A DNA stretch of 64,000 bases from Polytrichum commune (taxonomy: Eukaryota > Streptophyta > Polytrichopsida > Polytrichales > Polytrichaceae): assembly GCA_950295325.1 (NCBI GenBank), contig OX485808.1:17132527-17196526 (forward strand), in the 5' to 3' direction. Below the pieces are notes generated by a model. The model was given only the letters and a program-made list of their open reading frames with translations, was not told the DNA's origin and ran no database searches. A program made the position numbers and the translations under genes. Within the stretch, counting starts at the first letter, position 1. The number at the start of each line of letters is the position of its first letter. Below are positions 1 through 64,000 of the stretch, piece by piece.

Positions 1-168
1 ATTATGTCCCAGAATTTCCCCAGACATTGAATTATGCCACAACCAGGGACATAGAGGAGGGGATCCTTATTATTTCTATATTTCTCATTTAGTGGTGTCC
101 GCCAACTTGGCCGCCACATGGAAGTGTTTCATTAGCACCCTTGAGGCAATACATTGCCGGAGAATGAC

Positions 169-481
169 TAAGGTAGGAGCACCTTAAACCAGGACAATGC
201 CCAAAACCAACAAGCTTGAAATCTTGCATACTAAATACATGTCCATTTTTTAGAGTGTTCACCATGTGAACATCATACCTCCCCCCCCCCCAAACGGTTT
301 TTGATGCCAACACAGTTTTCACTTTGAAACATTGTATTTATTTCAATATTGCAGAAAAAAAAACTTGCAATACACATGGTCTCTCTTCTTTTACACATCA
401 GAGTCTTTGTTTTTTGGTTCATACAACAACCACATGTATGTCACATACCTTAACTTCTCGGTTTAAGGAACTCCTACCTTA
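169..481. mobile_element. MITE, family A copy 1 (TA-flanked, about 309 bp)
   Basis: The element proper runs 171-479 and is flanked by TA at 169-170 and 480-481. Its ends are inverted copies: AGGTAGGAGCACCTTAA on the left and, read in reverse complement, AGGTAGGAGTTCCTTAAA on the right. A second copy lies in the opposite orientation at 29508-29815 and shares internal sequence, including an 'AAATCTTGCAT' block and a poly-C run near the middle. The TA target and short inverted ends point to a Tc1/mariner (Stowaway-like) non-autonomous element. It has no coding capacity. Confidence 0.7.
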
Positions 482-977
482 ACACGACTATGACGGTACT
501 TCACGTTCTTTTGGTTTTGTTATTTTTTATTTTAAATATGGGTCTAGAAGACTCCGCTTTACCTTTCAATTTTGCTCTTATCTTGAGGAATATCATTATT
601 TCGTACTTTGGGATTCACACTGACCTTTGCGTGCGACTGCCACTGTCGATTTGGAAATTCGACTTTTGTGTGAACGGCAACAACTTCTTCAAAATTTTAA
701 ATGAAACACGAGTTCAACGAAATAGTACACACACACACACACTCGTGTATGCTATATAAAATGATATTGATGGGGTCAAAGTTGAATCGCCATCATAGCT
801 CACAAAGTCGACATGAATAATCATCTCGACTATGGCTCCGACTTCGTAACTTGTTGAAACGGACCCCTGCTGGCGGCCATTTCGTGCCAAGTCGATGTGA
901 ATGGCCTCCATGTGTAACAGGCAGAAGTGAGATGTGGAGTGTTGCCAGTGTCCGGGGGAGATTTTTGGGCATAATAA
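482..977. other. Intergenic, no gene seen
   Basis: AT-rich sequence with a short (CA)n microsatellite near 728-742. The ORFs here are short and match nothing I recognise. A stretch around 948-977 (GGGGGAGATTTTTGGGC) resembles the start of dispersed repeat R1 seen at 2345 and 41130. Confidence 0.5.
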
Positions 978-1188
978 GGTAGAAATACCATTGGTCCGAG
1001 ATGACCTTAAACTACCAGATGATGGTGGAGAGATACCCAAATCTCAAGGAAGAGGTTGGCGGAACTTCGAATCCCAACTGTGAAATCTCCTCTCTACTTA
1101 ACGGAAATCTTGCCAGGTGGTCAACTGCCTCATGTGCTTTGGCGTTGGCCTGTCGGCCTTTTGTCTCAAAAAAAAAAGGTAGAAATAC
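978..1188 (+). mobile_element. tRNA-type SINE, copy 1, with 11-bp target duplication
   Basis: The body runs 989-1177 and is bracketed by GGTAGAAATAC at 978-988 and again at 1178-1188, a perfect 11-bp duplication. A pol III box-B-like motif (ACTTCGAATCC) sits at 1064-1074. The 3' end carries TTGGCGTTGGCCTGTCGG followed by CTTTTGTCTC and an A-run. A second copy of the body lies at 29878-30047. The 3' tail closely matches the 3' end of the LINE at 22722-22757, so the SINE probably borrowed that LINE's machinery. No protein is encoded; the small ORFs on both strands here are incidental. Confidence 0.75.
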
Positions 1189-1603
1189 TATAACCCATGA
1201 AAATGAGGTGATTGGCATCGAAGATTTGGTCTGACAATCATGACATAATTTTCCAAGATAGACAAGAAGAATTCATGAAGAATGCAAGTTGTTTCATATT
1301 TTTTTGCCTTGTACACAAAATTTCACAATTTTTCAAAGTGGAAAGTTTGTCCAACCCCCTACTCGTTCACTAGATTCTCCCTACACCGAACATGGTACTC
1401 CGCATTTTCATAGAGAGAATCGCCTATATCGGTTACCTCATGAGTACATCAACACTTGACTCCCATTGGTTGCACTGAGTGTGCACGCATTGAAGTTGCC
1501 GCCGAGCGATGATCTGTTTCAGAACTGGCACTTCACCATTATGACGGCGGTCTAGTGCACGGCTAGAGGGTAGTTAACTGCTTATGGTATTTCTACCTTA
1601 ATC
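1189..1603. other. Intergenic, nothing recognised
   Basis: No ORF of note, no clear repeat boundary and no RNA gene seen. Confidence 0.4.
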
Positions 1604-1790
1604 GGTCAAGGTCCTGGTGTTTCCAACTCCAACCGCTTCCATGTTGACGTCTTTCGGATTTTCTTTATTATTTTTGAGGTGTATTCTCTAGATTCCCCCA
1701 ACATGATCGGTAATATTCTTGAAGTCTTGAACTCCAACCAGTTTTTTCTCAAACTCAACTGGTTCCTCTGTAATGAATGCTCAGTTCTCC
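1604..1790 (+). repeat. Dispersed repeat R1, copy
   Basis: About 190 bp that recurs, diverged, at 2345-2430, 3190-3400 (inverted), 26700-26850, 41130-41240 and 41385-41515. Shared landmarks are a 'GTTTCCAA.TCCAACC' block, then 'CATGT', then a 'TTTCTTTA' block, then 'GAGGTATATTC'. It is probably a fragment of a transposon whose coding part is absent from this window. Confidence 0.55.
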
Positions 1791-1801
1791 CCACTCACTG
1801 A

Positions 1802-2302
1802 GGGCCACTTCACACATGAGCCAAGAGCCGTGACCATGAAGTTGTGAGAGCCCAAAAGAAAGTGTCCCAAGGCTGTCCCAACACACCTCCAAAATCATGT
1901 AGTGTGGTCACGGACCCTCAAGTGGAGTGTGAAGTCATATGTGACCGGGCCCTCAACCAAATGCTATTTCAATGAATTGTTGTTCATGCGGGTCCTCGCG
2001 CTTGATAAGATAGAATATAACCAACGGTTGTGAGCGTTTGGAGTGCCATGGTCTCCCGGTTTTGTGTTAGGCCTACCTCCAAGAGATGGTTTTTGAGAAT
2101 GGTCCAAGTGACCATGAAACATGATCCATTCGATGTCATGTAGGAATCCAAGTAGACTTGACATCCATCTTGCATTCATATACTCCATTGGTCCCTCAAG
2201 CATAGTGTGAAGCGAACTTGGACTGGCTCCGCCTTTTCCACCATTGAGAGTGCTTGAAGTGTTAATGGTCAAAGGCTCTCAGTCTCATGTGTGAAGTGGC
2301 CC
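1802..2302. mobile_element. Harbinger-type MITE, copy 1 (501 bp)
   Basis: The ends are a near-perfect 19-bp inverted repeat, GGGCCACTTCACACATGAG. The flanks are TGA on the left and CGA on the right, a decayed 3-bp duplication. Related copies at 30086-30584 and 37421-38005 have clean TAA duplications, which is the PIF/Harbinger signature. Internal sequence matches the 30.1-kb copy in inverted orientation, around the AATGCTATTTCAATGA segment. The short ORFs inside are not credible genes. Confidence 0.75.
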
Positions 2303-2344
2303 CGAGTGTTACCCGCATAAACTTGGTGAATTTAAGCTTTGGAA

Positions 2345-2430
2345 AGCAGAGTTTGGGGAGATTTTTGGACACAATCGGCTGGGATTCTAGTGTTCCAATA
2401 TCAACCGGTTACATGTCATAACATTATTCA
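2345..2430 (+). repeat. Dispersed repeat R1, partial copy
   Basis: Begins TTTGGGGAGATTTTTGGAC and runs through a 'GTTCCAATATCAACCGGTTAC' type block to ACATTATTC. It aligns with 41130-41240. Confidence 0.5.
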
Positions 2431-3189
2431 AATCCGTAGCAAGTGTTTTGTGGGACTCACGGTATTCTACAAAATGTTCTTCACATGCAGTATGTAACTA
2501 GCTGCAAGATCTCCATGTTCATCATTGGGAAAGGTCTACCATCTCGTGGATTCAACTAGTGTCTCGTTTTGAGAGTTGAGGCTTCCAATCTCTTCAGACA
2601 TTGTTGGTGATACTTTTCTAAGGTTTTATACTAGTTCAACATATTATTAAGTATTACATCTTGAACAAGGGTATGGTTACACTAGTGACCAATGACCATC
2701 ACCATCACTTTTCAAAATCTCTCATTTGTTTAGAAATAAGTGGGAGTTCCCCTACATTTGACACAAGGTCACCTAATATGAGAAGTGACCATGGGTGAGC
2801 ATGTCAAAAAATGGTTGTGAAAGTGACATGAAATTTATATGTCTAGAGATGGATAATATTTGGTGATCACCTAGATTTTATGACAAGAGAACCCAAATAG
2901 CCAGTAAATTTTAGCCATTTTTATTTACATATATGTCTATTTTCAGTTTGGGTTGTTTTTTAATTCTCAAAGACACTATGTCATAGTCTTAGTCCTCTTT
3001 ACAGTATGTCATGTGACCAAGACTTTTAGAAAGTGATGTGGATTTCTTGTGGTCATAGTCATGATCGTGGTCATGAAAACAATTCCTTTCCTAGATTCGA
3101 AAGATCCTTAGATGTAAGGAAGTTGTGATTGCTCAATATTGAAATCTATGAGCAGGGAGGTCCGACTATTAGGTACAGAAGGGCCGCTC
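2431..3189. other. Intergenic, nothing recognised
   Basis: AT-rich, stop-filled on both strands, with no clear terminal repeats. Confidence 0.4.
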
Positions 3190-3400
3190 GAGTTTGAGAA
3201 ATAATTGGTTCAAAGTCAATACTTTATGCAAATCGTCAATATTTTTAGAGATTTTTTATAGAATATACTTTATTCAATTGAGAAAGACAATCCAAAAGAT
3301 ATCAACATGTAACCGGTTGGACTTGGAAACACTTGAATCTCGACTCATTTCATCCAAAATCTTTCCGGACACTAGAGTTATTCTTTAACTCAATTTCAGT
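3190..3400 (-). repeat. Dispersed repeat R1, inverted copy
   Basis: Its reverse complement reproduces the R1 order: 'AGTGTTTCCAAGTCCAACC', then 'GGTTACATGTTG', then 'CTTTTGGATTGTCTTT', then an AGTATATTC block. Confidence 0.5.
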
Positions 3401-3411
3401 TTTTGTTGGGA

Positions 3412-3684
3412 GTTGGTTGTTTTGCATACACATCTCTTCATATTTAGTAAGTTTTGGTGCATGCTTGGAGGTGGTGTGGAGGTTCGTACAAGGAACTTTT
3501 TATATCGGTTCATTGAGGGTCAAACTCATTTTAGCATTTTGGCATGCCAAGAGGTGCTAAAATGAGTTTGGTCCCTAATGAACCAATATAGAATGTTCAT
3601 TGTTCAAACCGCCACACTGATTCCCAGCATGCATGCACCAAAACTTTAGCAAACATGGAATGTATTGTATGCAAAACCACCAAC
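3412..3684. repeat. Long imperfect foldback (about 273 bp)
   Basis: Two arms of roughly 125 bp pair around a short centre near 3540-3552. The outermost pairing is GTTGGTTGTTTTGCATAC at 3412-3429 with GTATGCAAAACCACCAAC at 3667-3684. The inner pairing joins CAAACTCATTTTAGCA (3521-3536) with TGCTAAAATGAGTTTG (3555-3570). No target duplication is obvious. It could be a foldback MITE or a hairpin locus giving small RNAs. Confidence 0.6.
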
Positions 3685-3699
3685 GCCTAACCAAATCTT

Positions 3700-4360
3700 G
3701 GGTTGAGTTGAAGGATAACTCTACTGACTTATATACTTACATGAGAATATTTTGGGTTTTTAAGTTTGAAAATCAAATGTCTATTCTATGCTTATCGATT
3801 GTGTGGTGGGTGTCTCACATACTATACTTGAAGTGCTATGTTCTTTGTTGAAAAATATTTTATTTAGGTGTTGAGGCCTTAAAGGGTCACTTTGAGAATT
3901 TTTTCTATCTCAAGAAGGTTATTGGATTGAAATTTAGTTTTTAATTCCATAGATTATAAAATCTACAAAGTCTAGAGAAAAAAATTCAAAAAAATTATGA
4001 ATTTATGTGAAACCTACAAAAATTCGCAAAGTTGTCTTAAGGAAAGAGCCTTTTAGTGTCCACTAGGGGGGGATTTATTGATGTTGGATTGCTAAGTGAT
4101 AATCACTCCAAAATCAACCCTAGTACGGGTGAGGATCTTTTATTTAATGAAAGTGTTGTCCCCTTTTGGGGATCACTTCTTACACCGCCTCGTTAAGCGG
4201 ATAGAGCACTGATTAGCCATTGTGATTGGCCAAAGTTGGTGCTCTTCTAAAAGTGCTTTTGCCTCCTTACACCGCTAACATGATTGGCCGAAGTGGTGTT
4301 ATTTTATACTTAATGCCGCATTAGATTAAACGCTTTTAACAACAACGTGCTCGAGTGGGT
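3700..4360. other. Intergenic, nothing recognised
   Basis: Mixed-composition DNA with an A-rich tract near 3975-4000. No gene signature. Confidence 0.4.
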
Positions 4361-4364
4361 CGGG

Positions 4365-4760
4365 TTGGTGACCATATGAGACTCAAAGGGGAGGCCCCAT
4401 TCGTTTGAAAACGCCGGTTTGAAACGAAATTTGGTAAGCCATGGAGTATTTTGTCCTTGACATGTGCCTAACTTCAAGGAGTTTGGTTGCAAGGTTGATC
4501 CTTCTTTTCTTGAGGAGAATTGTCCATTTTCAACTTTGATCCAAGGCAATATTTTTGGATGTTTTTGCAAGGCTTAAAGCTTCCATTTTCGATCAAAGTT
4601 GGAAATGGATGGTTTAAGCCAAAATAAGGACAAACCTTGAAACCAAGCTCCTTGAAGTTAGGCACATGTGAATGCCAACATACTTTACCTTGGCCTACCA
4701 AACTCCATTTCAAAACCAACATTTTCAAATGCATGTGGCCTCCCCTTCATAAGTGACCAA
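4365..4760. repeat. Long foldback element (about 396 bp)
   Basis: The left arm starts TTGGTGACCATATGA (4365-4379) and pairs with TCATAAGTGACCAA (4747-4760). Pairing continues inward through AGGGGAGGCC / GGCCTCCCCT and GTGCCTAACTTCAAGGAG / CTCCTTGAAGTTAGGCAC. The two short - strand ORFs here are arms of the same palindrome read through. It behaves as a non-autonomous foldback element. Confidence 0.65.
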
Positions 4761-4788
4761 GAACAAGTAACACAAATCATCTTCATAA

Positions 4789-6637
4789 TGTAGTTCCGGA
4801 AAGCAAGTATTGTTCTCCATTTTTAATATGACACGTTTGGTTGCTCAATAAAGTGTCGTATTATGTGAATGTCATATTTTTGTTAATATGATAGTTTGGC
4901 CTCAAATGCCATACCATCAAGAATTTCAAGAGAATGGCCTTTTCAATGTAATAAGTAATTTTGTATATACAATGAAGATACATAAGTATGAAAGAATTTG
5001 TTATTGAAAAAAATGCTCACAATGTTATGCAATATGCAGTTTAAAAAATAAAATAGACCCATGACAATGTCTTCACCATATCACACACTACGAAAGTATG
5101 GATCTAATGTCTTCTAATGATGTTTGTTCATGTTGGAAATTGACATCTTGTTCAATATATTCATAAAAGACTGCATGCTCATCACATCTACAACTAGAAA
5201 CCTTGAAAAATGCTCCACTACAAAATTTGATAATAATTGGGCATACTCATGGGCTCGAAGAATCTTGACTATTGATGTTGGTTGGTCATCCACATCATTC
5301 TCCTCCATTGGCTCCTATTTCAAATCCAAACCCAAATGGACTTCTCTACCCCATGCCAAGTCCACCAACTTAGACATATTGTACACTGCATAAACAATTT
5401 CCTCCAACTGCACAAATTCTTCAATAGGCGTTTGTAAACTTCCAAGATTCAAAAGATGAAATGATACTTGCCATTTCATTTGTTGTTTCTTTCATTTTGA
5501 ATTTCTCACATTCATCATCCATGGCAAATTCAGCACTCCACTATGTACGTAAAATTTTGGATGTCCTTTAGTTGTTTTGTATGAGTTGGGGATTCATCTC
5601 TCTCCATATTTAAATGCTCCACTTGATAGCATGCCTTACGTTAGGCACTATCATCCTCAAGTCTTGGTGAGTAGCGAAAGAATCAAAATGAGAGAGAACC
5701 CATTCCAAAAGCTTCTTCTTACACTGAATTTTGAATGAAGCAAATATTCCATGATCCAAAGGTTGTATCACCCTTGTAAAATTAGGTGGTAAGAAAGCAT
5801 TAGTAATACTTCTTAAATGTTGAAAAACCAATTGACTCACCACTACCAACATGCTTAAAGGAACAAATTGTAGAGTTGTCCATAATGTACATTAAGGCTC
5901 ATCAACCAACTCTCAAAGCATTCACTCATTTACAACGTTGCCAAGTTAAACATACAATTCACAGGTGATGCATTATTGCTAACTCTCTTGTGCCATCCAT
6001 GGAATATCTTCATTGTGTGACCTAGTCCTTCCCCAGACCCTTAAAAAATCTCTTTAAAAAGTTGTCAGCTTTGCATTTACCGGTTGCACCACAAGCGCAA
6101 CATTGAACCTCCAAAAATATTGAGGAGGCAAGGATGGCAACAATGCTCATGAGCAACCTACATCTCTCGCACCTCAAATTGATTCATTCAATTACAGTGC
6201 TCGCCGCATCCCCAATCCAAAGACCAATCTCAACAACTATAGTCCCTAAACCCTTCAACCTCCACCCAAATCCAAAGATTCAAAAGTGCAACATCTATTT
6301 TGAAACCATAGTTCAAAATAAGTAACTTGAGTTAAGTTAAGTTCAGTCAACCCACTGATGAATCCATTATGTACTTGGAACAACTCCCTAATCCCAAGAT
6401 GAAATGGATCCCACCACTTATGCACATTAATTACCTCCATTCTTTAACGAATTGGGCCTTAAAGAGTCGTATAATGAGCGTCGTAGTTGTAATATAGAGG
6501 TACATTAACACCAAAAAGTTTGGTCAACGGAAAATGCCTCATGTAATTGAGGCGTCGTATTGTTGAGTGTTGTACTATCAAGTGTCATATTATCTAGTGT
6601 TTGTACTAGCAAGTGTCATACTATTGAGGTGAGACTG
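4789..6637 (-). mobile_element. Decayed pogo/Tigger-type DNA transposon (approximate bounds)
   Basis: The right end, read on the - strand, is CAGTCTCACCTCAATAG ending at 6637. It resembles the CAGTCCACCCTC end of the pogo element at 36233. Subterminal copies of a GTGTCATATTAT-like motif occur near the left (4830-4900) and right (6545-6620) sides. Between them lies a degraded DDE transposase on the - strand (separate entry). The left end near 4789 is uncertain and no clean TA duplication is visible. Confidence 0.5.
5114..6120 (-). pseudogene. pogo/Tigger-type DDE transposase, broken
   Basis: Read on the - strand, the fragment from 5852 to 5610 contains FLPPNFTRVIQPLDHGI followed by a KKLLEWVL segment. 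This is the conserved block around the last catalytic part of DDE_1 (Tigger/jerky/CENP-B-like) transposases, where the family normally reads LPPNTT..IQPLD.GI. Downstream on the same strand, 5308-5114 encodes an acidic start (EENDVDD), a stretch of alternating hydrophobics, then SFMNILNKMSISN, matching the variable C-terminal tail of the family. Upstream, 5880-6120 gives disconnected pieces such as CCACGATGKCK and WLMSLNVHYG separated by stops. Several frameshifts and stops mean it is dead. A pogo-type C-terminus also survives at 36395-36800, on the + strand of a different element. Confidence 0.65.
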
Positions 6638-6717
6638 TGTTGTCAATTAGCCTCCGGATCCAGCCCAAAAGAAATGTCACTAAGATGAGAATAATCTACA
6701 AGTAGGAAACATATATA

Positions 6718-6870
6718 ATGTGCTGACAAGAGAAAATAGGGTTTTGGCCAATGGATGAACTCATCCATCATCCATGACAATATTTGTTCACTTATTTATA
6801 AGAAGTTGCATCCGAAAAGTTACCGAAGTGGCACAAAATACCATATGACACTAAATATCATATGATATTT
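6718..6870 (-). repeat. Dispersed repeat shared with 23464-23610
   Basis: The segment with TTGGCCAATGGATGAACTC, ATCCATGACAATATTTG and ACCATATGACACTAAATA recurs as a near-identical reverse complement at 23464-23610. A shorter match is at 31500-31580. No coding potential. Confidence 0.65.
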
Positions 6871-7116
6871 GGTGTAGTGATGTGCCAATCCCCAAGTCTT
6901 ATCAAACCACTCAAAGAGTGACATGTTGTCATTAGATGGGGTCAGCTCAATCTTCCTAAGCTTTCTGACCATATTTGTTACAGTGTCACCAGGCGATGTT
7001 GCCTATATGTTTGACTCAACTCCATTGACAAGATTAAATGTCAATATCTTAGGCTCGTGAATAGGAAATTCAATTTAAATTTATAGTAAATTACTTTCAT
7101 AGCTTCAATCTTGTCA

Positions 7117-7283
7117 CATAACATTATTCTAATCCATAAGAGTGTTCTATGGGACTAACATTATTCCACATAGTATTCCCGGATATTCCCCACATTCAAA
7201 TTGAACGTGGGAAATATCTGAGAATACTACATGGAATACTGTCAGTCCCACAAAACATTGTTATGGCACTGAATAATATTATG
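7117..7283. repeat. Foldback MITE-like hairpin (167 bp)
   Basis: CATAACATTATTC at 7117-7129 pairs with GAATAATATTATG at 7271-7283. Pairing continues inward to a centre near 7197 (ACATTCAAATTGAACGT). The terminal ATAACATTATT motif also appears at other sites in the window (2417, 41102, 41380, 56235). Confidence 0.6.
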
Positions 7284-7299
7284 CAATGGAGTCGAGTTG

Positions 7300-10200
7300 A
7301 ACATATCATATTGTGATGGTTTGATAGGTTCTAGCTAATGGGCTGAGGAAGGGGTGAAGTTTCATTACACCCCATCATGAGAAGTGCTCATAGACTCCTT
7401 AGAGTTTTGCTCGTTGTATTGTTGCTAAGTTATTGTGCTCTTCCCTTTCTTTACTTTTATGCAATTTTTGACTTACATGCTATGGATAAAAACATGTTTC
7501 ATGACTTTCTCATTGGAAAATGAAAGTGGAATTTATATTTAATAAAGGTCTATTTGATTCATGATTTAGATTTTGTATGATATGTGGTGGAGGCATTTAT
7601 CACGCTAAATTGAGAAGCTTCGTATTCGTACATCACTTAGCTCAAGTAGAATGCCATTGAATGCATTCACGATACCCTCCTCCAACTGCAAAGTTGAAAT
7701 CCATATGTAAAACTTATTGTCAACTCACGATTCGAACAATAATCAAGTCCAAATAATATTAATCACATACGATTATGAATATGTAAAATTCATGAAATTA
7801 CTTGCGCCTACATAGATTCTTCTAGCAACCAAGTGTCAAGGTGATTAAATCTCAAGTTAGATGATGGAAACACACCGACATAAGTGATAGATGATTTCCA
7901 CTACCTTAACCATTTCAATTTGTAATTGCCGTCCATAGGAGTTGTTGCAATCTTTTGGAATTTCTCCAATGTCACTTTTGGTTTAGGTTTGGAGCTCCAA
8001 CATGTATTTATTTGAGGAACAATTAATTCAACCAATGAACATGAAAAAATCAATGTAAATCATGAAATTAAACGTGGGTTGCAATGGCTCACCTCTTTGA
8101 CAAAATCATCACCATTTGGTGGATCCACCACCGCAAGGAGAGTATCAAACTCCTTAGACCTACAAGCTCTATGTTTTCCTCACGGCAAGTTGCATAGCCT
8201 CTAATTCAAGCTTAAGAGGTATTTTGTCCACCGGTCCTTTGTCTATGTAATCATGACATGCCTCCATCAATGATTGTGGTTAGGTTTTTTGTTTGGGCTC
8301 AATTGAACAAAACACACAAGGAAGGCTAAATAAGCGTCAGATTGTGGCTCTAAATGTCATTGATAGGTTGATTAATAGAGCACAATGAATTATAAGTAAG
8401 ACTTGGGTGCCAAAAGCTATATTGGACTTTGTCTGGTGTGATCTTTACAAGGAAAGGTGGGATTAAAAGGTGGATTACAAGGGTCCACTTGTGAGTTTCC
8501 AAAACTTTTGTCCACAACATGTTAGGGAAGTGCCAAAAAAAATTGTCCGTTCCTTGACTTTTAGATAATTTTAATTATAAATCACAATGGTCCCGAATTA
8601 TTTAAATGGTATTTAGTTGTGGCAATAATCCAAACCATGGTCTTGGACAAGAGTCCATAATTGTCACATTAGTAACCAAAGTTCATTGATTAATTAATTA
8701 AAGTTTGCTTCACATTAAAGTAAACTTTCTTGTTCACCTTTGGTAACTCTGCCATTGGTATAGATGCCTTGTCCTTTCACATGTACATGGTCTTGCTACA
8801 CTTCCTATTCCTCACCTCTTCATCTTCAAAAGGCAATGGACTTATTGTTGGCTATGGCTTCCCTTCCTTGGTCAAAACCTCTTGGATTATGGTCATTCTC
8901 AAGCTCACACTAACTGTAAATGTCAGGTAATGAATCTCTTGACCATGGTTCTTAATAAAATCTGAATTAGTTGGTACATGTTTCACAATAGATTTCTCAC
9001 CTGAAAATAACACATAGCACAGAGCTTCACACCATGACTCTTCCCTTTGCTCAAACTATTGCGTTCACATTTAATTCTTTAATGATTTGACTACTCTCTT
9101 TGCAAGAATCAATAATTTAAATAATCCAATTTGTTCAAAACAAATTGTCACCCACAATCACAACTCAAAGGTTGTTCTGGTTCAAATGCAATCTTCACAT
9201 CCATTCACCTCAAATGATTGTTTCAATCAATTCGACTTATAATCATTCGATTACTCTCTCATAGAAATAAGATGTATAAGCATTTCACTCACAAGACAAT
9301 TTGTCATAATCATACTTGGTTCCACACATGACAAGTGGACACACAATCACAATGCAAAAAATTATTCACTCATCGTCATGGACTTTACAACTCACTGATT
9401 TATTTCATACTATGGCCCATATGATATTCATAGTACAAATCATCCATTCCTTTACACAAATGGTTAGTCAATTCATATGAGACAATTTACCCATCATAGA
9501 CACAACGTGGAATTGCTAAATGGCCATACACAATCTCCACTCATAACTAGTCTCATTAGTTTCAAGGTTTCACTCCCAAATCTCTCGATCATAGTCTATG
9601 GTAATAATCCAATTTCCAATACAAGATATCCTCTTGTTTCCCAAGGACAAAAAAACCTTCAAGATTTAGAAGGTAGAGCATTATATTGCTCGTACTTAAT
9701 AAAAATGTAATGGAAGAGGCATAAGAAACAATAAGGTTAGAATAAGGCTACAACGCTAGTCCAAGGAGAGATAAGAGTTATCCCATATTGTTTGTATGGA
9801 CCAAAGAAAAGAAGAAAAGCAACAAAAGGCAATGCAAAGAGAGTATGAGACCATCTCACTCCAAGCATTGTTCATATAACTTTGTGCATGTGTATATGCT
9901 TGTCCAATCTCATCTCTAGTCCTATCGACTTCCAATACAAGACTATTTGTCAGCCGAATCATAATTCAAAAGACCATTCTTCATCAACCACTAGCTTCAC
10001 ACCTTAATATTCACTTAGACAATAATAGGACTCAAACTTTCAACTCAATTCCTCTGCTCTTTTCCCAAGAGTCAACACAATTGCCTAGGCAAACATATCA
10101 AGCAAATGGTCACAACCAAATGAAAATCACAAGGGACCAATTCACCGAGAACATGGCTTCACACCCAATCAATCCAATTAGACTGTAGGGAGCAATCACG
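7300..10200. other. Long gene-free AT-rich stretch
   Basis: About 2.9 kb with only short random ORFs on both strands. I see no domain, tRNA, terminal repeat or microsatellite that I would defend. Confidence 0.45.
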
Positions 10201-10214
10201 GTCAAGTATGCGGA

Positions 10215-10810
10215 AAAAATGCTTTTTTATACTTAAAACCATATTTTTTGGGGTCAAAAGCCTACAAACAATAGCAAAGTGTTTTTTAAAAGGAGTTCTT
10301 TCATGTTGCCTTCTATTGTTGTGTTAGGTACTTAGGTATAGAGTATTAAGATGAGATCTTTTAAACTTATTATTAAAAGTACTACTTAAAAGGTAATGGC
10401 TAATTCTAGTTTTGGACGTAGATTTTATGACCTTAAATATTTTGAAGTTGGATTTTTTTTCATGTTCCTTGAATTCATTACAAACTTGAGGGTCCCGTTA
10501 CAAAAAATTGTAGGAAAACATCAATTTTAAAGTAATTTTATCGTGTTTTAAACATTTTTTAGACATTTACGTGTTCAATATATCTACTTGCACACCACTT
10601 GCATTGTCTTTTAAAATATGTAAAATTTTCTTGATTATTTGTCTGTCAACATAAATTGCTTGGCTCACTACATCAACATGTTTTCCAGATATTTATGAAT
10701 TTGTCCTTCACAAAATTCAAAGTTAGCAGATAGTTTTGAATCACTTTCACTTAAACCTATGCAAGGTAATGGGGTTGTGTACTTGACCATGCTTGCGCTC
10801 TGTAGTGTTT
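10215..10810. repeat. Dispersed repeat R2, copy 1
   Basis: About 600 bp aligning in the same orientation with 38385-38985. Shared blocks include TGTTGTGTTAGGTACT/TGTTGTGTTGGATACT, 'CTAGTTTTGGA.GTAGATTT', 'TTCCTTGAATTCATTA' and 'TTTGCACACCACTTG'. Both copies are stop-rich on both strands. It is probably the non-coding part of an old retrotransposon, but the type is not determined. Confidence 0.55.
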
Positions 10811-11560
10811 GAGTAATTTAAGCAAATGAAAAAGTCCACTCTCTTCCCGAGAGGGATTTCTAGCTCCTATCAATTCTCGAGTTGATTCCACTAACCTATA
10901 AAGGGAGGGGAGGCAAGGAATTCTTTTATCTTGAAAGGTACATTTGCTCATAGCTAGATGCAAAAGTTATTTTCTTCATTTCTCACAAGTCTATTGCCTC
11001 TATAGTGTAACTCCCGTAATCCTTGATAATGGTCAAATAGTTCAACTTCAACACCACTAATTCCTTTCCAATTTAGTAATAACTAAATTTCAACATTCCT
11101 TCTAAGTATGGCTCTTGCAAGAAGTTCACAACCAAAAAAATTGAATGATAATATGCTACCACATCACACTAACAACGACATGCAATTTGAAGGTCAATAA
11201 GAATCAAAGTGTCAAATATCAAAATAAGAGTTGAAATAACAGGTGAGAGGTTTAATACTTACCTTATAGATTAAAGCTACATAAACGTGTAAGGTAAAAG
11301 GGTACCATGTGGTCATTTCTTCTCACACCTAGTATAATCATCCAATGCCACATGGAATTTGAATTCATGAAAATTAAAAATTCTTACATTCCAAATGCAG
11401 TGGATCTTATGGACCAAGTTGGTCTTCACATGGTCACTCTTTGTAGATCTACATCCCAAGCAACCAATCAATGCTAAAAACCAAATTCAATTGAAACCAC
11501 TGAGAACTCAAATTGAGCGGATTTGAAACCTCATCTATTGACATTAGCCAAGAATCAAGC
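10811..11560. other. Intergenic, nothing recognised
   Basis: AT-rich DNA with no supported feature. Confidence 0.4.
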
Positions 11561-12450
11561 CTCTAGCATTTAGGTTGGAGATTTTGCCCTCTGGGTTCAA
11601 GCCACAAGCATTAAGGTCGAACATTCAAGTGCAAAGGACTTTGAACCTCAAGGTTCAAATCCAAGCATCAAGCACCGAGCTTCAAGTATCGAGGTTGTAG
11701 ATTGTGGCCTCAAGGTTCAATTTCAAGCATGAAGCATCAAGCTCTTAAACCCTACCAAGGGCAAGTAGGGGTAAAACAAAGAAAGAAAGAAAGTCTTTGG
11801 AATTAGGGTTTTATTGCCGCAACCCTTATTTCAAAGATTGTGGTTGATTTTTTTTTTTAATTTTCTTTTTCGTCTTTAAAGCACCAAGGCAATAAAGCAC
11901 CAATGTTCTTGGATCTAGCTTTAGTGTTGAAGATTCAAGCACCAAAGGTTGGTGCTTTAGAAGGTTCCAAGGTTCATAATGCAAGCATCAAGGCGGAGGA
12001 ATGTGTCTTCTAGGCTCCATGTTCAAGCATCAAGCCTATAGCACGTAGGTTGAAGATTAAAATCACAAGGTTGAATATTCAAGTACCAAGCTTGAAGATT
12101 TTGGTCCTCAATGTTCCATATTCAAGCATCAAGCATCGAGCCACTTGCACTTGGTTGAAAACTATGTTCATTGGATTAAAGCATCAATCATCAATGTTGA
12201 AGATTCAAGTACCCTAAAAGTGAAAGTAGATCAAAATCTTTGAAAGACGGGTTTCGTTGCCAAAACCCTTATTCTTGAGATTTTGATCCTTTATACTTTC
12301 TTTTTTTTTTCTTTTTTTTCCCCCCATTCAAAGCACCGAGGTTCCTTATTCAAGTAACAGGTGAAGATTGAAGTGCCAACATGAAGATTCTGGCCTAAAA
12401 GTTCCAGATTCAAGCATCAAGCATCAAGCCTCTGTCACTTGGGTTGGACT
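11560..12450. repeat. Degenerate tandem repeat, period about 470 bp with shorter internal period
   Basis: Two diverged large units start near 11740 and 12210. Each has an A-rich segment, AATTAGGGTTTTATTGCC or the related AGACGGGTTTCGTTGCC, then AACCCTTATT, a pyrimidine run, and AAAGCACC. Around and between them a short unit built on TTCAAGCATCAAGC with AAGGTTC recurs many times with variation. No long frame is open. Confidence 0.6.
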
Positions 12451-13828
12451 AAATTTTGATTATTCCCACAATGTTGAAGATTTGGATTTTGTGAAAGAAT
12501 ATCATTTCTATCCTGTTAGTTCAACTTCTGTATCTTAATATTACTCGATATTCACACCAATTTCCACCATTGTAAATAGTGTTGTTTGAAAGAATTTGGT
12601 GTATCACTGTTAGTCATCTGTGTGTTGAAATGCAGTGGGGGCTTGAAATTAGTGTGGAGTTCGTAGAAATTGTTAGTATGTGCATCCCTCTTCTTAAGCG
12701 TGTGCATTGATTATGGCTATTTATGATTTTTGAAATTTTTTTTCCTTTGGAATCAATTGGTGACAAGGGTGTAGATTACCGTAGGCTGATAGCATGTTGG
12801 GTGGAAGATAATTTTAAAGAGCAAGCGTGATTTATTGGGAAATTAATGAGTCAAATATCTCTCATCCTTGTCAATGGGATGCAACATATGATTGAATTGC
12901 CTCTGCCTCTTAGCCATGCTTGTAAATTCTCAAACAACCTTTAATGAACATGAGCACAAACAACAAAAAAGATTGTTCACAATCCTAATTAGCACACTAA
13001 GAAGGCTTAACCTAAGCTCTAAAAATTAACATTTGTATATTTAGTTGCCTTGAATGGATGAAAATAAAGTTACAATACATGGATTTACATGTAGGATGTG
13101 TTATGTGCCTAGCCTAATCAAATATATCTTTACATATTTGCCATATTTTTTCTAAACATTTTTACGAGCTACCTATGCCCACTTTTGATATTTATTGGAC
13201 ATTTTTTGCCCAACCTACTATCAACTTATGGTAGTGCTAAATATGGATTAATATCAAGCACATGAATGTCATTTAAAAATTAGGTCAGGTATGAGGGCCT
13301 TTTATGTTCACTTTTCTTCTTCTCTCGGACAAGTATATTCTAGTGATTTGTGGTTAGCTACATGGATTTAAGAACAAACACCAAAAAAAACATGTGTTTA
13401 AAAGAGATTGGACTAATTGCTCAAAACTGTCAATCAATTTAGGCTCAACAATTAACATATTGATTGGGGTGGAGGGAGACTTAGATGACCATTTAATGAG
13501 CTTGAGAATCTTCACTTTGATTATGAATAAGTTATCCACATGAGCTATAAAAATGAGCTCTATATGAGGCGAATGACTACGGACTTGAATAGACAATCAT
13601 CATGCACTAATTGTGTTGTTTCACATCTTAGGAGAAGTGGGTGCATAGCTAAAAGTGTCCATTTAAAGTTTACTCAGGGCATGCTCACCTTAGATAAGCT
13701 ATTAGAGAGTTCGACCAAATTTTCCTATTGATCTATGCATTCGGAGTTAGTTTGTGCTAATATAACTTACGATACTATGAAATTCAAAACTTTCCTAGAT
13801 AAATTAAACAATTAGAAAGTACATTCAA
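12451..13828. other. Intergenic, nothing recognised
   Basis: AT-rich. ORFs at 13354-13596 (-) and 13540-13731 (+) have no recognisable domain and overlap one another in opposite directions. Confidence 0.4.
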
Positions 13829-14027
13829 TTTAGTGTGGACCACATTATTGTTCCAGTACCAACTTACAATGGACCATATGATTTCTCATGAACTTACATT
13901 AACGTGGATCAATACTATCATAACATGAAAGCTAGTTTCTATTATGACAAGAAGCTTCAGTGACTTGTGACAAGACAACACGTCAATATTGAAGAGTTTG
14001 AATATTAATGTGGTCCACAATAAATAT
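13829..14027. repeat. Inverted repeat with 14-bp perfect arms
   Basis: TGTGGACCACATTA at 13833-13846 is inverted at 14006-14019, with partial pairing beyond. It may be a short decayed MITE. Confidence 0.4.
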
Positions 14028-14330
14028 GTGACATAAATGCCACACTAAATGATGTATTTAATGTAGTCATGTACATCAAGAACTGGGTAGTAACTCTCTT
14101 GGTAAAGAATGGTGTTCTCAATACAAAGTGATGATAACTCATAACTCTAACTAGTGAGTTCCCCACACCAATCGGACAAATTGATATACATCCCAATCCC
14201 GCATTAGAGTTGCCCATACTAAATAAATACCATACTTAGTATAAGCAAATGAGCCCGGCCATTCCCATCCCATCTAAACAACAAAGTTTTGGACATTGTT
14301 TTAATCCAATTGTGTTATTGAAGCTTTTAT

Positions 14331-14372
14331 TTATTGGTGAGAGAGAAGGCCAACAAGCCAACGCCAATGAAT
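14331..14372 (-). repeat. Orphan LINE/SINE 3' tail
   Basis: On the - strand this reads CATTGGCGTTGGCTTGTTGG, then CCTTCTCTCTCA and an AT-rich run. It is the same 3' tail as the SINE at 989-1177 and the LINE ending at 22757. It directly abuts the Harbinger-type MITE starting at 14376. Confidence 0.6.
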
Positions 14373-14375
14373 CAA

Positions 14376-14958
14376 GGGCCGCTTCACACTACGGTTGAAG
14401 GTCGAGAGGCCGTTGATTTCCACCAATCAGATTGCGAGAAACCCAAAATTCGGCCTCTCGGCCCTTCACACTAGAGGCTAAAGTCCAAAGGATGTTTCTC
14501 TTCAAGATGTCTACATGGCAGTGCTTTTTGACCAAGGCGACAAATTCTCAAAGAAAGTTTGGGTCGGACAGGAATGGAAACCCAAACTATGGTCAACAGG
14601 CTGTTGATTATTTTCCATGAAAAAAACCAAAAACTGACAAGATCTTGGCCGCTAGATTGGAGGGATGGTTTTGGGCAGGGAATAAAGTGGGATGCTCCTT
14701 CTTTCTTTAAACTTTGGGCTTGGCCTTTGGAGGCTTCACACTATGGCCGTCCAAGTCGAGAGGCCGTGGGAGTTCATGGCGAACGATTTGGACTTTGGGC
14801 TTGACCTTTGGAGGGTTCACACTGTGCGTGGCCGAAGGCTCCAGTTCCTATATTTTATTGGCTATGTATTTTCAGCCCATTTCTTTGGACTCTCAACAAA
14901 GTTTGGCCATTCAATCCCACGGCCTATCGACTTGGATGACCATAGTGTGAAGCGGCCC
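14376..14958. mobile_element. Harbinger-type MITE, copy 4 (diverged, 583 bp)
   Basis: The ends GGGCCGCTTCACACTACGG (left) and GGGCCGCTTCACACTATGG (right, reverse complement) match with one difference. The flanks are CAA and TAT, so the 3-bp duplication is no longer perfect. Inside, a GGCTTGGCCTTTGGAGG block followed by TTCACACT is repeated at 14718 and 14796. The 136-codon + strand ORF at 14692-15102 crosses the right end and has no domain; I treat it as chance. Confidence 0.6.
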
Positions 14959-15700
14959 TATGGACCAAGGAAAACATGCCCACTCCGAGGGGAGGCGGAG
15001 CCAATGTTCAATATTGAAGTCTTCAAAGCCCTTCAAACGCGATTTGGCCCTTCAAAATATACCTCTCTCAAAACAACCCTTCAAAATGCAACCCCGAATT
15101 GAAAATGAAGACGTCACTTGAAGTCCTCAATATAATCTACCCGCCACAACAACCAACAAGCGTAGGGCATTGTCACTACAAGAAGTGGAGTTAGATGGTT
15201 GATTCTTAATTCTTCACATTGTACTGGAAACATGTACCATGTAATACGTGCACAAGTTCAATATGAATTTTGTATTTCATTTCTATATTCTTAGATTAAC
15301 GTCTTGGATTTGAACCAGCCCTTCAACCGAAAAGCCGAAATTTGAGAACCCTTCAAAATAAAACTCATATGAGGGCTTCAATCTTGAACGCTAAGCAGAG
15401 CCCCTCGAGCGCAAAACCTCAATCACCACATAACTTAAAGAGTAGCAATTAACATTTCACTAGAGCTTTTGTTTCTATGTGGTTTCTGGATTGAAGAGGG
15501 AAGAAAAATCTACTGCTTAATTATGCGGGATCGGGCCTATAATAATACGACCCGAATCCACTGGCCACTTCCAGGAACTCAATGTTATAATAATACATGG
15601 GATTAGGACAAAAGTCACGATCCTCCAAATAGAGGCATCAATCCAAAAACTTCCATCATGGGGGCCCTGCCAGCTGATTGGCTGCTATATGTAGCCATGC
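14959..15700. other. Intergenic, nothing recognised
   Basis: Only the tail of the chance ORF mentioned above and unassigned sequence. Confidence 0.4.
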
Positions 15701-15759
15701 GTAGGCGCGTGTTCGGACCAATTATTTGTACCAAAATAAGTTAACCTTCGACGGCGAGC

Positions 15760-16050
15760 GAGGTGTGTATACAATGTGACCGTGAATTTTGCGGCCAAAT
15801 TCCGACTCCGGAAACGCTTTCGGCCGTTGGATCGAATCGGGAACCTATCTCATCCGGTGAGCAATTGCAAATCGTGTAGATCGTTCTTGTTTGTTTGAAC
15901 AAGTTTGAGAAAGCGGGCAACTACCGTCAACACCGTAAAAGGATCGAGGCTAGTATCATAAGACTTTGGTAAAACATACTGTCATTTCAAATTTCATTTT
16001 TTTAGTGAAAATGTGAAATCCTTAAGAGGTCAAAGTGAAAATTCTCTTTC
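15760..16050. repeat. Dispersed repeat related to 31590-31700
   Basis: The order 'GGCCGTTGGATCGAATC' then 'ATCCGGTGAGCAATTG' then 'AATCGTG' is echoed at 31600-31660 in diverged form. Low certainty on limits. Confidence 0.35.
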
Positions 16051-16114
16051 TCTGTAACTCAGCACATCATGACATTACTAGTAGCATGTCCACACTTACT
16101 AGTGTGGGCGACCA

Positions 16115-16205
16115 GGAATGGCTCCTACCAGCAAAGGCCACTTTTGACTCCAATTTGGTTAGTGATGGCCACTAGGTGTAACTTATGTTTGTAGGAACCA
16201 TTCAT
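16115..16205. repeat. Short hairpin (about 90 bp)
   Basis: GGAATGGCTCCTACC pairs imperfectly with GTAGGAACCATTC, and AAGGCCACTT with AGTGATGGCC, flanking a small loop. Confidence 0.4.
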
Positions 16206-16316
16206 TGGCGAACGGCATGCCGTAAACTTATAAGGGAAGCTCCCGTTCTAGGTGGGGAAGGGCTTGCTTAGCTAGTCTACCTCGTTGGCCTGAAAGGGGA
16301 AGGGCCTAGCTAACTA

Positions 16317-16551
16317 TGCTACATCGTTTATGGTATTTAGTGTCACTTACTATTCAGAGTTGTGCATTGCTATACCATTTTATTGTTCATGTAACTAACT
16401 ACTAAGTAAAAAACATTAATGTTCTATAGTGTCCAAACGACCAATTACACATTTTTTGGTTAAAAAAAAATGAGATCTTTAGTAATAACATCTATAGCAT
16501 GATGTTACTCCGAATAGTAATCGACACTAAATACCATAAACAATGTAGCAT
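16317..16551. mobile_element. Foldback MITE, family B copy 1 (235 bp)
   Basis: The inverted ends run ATGCTACATCGTTTATGG into TATTTAGTGTC and are mirrored at 16508-16551 (ATGCTACATTGTTTATGG on the other strand), with few mismatches over about 40 bp. Its interior (AGAGTTGTGCATTGCTATA) resembles that of the foldback at 41523-41734, so they appear related. Confidence 0.6.
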
Positions 16552-16559
16552 GATATGCA

Positions 16560-17034
16560 AACTAGGATTTTTTGGCCCTACAACTCACATGTTGGTGGCG
16601 CCATAGCAACTTGGTTCACGCCCCCTATGTCAATCCCACAAAATAAACCAAGATGCAAAGAAATACAATAATTCCAAAATATACCATGTCATTGCAAGCC
16701 ATAAGTTCCCACTTGCCAATTTAGTGTGGTAGAGTGAACAATACTCAAGCTAATTATTGTTCATTTTGTAAGGGAACCCCATAATAAAAGGGCATTATGC
16801 CCTAGGAAATTCCCAATGTCACAATGCAAGAGCCTACTACTACGTAATGTTATAATAGGCCTTCTCAACTATGTTAACTAGCACCCCAAGAGAGAACTTT
16901 AGTGGGGATAGGTGAGGCCTAGTAGCATCTCTTGGGGCCATTCCCCGGAGGCCACTTTGTGAAGGCAATATATAAGTAGCCAATTGGAATTTATGGGAAG
17001 GTCTTCCCTGAGATGCCACTAATCCTTTACCTCC
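16560..17034. other. Sequence upstream of the LINE endonuclease, no ORF recognised
   Basis: This may hold the LINE 5' region, but no zinc-knuckle or ORF1 protein can be read. Some GC-rich short blocks occur at 16890-16960. Confidence 0.35.
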
Positions 17035-17860
17035 TAATATGCAGTTGACATTCTTAAAGCACAACATTAGGGGTTTGAAAGACTTGGAAAGCATTAATAA
17101 AGAGAGAAAGATGCTTAAGTGTGCTATCTCCAAGGCTGGACATTGTGTTAATCCAAGGACACAAACTTAGAGATCAAAACTTGGAGAACTTAGGAGGAAA
17201 ACTCATGCCTAGATATGCTAGTTGGGTATTCCTTGCTACACCAAGAGAGATAAGTTGGCTTAATCCCAATGTTGCAAGGAAGAGGGATAGGCATTTTTCT
17301 TTCTAGTAAATATGCTATACTAGTTAAAGCATATGGGGCACTCTATGCAAATAGGGTAATATGGATTAAGCTGGAAAGCATTGCATGGGGTAATGTAGGG
17401 ATGACATGTGTATACGTCTTAACATTCCATTAGGTAGAAGACATTTATTGCATATTATGCAAGATTCGCTCCCTAAAGATTGCACTTGGATTGTTGGGGG
17501 GAAACTTTATTATGATAGATTGGCCAAACGATAAGTATAATAACTATGGGAGGGCTATGAGTGATTTAGAAAGATTTAGCTCGAATGGATTAATGAATGG
17601 CCTCCAAATTCAAGACATTTTTGTATTTCAAAGGGGTGTAGTTTTTCTTAGACCAACATGCCACATGATGGGCAAGGAGGTTAGCAAGACTATATATGTT
17701 CTACATGGTTAAAAACAATGAATACAATCACAACGCATATTTCATACATGGACATTATGTGCTGTCGGATCATTATCCGATTCAATTAGAAATATGTTTA
17801 AGAAGTGAGACAAGTAGGAAGTCCTTCTTTAAATGGAATGTATCCCACCTCAAAGAGGAC
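17035..17860 (+). pseudogene. LINE endonuclease domain (APE type), broken
   Basis: This domain nicks target DNA to start LINE integration. A start-like segment encodes LTFLKHNIRGLK, matching the usual N-terminal '..HNVRGL' block. Then come IQGHKLRDQNLENLGGKL, and GGNFIMIDWPNDKYNN near 17500, where the family motif is GGDFN with a catalytic Asp; here that Asp is Asn. VLSDHYPI near 17759 is the SDH catalytic block near the end of the domain and is intact. At least four reading-frame breaks separate these pieces, so no active enzyme is possible. Confidence 0.75.
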
Positions 17861-18179
17861 TTTGCAAATGAATGAGGATTAGGTGGGACCGTATGATGAA
17901 GGATGTTTCTATCTTTTTCAAGATACTCTAGTAAGCAAAAGGCAAGGGAGTACAAAATAATGGAATTAGATACAAAGGCTAACCTTGAGGTGGCCATTGC
18001 CATTTTACATGAGGATATTTATGATGTTGAAAAACAAGGTGAGGGGTCCATGCTCAAAGGGATGGTAGAAGAAATAGAAACAAGACATGAAAACGTGGTT
18101 GTTATTTTATCCAGAGTTAAGTGGTAGCAAGTAGGGGATAGTTGTTTAAATTTATTTTCTTAAGACAATTAGGCAAAAG

Positions 18180-19304
18180 AATGCCAGGTTGATAATATCT
18201 AAATTGAAGGATAACAATGAAAGGGTGTTTACAAAGAAGGGAGACTTGGAGAGAATTTGCCTTGACTTGTACCAAGAGCCTTATCAACACAATAATATTT
18301 TTTGAGAGGGCATTAAAGGAGGTTTTTGATGGATTGAAACCCACATTTACTAGGGCCATGAACACTATTTTTACAAAGGATGTTACACCACAAGAGCTCT
18401 CATCCGCCATCACATCAACAACAACCAAGAAGGCACCTAGACACAATGGGCTCCCAATAGAAATTTTCCAAGAACTTTGTCCCACTTTAGGCTATGATTC
18501 CATTGAATGATACGTCAAAGGTATTGAACATGCCAGTTTTCATGAAGGAGTAACTAAAGGCTTAATTAGCCTTATACCCAAAGAGGGGGATAGTAAAGAT
18601 CTTAGTTACTAGAGGCCCATTACACTTCTCATTATAATCTATACGATCTTTGCTAAAACCCTTTAATTACACATTCAACCTATGTTAAGCGAGGTAATTA
18701 TTCCAAAGCAATTCGTTTTCCTCCCACTCTAGTTTATCTTGGACAATATAGTATTCACACAAGAAACGGTGCATTGGGAAAGGCCTCCAGACAACCAAGT
18801 ATTTTTCTTAGACTTAACTTTTTGAAGGTGTATAACAAGGTATCATGGCAATTCGTTTTCCAAGTCATGAAAGGAATGGGCATTTATGGGTAGTTCATGA
18901 GATGGGTTAAATTACATTTCAACAACACAAAGGTAATGGGCAATCTCAATGGGAGTCCTGGGAAAGTTTTAAAATTGACAAAGGAGTACAACAAGGTTGC
19001 CCACTTGGCCCCTACTTGTTATAAGCAAGGTCATGATTCATAATATTAAAAAAATAGAGGGCTGACTACATGGGTCCATACTTCTAGGGGGAAGAAAGCA
19101 ACAATGTAGTTCTCAATACATTGATGACTTGTTAATCACGGTTAGAGGTGATAGAAGATACATGGATGATCTTGTAAGAATTTCAAAGGTCTTCAATTAG
19201 GCCTCCAAAATGGAAATATACTAAGGATAAGTCTTGCGCATATTGGTTCAATAAGTACATACATTAACCAATTTGGCTAGCCACTTATGGATGGAAGTGG
19301 GTAG
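18180..19304 (+). pseudogene. LINE reverse transcriptase, N-terminal and catalytic part, broken
   Basis: Copies LINE RNA at the nicked target. Visible blocks in several frames: NARLIISKLKDN and VFTKKGDLE (region before the fingers); FTKDVTPQELSSAI then KKAPRHNGLP at 18340-18450; LISLIPKEGD and a broken RPITL block at 18550-18630; QGCP near 18995; and YIDD at 19117-19128, where most plant LINEs have YADD or FADD with two catalytic Asp. Both Asp are present. Many stops and frameshifts. The reading then runs into the insertion at 19313 and resumes at 20636. Confidence 0.8.
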
Positions 19305-20635
19305 AGGAGGGACACGGGTAGGTCACTTAGTGCATTTTAAAAACGACGTGCGGCATAATATAGAGAGGATTAAAATCATTTGAAATAAAAATTATAAAGG
19401 AATTCCAAATAATGAAGGGGCCATTAAATGTAGACAATCCCATTATAAGTAAGTTAGATGGACATAAAATGTGGGCCATTATTTTTTTGTAAAATTAATA
19501 TAGGGGCTGAAGATTAGGATCCTAGAAGGTATGTTTAGTATGTTTGCTATGGTCTCCTATGTGTTTTCTTCATAACTTTGTTTGTAATGATATTATTGTT
19601 TGCACCCTTCTTTGTTTCCATCCCGGGGAGGGCACTCGCAAAAATTTATTAAACCATGTGCAAAAGAATGTAGGGTACTTTTTATTCATTTGTGATAAAA
19701 TTTATACAATTCTTCGATATAATGAAGCACCTCTACAAATACAAAGTTGTGTGTATAAATAAATAAGGGTACCATATAATGCATCAATTTATCTAATTCT
19801 TTCAATCTAAAATAGGGTTGGGAATAGTAGGTAGAAAAAAAAATGTTGAGGCAGAGGTATACAATGCATTTTATGGTGGTCAATGGATGAAAAACTATCC
19901 ATTTTCAATCCAAATTCCCGAATGAAAAATTTGGATGACGAGGGTTTTGGTGTTCTTTGCTTTGTGCGTTGCCTAGGGTTGCTTACACCAATGCAACGCT
20001 GCTTGTGAGGCAGGATTTGGTGTTGAAGTTCTTGATTTGGTGTAGAATCATTTGATTGTTTCTCTATGGGCAACCGACGCCGAAGTTTCTCACGATATTG
20101 TACCAGACGAGAGACACTCTGCACAAGAGTCCTATGCGTTGTCATTCATGGGGTCAAATATAAAAATTATAAGGAACATAGGGTACTAGAAACTAGTTGA
20201 GTTGCGACTTTATAAATACAAATAGGGTCATTTAAAATGACAAAATTTAGATTTATCTGTACTAATAGGGTGTAAAGAATTCCAATTTCTTAGATAAATA
20301 GCCCCATGATAAATACCCTTCCGTCGCAGATGGGTTATTAAATACATGTATGAGTGCCCTCCCCGGGGTTTCCATGGTTTCCCTTAACACTCGTCAATGC
20401 GTTAGGAAGTAGATTAGCTTTTATTACTTAAAAGGAATATAGAGTACAAAAAATTGCAGTGACTTGGACAATATAAGTAATGGAAGGGTGCAAACAAATG
20501 GACCATTTTTGAAATTTAAGTAATTATAGGGAGGCTTTAATTCAACCCTTGAAGGTAAACAACCCCAAAACAAAAAACCCCCAGCCGCACGTGGTGCACA
20601 AAAATGCCTTAGAGTGACCTACCCGTGAGGAGGGA
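19305..20635. mobile_element. CACGGG-ended DNA transposon, copy 1, with 8-bp duplication (1315 bp)
   Basis: The element proper is 19313-20627, flanked by AGGAGGGA at 19305-19312 and 20628-20635. Its inverted ends share CACGGGTAGGTCACT, then a GCATTTT block, then ACGTGCGGC at about position 35-43. A further inverted pair, TTGTTTGCACCCTTC (19596-19610) and GAAGGGTGCAAACAA (20483-20497), lies inside, as does GGGGAGGGCACTC (about 19624) mirrored at 20350. The insertion splits the LINE reverse transcriptase, and LINE coding continues directly across the duplication. No transposase is seen; the - strand 112-codon ORF at 19807-20145 has no domain. The 8-bp duplication suggests hAT-like or P-like transposition, or Mutator-like if a shared 9th base is counted. 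Confidence 0.85.
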
Positions 20636-22520
20636 GACCTCTCTAAAATCCTAGATACCCCCTTGAGGAATTATCTCAACACACAAGATGGTGATCGAAT
20701 CCTTTATGGAAAAGTTTCTAAAAAGGTGCACTATTACAGTACAAAGAAACGTTCTTCGCGGGGAAGGTAGTGATTTGTAATTATGAGTCCTTCTTTCTAC
20801 ACTTTGGTTCTTTATCATGGTTTGGGGAGGCTCCAACAAGATTCTTAGGAGAATTAGATGCGCCATTCGTAACTATCTATGATCCTATAAAGACCAACTT
20901 ACACGTAACAAGGTTAGTTGGAAGGAATGCTGCCAGAAGAAGAAAAAAATACGGTGGGTTAGAATTAGTTGATCCAAAAGCCGCCAAGACCAACCTCCTT
21001 TGTAAGTGGATTATTAAGGCTATGAAGCTAGGTGAATCCAACTTATAACTTATGTTCATGTACAAATTGGCTAAATTCAACTCTCAAAGAGGAAGAGGTT
21101 GGGGGGTCAGCTTGGATTGGTTTACAAGTAAGCAACATTAAGGATACTCTAGGTCTAGAGTGTGGGGTCATATAAGCAAAAAATAGAAGATTATGGGGTG
21201 TATGATCTCCCCCCTCACTCAATTATGGAACTATTTCACTCTAACTTTTAGTGGTCAACAAACCTTGAGTTCATCAATAATGTTTTCCCATATGCTAGGG
21301 CCCACAAATTATATCACAAAGGAATCCAACGTGTTGGTGACATGTGGGATGTTGAGAATTATACATTCATCTTGTGGGATGAGGCCTAGATTAAGTTCAA
21401 CCTCGTAGTGCCAGATACAAATGATTGGATCATGCTTACCTCCAAAATAATGGGCCTATGAAGGCATTTGCTTGAGGATGACCCTCTTCTTACCCACCCC
21501 GGACAATGGGTTGGTTTTCTCATTGAGGGTGCATACGAACCGGCTATTGTTCTCTAGTGCACGATTGAGTTCACCCCGTGAGGTGAACACCAACATCAAC
21601 TTTTTTTTTGCCTCTATTGGTCAAGTGCTATACAATGGACACCTACTCTAGGTGCCTTAATGAATGGGAGAAACCTATAGGTGACATGGTTGACTTGTTT
21701 TATCATGTCAAAATCATTTATACCACTAGAGGTCAATAGAAAGAGGTTGGGTGAGAATCTTCCAAGGCAAAGAAACCACGCTTGGGTGGGATTCTGATCA
21801 TTGGAGGTGGGTGGGTGGTTTTCTTCTTTTTGAACTATACCACGGTGATGGGCCGCGATGAAATCGTTAATAGGTTCTCCAACATGTCTAGGGCAACATA
21901 CAAGCGGCAAGGCTACCTCCCTCACATTTACTAGTTTAAGTGGTCACATGTGTGGGACTTTGCTCGCTATGGCAAAGAGTTTGCATTCATGTGGTCTATT
22001 TGGCATAAGGCGGTTGCAATCAATGAATGATGAGCCTACATCGCCCCATCGTCCATCTCCAAGCAATATGTTTTTTTGCCTTCCTAACACTAGTGAATTG
22101 GTTAAGCATAAGTTTTGGTACTGCATCCAAGCCCAAAGGGCATGGTGGTGGATGACTTTCATTTTGACAAAACTTTGTGGGGTTAGGACATGCAACTACG
22201 ATAACTTCTACTAGAAACAAACCATGTTTGGGGAAAGGACCCCTAAAGACTTTGTTAAGAAAATCAAGATATGGCACTTGCTTCACGGCATCACGCTTGG
22301 GACGATATGGATTTGGCGTAATGATAGGGTGTTCAATCAAGAATAATGGCATGAATCCAAGGTTAAACACCTTATTTGGGATGAGCTTATTTTGTATGCC
22401 AAGATCACTTGGGCTAGGGTGGATAATTATGTTGAGATTAGTGTCTACTTGGCCAAAGCACTGCTCGAAGGGTTTGGCCAAACATGAGGGGGGGGGGGGG
22501 CAAGAACATCATGTGTAAAA
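20636..22520 (+). pseudogene. LINE reverse transcriptase thumb and C-terminal region, broken
   Basis: It resumes with a short stretch on the RT thumb side, KKVHYYSTKK near 20710, a family block usually seen as K...WS...LS.AGR. Next come VVICN, IRNYL, RRKKYGGLELVDPKAAKTN with LLCKWIIKAM (20930-21030), GWGVSLDWFTSKQH near 21100, then a weakly readable middle. QGYLPH and FMWSIWHKAVAINE follow at 21905-22030, then a zf-RVT-like end: LPNTSELVKHKFWYCIQAQ, KIKIWHLLHGITLGTIW and HESKVKHLIWDEL (22080-22400). It closes near a long G-run at 22489-22500. Frames change several times. Confidence 0.75.
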
Positions 22521-22757
22521 GGGATAGAATGAGGGTCACTTGGAACTGGAAGTGTCAACGTAGGTAGGTTGTGTGACTCTTTGGTTTATCGACTGGGGTG
22601 GGGTGATCCTTGGTGAGAAGGCTTGGCGAGTTTTTGTTAACTAATTCTTTTGTTACTCTTTACGTGGTGGTGTGACACGTCCAAGGGACCCTGCGTGTCT
22701 TTCTTGGTCGTCTTTTTGCATTGGCGTTGGCTTTTGACCTTCCGTCTAAAAAAAACC

Positions 22758-23463
22758 AAAAGAAAACAATGTTAACTATTGAATCGACAACATTGTTTGT
22801 AATTTTAGCATACACTCCAATCTCATGGTGACAAATGTCTAGTTTTAACTACAAACCTTTCCACATACCACTCATATACAGGTGGCAACTTCAAAAGAGT
22901 GCCGACCACATTAGGCCCACATGGACTTAATAGAAGGCAAATACACGGGATGCACCATGCAGCTACAGACCAAGATGGAGATACAAGTTCTATCATGAGC
23001 ACGAACAAGAGTAGAATATTCGGAACATGGCATCTCTTCGGAAGTCCCGTCTCCAATCGTTCCATTTTAAGGTCGCAAGCCCTAAATTTGGATGAATTGG
23101 GCTCTATAGCCATCCCCGAATAAAGCCATATGCATTGTATTTACCTGCTCTAGCAACCTCGAATTCCAAAGGTGCCAACGTGGAGCCCGTTCCCAAGCCA
23201 CAACCATGTGGCCAAATAACAACATGTGCCCACACGGGCCACACTTTTTCAAATTTAAAATCTTATTTATTCTATTCTCCTCTCCAAGTGGCCATGTCTC
23301 CTCGGTTCTTGATTTACTTCACGGTGTTGGAGGGAAGGCAAAGTCCTCATGTAATAGCAAATTGGAAACAAGAAAACCACACAACAAAGCATATCCACAA
23401 AGGCCGGCCCAACCAACCCACAAGCCATCCTTAACCCCCTTAACTTCTTGAGATGCTACACTT
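22758..23463. other. Intergenic, nothing recognised
   Basis: Short overlapping ORFs on both strands without recognisable domains. Confidence 0.4.
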
Positions 23464-23610
23464 AATAGGATATTTAAGTGTCATATGGTATTTTATGTCA
23501 CTATGGTAACTTTTCGGATGACACTTCTTATGAATAAGTGAGCAAATATTGTCATGGATGATGGATGAGTTCATCCATTGGCCAAAACCCTACATTCTAT
23601 TGTCAGCAAC
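23464..23610 (+). repeat. Dispersed repeat, inverted partner of 6718-6870
   Basis: Contains GTGTCATATGGTATTTTATG, GTAACTTTTCGGATG, ATATTGTCATGGATGATGG and ATCCATTGGCCAAAACCC in the same order as the reverse complement of 6718-6870. Confidence 0.65.
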
Positions 23611-24276
23611 TTGTGATGAAATGTTGTCATGGATGATTGTGATTTGGATGAAAATCCACTTAGTAATTGCCACACTGTAAATTTGTAATCCCCCCCAAAA
23701 ATTACAAGGAATGACAAATTATATTGGGTTAACATTCAGTGTTGGTGACACTACACCCCAATTTACTATTAGTATTGAGCAAGACAATTAGAATTGGTGG
23801 CACTAAATGTCATGATTAGTGTAGTTTCGGCTTATGAACGACTCTTGAAGGCAAATTTGTCCAAATGGAAGGTGTTAGGAAGGTCACAATACTAGGTATC
23901 ATTTGTGTTCTTCACGAAATTTTATTGGCAATGGCAATGATCCCATTCCAACATGAAAGATGGATGTTCACAAGAAATTTTTAAAGTCAAGAATGAACGA
24001 AGTTTCCCCTTTGTTGATACATTACTATATATATCAATGTTTGTTTTTTTTATTGAAAATTGTCAAATTTTTATGGACTCTTTTCTTACCTCAAAGTTGT
24101 ATATCTATTCTCAATATAATCTTAAAATTTTGGACTATAATTTTATTGCATATATTTATCACAATTTCTTGAAGTTTGATGATTCTAAATAAATTATAAA
24201 CAATTTATGAAAAATATTAAATATTGCTAATGTAATGGTGTGATCATAACATTAAGTAACAAGCCCGGAATGACCT
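23611..24276. other. Intergenic, nothing recognised
   Basis: AT-rich. Two overlapping + strand ORFs at 23953-24192 look like low-complexity Phe/Ile/Tyr-rich translation of AT-rich DNA. Confidence 0.4.
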
Positions 24277-24339
24277 TCTCAAAAGAGCATCAAACCCGTG
24301 CGTGTTGGTTTGACGCACGGGTTTGATGCTCTTTTGAGA
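24277..24339. repeat. Perfect 27-bp-stem hairpin
   Basis: Arms 24277-24303 and 24313-24339 are exact reverse complements with a 9-nt loop (GTTGGTTTG). The stem holds GCATCAAACCCGTGCGT. It is followed at 24342-24361 by a near-perfect 20-bp palindrome (CAAAGGTGGC/GCTACCTTTG). It could be a foldback element core or a small-RNA precursor. Confidence 0.75.
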
Positions 24340-24361
24340 GCAAAGGTGGCGCTACCTTTGA

Positions 24362-26690
24362 GTTTTTCTTTGTTTATTATAAATGTATTTGGATAAACAC
24401 TTCCACTACTTATAATTAATTTTGTCGGTTTCTAGGACAAAATCAATGCCAAGTGACAATAAACATTCTAATGTAGGTTCAATTAGAATCTAAAAAATAG
24501 TAATAGCTTTAAGCAACGGGAAAGGTTGGTGGGGTCAAAAAGGTAGTTGTACTTTTTGGAAAAGTCTTCCGCAACCTGCATTGGAAATCTTTTCGACACC
24601 GCTTTGAAGCTACTATTTTGGATTAGTTCTCCATTCATTCACCATTGCTTTGCTTGCAATGGGTTTCTTCTTCTTTTTGGGTAGTGCTCAAAGTTTACTC
24701 CACAATAATGCTGTTAATGGGTTATTATTTTTTTAGACCCTTTTAATTCATTGCCATCCGTCATTGTTAGCACTAGGTTTTTGACCATTTACGTCTGCAA
24801 GGCGGGCTCCAAACTCCAGAATGGTCTATCCAATGGAATCACTTTATTCATGAAAATAGACATTAACAATCCTCAAATGTGGGTTTTTAAAGAGAAGCAC
24901 AATTAAGAATAACTTCTTAAACTCATTCATAGATTTTCAATGCAATAAAGAACAAAGACTCTTCGGTTTAGATTTTGAAACAAATGAGCTTAGATTACTG
25001 TCAAAGCAATATTATTATGTCAAAATTTGTTTCAAATTGGCCGTGTCCGTAAATGTTGCAAATCTTAATTTGAAGGCAAATCCGGTGCAAGGATGGTGTA
25101 CATTGGACAACTAAAGTACCATATGAAGGTGAAGAGTAGAAAGGTTCAAATTGCAATTTGATTTTGGATTTTATGATTTAAAATAAAATAAAATAAAATA
25201 GGGCACATTGTGAAATTTGACATCTAAAGAATGTCTTCAGAAGAATCATGTGTATTTGTTTGGAGGTGGTAGCAGTAGCTAAAATTGATACCTTAGTAAT
25301 TGTTTGTGTTACGACAAGAAATTTGTACAAAATTGGCTCATTTTTCCATGCATTTTCTTTGTGTTGGAGCACTCAAGTTCATCATGAACTCAAAGTATAT
25401 TGCATAGAAAAAAAATTAAACTTTAAAGCAGTTAAAGTGACCATGAATTCGAGGTGACCACATTCTTGACCCACACATTCTACAGACAACTCCATCTTAA
25501 ACACTCTATCAAGAACCCCATTATATGATAAATAAACCTTCATCAATCCAACTCTGATAAATAAAGTGTGTCGGTGTAGATCATAGAGTCCACCATCGGT
25601 AGGTATAAGTAGCCTTCGGGTGAAGAGACTCTTCATGTATGTTTGCTTGTAGGGGACCAACAATTTCATTTGTTTATTTATTTAGTTCATGTAAGCATGC
25701 TAAAAGTGAGAACTTTGGAGAGGACACTACATACGGTCTATAAAGACATTCACCAACTCTATCGTACATTAGAAAGAAAAGAAAACTTTGAACTTCAAAA
25801 ATTGTATGAAATGGTTCATTCCATATAATTGGAATCAAGCAATTGCTTGACGCTTTATTAATTTAAAATTTAAGCATAGTATTTATTAATTCATGTATTT
25901 TAGGGAATTTCTCAAGTGACGTCCCCGGGAGATGTTCCAATACTTATCCTCACCATCCATTACGTAGAGCTCACAATTTGTACGATCCACTAGGCTCTGA
26001 ATAGAAGAGACATGAACCTTAAAATTAAAAAAACAGTTTACTGCCTCGATATAGTGATTGTCATCTAATGAAAGATAAGTATGACCTTCTAATTTGTACT
26101 TGACCACCTTTTTGTACGATGCTTTGCCTTTAAAGGTTCCCTAAGTCCATTGTGGGTCTCAAGATGCCATACGGAGACCTGTTTGAGGTTATTCGAATTG
26201 TTATTTTTCAATTGGTGATGTCAAAAGTGACCTCATTCAAAATCTACTAATTTGTCATTACATATACTTCCAATTAGACCAATGCAATTGAGAAGGAAAT
26301 ATGATGAAATTTGGGGGTCATACTACTGACTAGAATTGAGATACATAAGTTGTGTAAGTTCGATCCGATCATTGTCGCATATAATTGCATTTCACTTCTT
26401 CTTTAAACTAAGTTGTGTCGAATATTACTTTGAAGATCGCGCGGTGTTACCACTGGTACTCAACCACTACAAATGAATCTGTAGTCTATGAAAGTTGTAA
26501 CTCTAAATCCACATTCATAGAATTTGTGGCCATCTCGAGGTTAGAAACCAGTAATAAGACCGTACATGGCACAATCCCCAAAGTGAATCTCACAGACCAA
26601 GTGAAAGCAAACTTTAAATTAACTTGTGATTAAAACGACTTGTCAAGGCTTGTAAACAGCGTCACACAGACCATGCAACGGTAGCTTGAC
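24362..26690. other. Intergenic, no gene recognised
   Basis: AT-rich, with an AAAAT microsatellite at about 25179-25200. ORFs at 25382-25669 (-) and 25886-26107 (-) look less random than most but match no family I know. A segment at 26480-26590 has a diverged partner at 27640-27750. Confidence 0.4.
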
Positions 26691-26699
26691 ACCTTTTGG

Positions 26700-26850
26700 G
26701 TATAATCGGTCAAAATCCTATTGTTTCCGAGTTCCAACCAGTTTACATGTCGTGATCTTCCGGGCTTTCTTTACGAATCCGAGGTATATTTCAAAGATTC
26801 CTCTAACCAATGGGTAGATTTCCCAAAGTCTCGAACCTCACCCGGTCCCT
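26700..26850 (+). repeat. Dispersed repeat R1, copy
   Basis: ATCGGTCAAAATCCT, then GTTTCCGAGTTCCAACC, then GGCTTTCTTTACG and GAGGTATATTTC, in the same order as at 1604-1790. Confidence 0.5.
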
Positions 26851-27059
26851 TGCCTTGAAACCTTGGAGAGTTCAGATGATTCACAAGCTGCCACTCACGA
26901 CGTTCGACTGACGTCGTCGTTTTCCTTTTTCCTTAGATCTAAGCTTATAATAATACATTGTAAGGCCCGCCTGCCGTTCCAAGTTTGTGTGAGCAAGGCA
27001 AGTTACCTACCCGCGCACAATCTTGTCTTGGTGCTTCAAAAATCAGTTGGGGAGCCTGC

Positions 27060-27069
27060 AGTAGCAGTA

Positions 27070-27100
<31 letters not shown>

Positions 27101-27115
27101 GTAGTAGTAGCTAGT
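27060..27115. repeat. CAG/CAA/TAG trinucleotide repeat
   Basis: Imperfect run of AGCAGCAGCAGCAACAGC type ending in a GTAGTAGTAG stretch. Translations over it are low complexity. Confidence 0.7.
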
Positions 27116-27311
27116 ACCAGGCTTTTCTTGTTTCACATTTTGTCTGCCCCGCCCTGCCTGCAGTCTGCTGGACCCTCAAAACTTTTCTCGCCATGTCAAC
27201 TGCTAAATGTCAAGATGGCAGTCTCTTACAAACTAAAATTCTCCCACAATCTACACGAGTGGTGGCTGTCACGTTGTTGTAAGCATTCTCAGTTTCTAGC
27301 ATCATGCTGGC

Positions 27312-27315
<4 letters not shown>

Positions 27316-27342
<27 letters not shown>

Positions 27343-27480
27343 CACACAGCTCCCATCAGCACTTGACACGGAGCCCGATGTAAGGATCTCCCCAAAAGCC
27401 CACTCCGCCCATGATAGCATGTACACAGGCCAAGAATTTTGCGTGATTTGGGTGGGTGGGTGAGTGGGTGAGTGAGTGAG
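27316..27480. repeat. (CT)n and GGGT/GAGT microsatellites
   Basis: A CT dinucleotide run at about 27317-27341 and a GGTGGGTGAGTGAGTGAG-type run at about 27449-27480. Confidence 0.75.
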
Positions 27481-28027
27481 TTCGTATGTATGGGGGAGCA
27501 GGTGAATGGCTTGGGCAGAAGTGTAGGAGAGGCACATGATCACTTCCTGGAGGTAACTTACATTACAGCTGAACGATCTGATACATTCCTTACGCCAACT
27601 TCAAACCCTACGGAGAGAGATCGCATGCTCTTCCCAAGCGCGAGATGGACTTGTAGTCTATGAAGAATGTAGACACGGAATTCACGTTCATAGATTTTGC
27701 GAGCATCCGGTGGCTGAGAACACGTAGTAATGGCACACGATCCTTGGGAGATCAATAGTACGTGAAAAGCGCCTAGACCAATGCCATGAATCATTTTTTT
27801 TTACTAATGAGGTCATTGAAGTATGACACGGGAGATGATGAGTACTTCTTCGTGGATGAAAACATGTGAACGATTAAGAGTACAAGGTAATGGTAGAAGT
27901 AAGCTCCTCTTGTGAGAAATCTTAGGGGGGCTTTATGATACACTGACCTCTACTGCAAGTGAACATGATGCAGACCCTGGCCATCACATCACAAATGACC
28001 TGATGCCATCACGTTGCATTATGCAGG
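27481..28027. other. Intergenic, nothing recognised
   Basis: Apart from the diverged repeat at 27640-27750 (see 26480) no feature is supported. Confidence 0.4.
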
Positions 28028-28575
28028 GGGATGTGTTGCCACCTCACATGGTAAATTTTCCTAGTGCAACAATGTTTTTTTTTGGGTGTAGATTTTTAAC
28101 ACTTTCGGTTGATTATTCTAGTCGATTACTAGCAATCAACTTCTGTAAAAATTAAAAAATTACAAAACGTCCAATAATTTTGGACCGTTAGATCTTGTTA
28201 AATATTTTTGGAATCTTTTAATTTTTTAAGAGGTGGACTACTAATAGTAGTTGATTAGCTAGCCAATTGCTCAAAGTTGACTACCCCTTGTTGACTATAG
28301 CAATCAATTTGGAGCAATCAACTACTTGGTCGACTCAACCAAACATATTCCAAACAAATTATGGATTGTTAGATCTTGTAGCCAACAAGATCTATTGGTC
28401 CAATTTTTTTTTTGGGTACGTTTGATTTTTTCTTTTCTTTTGTAGTTGATTGTTCTTTTGCAATCAACCATCATGTCAACTACAAAGTAGCAGTGAACTT
28501 AGTAGTCAACTAGTGGGTTGACTATGTCAATTTACCCCTGGGTAAAATGTCGGATTTTACCCCGTGCCAATGTGA
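28028..28575. repeat. Motif-dense block built on TAGTTGATT/AATCAACTA
   Basis: Within about 450 bp, variants of TAGTTGATT, GTTGACTA and GCAATCAAC recur in both orientations at least ten times (28120, 28249, 28277, 28295, 28303, 28314, 28329, 28444, 28461, 28476, 28506, 28517). A 21-bp palindrome GGTAAAAT..ATTTTACC is at 28541-28561. Such dense subterminal motifs are typical of non-autonomous hAT- or CACTA-like elements, but I could not define the ends. Confidence 0.5.
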
Positions 28576-28599
28576 TGTTTTTTTGATTGGCGTCACATC

Positions 28600-29500
28600 A
28601 CTGTCACAAGATGTGACGCGACATGACAAACGTTGGTGTGAAAATCATGTCCACAGTGCATAGCTTGTGGAAAAGACCTCATGCGGCTATGGGCTCCCTA
28701 CTAACTACTGAATATTGCAACTTTTTCTTTTCTTGGGCTCCCCATTTTGAATATGGCTTAGGGTGTGGGAGCAAGAGCAAATTGGTGCATACCAACTTAC
28801 CTCTCATCCATCCATGTTGTTATCTAGGAACATGATGTGTTAGCCAAGAACTCTTAGATTACTCCACATATAGGTAGGCTAGGCCCACCAACCTCATGGC
28901 TCCTAAGAAGTTTCCAAACTCAACTTACATGATCCCATGAGAAAATGACCACATGCGGCACCAAACTCCAATGAGACAGAGAATATATAGGAGAGACAAA
29001 CTCTTTGGCCATGTGTTTTTTTGTAAATCCTAATCCAAGAGAGACAAGCTATACAAAAATAAGTTGCCTTTGAAATTTACCCATACATAACATAACTAAG
29101 CCTATAGTTTAGGCTCCCTTCTCAAAAGGGAACAACATGCCCTAGGTGCTACTAGCTAGCAATCATTATGGGTTAAAGCCAAATAAATGCCCACCCCGAT
29201 TCTTGCCTAGTGAGGTTGGCTCTACTAATGACATGTTGGGTAGGTGTGCTTGCCCATTTGGGCCCCGGCCAACAACGCTAAGACAATAAAATAACATAGA
29301 ACCCTGAAAATTACTAGTATGACTGAAACAAAAGCACTTGAGTGTTGTTTCATTGTGTCAAGATGCACATGGCACTCAACTTCGAAAGTGCTCATTTTGT
29401 AAGGCATTCCCAACATAGAAGATACTATGCATGTATTACTCCCGGCCCCACGGTGCAAGAGCTTATTGTTGAGTAATGTTATGAGTGTTTGCTTGTGTTT
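28600..29500. other. Intergenic, nothing recognised
   Basis: No supported gene or repeat boundary. Confidence 0.4.
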
Positions 29501-29507
29501 CATCCTC

Positions 29508-29815
29508 TAAGATAGGAGCACCTTACACTGAGAAGTTAAGGTATTTGGCATAAATGTGGCTACAACTATAAGAACCGAAAAAGATTACTCCTAAGTAGTA
29601 AAAAATAAAACCACTAGTATCATTTTTCTCTCCCTAGCATTGAGTTGAATATAGAATCTTGAAGCAAAATATGTGTGTTCACCCAAAAATGTTGGGGGGA
29701 GGGGGGGCTTGATGTTCACGTTCAAACATTCTTATAACCAATATGTACTTATTATGCAAGATTTCGAGGGTGTTAGTTTTGAGGGATGTCTTGGTTAAAA
29801 GGTGCTCCTACCTTA
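29508..29815. mobile_element. MITE, family A copy 2 (inverted relative to copy 1)
   Basis: The element proper is 29510-29813 with TA at 29508-29509 and 29814-29815. The left end AGATAGGAGCACCTTA and the right end (reverse complement AGGTAGGAGCACCTT) match those at 171-479. On the reverse strand the interior repeats the copy-1 order: GAAATCTTGCAT, then a poly-C run. Confidence 0.7.
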
Positions 29816-29869
29816 TGTGGCCTTTCAAGGAAATTTAAGTAATCATTTTAGTATGACCATAATGACAAG

Positions 29870-30055
29870 AATAACATCTAAGATGACCCTAAACTACCGG
29901 ATGATAGTGGAGGGGTACCCAAGCCGAACGGAGTGGTTGGTGGTTTGATTCCCGGTTGTGAAATCATCTCTCTATTTGACGGAAAAACCAACCAAGTGGT
30001 CAAGCGCCTCCTGTGTTCCAAAAATGAAAAAAGAAAAAAGAAAAAGTAATAACAT
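29870..30055 (+). mobile_element. tRNA-type SINE, copy 2, with 8-bp target duplication
   Basis: The body runs 29878-30047, flanked by AATAACAT at 29870-29877 and 30048-30055. A strong box B, GGTTTGATTCC, lies at 29942-29952. Shared with copy 1 are 'AGATGACC.TAAACTACC', 'GGATGATAGTGGA' (copy 1 AGATGATGGTGGA) and 'TGTGAAATC'. The 3' end has an A/G-rich tail but lacks the LINE-like tail present in copy 1. Confidence 0.75.
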
Positions 30056-30082
30056 GACTAACTTACCAAATGACCTTTTAGC

Positions 30083-30587
30083 TAAGGGTCACTTCACACA
30101 CGAGACTGCGAGCCTGTGACCATCACACTTCAAGCACTCTCATTAGTGGAAAAGGCAGAGCTGGTCCAAGTTCGCTTCACACTACACTTAAGGGACCAAC
30201 GGAGAATGTGAATCCAAGATGGATGTAAAGTCTACATGGATTCCTACATGGCATCGAAAGGATCATGTTTCATGGTCACTTGGATTATTTTCAAAAACCA
30301 CCTCTTGGAGGTAGGCCTAACACTAAACCGGAAGACCATGGCACTCTGAACACTCACAACCGTTGGTTTATTATGTCCTATCATGTGTGAGGACCTGCAT
30401 GAACAAAAACTCATTGAAATAGCATTTGGTTGAGGGTCCGGTCACTTATGACTTCACACTACACTTGAGGGTCCATGACCACACTTCATGATGTTGGAGG
30501 TGTGTTGGGAGGGCCTTTGGACACTTTCTTTTGGGCTCTCACAATTTCATGGTCACGGCTCTTGGCTTGTGTGTGAAGTGGCCCTAA
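30083..30587. mobile_element. Harbinger-type MITE, copy 2 (499 bp, TAA duplication)
   Basis: The element is 30086-30584 with TAA at 30083-30085 and 30585-30587. Ends are GGGTCACTTCACACACGAG and, in reverse complement, GGGCCACTTCACACACAAG. The interior matches the 1802-2302 copy in inverted orientation. It lies only about 30 bp from the SINE at 29870. Confidence 0.85.
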
Positions 30588-30611
30588 TAAGTAACCCCTC
30601 TAACATTCATC

Positions 30612-30613
30612 AG

Positions 30614-30641
<28 letters not shown>
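30612..30641. repeat. (CT)n microsatellite
   Basis: Run of about 13 CT units followed by CTTC. Confidence 0.85.
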
Positions 30642-30644
<3 letters not shown>

Positions 30645-30659
30645 TACATTTGAAGAGCA

Positions 30660-31500
30660 TGTCTCTTGAGTGTCGGTAGTGGCCCTTCAACTTGGCCCAA
30701 CAAGGAGCCTGAAAATAGTGCATTTCCGTGCAGCCTGCAATTAGGCTCCCTAGCATGCAAGGTAGGAGCCTGTATATTTGGACACGTGTCCTAAGTCCGG
30801 ATTAGAATAGTGTTATAATAATAATACTACTACATATGCTATGGTGCTGTATTCCAGATTCTTCACTCATCAAGGTAGACCCTCGTGAGCAGAGCACACA
30901 CCAGCCGGCCAATCTCTTGGCTCAAGCGGAGAAATAGATTGGTGCTCCACACTAATATTAGCCCACCTTGTCTGCCACTGTGGAAAACGTTAAAATGTGT
31001 CCAAAAAGGAAGAAAGAGTGTGCCAAAAATCATGACCCGCAAGCACTTGCAGCCCAGCCTCATCAGCCTGCTGCTGAATCACCTCCACCCAGCTGCAAAC
31101 ATGTGTGCATCAAATTAGCTGATCTCATCAACAACAATGAATCAATGAATCAATCAATATCAATGCAGCACTCAGCTGCTAAACCTCAGGATCTTTGACC
31201 CCATTGTGCCTCCTCACTACGCTAAATAGTGTACTTATAAGGAGTGCCACCGATTCGATTTGTTGTGATCAACGCTACTTGTTAGTGTCACCAACGCTGA
31301 ATGTAAACATATTAACATTATTTGTCATTCTTTGTTTTTAAAGAAACATTGGGTATTGTAGAATTACAATGGTGCAATTGATGTCACATTCATATCTCAA
31401 GAATCCATGACAATGTTTCAGTGTAGAAATGTAAGTATGCAAAATATACCAGAAGTGGATGAACTGACAGTAAGTTAGGGTGACAAGATTTGTAAACTTG
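30660..31500. other. Intergenic, nothing recognised
   Basis: Overlapping ORFs on opposite strands at 30863-31198 have no recognisable domain. Confidence 0.4.
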
Positions 31501-31700
31501 TTCAGAAGAAGTGTCATCAGGAAAGTTACCACAGTGACATGTAATACCATATGACACTAAACACAGTATTTAGTGTACCAACCCCTGCAAGCAATTTTGA
31601 CCATTGGATTGAATCAAGGATTGACTCATCTGGTTAGCGTTTGTGAATCGTGCACATATCTTGTTATCATGTGCAATTAGGTCAAACATAAGTCAAAGTA
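31500..31700. repeat. Patchwork of two dispersed repeats
   Basis: 31500-31580 matches part of 6718-6870 (GTTACC, then ATACCATATGACACTAAA). 31590-31700 matches 15760-15900 in diverged form. Confidence 0.4.
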
Positions 31701-31746
31701 CATATTCTCTTTGTCTTTAGACTATCATATATAGACCCTTCCAAGG

Positions 31747-31989
31747 GTGAGAGGGAATTATCGCATACAAGCATATCTCTTATTCATACAAGCCTTGAAA
31801 ATAGTGTGCATTATGGAGGTTACTTTAAAGGGTTGATTTGACATTGGAATGAGCTTCAAAACCCTCAAGTTAGTTCGGTCTAAGTCATTTGAGATGAATA
31901 CGCCATAAACATATAGGGAAGTCCAATATTTATGTTGGATGGATGAGAGATACGCTCGTATCAAATCATATCCGACAATTTCCTCTCAC
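31747..31989. repeat. Foldback, family C copy 1 (243 bp)
   Basis: GTGAGAGGGAATTATCGCAT pairs with the right arm ending TTTCCTCTCAC, through GATACGAGCGTATCTCTC-type sequence. The right half (TGATTTGACATTGGAAT, AAGTCATTTGAGATGA, GATGAGAGATACGCTCGTA) recurs at 45000-45143, and its final part at 40192-40245. Confidence 0.55.
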
Positions 31990-31999
31990 TCTTCCAAGT

Positions 32000-32700
32000 G
32001 AGTTCATTATTGAACTTGAATTGGGGCCTCTATATTGAGTACATAGGCCAATCTTGTTGTGACATGTGTTGATTTGTTGATTTACATGCCTTGCCATATT
32101 CTACTCAAATATATATTGAAAAGTGACCACATAAGGCCCACATACCTTAGTTATATCCCACCTCTATTGTTACAACATACAACTTTACAAGTCCCACCAA
32201 GCCCCAATCGGAATGAGTTAGAATTTTGCAACAATATTTATATACAACTTCATATAAGAGGCAAGGTCACTTGGTTTAACATAGTTGAAACTATTTTTGT
32301 AAGAATAGCATCTTGTATAATAAAGTTATCCTCAAAGTTATAGGGTTCAAGACCTTGGTTTGAGCAATACCATGAAATAATCAAGGTTCGAGGCCCCCGT
32401 AACTTGGTCCTATATCAAACCGCCCTGACATAATCAGCTTGCCACCTTGGTAATCTCAGTAATGCTATGTAGAAGCAACCAACCTACCATGTAACTCACT
32501 ACCAATTTTTACCGCCACTTCAACGTTGGTTCTCATTGTCATTTCCACATGTTCATGCCGGTTCATAGAGTTCCCGGCATACTCCATTTCTTAGAGTTTA
32601 GGGCCAAAGCATTTTTTCGAGTTTGGAAGGGCTCTAGGTTGAACTCTCTTCAAGATTTAGGGTTTAGAGTTTTAGTGTGGGAACTCGTACACTTTTTTAA
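32000..32700. other. Intergenic, nothing recognised
   Basis: No domain in the short ORFs. This may contain the left end of the Harbinger relic that follows, but no terminal repeat was found. Confidence 0.35.
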
Positions 32701-32759
32701 GCCTTTCCATATCTTTCTATGTGGGATATGTACTTATGTGGGCTCTGATGAGAGTCCTG

Positions 32760-33872
32760 GAATGGAAATGGATGATGAAATTTTGCAAGAATTAGAAGGA
32801 GAAATTTTGATAGTCTGCATTGTGATGATAGCTACTTACAACACCCATAAGTTGTTCAATCCAAACAAATTGGAAGAAGGTGGCCAAAACACCATCAACC
32901 CACAATCTGAGAGTTATGGACGTTCTTAGTTGGATGCGAGACATGCCAACATTGTTCATGGTCTTGACTAATGTATATGGATTTGATGAGCTTGTTTCCC
33001 TTGTGTGTCCCACAATTCCTAACAATGCCCCTAGCACAAATATTGGAAGGGTTATGGGTGGCAAACCCATGAAGTTGACACCTGAGCAACATTTGCTCAA
33101 CTTCATCATGTATTTGAAGCATGATAATGTGCTTAGTTTTGAATGTTTCTAATGGAATGTTGTCATCCATCATTGTGCAATGATGTGATTTTCATTGCTT
33201 CATGCATCACTAATGCACTTGCCCAAGAAATATCATGATCCAATGAGGTGGAGCAGAAGCATTTGTTTGCATTGAATCTTCATTTTCTTGGTGCATTAAA
33301 ATGATTGTCAAAATTTGGGAGTCTTAGATTTATTCCAACCACACAAAGTGGTTAATGACTTGAAGAAGATGTATTGTATGAATAATACGGTTGTGGTGTC
33401 CCACGAAGGATTTTTCATTCACTTGGACTTGAATTTTCCCAGTTATTTCCATAATATGATAAGCCCCTGCTACCCTAACTTCTAGAGGCATCGGTGTGCA
33501 CACTTTACTCATGATGACAAATGCTTTGAATATTTGTTTGGAGATCCCGGCTACATAAACGAAAATATGTTCATAATTCGGAGACTTGATAATGTGGAAA
33601 GGCCACCAGATATGGACGAGGGGACACTCACCATATACAACAAGATGCATGCCGACTACTGTGTGTGTAGAATGGGACATTTGTGGGTTGAGGTGCAAAT
33701 TTTGGAGGCTCATGAAGCACTTTGATGCCACCAAACCTGACTCTAGCCATTTGTTTAGGGGCATGGCCATACTGACAAATTTCATATACCGGTGTAAAAT
33801 GAATTTCATCCATGATATTGTGGATGAACAACTTGATTCCCCACAACCTTGTGGCTGGGATGGAGACTATTG
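32760..33872 (+). pseudogene. Harbinger-type DDE transposase, broken
   Basis: Harbinger transposase cuts and inserts its element with a DDE nuclease (DDE_Tnp_4 family). An acidic N-terminus (MEMDDEILQELE) begins near 32760. LTPEQHLLNFIMYLKHDNVL follows near 33080. YCMNNTVVVSHEGFFIHLDL at 33372-33430 is the region just after the first catalytic Asp. FGDPGYINENMFIIRR at 33540 carries the second Asp. VEWDICGL, in the frame ending at 33872, carries the Glu, followed by FDATKPDSSHLFRGMAIL and a C-terminal CGWDGDY. The segment with the first catalytic Asp seems deleted near 33250-33340, and frames shift at 32930, 33150 and 33690. It is inactive. The SANT-like ORF at 34751-35161 on the opposite strand is its likely partner. 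Confidence 0.75.
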
Positions 33873-34240
33873 AGCAATTGCCCATGAATGTTGTACTTAA
33901 AATGATACTAAATGTATGTTGTATCTAAAATAAAAACCCTCAAGTTTCAAATGATCTTGATATGTGGTGTTGCTTGTGAGTTCTCCTAGTTCTTCTTTAT
34001 TGTACACACACACACTCAATCACTCATAGTCACACATACATATACTCATTCACACACACATTCACTAATTCATAGATATGCATATTCACTTGTACACACA
34101 CACACTCAAAACCAATGGATATGATACTCAAATTGCTAAGACACTTAAAGCAAATTGATAACACATTCAAAGTGAGAAGACAATCAAAACATAGTGGTAG
34201 GCTTGGATGTAGTTTTTTTTCCCCTCATATTTTAAGATAA
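33873..34240. other. Spacer with (CA)n microsatellites
   Basis: CA-rich runs at about 34003-34015, 34033-34060 and 34094-34110 between the two convergent Harbinger ORFs. Confidence 0.6.
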
Positions 34241-35161
34241 ATGTCATATATGATCAACCACCCTACACATTGCTACACCAATTGCCTCCACTTGGTTCCC
34301 AAAAACTTCATCATCTTCATCTTGCCCTCTTCTTGTGACATCACTCCCATCTCTATTGTTTGCTTGATGTTGGATATCTCAACAATTGTTGCTTTTGCAT
34401 GGGCAATCCTATGTCTAGCTACTCATAGGTTGTCTCTAGCTTCACTAGATCCTTCCAAGATACTCATCATAACCACCATGTTCTTTGCTTGTGTTGTCAA
34501 GCACTGTCATTTTGTTAAAATTTAGTACCACCTCCCACACTCTCCCAATTAGCACTTGAAACTTTGCCTTTGTTGGTTTGTGTTGTCGTGGCTATTACAA
34601 GTGCGAAAGCTGTAGTGTTTGTTGAAATGGGAGAAGCTATATTGTTGGAGGCTTCCATAGGCCTTTGTCTAGAATGCCTTGCTTCCTCTTCAACATGTTC
34701 CTACTTGCATGTCCATCCGTTTGCTTCAACTGCTCCACAACTTCATTGCTTCACATGCATGCACTTAACCCTCCATTTGGGTTAGACCTTCTAGTCTTAA
34801 CTTCCTTCAAGTAGTCTTGTAGACATTCTTTCAATGTATCCTCTTGCAAGACATTATCGAGATTAGCAAGTATATAGATGTCATACATTTTCTTCCACAT
34901 ACCATTTGGTGTGATTTGTATGGCCTTGTTCTTTCTTCTATTTGAATTTTGCTTAAAGTGTAAGTCATAAGTGTTAACTAACATTACAAGATGTTGGAGA
35001 TCCATGATTGCCCTCAAACTCTTGGTTGTGGATGCCGAAACAGATGATGTGGTATCAAATTGTATGGTGTTGAAGTGGATGCTCTCACTTTGGTGGGCCT
35101 CAAAGGTGCAATGACACTTGAATATGGAGTAGCGGTTGGTGGCTAGTGCATGATAACCCAA
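34240..35161 (-). pseudogene. Harbinger second protein (SANT/Myb-like), partial
   Basis: Harbinger elements carry a second, DNA-binding protein that helps bring the transposase to the ends. On the - strand, 35161-34751 is open for 136 codons. It includes MDLQHLVMLVNTYDLHFKQ, then a basic NRRKNKAIQITPNGMWKKMY, then DTLKECLQDYLKEVKTR. The spacing of aromatic and basic residues fits a trihelix/SANT-like fold. Past a stop, the same strand at 34530-34250 gives NMVVMMSILEGSSEARDNL and EEGKMKMMKFLGTKWRQL, a likely helical C-terminus. It is convergent with the transposase at 32760-33872. The family assignment of this ORF is an inference from context and composition. Confidence 0.55.
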
Positions 35162-36230
35162 TCATCCTCAAATTGCTTAGAGTACGGGCTTTCCATCCCC
35201 CTAGTCACTTGCACATTCTCTTGTTCCAACATCAAGTTATCCAAGATAGCCATGCCCTATTCAGGAAACTCTATGTTGGAGCATAGAGTAAAACCATGCA
35301 TCAAGTTCTCAAAAGAAATGCTAGCACAAGATAGTTGTGACAATCCCCTCCATTTCATTTGCAAGACACAATATTTAAAACAAGACGAAAGGAACACACC
35401 ATCACCCACATCACCATACATTCACACAAACAAGTCCGCTATTCACCATTACAATTTTTATAGGTCCGATTGGACCGTGTCCATTCCACATGTTTCACAT
35501 GGATTGAGCTTGTAAGCTAGTTCATCTTCTAGTGTTATATAAAAATCATACATCTCCTCATACTTTCTCATGAACTAGTCTCTTGTATCCTCATGAGCAA
35601 TTATCAAATTGAGGGCTTTAAAGCATCCCCATATAATAGGCTCCTTGCAAGAAAGCTCCTTCCCATCTAGTTTGCAACAAGGAAATCAAATTATTAATGC
35701 TTAAGCTCTCTCTCTCTCTCATGCGCATATTTCAATCCTTCACCTCCCAATCTTGCCTCCCACATGTGTGCAGTTTCTATCCTAATGGTCCAGTAAAAAA
35801 CATCATATGTCAACAACTTTTACGGCACTATCCACAACTACTTTTGTGTGTTGTGAGTACACACATGTGTACCAATCGATGGGGAGCACCACGCACATAC
35901 CATGCAATTCCTCAAAGGTGGCACCAATGTGACCAATTCATATGTTATATTCATTCTCCAACAAATGGTGCCCGTGGAAAGGGCAGACCAAGGGTGAGGT
36001 TCCAAACTTGGGGTTCCTAGAGATCGACCCTAGGTTTGTTTTTAGGCCTCTGACACCTACATGCCGGGCAGGTAAAAATAATACAGGTGCCTCATCTCAA
36101 GCCTGCACCCTGTGTATGACCCGGCATCCACTTAGTTTAAGGATAACTAATGCAACTAATGCAATTCCTCCTGAGGAGCATAAAATAATGAGTTCCAAGA
36201 GGCTCTGTCACATGTTCTTCACTCAACATA
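35162..36230. other. Intergenic, possible remainder of the Harbinger relic
   Basis: The short ORFs at 35150-36020 are not recognised. A (CT)n run is at about 35705-35719. No terminal repeat was found. Confidence 0.35.
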
Positions 36231-37008
36231 TACAGTCCACCCTCTATAAATGTTACACCTATAAGTGTTAACCCTCTCTAAATGTTAACTTTCTTCTACT
36301 CCCCACATATTGCACACTATAAATGTTAAACGTGTTAACTGTTAACAAAATGGTACTCCCTTCTTTGTAAATTTGACTCTATAAATGTTAACGAATGAAA
36401 TACAACCATAATATAATTAGTTTGGCTACTAATAGTTCTAGTGATGGAAGTTCAAGAATGGAGGCACAAGAGTATGTGCAATACGAATTAAACTTTGATT
36501 TGAACAATCCATATGAGGTCACCGAAGAGGATGTATGGGATGTTTTAGGCTCTATTGGTGGGACTTCTAATGTCTCAGATGATGATTGTGAGGGAGAGGA
36601 GTGTGAGGTGGAACCCATTCCATCTTATAGTGACTTGCAATCTAGTTTTGGTACCATTAGAAGGTACATGGAATCACGTTAATGTGATGTGTCCAAGTAT
36701 GTGGGTTTGTTGGTGCAGATTGAGAAATATTTGCAAGTTGTGCATGCAGATGAATCTCACCAAAGAACCATTGATTCATACTTCACCCGTGATTTGTAAA
36801 CTTGATATTGAATAAAGTTTTGATTGGGTTTGCAATTTTATGAATGGTATTCTCTCACAAGGACTCTTCACAATTGCTTATATTTATAAATGTTAAGATT
36901 TGTATATTGCTCAAAAAAGTAATTTTATAATTGTTAACTGTTAACACCTCTATAAATGTTAACTTTGATCCACTCCCGAGGGTTAACATTTATAGAGGGT
37001 AGAATGTA
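36231..37008 (+). mobile_element. Internally deleted pogo/Tigger element, 774 bp, both ends intact
   Basis: The element is 36233-37006, flanked by TA at 36231-36232 and 37007-37008 as expected for pogo. The left end CAGTCCACCCTCTATAAATG matches the reverse complement of the right end, CATTCTACCCTCTATAAATG, with three differences in 20. The unit CTATAAATGTTAAC is repeated at 36240 (variant), 36369, 36949 and inverted at 36982-36995. Inside is only the C-terminal part of a pogo transposase. This is the structure expected of a non-autonomous deletion derivative. Confidence 0.8.
36395..36800 (+). pseudogene. pogo/Tigger transposase C-terminal fragment
   Basis: The open stretch from about 36395 to a TAA at 36680 encodes an acidic segment with LNNPYEVTEEDVWDVL, then DDDCEGEE, then PSYSDLQSSFGTIRRYMESR. 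Past the stop the same frame continues with CDVSKYVGLLVQIEKYLQ and QRTIDSYFTRDL to a TAA near 36799. This pattern of acidic linker, 'PSYSEA...LR.F.E', 'IE....' and 'TIDSYF' is the C-terminal signature of plant Tigger/jerky-like transposases. The DNA-binding and catalytic domains are missing, removed by the deletion that made the 774-bp element. Confidence 0.7.
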
Positions 37009-37417
37009 GATCAAAATTAATAAAGTTTGTGCCATCATCACATGGAGGATAAAGGAACCCTTTTATGATTATGGCCTTGACCACCCTCAATGGTTGGACA
37101 TGAGAAGACTTGATTAGTCATGTTTGTGATATCTGAAATTTTGTAATTCATGCATTTTTACACTTGCATGATGGAGCTAGTGCCTACAAAAGCTAAGTAT
37201 CTTACAATAGCAAACAGAAGAGTAGTGATCATCATTCCAATCTTGGAATTCCTAGTCTTTCTCTTTGGTGACAATCGTACTTTAGCACTAAGTTCAGAAA
37301 TCAAATCTAGCATAAGCCCAGAGGAGTTTTTCAAATACATGTTGTATGCTAAACTAAGGCAATTGTATATAGTTGTGACATCAAGTTAGCCCAAGTTTTC
37401 CTCAATCTTCTCCTCAC
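37009..37417. other. Intergenic, nothing recognised
   Basis: Overlapping opposite-strand ORFs at 37150-37389 carry no domain. Confidence 0.4.
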
Positions 37418-38008
37418 TAAGGGCCACTTCACACGTGAGCCAAGAGCCGTGACCTTGTAATGATGAGGACCCTTGACTCTCATCCAAAGGCCGTACCATG
37501 GGTGTTGGGAAAGCCGTTTTATGTAGTCATGGGTCTTCAAGCATAGTGTGAAGTGATCATGTTGTAGGATCATTGTTTATTTTGTTGGTAGAAAAAGAGG
37601 GGAGGATTTGGTTTAATATAATATGTCTCAAACCCTACCAATTTAAGAGAGTTATTTGATGGTGTTTGTCTATCCTTGAATCTATCTTGGAATTTGTTCT
37701 GGAATTTGCCCTGCAATCTGTCTTGCTGGAAAAAATATTAAAAAAAAGTCATGGTCTCTCGGAATTTGTCTCAGGCCCACCTTCAAGAGGTGGGCCTGAC
37801 GCAAATTCTGTGAGACCATGGAACGTTATCCATAGTCCGCCATGTAGGACTCCATGTAGACTTTTCAATCATGAAGTCTTTTTTGGGCCTTTAGGCCTTC
37901 ACCTTCGTGTGTGAAGTGAATTTGGACGGTTTCCGCCCTTTCAACCAATGAGAGCTCTTAGATTGCAATGGTCACGGGCCTTGAGTCTTGTGTGTAAAGT
38001 GGCCCTAA
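37418..38008. mobile_element. Harbinger-type MITE, copy 3 (585 bp, TAA duplication)
   Basis: The element is 37421-38005 with TAA at 37418-37420 and 38006-38008. Ends are GGGCCACTTCACACGTGAGC on the left and GGGCCACTTTACACACAAG on the right (reverse complement). The ends match copies 1 and 2, but the interior is largely different and includes a palindromic AGGCCCACCTTCAAGAGG segment near 37770-37795. Confidence 0.85.
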
Positions 38009-38384
38009 GGGCACACTTCCATGTGCTGGCCATTCCAGCGAAGCAAAATCGATTGTTGACATTGGCAAAGCTTCCACTAGTTTCTTCAAGCATCTTGATG
38101 ACAAAGAACCTCCATGTGGACTATGGACGCCAACATATGAGAAAGTAGATTTGCTTTGTTGTGGACAATGTGCAAGTTGGAAATGACTATTTTGACACTT
38201 ACCATTTTGAATGGTACATATTGACTAGATTTAATGAACTCTATATCCTAAGATTCCAAAATATGAAAATAGATCCCCACAAATATGAAAGCTTCAAACA
38301 AAGTTTGAATATTATGAATATGTCATCATGAAAAAATCTAGTACAAAAATCTCAAGTGCACACTAATGTTAGTGTGCAAGCATG

Positions 38385-38985
38385 GTAAAGTGGACCAAAA
38401 AAGTTCTCTAGTATATTTTAAACCATAATTTATTTGGTCAAAGGCCTAAAAGTAGTAGCAAATCATTATTTAAATCATATTTCTTTTCATGATGACCTTT
38501 GTTGTTGTGTTGGATACTCAAATGTAGAAAATTAGGTTGAGATCTTCAATACTTATCATTAAAAGTGATGCTCAAAAGTAAATGGTTGAGTCTAGTTTTG
38601 GATTTAGATTTCATGACCTTAATTATTTTGAAGCTGGAATTGTCTTTCATATTCCTTGAATTCATTATCTACTTGAGGGCATCATCACAAAACTTTGTAG
38701 AAAACCATCAACTTAATGTAATTTTATTGTACTTTAAACAAATTTGAGACAATTACTTGTTCAATATCACCTATTTGCACACCACTTGTACCATCTTCTA
38801 AAATATGTAGACTTTTCTTGGAATTTTTTCAGTCATCATAATTTGCTTAGCTTTGTAGATCAATATGTATTTAAAATGTCTATGATATTTTTCTTCACAA
38901 AATTCAAAGTCAATGTATAGTTTTGAATCACTTTCACTGAACACTAGGCATGGATTAGGAGTTGTCCACTTAACCGTGCTCGCAC
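38385..38985. repeat. Dispersed repeat R2, copy 2
   Basis: Diverged direct copy of 10215-10810 (see that entry). The 10.2-kb copy has lost or gained several short tracts relative to this one. Confidence 0.55.
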
Positions 38986-39343
38986 CCATTAGCTGTATGA
39001 AAACCAAATGAAACTGCTAAAATGAAAGTTAATATTTAGGTTTAGGTCCCCCTCCCCAAACTTCAACATCCCCCTAGAATTGTGTTGACTGTTGACTTTT
39101 GTTTTCCAAGGAAAATTAACACACATCTTAATGTGGAGGGAGAACAAATTTTTGTAATCTAGTGATTTTTGTGGACTTCACCAGAACATGAAAGTATGCC
39201 CAAACTAACCTTGCGCCTAGTATTAGCAACCGGTGATAATATGTAGAAAATATTCAAATTGTTGTGATTTATGTAACCTTCCTGCAATAAAATTGGGTTT
39301 CACTGCAAAGTACCAGTAGTAGTATTTCAATTTAATTAATCAA
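38986..39343. other. Intergenic, nothing recognised
   Basis: AT-rich, no supported feature. Confidence 0.4.
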
Positions 39344-39460
39344 TAATTTTTTTGAGATTAAAACAACCAACAAGCCAACACCAAGATTTTTCTTTTGTTA
39401 TGGTTTTTAATTTAAATCTTATTGGTTTGAGACAGAGGGCCAATTGGTCGATGCCAAGAA
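39344..39460 (-). repeat. Two orphan LINE/SINE 3' tails
   Basis: On the - strand, 39387-39344 reads CTTGGTGTTGGCTTGTTGG followed by AATCTC and an A-run. 39460-39425 reads TTGGCATCGACCAATTGGCC then CTCTGTCTC. Both match the shared LINE/SINE tail, the second more weakly. Confidence 0.5.
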
Positions 39461-40190
39461 CGAATTAAAGCACAGAACAACGCAAAATCCAGGTCTCTCC
39501 TCACATGCATATCTTTGTGACTTTAGTGTACTCTGTACTTTGCACACTTATTGTACAATGCACTTTGCTTAATTTATCAACTAATCAAAGAGTTATCCTC
39601 GAGCATGCTCAACCCAATATTTTGCATCATTCAGACCATGTTCGTGCACAAGTTACGCTATACTGATACAAGCACTTGTATTTTGGGTACATCTGCAGGA
39701 GAGTACAGTGATTGGAGCATGTTCAAGTTTTACTGCATCTCCTCCAATGTAATCAAACAGACACGACACTACCAAACACATGCGTCCCAAATCAGTCTCC
39801 CACTTGTAGAAGAGTGGTAGCTAAACAACACATTCTGAACGACTGCTTTGTTAATTTGATCCTTTGCAAATATATTGCGTCCATTTTATAAGCATATTGT
39901 TTGGAGCTTGTTGTTTAGCTGCTGATTTTCTACCATGGTAGTGATTGCATGCCATGGGCAACTAAAGAGAGTGAAAATCTTCCACTCTGGTAGACTTGTA
40001 TGCTCGCGATGCAATGACCAAAATTGTGTGTGGAGTTGGAAGTGCACACACTAGGAATTGTCGTATACGAGCTTGCCGATGCATCTCAAATGACCTCGAG
40101 TACAATAATTCAGGGTCCTTAAAGCTAATTCCGATGTCAAATCAACTTTAAAAAGTAGCCTCTGGGCTGCATTCTATTTCAGGGTTTTTA
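39461..40190. other. Intergenic, nothing recognised
   Basis: No domain in the 89-codon + strand ORF at 39551-39820. Confidence 0.35.
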
Positions 40191-40191
40191 C

Positions 40192-40245
40192 AATGGATGA
40201 ATAAGAGGTACGCTCGTACACGATGCTTCCCTCTCTCCTACCTTG
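40192..40245. repeat. Foldback family C, partial copy
   Basis: GATGAATAAGAGGTACGCTCG followed by a TTCCCTCTCTCC block, as at 31935 and 45100. Confidence 0.45.
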
Positions 40246-40531
40246 AGATTGTTGTGAATGACCGATGGATTCATCACTCTGCCAAGCTCAACAATCTGGG
40301 ATTATGAAAGTCCCCACTTGAACATGCACCTTCTTATTATAGTAGTCTGGTAATATAGTAATAACCTACCGCACAACAAGCCACTGTTTATCTGTCTGGA
40401 AACGAGTGTTTGATTTGACAGGGGGGCCGATATCTTGGGGCACAGTGGCAACCGACAGGGAGACTTACTTACTACCCAGTAACTTCTAACTTCGAGCTGG
40501 GTGCAGGCCGGACTCAAGAGTAGAAGTAGAG

Positions 40532-40858
40532 TATATAATAAGAAGTGAAGAGGGACAATTTGAAGCGGAGAGTGAGAGAAAGGAGGAGATCATGCCCAAA
40601 TTGCAGTGTGTGATCAGCTGTCTCTGCGCCCATAGTAGGTGGGTTATCTGCTCCCTCTTTCCCAACAGGGAAAGTCCTAGTAGAGACAAATTTGAAGGAA
40701 TAGAACAAGCTGCGGCACCGACCAAAATGCACCACCCTCACGCCCCCCAAGAGCCACTGTTGAAATCTAGGAAAAGTTGCAGCCTGGGTACCTTCCTTTG
40801 CATGTATAAATGCCACTGCCCAATTACGAAGCACAACGCATTTGGTAGAGTAGTATAA
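40532..40858 (+). CDS. Possible small gene or first exon, unknown function
   Basis: A TATA-like GTATATAATAAG lies at about 40532-40543. It is followed by a purine-rich leader and ATG at 40592, opening an 88-codon frame that ends at 40858. The predicted peptide has seven or so Cys, begins MPKLQCVISCLC and contains no domain I know. The opposite strand is also open over 40514-40834, which weakens the case. I would not call this a gene without transcript data. Confidence 0.15.
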   Translation, partial: YIIRSEEGQFEAESERKEEIMPKLQCVISCLCAHSRWVICSLFPNRESPSRDKFEGIEQAAAPTKMHHPHAPQEPLLKSRKSCSLGTFLCMYKCHCPITKHNAFGRVV

Positions 40859-40963
40859 GTATTAGCTGGTGGGCGAAACGTTCTTGAAGTGACTGCTCAC
40901 ATGGTGCACAAATTAGGGTAGCTAGCTGCAGTACTTTAACCCCTCTTTTACCGCCTAACGTAG

Positions 40964-41108
40964 CATTACTCAGCGTTTAGCTCTCGTTATGTGGGCCCTT
41001 AGAATATAACAATGAGATGCTCGAAATGTTGCGCCATGAGACTCCGATTTAGACTGAATTCGCAACATCTCACTGTTATATTCTGAGGGCCCACATCGCT
41101 GAGTAATG
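40964..41108. repeat. Foldback hairpin (145 bp)
   Basis: CATTACTCAGCG at 40964-40975 pairs with CGCTGAGTAATG at 41097-41108. Inside, TATGTGGGCCCTTAGAATATA mirrors TATATTCTGAGGGCCCACAT with few mismatches. Confidence 0.65.
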
Positions 41109-41129
41109 TTATGAAGAAGTCAACACAAT

Positions 41130-41515
41130 GTTTGGGGAGGTTTTTGGGCATAGTTGGTTGAAATCTTAGTGTTTCCAAGTCCAACTTGTCACATGTTGTA
41201 TAACATTTTTCAATTGCTAACAACCGTTTCATTCTATTAACATCAAATGATAGTACTTCACCCGAATCTCATTCGTTTTTCACGCTGAACCTACTTACTG
41301 ACATGCATCCGTAAAGTATAATTCTAGCACCTTACATGACATATTCCCAGCCCCACCTAACGTAGTCAATCAACTAAATAATGTTATGTGACATCTTTTG
41401 GGTTTCCTTTATTAATTTGAGGTATATTCTCGACATTCCTCTAGAATGATCGGTAATTTTCTTGAAGTATAGAACTTCAATTGGATTTTTCTCATACTCA
41501 ATTGGTTCATCTGTA
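41130..41515 (+). repeat. Dispersed repeat R1, two partial copies
   Basis: 41130-41240 matches 2345-2430 (TTTGGGGAGGTTTTTGGGC onward). 41385-41515 matches the second half of 1604-1790 (GAGGTATATTCTC, ATGATCGGTAAT, TTCTTGAAGT, CTCAATTGGTTCATCTGTAA). Confidence 0.55.
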
Positions 41516-41522
41516 ACTACAT

Positions 41523-41734
41523 TGTTGTGTCTAATTAGTGTGGGTTACCATTTGGAGTTATGTGTTGCTATAAATTTTATACTAAGAGTATCCTTTTTAC
41601 CCAAATAACATAAGTAGTTAGTATGCACACTGAGAATATGATAGGATTGAGTTGGTAAAAAAATGATCATGTCGATAAATAGTTGTAGCAACACACAACT
41701 CTGAATCCATAACCCACACTAATTAGACACAACA
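41523..41734. mobile_element. Foldback MITE, family B copy 2 (212 bp)
   Basis: The outer 22 bp are perfectly inverted (41523-41544 and 41713-41734; core GTCTAATTAGTGTGGG). A further inverted block is GTTATGTGTTGCTA / TAGCAACACACAAC. It is related in its interior to 16317-16551. A TGTAAC word lies just outside both ends, but a clean duplication is not certain. Confidence 0.65.
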
Positions 41735-41739
41735 GTGTA

Positions 41740-42280
41740 ACGGTCAGTTGTCCCTGTTCATTGAATCAAAAAGTGGTTGCAAGCGTTTTTCAGAGACATC
41801 TAAATTCTCAAAGCAAAATCTTCTCTCTCTTAATTTAGTATGTTGCACTTTGAACTAATAAAGTTCTACACCATTTGGACCAAACTGATCTAGAATATTT
41901 CTAAATCAAACTGTAAAATATCCCATACCTTAAAGTGGTGTGGAACCCTTAATTTTTCTTGGTTACAAAATCCATTATTTGAGAAAAGCACCAAGGTTTA
42001 CAACATAAGTTTTAAAACTTTTCCCATCAAGTTATGAAACTCATATTTTTGCCAATCATATAAAATATAAAAAGATTTTGATATATCTTGAAGATTTTGA
42101 ATACTTTTAAAAGTAACAATGTGCTTCTAAAATTAATTGGTGAAGATTGAAGATACTGATCTTTGTTGCAATTGAATGAAGGTCTAAAATTCATATTTAC
42201 AACTTTGGTTTGTATCCCAAAACCAAAAATAGGTCTAATTCATATGTTACAATACATCTTTGAATCAAGCCAAAATCCCC
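41740..42280. other. Intergenic, nothing recognised
   Basis: AT-rich, no supported feature. Confidence 0.4.
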
Positions 42281-42351
42281 ATGCTTTGAAGGGTTGATTA
42301 ACTTTACTAGTACACATGCCAGGTATAATGCTTAATCAACCCTTAAAGCAT
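42281..42351. repeat. Hairpin with 20-bp arms
   Basis: ATGCTTTGAAGGGTTGATTA (42281-42300) pairs with TTAATCAACCCTTAAAGCAT (42332-42351) with one mismatch plus a one-base slip. Confidence 0.65.
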
Positions 42352-42716
42352 GATCCCCCATCCATTGGAGCCACAAATGGACCTCAACCATCAAATTTTT
42401 TGGTCTTTAAAGGCAAGATCATATGCTCCGTCTTTCCCCAAAACCCACATACTAAGGGAAACCAATATTTGGGGCCTTGGTTCCTCTTGGTTTCCATGCC
42501 CACATCCAGCATAAGATTTTTCTTTGGTCACTGACTTCAACTTTTGTTGCGTAGAGCCTTTTATATCATAAGTAAATTTTGTTTTTTGTCATTGGACCTA
42601 CAACTTGAAATACCCATATAGAGTGAAGGTGCACCAGAGTATATGGAGGAGCTACGTACTCTCATGTAAAACAACGTCATGTCACATCTGATTTACATCA
42701 TTTGCAGTGATGTTAG

Positions 42717-42757
42717 TGCTTGCCCCCTTTCTTGGCCTTTCGTCTCAAAAAAATAAG
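42717..42757 (+). repeat. Orphan LINE/SINE 3' tail
   Basis: TTTCTTGGCCTTTCGTCTC followed by an A-run of seven, the same ending as the SINE at 1177 and the LINE at 22757. The sequence before it shows no SINE body. Confidence 0.5.
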
Positions 42758-42759
42758 TG

Positions 42760-43579
42760 CTTGGTAAACAATGTGTGGTCAACCTTTTCGCTTGCACTCA
42801 GTAGAATGTCTGAACGCACAGTTATCTGCATTGCCATTGGCCTGGACTTCTGTACATGTACTCTCAGATTGATTTTTTCAAAATTTTGGACCCTAGGTTA
42901 GTGGATATATTTAGTTTTCCTGATGAGACAACCTAATCATCAAAAGCTGCTGGATATAAGGCAGAAGAGGGGTGACTAAGGTCGAAAAGAGTAGAGAAGA
43001 TGCAAGAAAATCTGGATACAGCTATTTTAAGGTGCAAGATATATTGGCAAGCTCTGCGATACATCACACTGCCATTCAATAACTGCTGGAGTTTATAAAA
43101 CCTAATTACACGCTTGAGAACATCACACATTACATAACATGCCAAAGAACCCAAAGACCTTACTAAAATGGAAAGCCATTTGTCTTTCATTTGCATTTCC
43201 AAAATCCAATTCCCAAGACTTTGATGGGATGAAAGCAAAGTTAGCCCACAGTACTACATGAACAGGCATCCTATGGAGTACTGATAATATGCCTCTTATG
43301 TCTCTAGAGTTGGTACATCCAAAACACCCTCTGTAAAAAAACTTAACCCTAAACGACAACTGGGTGGTCAAAATTCACTTAGTAGGAAACATGGACCTCC
43401 ACTTCAACACGGTCGTCTTATACAGGTTTGTCAAATTGATATGAAAGGACATGTTAAACGGTCAAAGAGGAACATATTTTCTAGTGGTGATTTGATCTAT
43501 GCTAAAAATCGTTGTATAGAAGAGTTAACACAGAATTTGTTAAGTGGATTTCGCCACATAAAGTAAGAATCACAAAACT
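42760..43579. other. Intergenic, nothing recognised
   Basis: The - strand ORFs at 42933-43371 overlap one another and carry no domain. Confidence 0.4.
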
Positions 43580-45460
43580 GGGTCCTGAGTTCATTACCTC
43601 TCTCCAATATTGACCAGATGGTAAAGATAATGCATTTATCACCGTCCTAGGTATTGGACAGAGGTGATGAAATTCAGGGCCCTATGCTAGTGGCTTGATG
43701 CAAACTAATCAGAGGAACCTTGAACGCAAGTTTGCAATACCTAGGTAGGACCATTCAACACTCTCCTAAGGTATGAAGTTCAATTTGGAGAGTACTACAA
43801 AAAGCATAGCAGTTGTCTGGACTTTGTGGAAGCAGTTTCGCTTTTGAAAGAAGCAATAGCCATAACGGAAGAGGGCTGACTAGTGTATTTATGTGACAAA
43901 TTTGTATAGATATACAGTGACTGGTCTTGCAAAAAGATGCCTACCTACCTCAGTGGAGTAGGCTGTTGAAAGGAGGTTATTAAGTTCATGGGCATTGTCG
44001 ACCCCCATTGAAAACGGATCGCTCATCAATGAATAGGGCATCTTCTAGCCAGATCATTGCTAGCTTTTGGTTTGCCTGGGTTCCCCGATGAATCTTTTTC
44101 CCTCACTCCTCATGCAGACATCCGCTCTCACGAATCTTGAGCTGCCGGACCGATGCGCGGATATATGTCCGTCTACACAGTGAGACCATCTTAGTAAAAC
44201 CCGGCAGATAAATTCACTCAGATTATTCAGTGGCAGTTATCCTCGGGTTCATTTTGTTGAGTTGCTTTAGGGAATCATCAACCAAAGCTGCTAATTCTAA
44301 AATGATTATTTAACTTAGTATCCGGGCAGTTTAGCACCTCCTTGGATCAGGTGAGTAAGTGAGATGGTGCAGGATCTATCACGGGGGCTGCGAAGTTCAT
44401 CACCTCTCTTCCAATATCTAGCAATAGTAAATGTGCCACTTTTACCAGTATCACCATCTACCTATTTTCTAGATGTTGGACGGAGGTAATGCACTTCAGG
44501 GCCCTTGTGTAGCGGTGCAGGCCCGTTGCAGGTGGAAGCCGAAGATCTAGATTTGCATGCTGTAGACAGCCAGATATGATACACGTCATGGGTTTTAGAC
44601 GGCAAGCAGTAGTAGGGGTGCACTTTGTGCCAGAATGTCGACAAAAGGTGATTATAGAATCACAAGGGCCCTGAAGTCCCATCACCTCTGTCTATTATCT
44701 AGGACATGTGTAGATGGCATCACTGGTGAAAGTGGTACATCTAATAACATTCTACATACACACTGGGATAGAGCTTCAATGAGCTTTAGGGCCCCTGTGA
44801 GTACCCGAAACCACGAGAAGGAGAAATCGGCCTGGGTTTCACTGGTGGGTGTCTATGGATGGGTAGTGAAATGAGAGTCCCATTCGGCCAACATAAAAGT
44901 CCTGAAATAGAATGCAGCTTGTGGGTCATTATTTTCTAGTTGATTGACACCGGAATTGATTTTGTAGGCCTTGGATTAGTACAAGTCCTAATTTTCTAGT
45001 CGATTTGACACTGGAATCAGCTTTAAAGATCTGAATTAGTGTAGTCCAAGTCATTTGAAATGACTCGTCCACAAACATATAGAGTCAAGTTTTTATGTTG
45101 GAAGGATGAGAGGTACGCTCGTATGCTATTATTCCCTCTCTCCTGGGGGATCACGGGCGTTGAAGTCCCAGCACCTCTGTCCAATATCTAGGACAAATGT
45201 AGATGGCCTCAATGGTGAAAGTGGGACATCTATTTAAGCCCTAGATACCTAGACACGGGTGTTGAGCTTTATAAGGGCCCTTCTGAGTACCCGAATCATC
45301 GGGAAGGCAGAAATCAGACTGGGTTTTCATTGGTGGGTGTCAGGGCTAGCGAAATGAAAGAGAAAGAGAGCGAGAGAGGGAGGGAGGGACAACACAGTGG
45401 TACCATCTACACTAAGCGTAGATACTGGCCACAGGTGGTGAGCTTGAGGGCCCTTGTGAG
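43580..45460. repeat. Cluster of small GGGCCC-ended foldbacks upstream of the IDD gene
   Basis: At least four units are visible: 43580-43682, 44383-44504, 44666-44794 and 45152-45280, plus a half unit ending at 45453. Each opens with a GGGCCCTGAAGTTCATCACC-like arm and CTCTGTCCAATATCTAGGA, and closes with a mirrored arm ending in GGGCCC. Units 3 and 4 with their right flanks (44666-44880 and 45155-45370) are also direct duplicates. A family-C foldback copy (about 44925-45143) lies between them. Confidence 0.65.
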
Positions 45461-45627
45461 GGGGGAGGGACAGTGCAGGCACTGGATAGAAAACTGGAGG
45501 AAAAGGAGAGGAACGTGAGGAGATGAGCTTAGATGCCCATGGACCCCAAGGGCGTGGGCATTATTCGAGGGTCTAGAGAAAAGAGGCCAGGGCTGAAGCT
45601 GGGAGTTGTACTAACAAGTGTGACTCG

Positions 45628-48600
45628 ATGCAAACAAAAGAAGAAGAGGTTGAGGGGGCAGCAAGCCTCTTGCTGCGGAGGGGGGGTTCCATGACTGCCT
45701 TACCACCTTCTTCAGCTCATGCTCATGCTGCTCATGTGCAGGGTGGGGTTGGGGGTGGTGGCCATGGCGCTGGTAGCCTCCTGCTCTTGCAACAACAACA
45801 ACAACAAGACGTCGACGCTGCTGGGTTATCCAGCAATGCAGCCGTGGATCATACAACAGGTTTGGACTACCCCAGTGTCCCAACAAGCTCATCAGGGGGC
45901 AGCAACAAGCGCAAGCGACGTCCTGCGGGAACGCCTGGTATCTCTTTTGCACGACCCAATCACTAGACTAGTTTTCTCTTCGAGATCCTGCTCCACTTCC
46001 CTACTCTAGATTTCTCTTTTTATGGCATAACCCTGCGTCCTCCATGTGGATGACTACAAGTTACAGACAGACAGACAGACAGACATTAATGTCGCCAACA
46101 TCATCACGAATAGCGTGCAAACTACGCGCCGGACTAGGTTATCTCCGAAACACCATCCAAACACCGAGTCTCTCAATCTTATCTCTTTTGAAGCCTTTAG
46201 CAATACATAGTTCTCTACGGTGCGTTTCATGATCCCGCACGATGATCCCTACTACTTTTAATCTTAATGATCATGCAGCCGCCAGGCTTGATGATCTGTT
46301 AGCCCATTGAGTCGCCTTCACCGGCTCTCGAAGTGTGGCTCCAGACTTGCTGCTCGTTGTGTGTGGAGGAAGCTCCAGGAGGGGTTAGCTTTCTGTGGTG
46401 GACTATACCGAACAATTACTACCAGCCTCTTGCTGCAGTCCACATAAACGAGGTCACCTAGCCAGTGTCACTTGCAGTTCAATGACGCCACTGCTGCTTG
46501 GCAGGTGGAAAATCAAGGTCCAAGAGTATCTATGTGGCCTGGCTAGCTCCCCTTCGGTAGGAGTTGTAACCTAAGCAGTGGCTGAGGGCTGCCAATTCTC
46601 TTTCCCACCCGACCTGCAATTCACTCAAACTGTAACTTTGACACATGATGAGGAGCCGAGTCAGGTGTTGAGGAAGAGGCCAGCTTTGAAACACCACAAG
46701 GTTGACAAGGACTCCCTCCAAGCAGTCCTCTCTCTAGGCCCACTGTTACTAGTCTTTCAGGTTCTCCAAAAGATAGACTTAGTACACACGATGGTGCCTC
46801 CCACTCAGCCTTACCCAGCGGTGTGGATCAGCTTCTAGCGCCACTGAAGACCGTGGATCTTGTAGGACGGGGCTAGACTTGCTGCAGACAGCAACAGAAA
46901 CCTATTGAGTTAGCCAGGCTTTCTTGACAGTTTAAACATGGAAGTTGCCTACATAAAGTGTCAAGAAACAATTAAGGATTTGTGAAGAGAACTAGACATT
47001 TGAGGGTAAGTAGTTCGGCCAAGGAGCGAGGACAGGATAACACCCACGTGCTTGGCTTGAGAGCAGCTGCTGCTTCCAACAACGTACTTGACTATTTGGA
47101 GCATTTTGCTTCTAGTCAGTCTATTGTCGATGACCATGTCTCTAGGTACGCACATTTGAGAAGTATCTTTATCAGAGACCAAGAAACTTTGGATGAGAAC
47201 TGCGAACACTGAAGATTTAGCTCCTTCACTATTAGCCCTATCTCCTTGCCCGTCAACAATTGGAGAAGACAGTCTTCTTCTAGTTCTTGCCAGAATGAGT
47301 CTATGATTACTCAATGATCGGAGGTTCTCGAGTATAGTACCCTCGAATGCGATGTTGGCATCCGCGGAACGGAGGATTTCTATGAGCTATACTGCTTAAC
47401 ACTGGGTACTAAGAGACGTGGATATTAAACTGTCATGTACAAGATAACAAAGTTGTGTGCTTATAAGTAACGACCTCTACTTTCTTCCTCAATGATGTTT
47501 GCAGACCCAGGTGCAGAGGTTGTTGCACTGTCCCCCAAAACGTTGATGGAATCGGACAGATATGTGTGCGAAATCTGCAATCAGGGTTTCCAACGTGATC
47601 AAAACCTTCAAATGCACAGACGCCGCCACAAGGTTTGCACTGCAGGCTTCACCACATTCTTCCGTCATTCCTCAGACCCCAGGTTGCTGCTAATTAATAG
47701 TCTAGGCACGTTACTAAAACGTGGATCTTGGGAACGACAACGTCTGGCATGCCAGCAGACTTGCTTGACATCTACATATGTTCCTATTCAAATGGCAGAG
47801 CCGCCTTAAATGTGTTGGACAAACACCACCTTTTTCCCTTCTGCAGGGTCATGGCAGAGTGCTAATAAGTCTGCTTGTTGCATCTGAGGCTAGGCTTCTG
47901 ATCACATTAATCTTTGGGGTTGCTGCCAGGTTCCTTGGAAGCTGCTGAAACGGCCGAGCTTGGGGACTCACAAACGTGTGTATGTATGTCCTGAGCGGTC
48001 GTGCCTTCATCACGACCCGGCGCATGCACTCGGCGACCTGGTGGGGATTAAGAAACACTACAGAAGGAAACATTGCAGCGAAAAGCAATGGAAATGTGAC
48101 AAATGCTCCAAGGGGTATGCTGTGCAATCCGATTACAAAGCGCACTTGAAAACTTGTGGCACCCGAGGCCACTGCTGTGATTGTGGCCGAGTGTTCTCTA
48201 GGTAAGAAGAAGCCTGGCAGATTATGACCAGCCAGGTGATCAATCATAATCTCTACTCAGCGTAAACCTGCACGATTCCAATTGCAGCACTCCTCCTTAT
48301 CCTAACCCCTTCAAGTCCAGAGTGTCAGGGTTACACTTGTGAATGTTGCAGATCATTTAACTCACTTCAGTACTTTCTTTGCTGATGGGTTATGCCGGCG
48401 AAGGTAAGACTGATCTTGGTTTCCATTTTTATACTTCTAGATTCAAGGTGTTGTTAGAGAAAATTCTTCTGTCGATGATGATTCAAACTTTGCTTCTTGC
48501 TAACCGTGACTCCTGTGCACAACTATGGAATTTACACAGGGTCGAGAGCTTCATCGAGCACCAGGACACCTGCAGCGACGTGAAACATAAGAACATGCAA

Positions 48601-51600
48601 TCCGAAGGCGGGGGTGACAGGAAGACTTCCCGGTTCGGCGGCCACCCGCAGCACACCCACGGGAAATCTGATGAAAGCCCTAGCCAATCCAGCGACACAA
48701 CCCAAGCCATCCCCTTCGCACACTCAGGAATGTCGGAGACAACAGCGAGTCGATCTGTTGACTCCACCCGGTTCGTCATCAATGAGCCGAGCGCTCTCCG
48801 AAGGCTGGAACAATCCAGCCCTGCAATGCATGCTGTGAACATGCCTGCTTGGCTCACGGATCAACGACGAAGCCACAACGAACTGGAGCTCCTTCCATCA
48901 ACTCATCATCATCAACACCACCAACACCATCAACACCACCATCTCCAACCACACCATCATCAGCAGTCAACCCCTGCTGATCATTCTTTCTCGGCGATGA
49001 AGGATTTTCGAAGAGAAAATTCTTCCTCTCAAGCTGTCAGTGGGTCAAGGTCATCAACCCATGTCCTCCGTTGCAGCTCTTTGAATTCCCGGTGCCCGGA
49101 TATTGCCTCTTGCACCGATCCAACCCCAGATACCCCACAAACTCAGCCGGTTGCAGATGATGCCCACACAGCTCCTCCTTCCTTGCACCTCTCTATAGGC
49201 CCTTCGAGTGGCGAGATAGGAACAAGTGGGAGCCCATTCCTAATAGAATCTTCATCGTGTATGCCGGACACCAAACCTCGCCTGAGCTCCCGAGAAAGGG
49301 ATCTAATGGTGCTCACGCACCAACAAGCGCAGCTGCAAGCTAGAGGGAGTAATTCTAACGTTACATCATTAGGCAAGGATCTGGCTCTGTCGTTTCCGGG
49401 AATTGTAGGATCACATCAGCCGGGCCAGGGAAACAGTTTGAAGCCGGAAGATCATCGTGGGAGGTCAGCCATACCTTTGACTGACTTTCTTATCCAGGCC
49501 GCCAAGCGGCTGGGGCCTCCTCTCTCTGATGACTTGCCAGACTCTCCCAGCCGAGATAACCCACCGAAGAAACAGATGAAATACCACACCGAACTGGGCA
49601 GGTCCCCTAATTACGGTGCAGGCATTGGTTCGACATTTCATGGGGATCAACGTGGGGTGATCCAGGAATCAGGTATAACTGTGAAGATGTACATTCTTAC
49701 AACTTCTCCATGACAAATTATAAGTAATGCTTCCAATGTTGCCGAGTTTTAAGTTTGGGTATCTATATAGTTGCAGTGTTCGTTGGTCTTCAAGTTGAAG
49801 TGCAAGTGCAGAAATTCAGGTTCTAACATGTTGGTGTTCATACACCCAATTTTTCGTTTGAACTGAAGATTCATCCGAACTGAGGACCTCCAGAAGAGGC
49901 AGTACTTTTAACTTCCAGCACTCTCCAGGCGCCGGACCACAGTTGGAGCCGGCCACTTCCACTTTCACACGCAGTCATGCAGCTATGGATCAGTCTAGGG
50001 ATGCTGCCACTCAAGCTTCGGAGCTCTTCGGTGGTTCCAGAGGCAGTGTAGGACCTGAAGCAGCTCATAGACAGAAAGAGATGGGCTGTCCTGAAGCAGC
50101 AGCAAGCCAGCCCACTGACCAGGTATATGTCATTTATTTCGTAGGATCAGTTAACTCTCTTTAAGATAAGAATGTACGCTGTTTCACCGACTCCCCAATG
50201 TCAGCAGCTCACATTCTGGACCATCATGTGACGATCATTTTCTCATGTACTACATGTCAGTCATAAATTAGTACAGGTTCAACCCAGATTGACCCCTCAT
50301 GACAAGAACATCATCTTCGTTAGGACAGTGATTCGGTGGCATACAAAAATCTCATCACTACGGATTTAAAGGGTTGCCACACACAACTTGAGCTGAAGCT
50401 CAGGGTTACAAGTTTCGTGGACCAAAGGGAAAGAATCTGAGCTCTTGCATGTGCCCAAGATGGTGGAGCTGGTTGTCTCCAGGTTGTCCCCCGCAATTTT
50501 TAGATTGATTTTCAAGTTCGAGCCCAAACACGAACTTGAAGAATGTTCGATGACTACAAGTTCAAGTTCGGATTTGAACGTGTAAATCAATCCAAGAAAA
50601 GGAGCAAAACTAAAGCTCCTGCATCATTTTAGGCACTTGTAACGTAGGGTCCAAATTCTTTTACCTTGGCCCATGAAGCTTGCAACTTGAGCTTCAGCTC
50701 AGGCTGCGTGTGGCTGGAGCATTCAGTGACCATCATAGCTTAGATTCATCGGCTTGTTAACTTTCTGGTAGCGCAGAGGGTGGAGACGAAGGTGTTGTAT
50801 ACCTGCAAAGGCTTAGAGTCATCGGCTTGACAATTGGACTACACTAGTCTCCCTTTGTAGATGGTGCCACACAAGACCTAGCCTAAGTTGTTAAATTGCT
50901 GGTTGCAGGTTCGAACAGATATGATGAGCACAGGTTGGTGTGATCTCGCTGCTGCCAGGCGAACAAGAGAGCAAGCTCGGCAAGAGAGCCACGAAGCCCA
51001 GAAGGAGATTGCAAGAGCTGACCATCTGAAACGAGAAGCACGAGAGCAGCTGCAACTAGCTTCACAAGACCGAGCCTACGCCGAGCACGCCAGGGAGATC
51101 GCCAAGCGGGAAATGGACTTGGCCCAAGTGGAGCTTGCCAATGCCAAACGGCTACGTGAGCATGCGCAAGCCGAATTGGACAGGGCTCAGTCGTTGAAAT
51201 CGGAGCGAGCTGCAGATCGCTCCCTCTGCCAATCGTGCAGCAAGATGTTTACCAACGATCAATATAATTCCAATCGCATGCAGCAGTCATCGACTCCTGC
51301 AGTTTTACACATGAGGACACCGCACACCTTGCAGATCACCGAGTTGCAGCAAAGTACAGGTGATAGGAACTCTCACAGTGCAAGTGACTGGCAGAGTTTA
51401 ATGCTGAGTCTCTGTTAATGCATTCTTTTCCTTCAGGATTTTGATATTTGTGTAATGCTACCTCTGAAACATTTAGCAAATTATGAGTCATTCAACATTG
51501 ATTCAGGCTGCTCGTAATTCAACCTTTCAGATGTTGCAACCATAAAGTATAGAGAAATAGAAGATCAAAATGCAATCGCAACCCTGTGTTTGGTAGTCAT

Positions 51601-52425
51601 TGATTCAATGTTGTACATTAATGTGATGGAATCAATGTGGTTAACTAAATGTTGATATGTGAAATTAGAAATTTTGTGGTTGAACAGTTGTTTCTGAGTC
51701 GCTAATTCTAATGCTTTAGCTAATGTATTTGATGCTTTGTTATTTCACAAAGAAATGTACCTAACATGCTTGAAAAGAAAGTTGAAGGCATTGAGTGGAC
51801 ATTCTCCATTGATCTTTCAAATGTCAATGACTTTAGAACCAAGTAGAAGCAATTTTTCTACAGCAGGGGTGGGTCATCATCCAGATTCACCTCCTAGGTG
51901 ATTATTTTCAGTTCGCAGAAAATCTATGAAGTTTCTTAGAATCTGTTAAAGATGATGTTATAACAGGAAAGCAGCTCCAAATAGTGATACTTCTTCTTTA
52001 AAATGATGATGATTTAGGAGCTCTAAACTAAGTTTTTATAAAGACGCTGACCCCTGCTGGTGCTTGCTGCTACAGATAGTTGCCACGCAGGACCTGGCCA
52101 CCATTCATGTGAAGCAAGGAACGATGAGGAGCAGGATGCAAGAGATCAGCCCTCAAGCAGATTCTTCTTCGCTCATCAACAACAACATCAACATTCAAGC
52201 AGCAGTAACTTGAAAGGTTGGTCATCTGATCATGTCAGTCGTTGGCCAGGAACAACAAGCTCCGGCATGCCAGTTGCTACGACCCAAGATAGAGCAATTA
52301 GTCCTGATGGTGACCAATATGGTCAAAGTATAGGTAATCAGTCCTCTACTCGTGTAGCACCCACTGTAACTTCTGAGGCACAGCTTAGAAATAGTACTAC
52401 TCCCCAGCAGCTCGATCTCAATTAG
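45628..52425 (+). CDS. IDD: IDD zinc-finger transcription factor, SGR5/IDD14-15-16 type, seven exons
   Basis: Exons: 45628-45937, 47505-47632, 47930-48201, 48540-49672, 49869-50122, 50909-51359, 52076-52425. All introns are GT-AG and phases agree, giving 965 codons plus TAG. The product is a nuclear DNA-binding regulator; relatives control gravitropism, starch metabolism and auxin genes. KRKRR (residues 94-98) opens the ID domain. Finger 1 is C125/C128/H141/H145; finger 2 is C166/C171/H189/H194; finger 3 is C202/C205/H218/C222; finger 4 is C229/C231/H244/C248. RVFSRVESFIEHQDTC is diagnostic of the SGR5 branch. Exon 4 has a His/Gln-rich tract. Exon 6 encodes an Ala/Glu/Arg coiled coil (about 712-805), then CQSC. 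The C-terminus is LDLN, EAR-like. The protein is about twice the usual length for the angiosperm branch. The start is the first ATG open into the ID domain; upstream non-coding exons are possible. Confidence 0.9.
45938..47504 (+). other. Intron 1 of the IDD gene (1567 bp)
   Basis: Begins GTATCT and ends TTTGCAG. It contains a CAGA tetranucleotide repeat at about 46066-46084. The small ORFs inside on both strands have no domain. Confidence 0.8.
48899..48965 (+). repeat. CAC/CAT/CAA repeat within exon 4
   Basis: Codes for a His/Gln-rich run (THHHQHHQHHQHHHLQPHHH) in the IDD protein. It is a likely site of length variation. Confidence 0.8.
50374..50717. repeat. Foldback element in IDD intron 5 (344 bp)
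   Basis: The left arm GTTGCCACACACAACTTGAG with CTGAAGCTC pairs with the right arm GAGCTTCAGCTCAGGCTGCG ending TGTGGCTGG. Pairing continues through TGGACCAAAGGGAAAGAAT / ATTCTTTTACCTTGGCCCA. A direct/inverted TTCAAGTTCG motif sits in the middle. It is transcribed with the gene and could fold in the pre-mRNA. Confidence 0.65.
51360..51418 (+). other. Alternative 3' coding end of the IDD gene if intron 6 is retained
   Basis: If the donor at 51360 (GTGATAGG) is not used, the frame runs on for 18 codons (DRNSHSASDWQSLMLSLC) to TAA at 51416-51418. That would give a protein lacking the last 115 residues and the LDLN end. The donor is a weaker match than the others, so retention is plausible. Confidence 0.35.
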
Positions 52426-52800
52426 GTTAATCCAAAGGATATTGGTGCAGTATGAGAACTAGTTGTGATGATTGGCTGTACAATATGAACTGTTTTGTAG
52501 GAGAATAGATTTAGTGAGCATTTTGTAGAGTGGAGTCACTTGATTGACGTTAATAAGCTAGCTGCCTGCAGACCGATTGATATCTGAATCAACCCACAAG
52601 CTGATCATTATTACTGACCGACTCAGTTAATTTCCTGACTGTCCATCCAAGTGAGTTAGGTAGCGAGATAGAGAGATAGCCCTGCGTCTGATCATACAGG
52701 ACCTTACCATTTTGGTCACTTGTAATTTTAGTAGAATCATCACGCCCATTTTTTGTGATGTTCGTCAATAAATGGTCAAAGTATGACACCATTCTTTATA
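52426..52800 (+). other. Probable 3' UTR of the IDD gene
   Basis: AT-rich, with AATAAA at 52767-52772 as a candidate polyadenylation signal about 340 bp after the stop. Confidence 0.4.
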
Positions 52801-55780
52801 TCCTGAGACAGGTTGTTGCTTCGGCTCATCTTGCAGTGGGAATGAGGCCAGCAGCTTGAATCAGCAGTATGTCTAATTACTGGAACTTGAAATGCCATGA
52901 TTCCAAATCTCCTCGTGCAAATTGAATCTTCTTATCTTCTTTCTTTAGAGTAAATCATGAGGATGGCCGGATATGTTCAACCTGATTATGTCCAAGATGA
53001 GTATACTCACATCATTATCCCACTGATATCGGTGTCTGTTTGAAATTGGGTTTTAGAATGGATTTGAATGGGATCATGTGCACCCATATGAAGCCCCAGT
53101 GTTTTTCATCCCGGGTTAAAGCTGCAAACTGGTCCTTCGAGAGTAGATTTCGGAATTCAAGTCCTAAACTAAAGCGTATCGCTTGGCTGTCACATCTACC
53201 GATTCACAAATTTTCACTTCTGCGAGCTTCCTTGGGGAGATGAACAGGTATGCAGCTGAATATATCCATATCTAATTGATAGAACTGCCTGCAGTTACAT
53301 CATAACTGCTCAAACATGATTTTGCATCTGAATAGGTTTCTGGTTGAACCTGGTTCTCAATATCTTCCAGAGGGGCCGGATTAGCATGACAGGATTCATA
53401 GTAAGTCGCTCCAACATGATTAATTTGGCAGGTCTGTGACTCTTTTGAGGTGGACCTCATAGACCTGCCTGCACTGGACTTAATTATACACCTCATTTCA
53501 TTAAGTACAAAAATACATACATTCATTCACGCACACATACTGCAGGCAGGACCTGGTGAGGAGATGAGTACTAGGTCGGTGTCGACTGTCCAGTGGGCCC
53601 AGAAGCCTCGCTCTTTTCACAACTTGGCGCCATGATTCTTTGCACTTCGAGGCTATGATTGTAGAGAGTTTTAACCCATATGGACGGACGCAGGAGAGAT
53701 GAGGAATCTAGCCAACTCTAGCAGCTATGTAGCCTCCCTGCTAGTTCTTTTCCAATATAAACCAAATTATTCACAAAGTTTAGAATTTTACCCTCTTCTG
53801 CACATGGAAGAGATCATAGCTACCAGTGTGACACCTTTGTGGAAGGAATATCAGCTAGGGTATGTCACCCTGTTGTAGGCACTTCCAGCTCCACAGACAA
53901 TTTTGACCTTGGATCTCATTGGAACTAGTCTCATTCGGCTAGCACTTGTGGGGCACTTGAAAATCACACAGATTGTCATTTCGAGGTCCAAAGTCGGAGT
54001 TGAGATGCAAAAGTTGTAGGAGATTGGAGTTATCCGTAAAGTCCCTCAAAGAAGGACGAAACCGTGGGTTTGATCCTTCTTTGAGCAAACTTTCTATTAA
54101 TATCTTGCTAGTACGTTATGTTTCGGAGCCTATTTTGAAAGTTGGGTGCAAATTTTGAGACTTCCTCTTCCCACTTCTCAAACTTTGAAAATTTTAGGAC
54201 TTAAAAAAGGGTATGCACATGGGACATGTTGTCCTAATTCCCAGATAGGCCTATACAAGGCTAGCTTGGTCCACCCATACTAGTAGGACAAGCTAGAAAG
54301 TTAGTTTGTAATAGCTTGACACCACTCCTTGTGGATGATATTTTAAGCATTAAGAAAACTTGGGTGACTTTGTGTCAATTCTCATAAACTCATGGTTAGC
54401 ATCTTAACCCATGGTTTCATCCTCTTTACTTTACGAATAACTCTATTGGAGTGTGAAGATTAATCTCTTTATTTCTAAGTGATCACATAGGCTCTCCCCA
54501 TTATGTTTGCTATTGTACCTAGAATGTTTAATATAATTTGAGTACATATGTAGTCCAATCTCATCGTGACATGTGTCTTTTGGTGTCTATTTTTAAGTAC
54601 AGACTTTGCCATACCTTATAGAGCACTTAAAGCGCAATCAACATCAAAGGAGCAAGCCATGTGAATTAGTTGACCAAGTTGCCAAAGTGACATGTAGATA
54701 TTCTCTCTGAGTAGGGGCCATCAACTACCATAAATTTCTTCCCCGGCAATTTTAAAAACAACACTAGAGCCTGCCTTGTGTGGGATCTTCCATTTTAATA
54801 CTTGGAGGACTGAAGATCAATGAATTCTTTCATGATGTAAGGTAGATGGGTCTTAAGTGGCTCATTTTCGTAATCAAACCCCTAGATTTGATTGGTATGT
54901 GGTTCGGTGAGGATCAAAAAGCAAACATCATAAAAACATGTATTTAAAAAAGATTGGATTATCTCTTTAAATATTAATAACTCCTCTACACTCAATAGTG
55001 AATACAATTGAAAAGACCTATGTATTTAGTTAAGAAATCAACAATTAGGGGAGGTCCAAATTTCAATCCGTTTTTGAATATATTTCATCGTAGATTTGCT
55101 AATGCAACATGAATTTTATTGTATAAATCCAATCGGTAGAAGTTGGAGAACATGAAAAACGAACCAAATAACACCCACATACATTAAGTATGTCTAGTAA
55201 TTTTGAAAGCCCTGACTTTTGTTGTGCATCAATCACTTGGTGCAACAAGTTGCTGAAATGAAAGGCTTGACATTTCAAGTTAAGATTATATAATGACATC
55301 TTCCAAATGAAAACCAACTTAGTTGCATCTCATTAACTTTTTGTTCAGCTGTGTTTTTTGTTGTTTGCTGATTAGAAAATGACATCCTAGACTGTGCAAA
55401 AGCTGCCATTGACGTGAGATGTTGCAGTAACCCAGAAGATCTACGTAGTCAATGGTCACTCATGAAAAGCATCCTGTGGAAAAGAGCACGTAAGACCTAA
55501 GTGAAACCTGAAGGACACTTTGGGATGCACTTGATGAGAATTGGTTGGTAAGATAAGCGGACCTTGTTCTATTTGGGGTCTTCAGTTTGGGCCTTAGGAA
55601 GCCCCACGAACTACTAGTAATCAAATAGCAGCAACCAATAAAAACAAGGGGCAATTAGTTAGTGTGGCAGAGTATGGAAGTGAGGATGGAGTTAGGGTGA
55701 GTTTTCATGTAGGCCACTCGTCCACTAGATTCTACAAAATAGTGGGTCATAGTCATTCTCATATATTTAATCACAAGTTG
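52801..55780. other. Intergenic, nothing recognised
   Basis: About 3 kb with short ORFs only. A small hairpin around GGCAGGTCTGTG / CATAGACCTGCC lies at 53429-53464. The first few hundred bases could still belong to the IDD transcript. Confidence 0.4.
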
Positions 55781-55789
55781 TCATCTAAT

Positions 55790-55816
55790 CACATTCTAGC
55801 GGTCCGCTAGAATGTG
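55790..55816. repeat. Near-perfect 27-bp palindrome
   Basis: CACATTCTAGCGG (55790-55802), one T, then CCGCTAGAATGTG (55804-55816). With a one-base centre it could form a cruciform or be a protein-binding dyad. Confidence 0.75.
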
Positions 55817-56020
55817 GAAGGTTGTGGACTCAGGCCGCTAGACTTTCACACGTCTACTAAAGGATTTTTAACTTACAAGTGCCAATCACCGAAGGTTTTG
55901 AAGATCAGTTTTAGGAGGAGGAGGTTAGAGGTTGGTTCGGATTTCAGAAGATGAGAGTAGCTAGTTGGCACATACAAACCCTACCCCATCAAATTCCATC
56001 TACATTTGGGCGGATTTGTC

Positions 56021-59000
56021 CTTATTCACACTAGAATCCGGTGGCCGAGTGGCCTGCATGGAAAGCACTAGGGTAGGTGTTCTTTGTTTTTGTTAGACTA
56101 TATGCAATCCATGACATAATCGAGCTGAGCATGGAAGTTAGGTGAGGCAGTATTCAAGATCTATCCCAAGTTTATTCTCATAATGTGAAGCACTCTCATT
56201 GATATTATTAGAATGAAACGGCTGATAGCAGTTGAATAATGTTATGCCATCTTTCAAAGGATGTAAAATTTTATTCAATTTGCCTCCTCTAAATATATGT
56301 GCGAATATTGTGAACTTTTAACCTATGAGAAGCAGATCTAGGTGACATAAGTAGAGGTGTACCAACAACCATGGATGTTGATTTCCAGATTGTGTCAGCT
56401 GGCTAAGTAAGAAACGTCAATCATTAACCTCTACCTACTTTGACTTAACTTACTTTGATCAGTGCTTACACATGTAGCAGTACCTTGCAGACTGGGTGTG
56501 TACATAGAGTACAGTGAAGGTCCAAGGACTTCAAGTTCATTTGATATTAAGCACAATTATAACCAGCTTATGACGTCATAAATTGCAGTTTAGAGTAAAC
56601 TTTTCCATGTTCCTTTTGGATAACAAAGACATTCATTGGGCGAATACAAGCTAATTTGAAGCACTTATTATAGGTAGAACCGTACAGTGCTGAGGTCATC
56701 TTGCTTTATCAGGAGATGAGTAAGCTACAATAAATGGGGCTAATCTGCTACAGGCTATAATATTAGCCATTTGCAAAGTTAACAAAAAGGTCCTGATTCA
56801 AGCTCTACATCTAAAAGCAGTTACAGAACATAACATTTATTCAGCTAATGGGGAAGGGTGGGTGGGGCAGGGAATATGTCAAGATAGATTCGGGCATCTT
56901 AGGGGCGGTTTACACTATGGACCATGAAGTCGGACCATGGAAGATGGCCTTTATAAAAAATTAGTTTTGAGAGCCTTGGGTCCCACACTAGGTGTAAACT
57001 GAATGTGAACCAAGAAGAAAGACCATGGACCAAAAAGTGAAGGTGTTGATTTTTTTTAATTCATTCACAAAAAAGGGCAATTTTAAAAAAAAAATCAACT
57101 TTGACCATTCTCTTGGCTTCAATCATCTTGTCTTGACCTAACTTCTTGTTTTTGCTTGTTTTCACTTTGAATTTCAGCAAGCATGATTGCAATGAAGGAG
57201 AGGAGGAGCCTTGCGTTGCTTTTAGGATTATACATGTTTTTGTACATGCTTGTGAACCATGTTGTGGACATTCAAGCATTGCTTTTGCAAAGAGAGTGGA
57301 AGAAGGTTGCAATTTTGAGCTTGGTTTATGAGAATATGAGGCATAGAAAGAAAAACATATGGAGTCAAGAACGGATGTCCGGATTTGTAGAACAATTGTT
57401 ATTGGGATCGTGGATAGAGAGAGAATTTAGAAAGTGAACTCGATTGAAATATAATATTTTAGATTTTTGTGTAAGAGGTTGGGCTCGTATTTGAAAAAAG
57501 AAGAACCTCGTTTTAGATTTACCATACTGGTGTAAGAAATAGTAGCAATGTCATTGCATAGGTAAAGTAGTAGCGATAGATTGCAAAGTATAGGAAACTT
57601 GTATGGAGTTCATTAGAGCACATTATCAAAAATAATGAGAAAATTTTGTAAGGTTGTTAGAAAGCATTTGCAGCCAATTTTTGTACCAACTCCGGATGAA
57701 TTCCAGTTTAGAATTCTAGCTACAAAGTTCGAACAACTACATGGTATACCGTACGTTATAAGGGCAATAAACAGTTCGCATATTCATGTTTTAGTTCTAA
57801 TAGTCATCGGAAAGTACTATAATTGTAGGAAATCATTTCACTCAGCAATTTTACAAGGGATTGTTGGATTGGATTGTATATTCTAGGATTATGAATTTGG
57901 TTGGATAAGAAGTCTACACAATTAGGTTGTATTCCAGGTGACAAAAATTGGACGAGTATGTATAGAAGGAAAATTCCAGCCATACAAACTTGTCGGAGAC
58001 GTTGCATATCTGGCGAGGCCGTAGATTTACTATCTATTTAAGGATATGAGTATTGCATTATCCGGGAAAGAAAGAAACAAGAATTTTATCCAATCTTCAA
58101 CTAGAATGTGTGTAGATTGGGCATTTGATATACTGAAGGGTAAATAGAGGTTAATAATGAAGCGATCGGAGGTATCATTGAGAAATGTACCAGATATTGT
58201 AGCTATATGTATAGTGTTGTACAATTTATGTATTATAAACAATGAAGGGATCAAAGAAAATTGGATTGTAGAGGCAGAAAAAAAACTAGTTACAAGAGTT
58301 ACTGAAGGAGAATTATGAGAAGGAAGTGAACTACGGAAACAAAAACTTGGGCTTGTTAAAGTAAAAAAAACAATTTTGGCAAGAAATGATACTCTAATTT
58401 CATATGATATAAATGATGTAATAAAAAAATTTATAGAAGAAAAATGAGAAGACAAATGACCTTCTAAGAAAAACCACAGTTATGCATGCATAATTTACTT
58501 GCAGAAAGTCTGTGACATTACAAAATATGAAATAAATCCGGTATACCTGATACAGATAGCGATAGTGATAGTGATATAGTAGAATAGTACCTAAATTTTA
58601 TTTAAGAAAACAACAAATTTTCTATCCATGTTCTTGAGGAAATTAATAGATTCTAAGAATAACGCCAAAAAACTTAGAAATTGCCAAAAACCTGTTCCAA
58701 TAAACTTTCAATCTTTCCTTGAATTTTTTTTTGGCTTGTGATCCATCTGTTGTTGATGTAGTAACTAATATTTTTTTATATTTTTTATATTTTTTATTTT
58801 TTATTTTTTATTTTTAATGACAACCGGGACCAATTAGAACCTTTGATTGTAGCTACCAAGCGAATCTACAATTTAATCCAAGTGTTTACACCTGCAGATG
58901 AGAACAACTAAATGTAAATACATACATGAAACATAGCAGTAATTTTGATCTTCAAAAATGACGTGCATTGTAAAAAAAAAATCTATGCATACAATATTCT

Positions 59001-59107
59001 TTTGTGCATTTTAATAAAAAATATTTTATTTTCTAGTTAAATCTAAAATTCACTGTAAATGTGATTTAAATGAACCAGAATATTGGATTTAAGCTAGTGT
59101 GAATAAG
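56021..59107 (+). mobile_element. Decayed Harbinger transposon with transposase
   Basis: CTTATTCACACTAG at 56021-56034 is perfectly inverted at 59094-59107, giving a 3.09-kb element around the transposase. An alternative left end is GGGGCGGTTTACACTATGG at 56902, preceded by TTA and opposed by ATA after 59109, giving 2.2 kb. The subterminal GACCATGG words near 56918-57028 favour an element end there. One boundary may belong to an older or nested copy. Confidence 0.55.
57183..58447 (+). pseudogene. Harbinger transposase (DDE_Tnp_4), broken, catalytic residues changed
   Basis: The N-terminal part (57183-57437) is open for 84 codons, with a basic ALLLQREWKKVAIL-type helix and NIWSQERMSGF. The catalytic core restarts at 57635: FRILATKFEQLHGIPYVI leads into RAINSSHI, where the family has GAIDG.HI, so the first catalytic Asp is Asn. 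YYNCRKSFHSAILQGIVG follows. After a frameshift, KLVGDVAYL at about 57988 keeps the second Asp. CVDWAFDILKGK near 58110 replaces the usual E-x-AF with D-x-AF, altering the Glu. SLRNVPDIVAICIVLYNLCI is a conserved late block. It ends with a basic-acidic tail at 58447. Several stops lie between the parts. The SANT partner was not found in this element. Confidence 0.8.
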
Positions 59108-59109
59108 CC

Positions 59110-59570
59110 ATAGTGTCGCGAAACTAGAAAGTAGGGGTAGGTAGGGCCATAGCCTGATAGCAAAGAGCACATTGTTTGATAACCACAATTTTATTAGACA
59201 TGCTATATAAGGCAAGGCCTTTAGAGGTTGAAGAAAAGAGGTGATTTCTTAATTTTGACTCACGTCGAAATTTTGTCAGATTTTATAACTTCTTTAATTT
59301 TATATTCATTATCATTTTGTGAATTGCAGCAATTGTGTGAGTTTGTGTATTGCTCATCAATTGTCTGTGGCAATTATGTGTTGGAATTGGAATCTAAGGG
59401 AATTTGGACTAGATATTGTAGTAAGTTTTTGCTATGACTTAAAAACAACAAACCCAGGGAACAAGGTCTCCAGGAAGACTGAGCTAGTGTCTATAAGGGT
59501 TAATGTCACATTGGATCAAGGTTCACAATAACATTATAGGGTAATTCTCATTCTTGACTCTCTTTCCTCT
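59110..59570. other. Unassigned, short ORFs only
   Basis: A splice-acceptor-like TTTTGTGAATTGCAG lies at about 59315-59330, ahead of an ORF to 59531, but no domain supports a gene. Confidence 0.3.
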
Positions 59571-59689
59571 TAATTTATCCCATCCTTTCTCTTCTTTATT
59601 GGTTCTTCTGTGATGGTTCGGTAGTGAGTGTTGTCTGTCCTATCTTTCAGGTAGGTCCTATCACTCTAAGGTTCAACCTATTTCCGTCG

Positions 59690-62130
59690 TGATTAATTTG
59701 GTCTATAGTCTCATGAATTTTGTAACATCGGACTATTGTCTTTGAGTATCCGGTCCATAGTCATCCAATGGATTTTCATCCTACTGGGGTTAGTATCATT
59801 CGATTTCCATAAACCAACATCACAAGATTTTCAATTCAAACTCAAATTATCTTATTCAATACAATGGATTCGTTAATTATTTTATTTGCATTAATCTTTA
59901 TTTAATAACTTATCTCAATCATGAACCATTTTCCATTCCAATCTGGCCTGCAATCTCTGCACATTCCAAGATAAGGTAATCACACTGGACTATATTCCAT
60001 ATTGGCTTATGCCTTGATTAATCACGTATTGTTCATGCCAATAACCTAAGTAATCTCAATCATTCCGCTTCCACTCATAGTCTCAACCTCACGTAGTCAT
60101 CTCACATGCTGAATAATGATGGCTAATACATCTCTCAGCCCGCATTTCCCTCTCATCAGGAACTAGCCTATCCAGGTTTTCATCATTAAATTGCACTCTT
60201 CTAATTCCTAACAAATCCCATCATCGTCTCTCTCTCTCCCTCTCTCTCTTTTCTTACATGCTGTTCAATTTCCCCTCAGACTATAGTCTTTCTTGGCTCC
60301 TTGCGGTAACGCTACTCCTCAATCCTCTGACCTATCTCACTGGTCTCTCTCTTTTCTCTTTCTCTTTGATCAGGTTTTCTTATCCTTACCGGCTCCCTGT
60401 AACTCTAATTAGGTGATTTCTCCTATATTGCGCTCCACTCTTATCCCTCTCATAAAGCTCCGATAGACTATAGTCCTTTTATCGCTGTCTCGTTCCGTCT
60501 CTCTCTCTCTGTTACCATTCGCTCAGGGTTGAGGTTCACGGCTTGACTGACGCTCAAGGATATGTCGTACATAAGCCTCTGTAATCTCACTCTTCGGATG
60601 CCTCTCAACAAATTGTTCTGCCCGGACCTTCAGGCAACTTACTCGGTTTCTTTCTCAATTTCCTCTCATCCAGTTTATCTCAAGTCTCTCTTTAATTTTG
60701 ATTATTATATTTCCCATTTCTCCGGTCGGTATCTCTATTCTCTGATGCGCATTCACTCACTCTCTTTTCCACATACTTTCTTCCTTCAAAATGCTTTCGA
60801 TCCTATCAGTTCCGTTAGATGGTTCGTTTCGCATACAATCACATTCTTACATTCTCCCTCTCATTACAACCTCAATTTCTCACTTACATTCTTACTCACT
60901 CCAATCATTATTTGCACATACTGACATTGCTCATATACACTTGCATACTCCGCAAAAACACTTAATTACTTTCAAATTGATTCCAGTATCAAAAACTTCG
61001 CTCTATCACAGAGTAGAAGTTAAGTCCTTTCAATCGGCATTTGGCCGATCCTACTTGTTCTTCGCTTATCAGCGACTACACTGGACTATAGCCTGAAAAC
61101 ACTCGTTGAAAATGGCCCCGCTCCTTCCTCGGACTATAGTCCTTTATCAGCCTCTTCTCTCAGGCGGTTACAACTCCTTCCTGGGGTCCTTTGGTTTCTA
61201 AAACTACTGTAAAAGTCCTTTCATCTGACTATAGTCTGATTTTTCCATCCATTTATCCAAAAGCTTGGTTCAAAAAACCTACATTCAGACTATAGCCTAA
61301 AAATCTGCTCTACAGATATGCATTAAAATTTAAATTGAATCTATTGAATTTATAATTGTCATGATATTGTAGCATTTACAAGGATAGATTCCTTGTTGTT
61401 TGCCCGAGAATTAGTCTGAGCATTATTGTTTGAATAAATATTGATTGATTATAGTCTAGAAAAACTAAGACTTATAAAATTTATAGTGTGATGTAAATTG
61501 ATATTAAGTTCTAATTCAAAGAGTTTGAGTGATAATAGTCTTTTGAATAATGAAATCAGTGCAGGTGAAATAGTCTATTGTCTGGGGCCTGCATTGAATT
61601 CTCTTACCATATACAAACAATTCAGGCTGAGTCCATCTGGAATAATTAAACTGGATTTCCTGAGCATGATTGATTTTATAATCTGTAGGGATAATGCCAC
61701 AATGTACAAGGTGCAGAGCTTAGTGAAATTTAGGCTTCTGTTTGAATAAATTATGTCTTTAAATTATTACTACGAATCAAAAGGAGAGTAGTGACTATGG
61801 TCTGAGAGAGATATGATTGGTAAATCGAGACTTTGATTAATATATTTTATATATTATACTCTAATGATTACTCGGTTGTGAGTGACCTGGAATTCAAACT
61901 AGCCAATACAATTTACATAAGGTGCAAATAAGTGAAATATTCATGTACGGACAATTGGCTACTATTTGCCCATAATCAATAGTAATGTCGTTGAATTATA
62001 AGTTGTAGTGTGTAATTTCCAAGATGGAAATTAAACTGCAAATTAAGATATAAAAACAGCGAGGAGAGATTCCTCAGAGATTATGTTGAAATTGAATGTC
62101 AGAGTGTTGATGTTGAAGGCTATAGTCTTA
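59690..62130. repeat. Block with many copies of the palindrome GACTATAGTC
   Basis: Exact copies at 60279-60288, 60466-60475, 61132-61141 and 61227-61236. One-mismatch copies at 61084-61093, 61288-61297, 61447-61456 and 62118-62127. Looser ones near 59697, 59727, 59986, 61530, 61567 and 61794. The part from 59570 to 61200 is strongly pyrimidine-rich with TCTCTCTC runs. No gene is recognised; the 120-codon + strand ORF at 60562-60924 reads as low-complexity Ser/Phe/Leu. Confidence 0.7.
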
Positions 62131-62173
62131 ATGTTGATGAACAGTTGCATTTCAACTGTACTAACCTTTCAGG

Positions 62174-62266
62174 GAATGTAAAAGGGTAATTGAGCAAGAC
62201 AATCGTCTGGAGAGGATGGGAAGCAAGTTGGTGGTAGCCGAAAAGACTCGACTGACCATATCCTGG
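62174..62266 (+). other. Exon-like segment, uncertain
   Basis: TACTAACCTTTCAG immediately before 62174 looks like a branch point plus acceptor, and CCTGGTAAGT at the end looks like a donor. Between them one frame is open (ECKRVIEQDNRLERMGSKL and on). No flanking exon or protein family supports it. Confidence 0.2.
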
Positions 62267-62269
62267 TAA

Positions 62270-63390
62270 GTAGTGATTTTATATTAAAGGATCCAAAAGG
62301 GAAGAGTTACTTAAAATGGAGAAACCATAATTCGATAATAATCCAAAAACTTGTTAGCACTCATTCCGGTGGATAACATTGAGAAATTAAGTCCAGTTAA
62401 ATTGAAATAAGAGGAAGCCACAAGATATTAATATGAATGCAAGCAATTCAAAATTAATAAAACAAAAAATCATGCAAGACTAGATTGAATGTTTATGTGG
62501 CATGGTCTATGGTCGTAATTGACATAATTGTGATTACCTTGGCCAAGACCAAGTAAGAGACTATTTTCGGATAGCATAACCAAAATCCTATTTAATTGAA
62601 AAAGATTGAAAATCCTGAAAGGATAGCTGCACAAACTTTTTAAATTATACTAAAGAGGATAATTAATACAAGATTATTGACAACACCAAAGTACCCTTGG
62701 CTTTGGTAACGAGATAAAAATGAATTACACATGCAGGATCATTGACTATGGTTGTGCCTATGTTTATGCACCACACTTGGTCCAATTAAAATGAACTCAC
62801 TGCCAAACCATTATTTGGATAATTAGAGTAAGGTGAAACATTGTCACAACAAGAAGAAGAAAAAGAATAAGATATATCGTCTCATTACCATTCGAGACGA
62901 GCTAGACGAAGAATTTGCCAAAACTGCAAACAAACAAGGTAATGTTTTTAACACAAGCTATTGTTTAAAAAAAATAGTAATTAAACATTGGCAAGTGTCA
63001 AAAGACACTAGAAGATAAGGAGAGCATATTAAGATCATGCAACATTTTGGAAATGGACGATTGGTTACTTCTAAAAAAATGGTATCCATTGTGAACTCTG
63101 TGACCACTCTCCTTGCGACTCTATACATGACTCTCAATCTGCATTATATCCTTCCATTGTTACCAAAAAAAATCTCTGACTACTATACAATCCCACAACA
63201 TGTTCACTAGACAAATGAGAGCCTACTGAACACAACAACCTTATATATAGATTTTACTTCATTTCACATTTTATTTTTTTATTGGTTACTATAATTTGTA
63301 TTTTTATTGTCTTCATTTTATTGGGGGTTTACCTAGATGAAAATTTGCAAAGAATACAATATTCACACAAGTCACACCCATGGCGTGAAT
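62270..63390. other. Intergenic, nothing recognised
   Basis: AT-rich; a Lys-rich 61-codon + strand ORF at 62833-63018 with no domain. Confidence 0.4.
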
Positions 63391-63816
63391 GAATGAAGCA
63401 CGGGTAGATCACTCCTTGTCAAATTGAACACCACGTGCGGACAAAGTTTGCTACCCCTATATTACATGCCATATATAATTTTAAAATTTATGATTTTTTT
63501 TCTACATATACATAACCATTGATAGTAACTTTTGAATAGTTTTCTGAAATTTTTAGTCATCTTTATTTTTTTTAGTAATTTTTTTAGTTCAATTCTGTGT
63601 CATTCTAGTTAGAAACGGTATGTTTTATGAAAAAAACAAATCATCAAATTTCGTTACCATTTTTAAGTATGTCATAGGTACTGTGTATATCTACTCATGA
63701 AAAAATTTTGATAAAATTTTGACCCATTTTGGTGGTGCAACTTACCAAAAGAAGATTTTTTTTGGTCGCACGTGATGTTCAACTTGACAATGGAGTGATC
63801 TACCCGTGGAATGAAG
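63391..63816. mobile_element. CACGGG-ended DNA transposon, copy 2, with 8-bp duplication (410 bp)
   Basis: The element proper is 63399-63808, flanked by GAATGAAG at 63391-63398 and 63809-63816. The two ends are inverted copies over about 42 bp. They start CACGGGTAGATCACTCC, continue TTGTCAA.TTGAACA, and finish CACGTGCG. The first 15 bp and the ACGTGCG block are shared with the 1315-bp element at 19313-20627. The interior is AT-rich and non-coding. Confidence 0.85.
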
Positions 63817-64000
63817 AATGTCATGAATGAAGAATGCAATCATGGCAAGGACCATGAAAAACTCAACCACCGTAAACCCGAAAGCTACGGAGCAACTAGG
63901 CACAAATGCACACAAGAACGGAGAAATAACCCATAGTAATCAAAGATTCCTAAACCCATTGGAGCTAGATAGAAACGAATATCCATGACAACAACAACAA
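63817..64000. other. Window end, nothing recognised
   Basis: No feature supported; ends in an ACAACAACAACAA run. Confidence 0.4.

Follow-up and report, generated by a model that had tools for sequence, protein, structure and literature searches.

A tRNA-like SINE and an L1-type LINE of the moss Polytrichum commune share their 3' terminus

Elements at the locus

The window, meaning the whole stretch of 64,000 nucleotides analysed from Polytrichum commune (GCA_950295325.1, contig OX485808.1, positions 17,132,527 to 17,196,526), carries a tRNA-like SINE, a decayed L1-like LINE and a third copy of the 3' tail that both possess, with the following features in window positions.

976-988, + strand: 5' target-site duplication (TSD) of the SINE, AAGGTAGAAATAC, 13 bp
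989-1177, + strand: tRNA-like SINE copy, having a body with B box, the shared tail and an A-run
1138-1167, + strand: shared tail of the SINE, TTTGGCGTTGGC-CTGTC-GGCCTTTTGTCTC
1176-1188, + strand: 3' TSD of the SINE, AAGGTAGAAATAC, its first two A's overlapping the A-run
14339-14367, - strand: third tail copy, TTGGCGTTGGC-TTGTT-GGCCTTCTCTCTC, with the exact 11-mer at 14357-14367; not mentioned in the earlier note
14376-14958, - strand: MITE-like insert with terminal inverted repeats GGGCCGCTTCACACTATGGT / ACCGTAGTGTGAAGCGGCCC, read by eye
14961-15000, - strand: LINE 3'UTR segment, probably contiguous with the third tail until the insert arrived
17036-22755 (start approximate), + strand: decayed L1-like LINE, having ORF2 remnants (17036-22564), 3'UTR, tail and A-run
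19313-20626 (limits approximate), strand not assigned: stretch without ORF2 similarity inside the LINE (tblastn gap), probably an insertion
22721-22748, + strand: shared tail of the LINE, TTGGCGTTGGC-TTTT-GACCTTCCGTCTA
22748-22755, + strand: A-run at the LINE 3' end

The SINE tail is composed of TTGGCGTTGGC (1139-1149), CTGTC (1150-1154) and GGCCTTTTGTCTC (1155-1167), followed by the A-run (1168-1177), and the TSD scan gives its flanks as a 16-nt match with one mismatch. Its B box, TTCGAATCC, is located at 1066-1074, right after a 3-nt insertion relative to other copies. In the LINE, the corresponding parts are TTGGCGTTGGC (22721-22731), TTTT and GACCTTCCGTCTA (22736-22748). The earlier note had claimed that a SINE and a LINE of this window share a 3' tail and an A-run, and both tails are indeed present, far beyond chance. 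Regarding the coding part of the LINE, a tblastn comparison with the ORF2 of a genomic copy having open frames (L081, described below) gave piecewise matches at 36-65% amino-acid identity, and the ORF1 of that copy had no tblastn match over the window.

The third tail is probably the 3' end of another LINE, split by a transposon-like insert, and the UTR segment beyond the insert matches the LINE UTRs of L066 and L070 by blastn over 29-30 nt. The 11-mer of the tail, with up to two mismatches, has 19 matches in the window (three of them exact) versus 10.6 expected, a number reached by 3 of 100 shuffles.

As for the insert itself, a MITE-like element whose terminal repeats begin with GGGCCRCTTCACAC was seen in at least three places: the window (14376-14958, - strand), L168 (approximately 1676-2190, element strand) and L062. 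The 8-nt flanks of the window insert, TTGGTCCA and TTGATTCA, look by eye like the remains of an 8-bp duplication (hAT-like). Elsewhere in the window, at 47492-49713 (+ strand), open frames resemble, by eye, parts of a plant C2H2 zinc-finger (IDD-like) gene.

Other genes of the genome

Two open frames outside the retroelements were compared with proteins of solved structure. The Lhca3-like frame L129 has its best matches in 8htu, 7xqp, 7ksq, 6l35 and 9lut (433-441 bits), with 9gbi at 398; 8htu, 7ksq and 6l35 are entries that we take to be from mosses. The frame L128 best matches chain 9 of 8htu and 7xqp, with 396 and 383 bits over a single stretch, followed by chains of 9vfj that bear repeats (374 bits, the sum of two stretches) and then 6kac_N (241 bits). 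Judging by its label, chain 9 of 7xqp and 8htu is presumably Lhcb9. According to the available part of PMC12965295, 7XQP is a Physcomitrium patens structure, and the moss-specific Lhcb9 is cited as part of that supercomplex; the available part of PMC2323573 describes Lhcb9 as found only in Physcomitrella as of 2008. The L128 match points to a moss genome. Clusters of chlorophyll a/b-binding protein genes were also seen on contig C5 (1.75-1.85 Mb, 14 equal-score matches) and on C2 (29.39-30.91 Mb, seven weak matches, their scores almost equal).

The SINE family

The genome searched comprises 407.8 Mb in 64 contigs, where C1-C7 measure 42-78 Mb; most sampled loci lie on C1 and C2, and the LINE ends and aligned SINEs extend to others. 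A 28-base segment of the SINE body has 317 exact matches in it, compared to none for the reversed control, and the window SINE used as a query gave 41 listed matches besides itself, with 91-95% identity (40 scored of 1639 first-look candidates). Twenty-one SINEs, consisting of the window copy and the 20 next best in the genome similarity search, which are not a random sample, share the start GGTCCGAGATGACC and can be aligned from there to an A-rich run. Their consensus measures 172 nt up to the tail end, having the B box GGTTCGAATCC at position 69 and a box A-like stretch near position 21 that was assigned by eye only. In being short and multicopy, with an A-run and TSDs, the family resembles tRNA-derived SINEs, and it is a tRNA-like element presumably transcribed by Pol III; a scan of the 64-kb window with ARAGORN gave no tRNA gene. 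Membership of the Au SINEs, which end in (T)2-5 according to the available text of PMC3747384, was rejected, as an A-rich run follows the 21 aligned copies.

The family ends in TTTGGCGTTGGC-NTGTC-GGCCTTCTGTCTC-A(n). When SINEs were selected by the body only, the tail was present in 19 of 20, with up to three substitutions allowed per block; these 20 were hand-picked among those of the 317 body-segment matches that were listed and are not random. The one tail-less copy (L156) still has the left block, after which a microsatellite replaces the rest. The position of the tail is identical in 18 of the 19, the exception being L165, where the left block is shifted by indels. A search for other SINE families with this tail, made in one range of distances between B box and tail, gave 177 matches, and the listed ones look by eye like the same family.

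The LINE clade and a member with open frames

LINE copies of this clade end in TTTGGCGTTGGC-N(mostly 4-6)-GGCCTTCTGTCTC-A(n), and the clade is diverse: the window LINE 3' end, used as a query, matches other copies at 68-79% identity excluding itself, with one short piece at 85% (40 scored of 244 candidates). Of 20 stretches picked for their likeness to the window copy, 13 carry the tail when up to four substitutions per block are allowed, one of them doubtfully (L011), and in the other seven it is absent, cut, rearranged or more altered yet visible (L018). Ends were then also chosen blind to the tail, by a pattern of the upstream UTR that stops approximately 35-50 nt before it and has 82 matches in the genome and none reversed. 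The tail is carried by 37 of 40 ends hand-picked, not at random, from those 82, compared to 2 of 2000 shuffled sequences; of the three scored as tail-less, L088 and L110 retain recognisable parts and L123 none.

One copy (L081/L168) has both reading frames open, a tail with the centre CGTTT and an A-rich run. Its ORF1 encodes 824 aa from the first Met, matching DUF4283 with 31.8 bits on the first 419 aa (cut-off 27.2), and has a CX2CX4HX4C motif read by eye; a profile search of the last 468 aa gave no family match. The ORF2 frame, with 1420 aa, covers endonuclease, RT and zf-RVT, where RVT_1 and Exo_endo_phos score above the cut-off and zf-RVT, with 26.1 bits, just below its cut-off of 27.5. 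The nearest solved protein in the PDB is human L1 ORF2p (E 1.4e-53), with R2 at E 5.6e-22. Judging by these predicted products, the LINE has the organisation expected of a plant L1-type element, that is, ORF1 plus an ORF2 with APE-type endonuclease, RT and zf-RVT. A 16-bp candidate TSD, CAAATGGATGATATTG, lies on both sides of this copy. This copy sits within a local duplication that has diverged, and its 3' flank has another match of approximately 21 nt, longer than the nearer one, at a distance of 0.76 kb beyond it; the nearer TSD is preferred because a MITE-like insert lies between, and the exact 5' end is tentative.

The shared tail

The strict tail pattern, TTGGCGTTGGC-N{4,12}-GGCCTTNTGTCTC, has 336 matches in the genome and none when reversed, and a pattern with a freer middle plus three A's has 349, again with none reversed. 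When the consensus of the SINE tail (30 nt) is set against a representative LINE tail (31 nt), each typed from the alignments, 28 of 31 columns are identical and there is a single 1-nt gap. The tails of the two elements are more alike than the raw strings given in the earlier note, because a variable centre separates two conserved blocks. These blocks show almost no change in 36 LINE and 21 SINE tails. The centre, meanwhile, is CTGTC or ATGTC in 18 of the 21 SINEs, and in the 36 LINE tails it has 4-6 nt of many sequences; single tails with a 3-nt or 7-nt centre were also seen, and the NTGTCGGCC centre of the SINE was found in no sampled LINE end. Upstream of the blocks, LINE copies are mostly 69-77% identical (one pair 87%), and both the spacer before the tail and the centre vary freely.

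Comparing the tail with the LINE ends, the alignment score is 45, versus a maximum of 28 in 60 shuffles. Between the SINE body and the LINE UTR there is no similarity, the score of 17 lying beside a shuffle mean of 18 and being reached by 44 of 60 shuffles. The homology of SINE and LINE is therefore confined to the tail, body and UTR being otherwise unrelated by alignment. The earlier note had proposed to collect the copies of both elements, where LINE ends differing from the SINE tail would point to a chance match; the collected ends did not point that way, 37 of the 40 LINE ends and 19 of the 20 SINEs sharing it.

Insertion marks

Both SINE and LINE copies are inserted with TSDs and end in a 3' repeat, the marks expected of target-primed reverse transcription, and A-rich runs terminate the copies read. 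TSDs scoring at least 11 were found in 16 of 21 SINEs, compared to 0 of 161 mismatched-pair controls, and they lie outside body plus tail. Tails with other centres have such TSDs in 10 of 20 cases (control 3/152), these 20 being picked for variety, not at random, from the listed part of the 336 strict matches. The shortest inserts consist of the tail and a few bases before it, then an A-rich run, with lengths of 32 nt (L059), 37 nt (L057) and 44-45 nt (L074 and L062); the sites of tail-only inserts were located via the tail blocks themselves.

RNA structure

The shared stem-loop that the earlier note had suggested for the tail did not find clear support. The tail folds, with GGC/GCC inner pairs and GGCG/C-UGUC outer pairs drawn as a hairpin of 3-4 bp around the variable centre, but the energies are not clearly below those of shuffles (-10.2 in the SINE tail versus a mean of -8.3, sd 2.6). 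Over 52 tails no pair exceeds shuffles, and in an alignment of 37 sequences 107 of 109 cells are paired, a value reached by 160 of 1000 shuffles. Covariation in the stem cannot be judged, because its positions hardly vary. The long-range pairing of the tail with TGGCGG of the LINE UTR, drawn by RNAalifold, equals the shuffles (182/185 observed).

A two-part hairpin located in the LINE UTR approximately 20-65 nt upstream of the tail (CGCGCCC..GGGCGCG and GAGGGG..CCCCTC, in L088-L127), however, covaries. Its paired cells are 414 of 442, versus a shuffle maximum of 406, and 24 cells are changed on both sides, versus a shuffle mean of 9.4 and a maximum of 17 in 1000, where 3 of the 12 pairs are fixed by the search pattern and the shuffles ignore relatedness. 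Slid versions of the hairpin pair less (205-288 cells). No such element was seen in the SINE.

Other LINEs of the same genome

A search for zf-RVT gave 141 matches in the genome, and the tail was present in none of 15 fetched loci, bar a chance-like partial match in L052. These loci are other LINE groups, with approximately 22-39% amino-acid identity to the ORF2 of L081 over the matched stretches. Six of them (L041 and L045-L049), as distinct from the other nine (L042-L044, L050-L055), form a second LINE group by blastn. The 3' end of this group, visible in L045, L047 and L048 and altered in L041, lies near AATTGA-N-TCAATTTGTGCC-A(n), whose arms can pair. Its terminus, TTCAATTTGTGCC-A(n), searched with the strict pattern TTCAATTTGTGCCNAAA, has 376 matches in the genome and one reversed, and TSDs scoring at least 11 accompany 7 of 15 such tails (control 2/111). 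A SINE with the second-group tail was searched in one range of distances between B box and tail, giving one match, unlike the expected form, and none reversed. Among the second-group tails examined (L133-L147), the insert at L141 seems to be approximately 13 nt of terminus plus A's between duplications.

What the shared terminus may mean

At the sequence level the pair is established, the last 30 nt of the SINE before the A-run being homologous to the 3' terminus of a clade of L1-type LINEs in the same genome. Stringent 3'-end recognition, where the SINE would be mobilised by the LINE enzyme via the shared tail, is the probable explanation. The ORF2 protein of the LINE would bind the terminal RNA, formed by the two conserved blocks, the variable centre and then A's, and target-primed reverse transcription would start at that terminus; SINE RNA, carrying the same terminus, would then be copied and inserted by the LINE enzyme. 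The enzyme presumably reads the tail and cannot use A-runs alone, and the tail presumably folds. Recognition of the blocks fits the data because the centre varies between fixed blocks. The copy with open frames (L081/L168) is a candidate partner of the SINE. The stringent-LINE pattern claimed by the earlier note is supported by the frequency of the tail in both elements, the enzyme presumably requiring it.

Weighing against stringent recognition are the tail hairpin that shuffles match, the lower yield of tails in the LINE sample picked by likeness to the window copy (13 of 20), the UTR hairpin that the SINE does not share, and the SINE centre NTGTCGGCC, which is missing from every sampled LINE end. 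As the copies also end in A-rich runs, A-run recognition could suffice. The SINE would then have originated through a template switch to a LINE 3' end, and the A-run alone would now prime both elements of a relaxed L1, the tail being a fossil. The A-rich ends of the copies read favour this reading, as do an L1-like ORF2, most flowering-plant L1s being considered relaxed in the available part of PMC3747384, and a tail hairpin that has support neither from energy nor from covariation. It is nevertheless unlikely, since the blocks are nearly fixed while the neighbouring spacer and the centre vary freely among diverged LINE copies. Inserts cut down to the tail also keep the blocks, but the blocks were what located those sites, and the same outcome would follow from 5' truncation alone. 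A signal for host processing or export, carried by both elements and not addressed to the LINE enzyme, is very improbable: the tail is the exact 3' terminus adjoining the A-run in both, and the second LINE group of the same genome ends differently, which points to a signal of the element and not of the host.

Inserts of little more than the tail exist, so a tail-only LINE insertion nested in a SINE could be imagined, as could a chance match. Both have next to no probability and are ruled out by the counts, since the tail lies at the same place in 18 of 19 SINEs with TSDs outside body plus tail, and the strict tail has 336 matches against none reversed.

Comparison with known systems

The pair is of a known kind, and none was found reported for mosses or other bryophytes in the open-licence literature searched. 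That search was made by title and does not imply absence in print; the available part of the AnnoSINE paper (PMC8825457) does not mention moss, bryophyte or Physcomitr-. The three flowering-plant pairs listed in the available text of PMC3747384 accord with the claim of the earlier note that few plants have reported LINE/SINE tail pairs.

The model applied to the moss comes from stringent LINEs of fish. Those of zebrafish reportedly belong to another LINE clade, and their recognition is said to have been tested by assay. In such LINEs, the recognised part is a terminal 3' RNA segment (available part of PMC4176376). Closer to the moss, ZmSINE2 and ZmSINE3 of maize and sorghum are likewise tRNA-related SINEs having a short 3' end in common with an L1-clade LINE, LINE1-1_ZM (available parts of PMC2774510 and PMC3747384). 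There, the shared region has approximately 50 nt and a hairpin backed by compensatory changes, with the loop UCU and the flank CGAG, whereas the moss tail has other letters, approximately 30 nt and a hairpin only drawn by folding; ZmSINE2 ends in T-runs and ZmSINE3, like the moss SINE, in A-runs (same sources). The Chlamydomonas pair of SINEX-3_CR and L1-1_CR is also a green-lineage L1-clade pair with A-run ends, its shared end having approximately 80 nt compared to approximately 30 nt in the moss, and the tobacco TS SINE likewise has a LINE-derived tail, from RTE-1_Stu, but that pair belongs to the RTE clade with a (TTG)n end, while the moss pair is L1-like with an A-run end (both in the available text of PMC3747384). 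A LINE enzyme reading the tail would be the natural reading and would agree with the maize and Chlamydomonas L1 pairs, as far as the available parts of PMC3747384 and PMC2774510 describe them.

The same 2013 review (PMC3747384, available part) proposes recognition of a specific 3' end by an ancestral green-plant L1, with loss of this trait in some of the flowering plants, the L1 pairs behind the proposal being those of grasses and one green alga. It is a tentative suggestion, perhaps not the likelier one, that the relaxed A-run priming of many flowering-plant L1s would be a later loss and that, going by the shortest inserts, approximately 32 nt plus A's may be a sufficient template. The genome offers natural deletion data for such questions, in its tail-only inserts, a tail with free centre, a differently tailed second LINE group and a LINE with both frames open. 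With its place between the L1/SINE pairs of the alga and those of the grasses, the moss pair makes the proposal of ancestral stringency testable in bryophytes.
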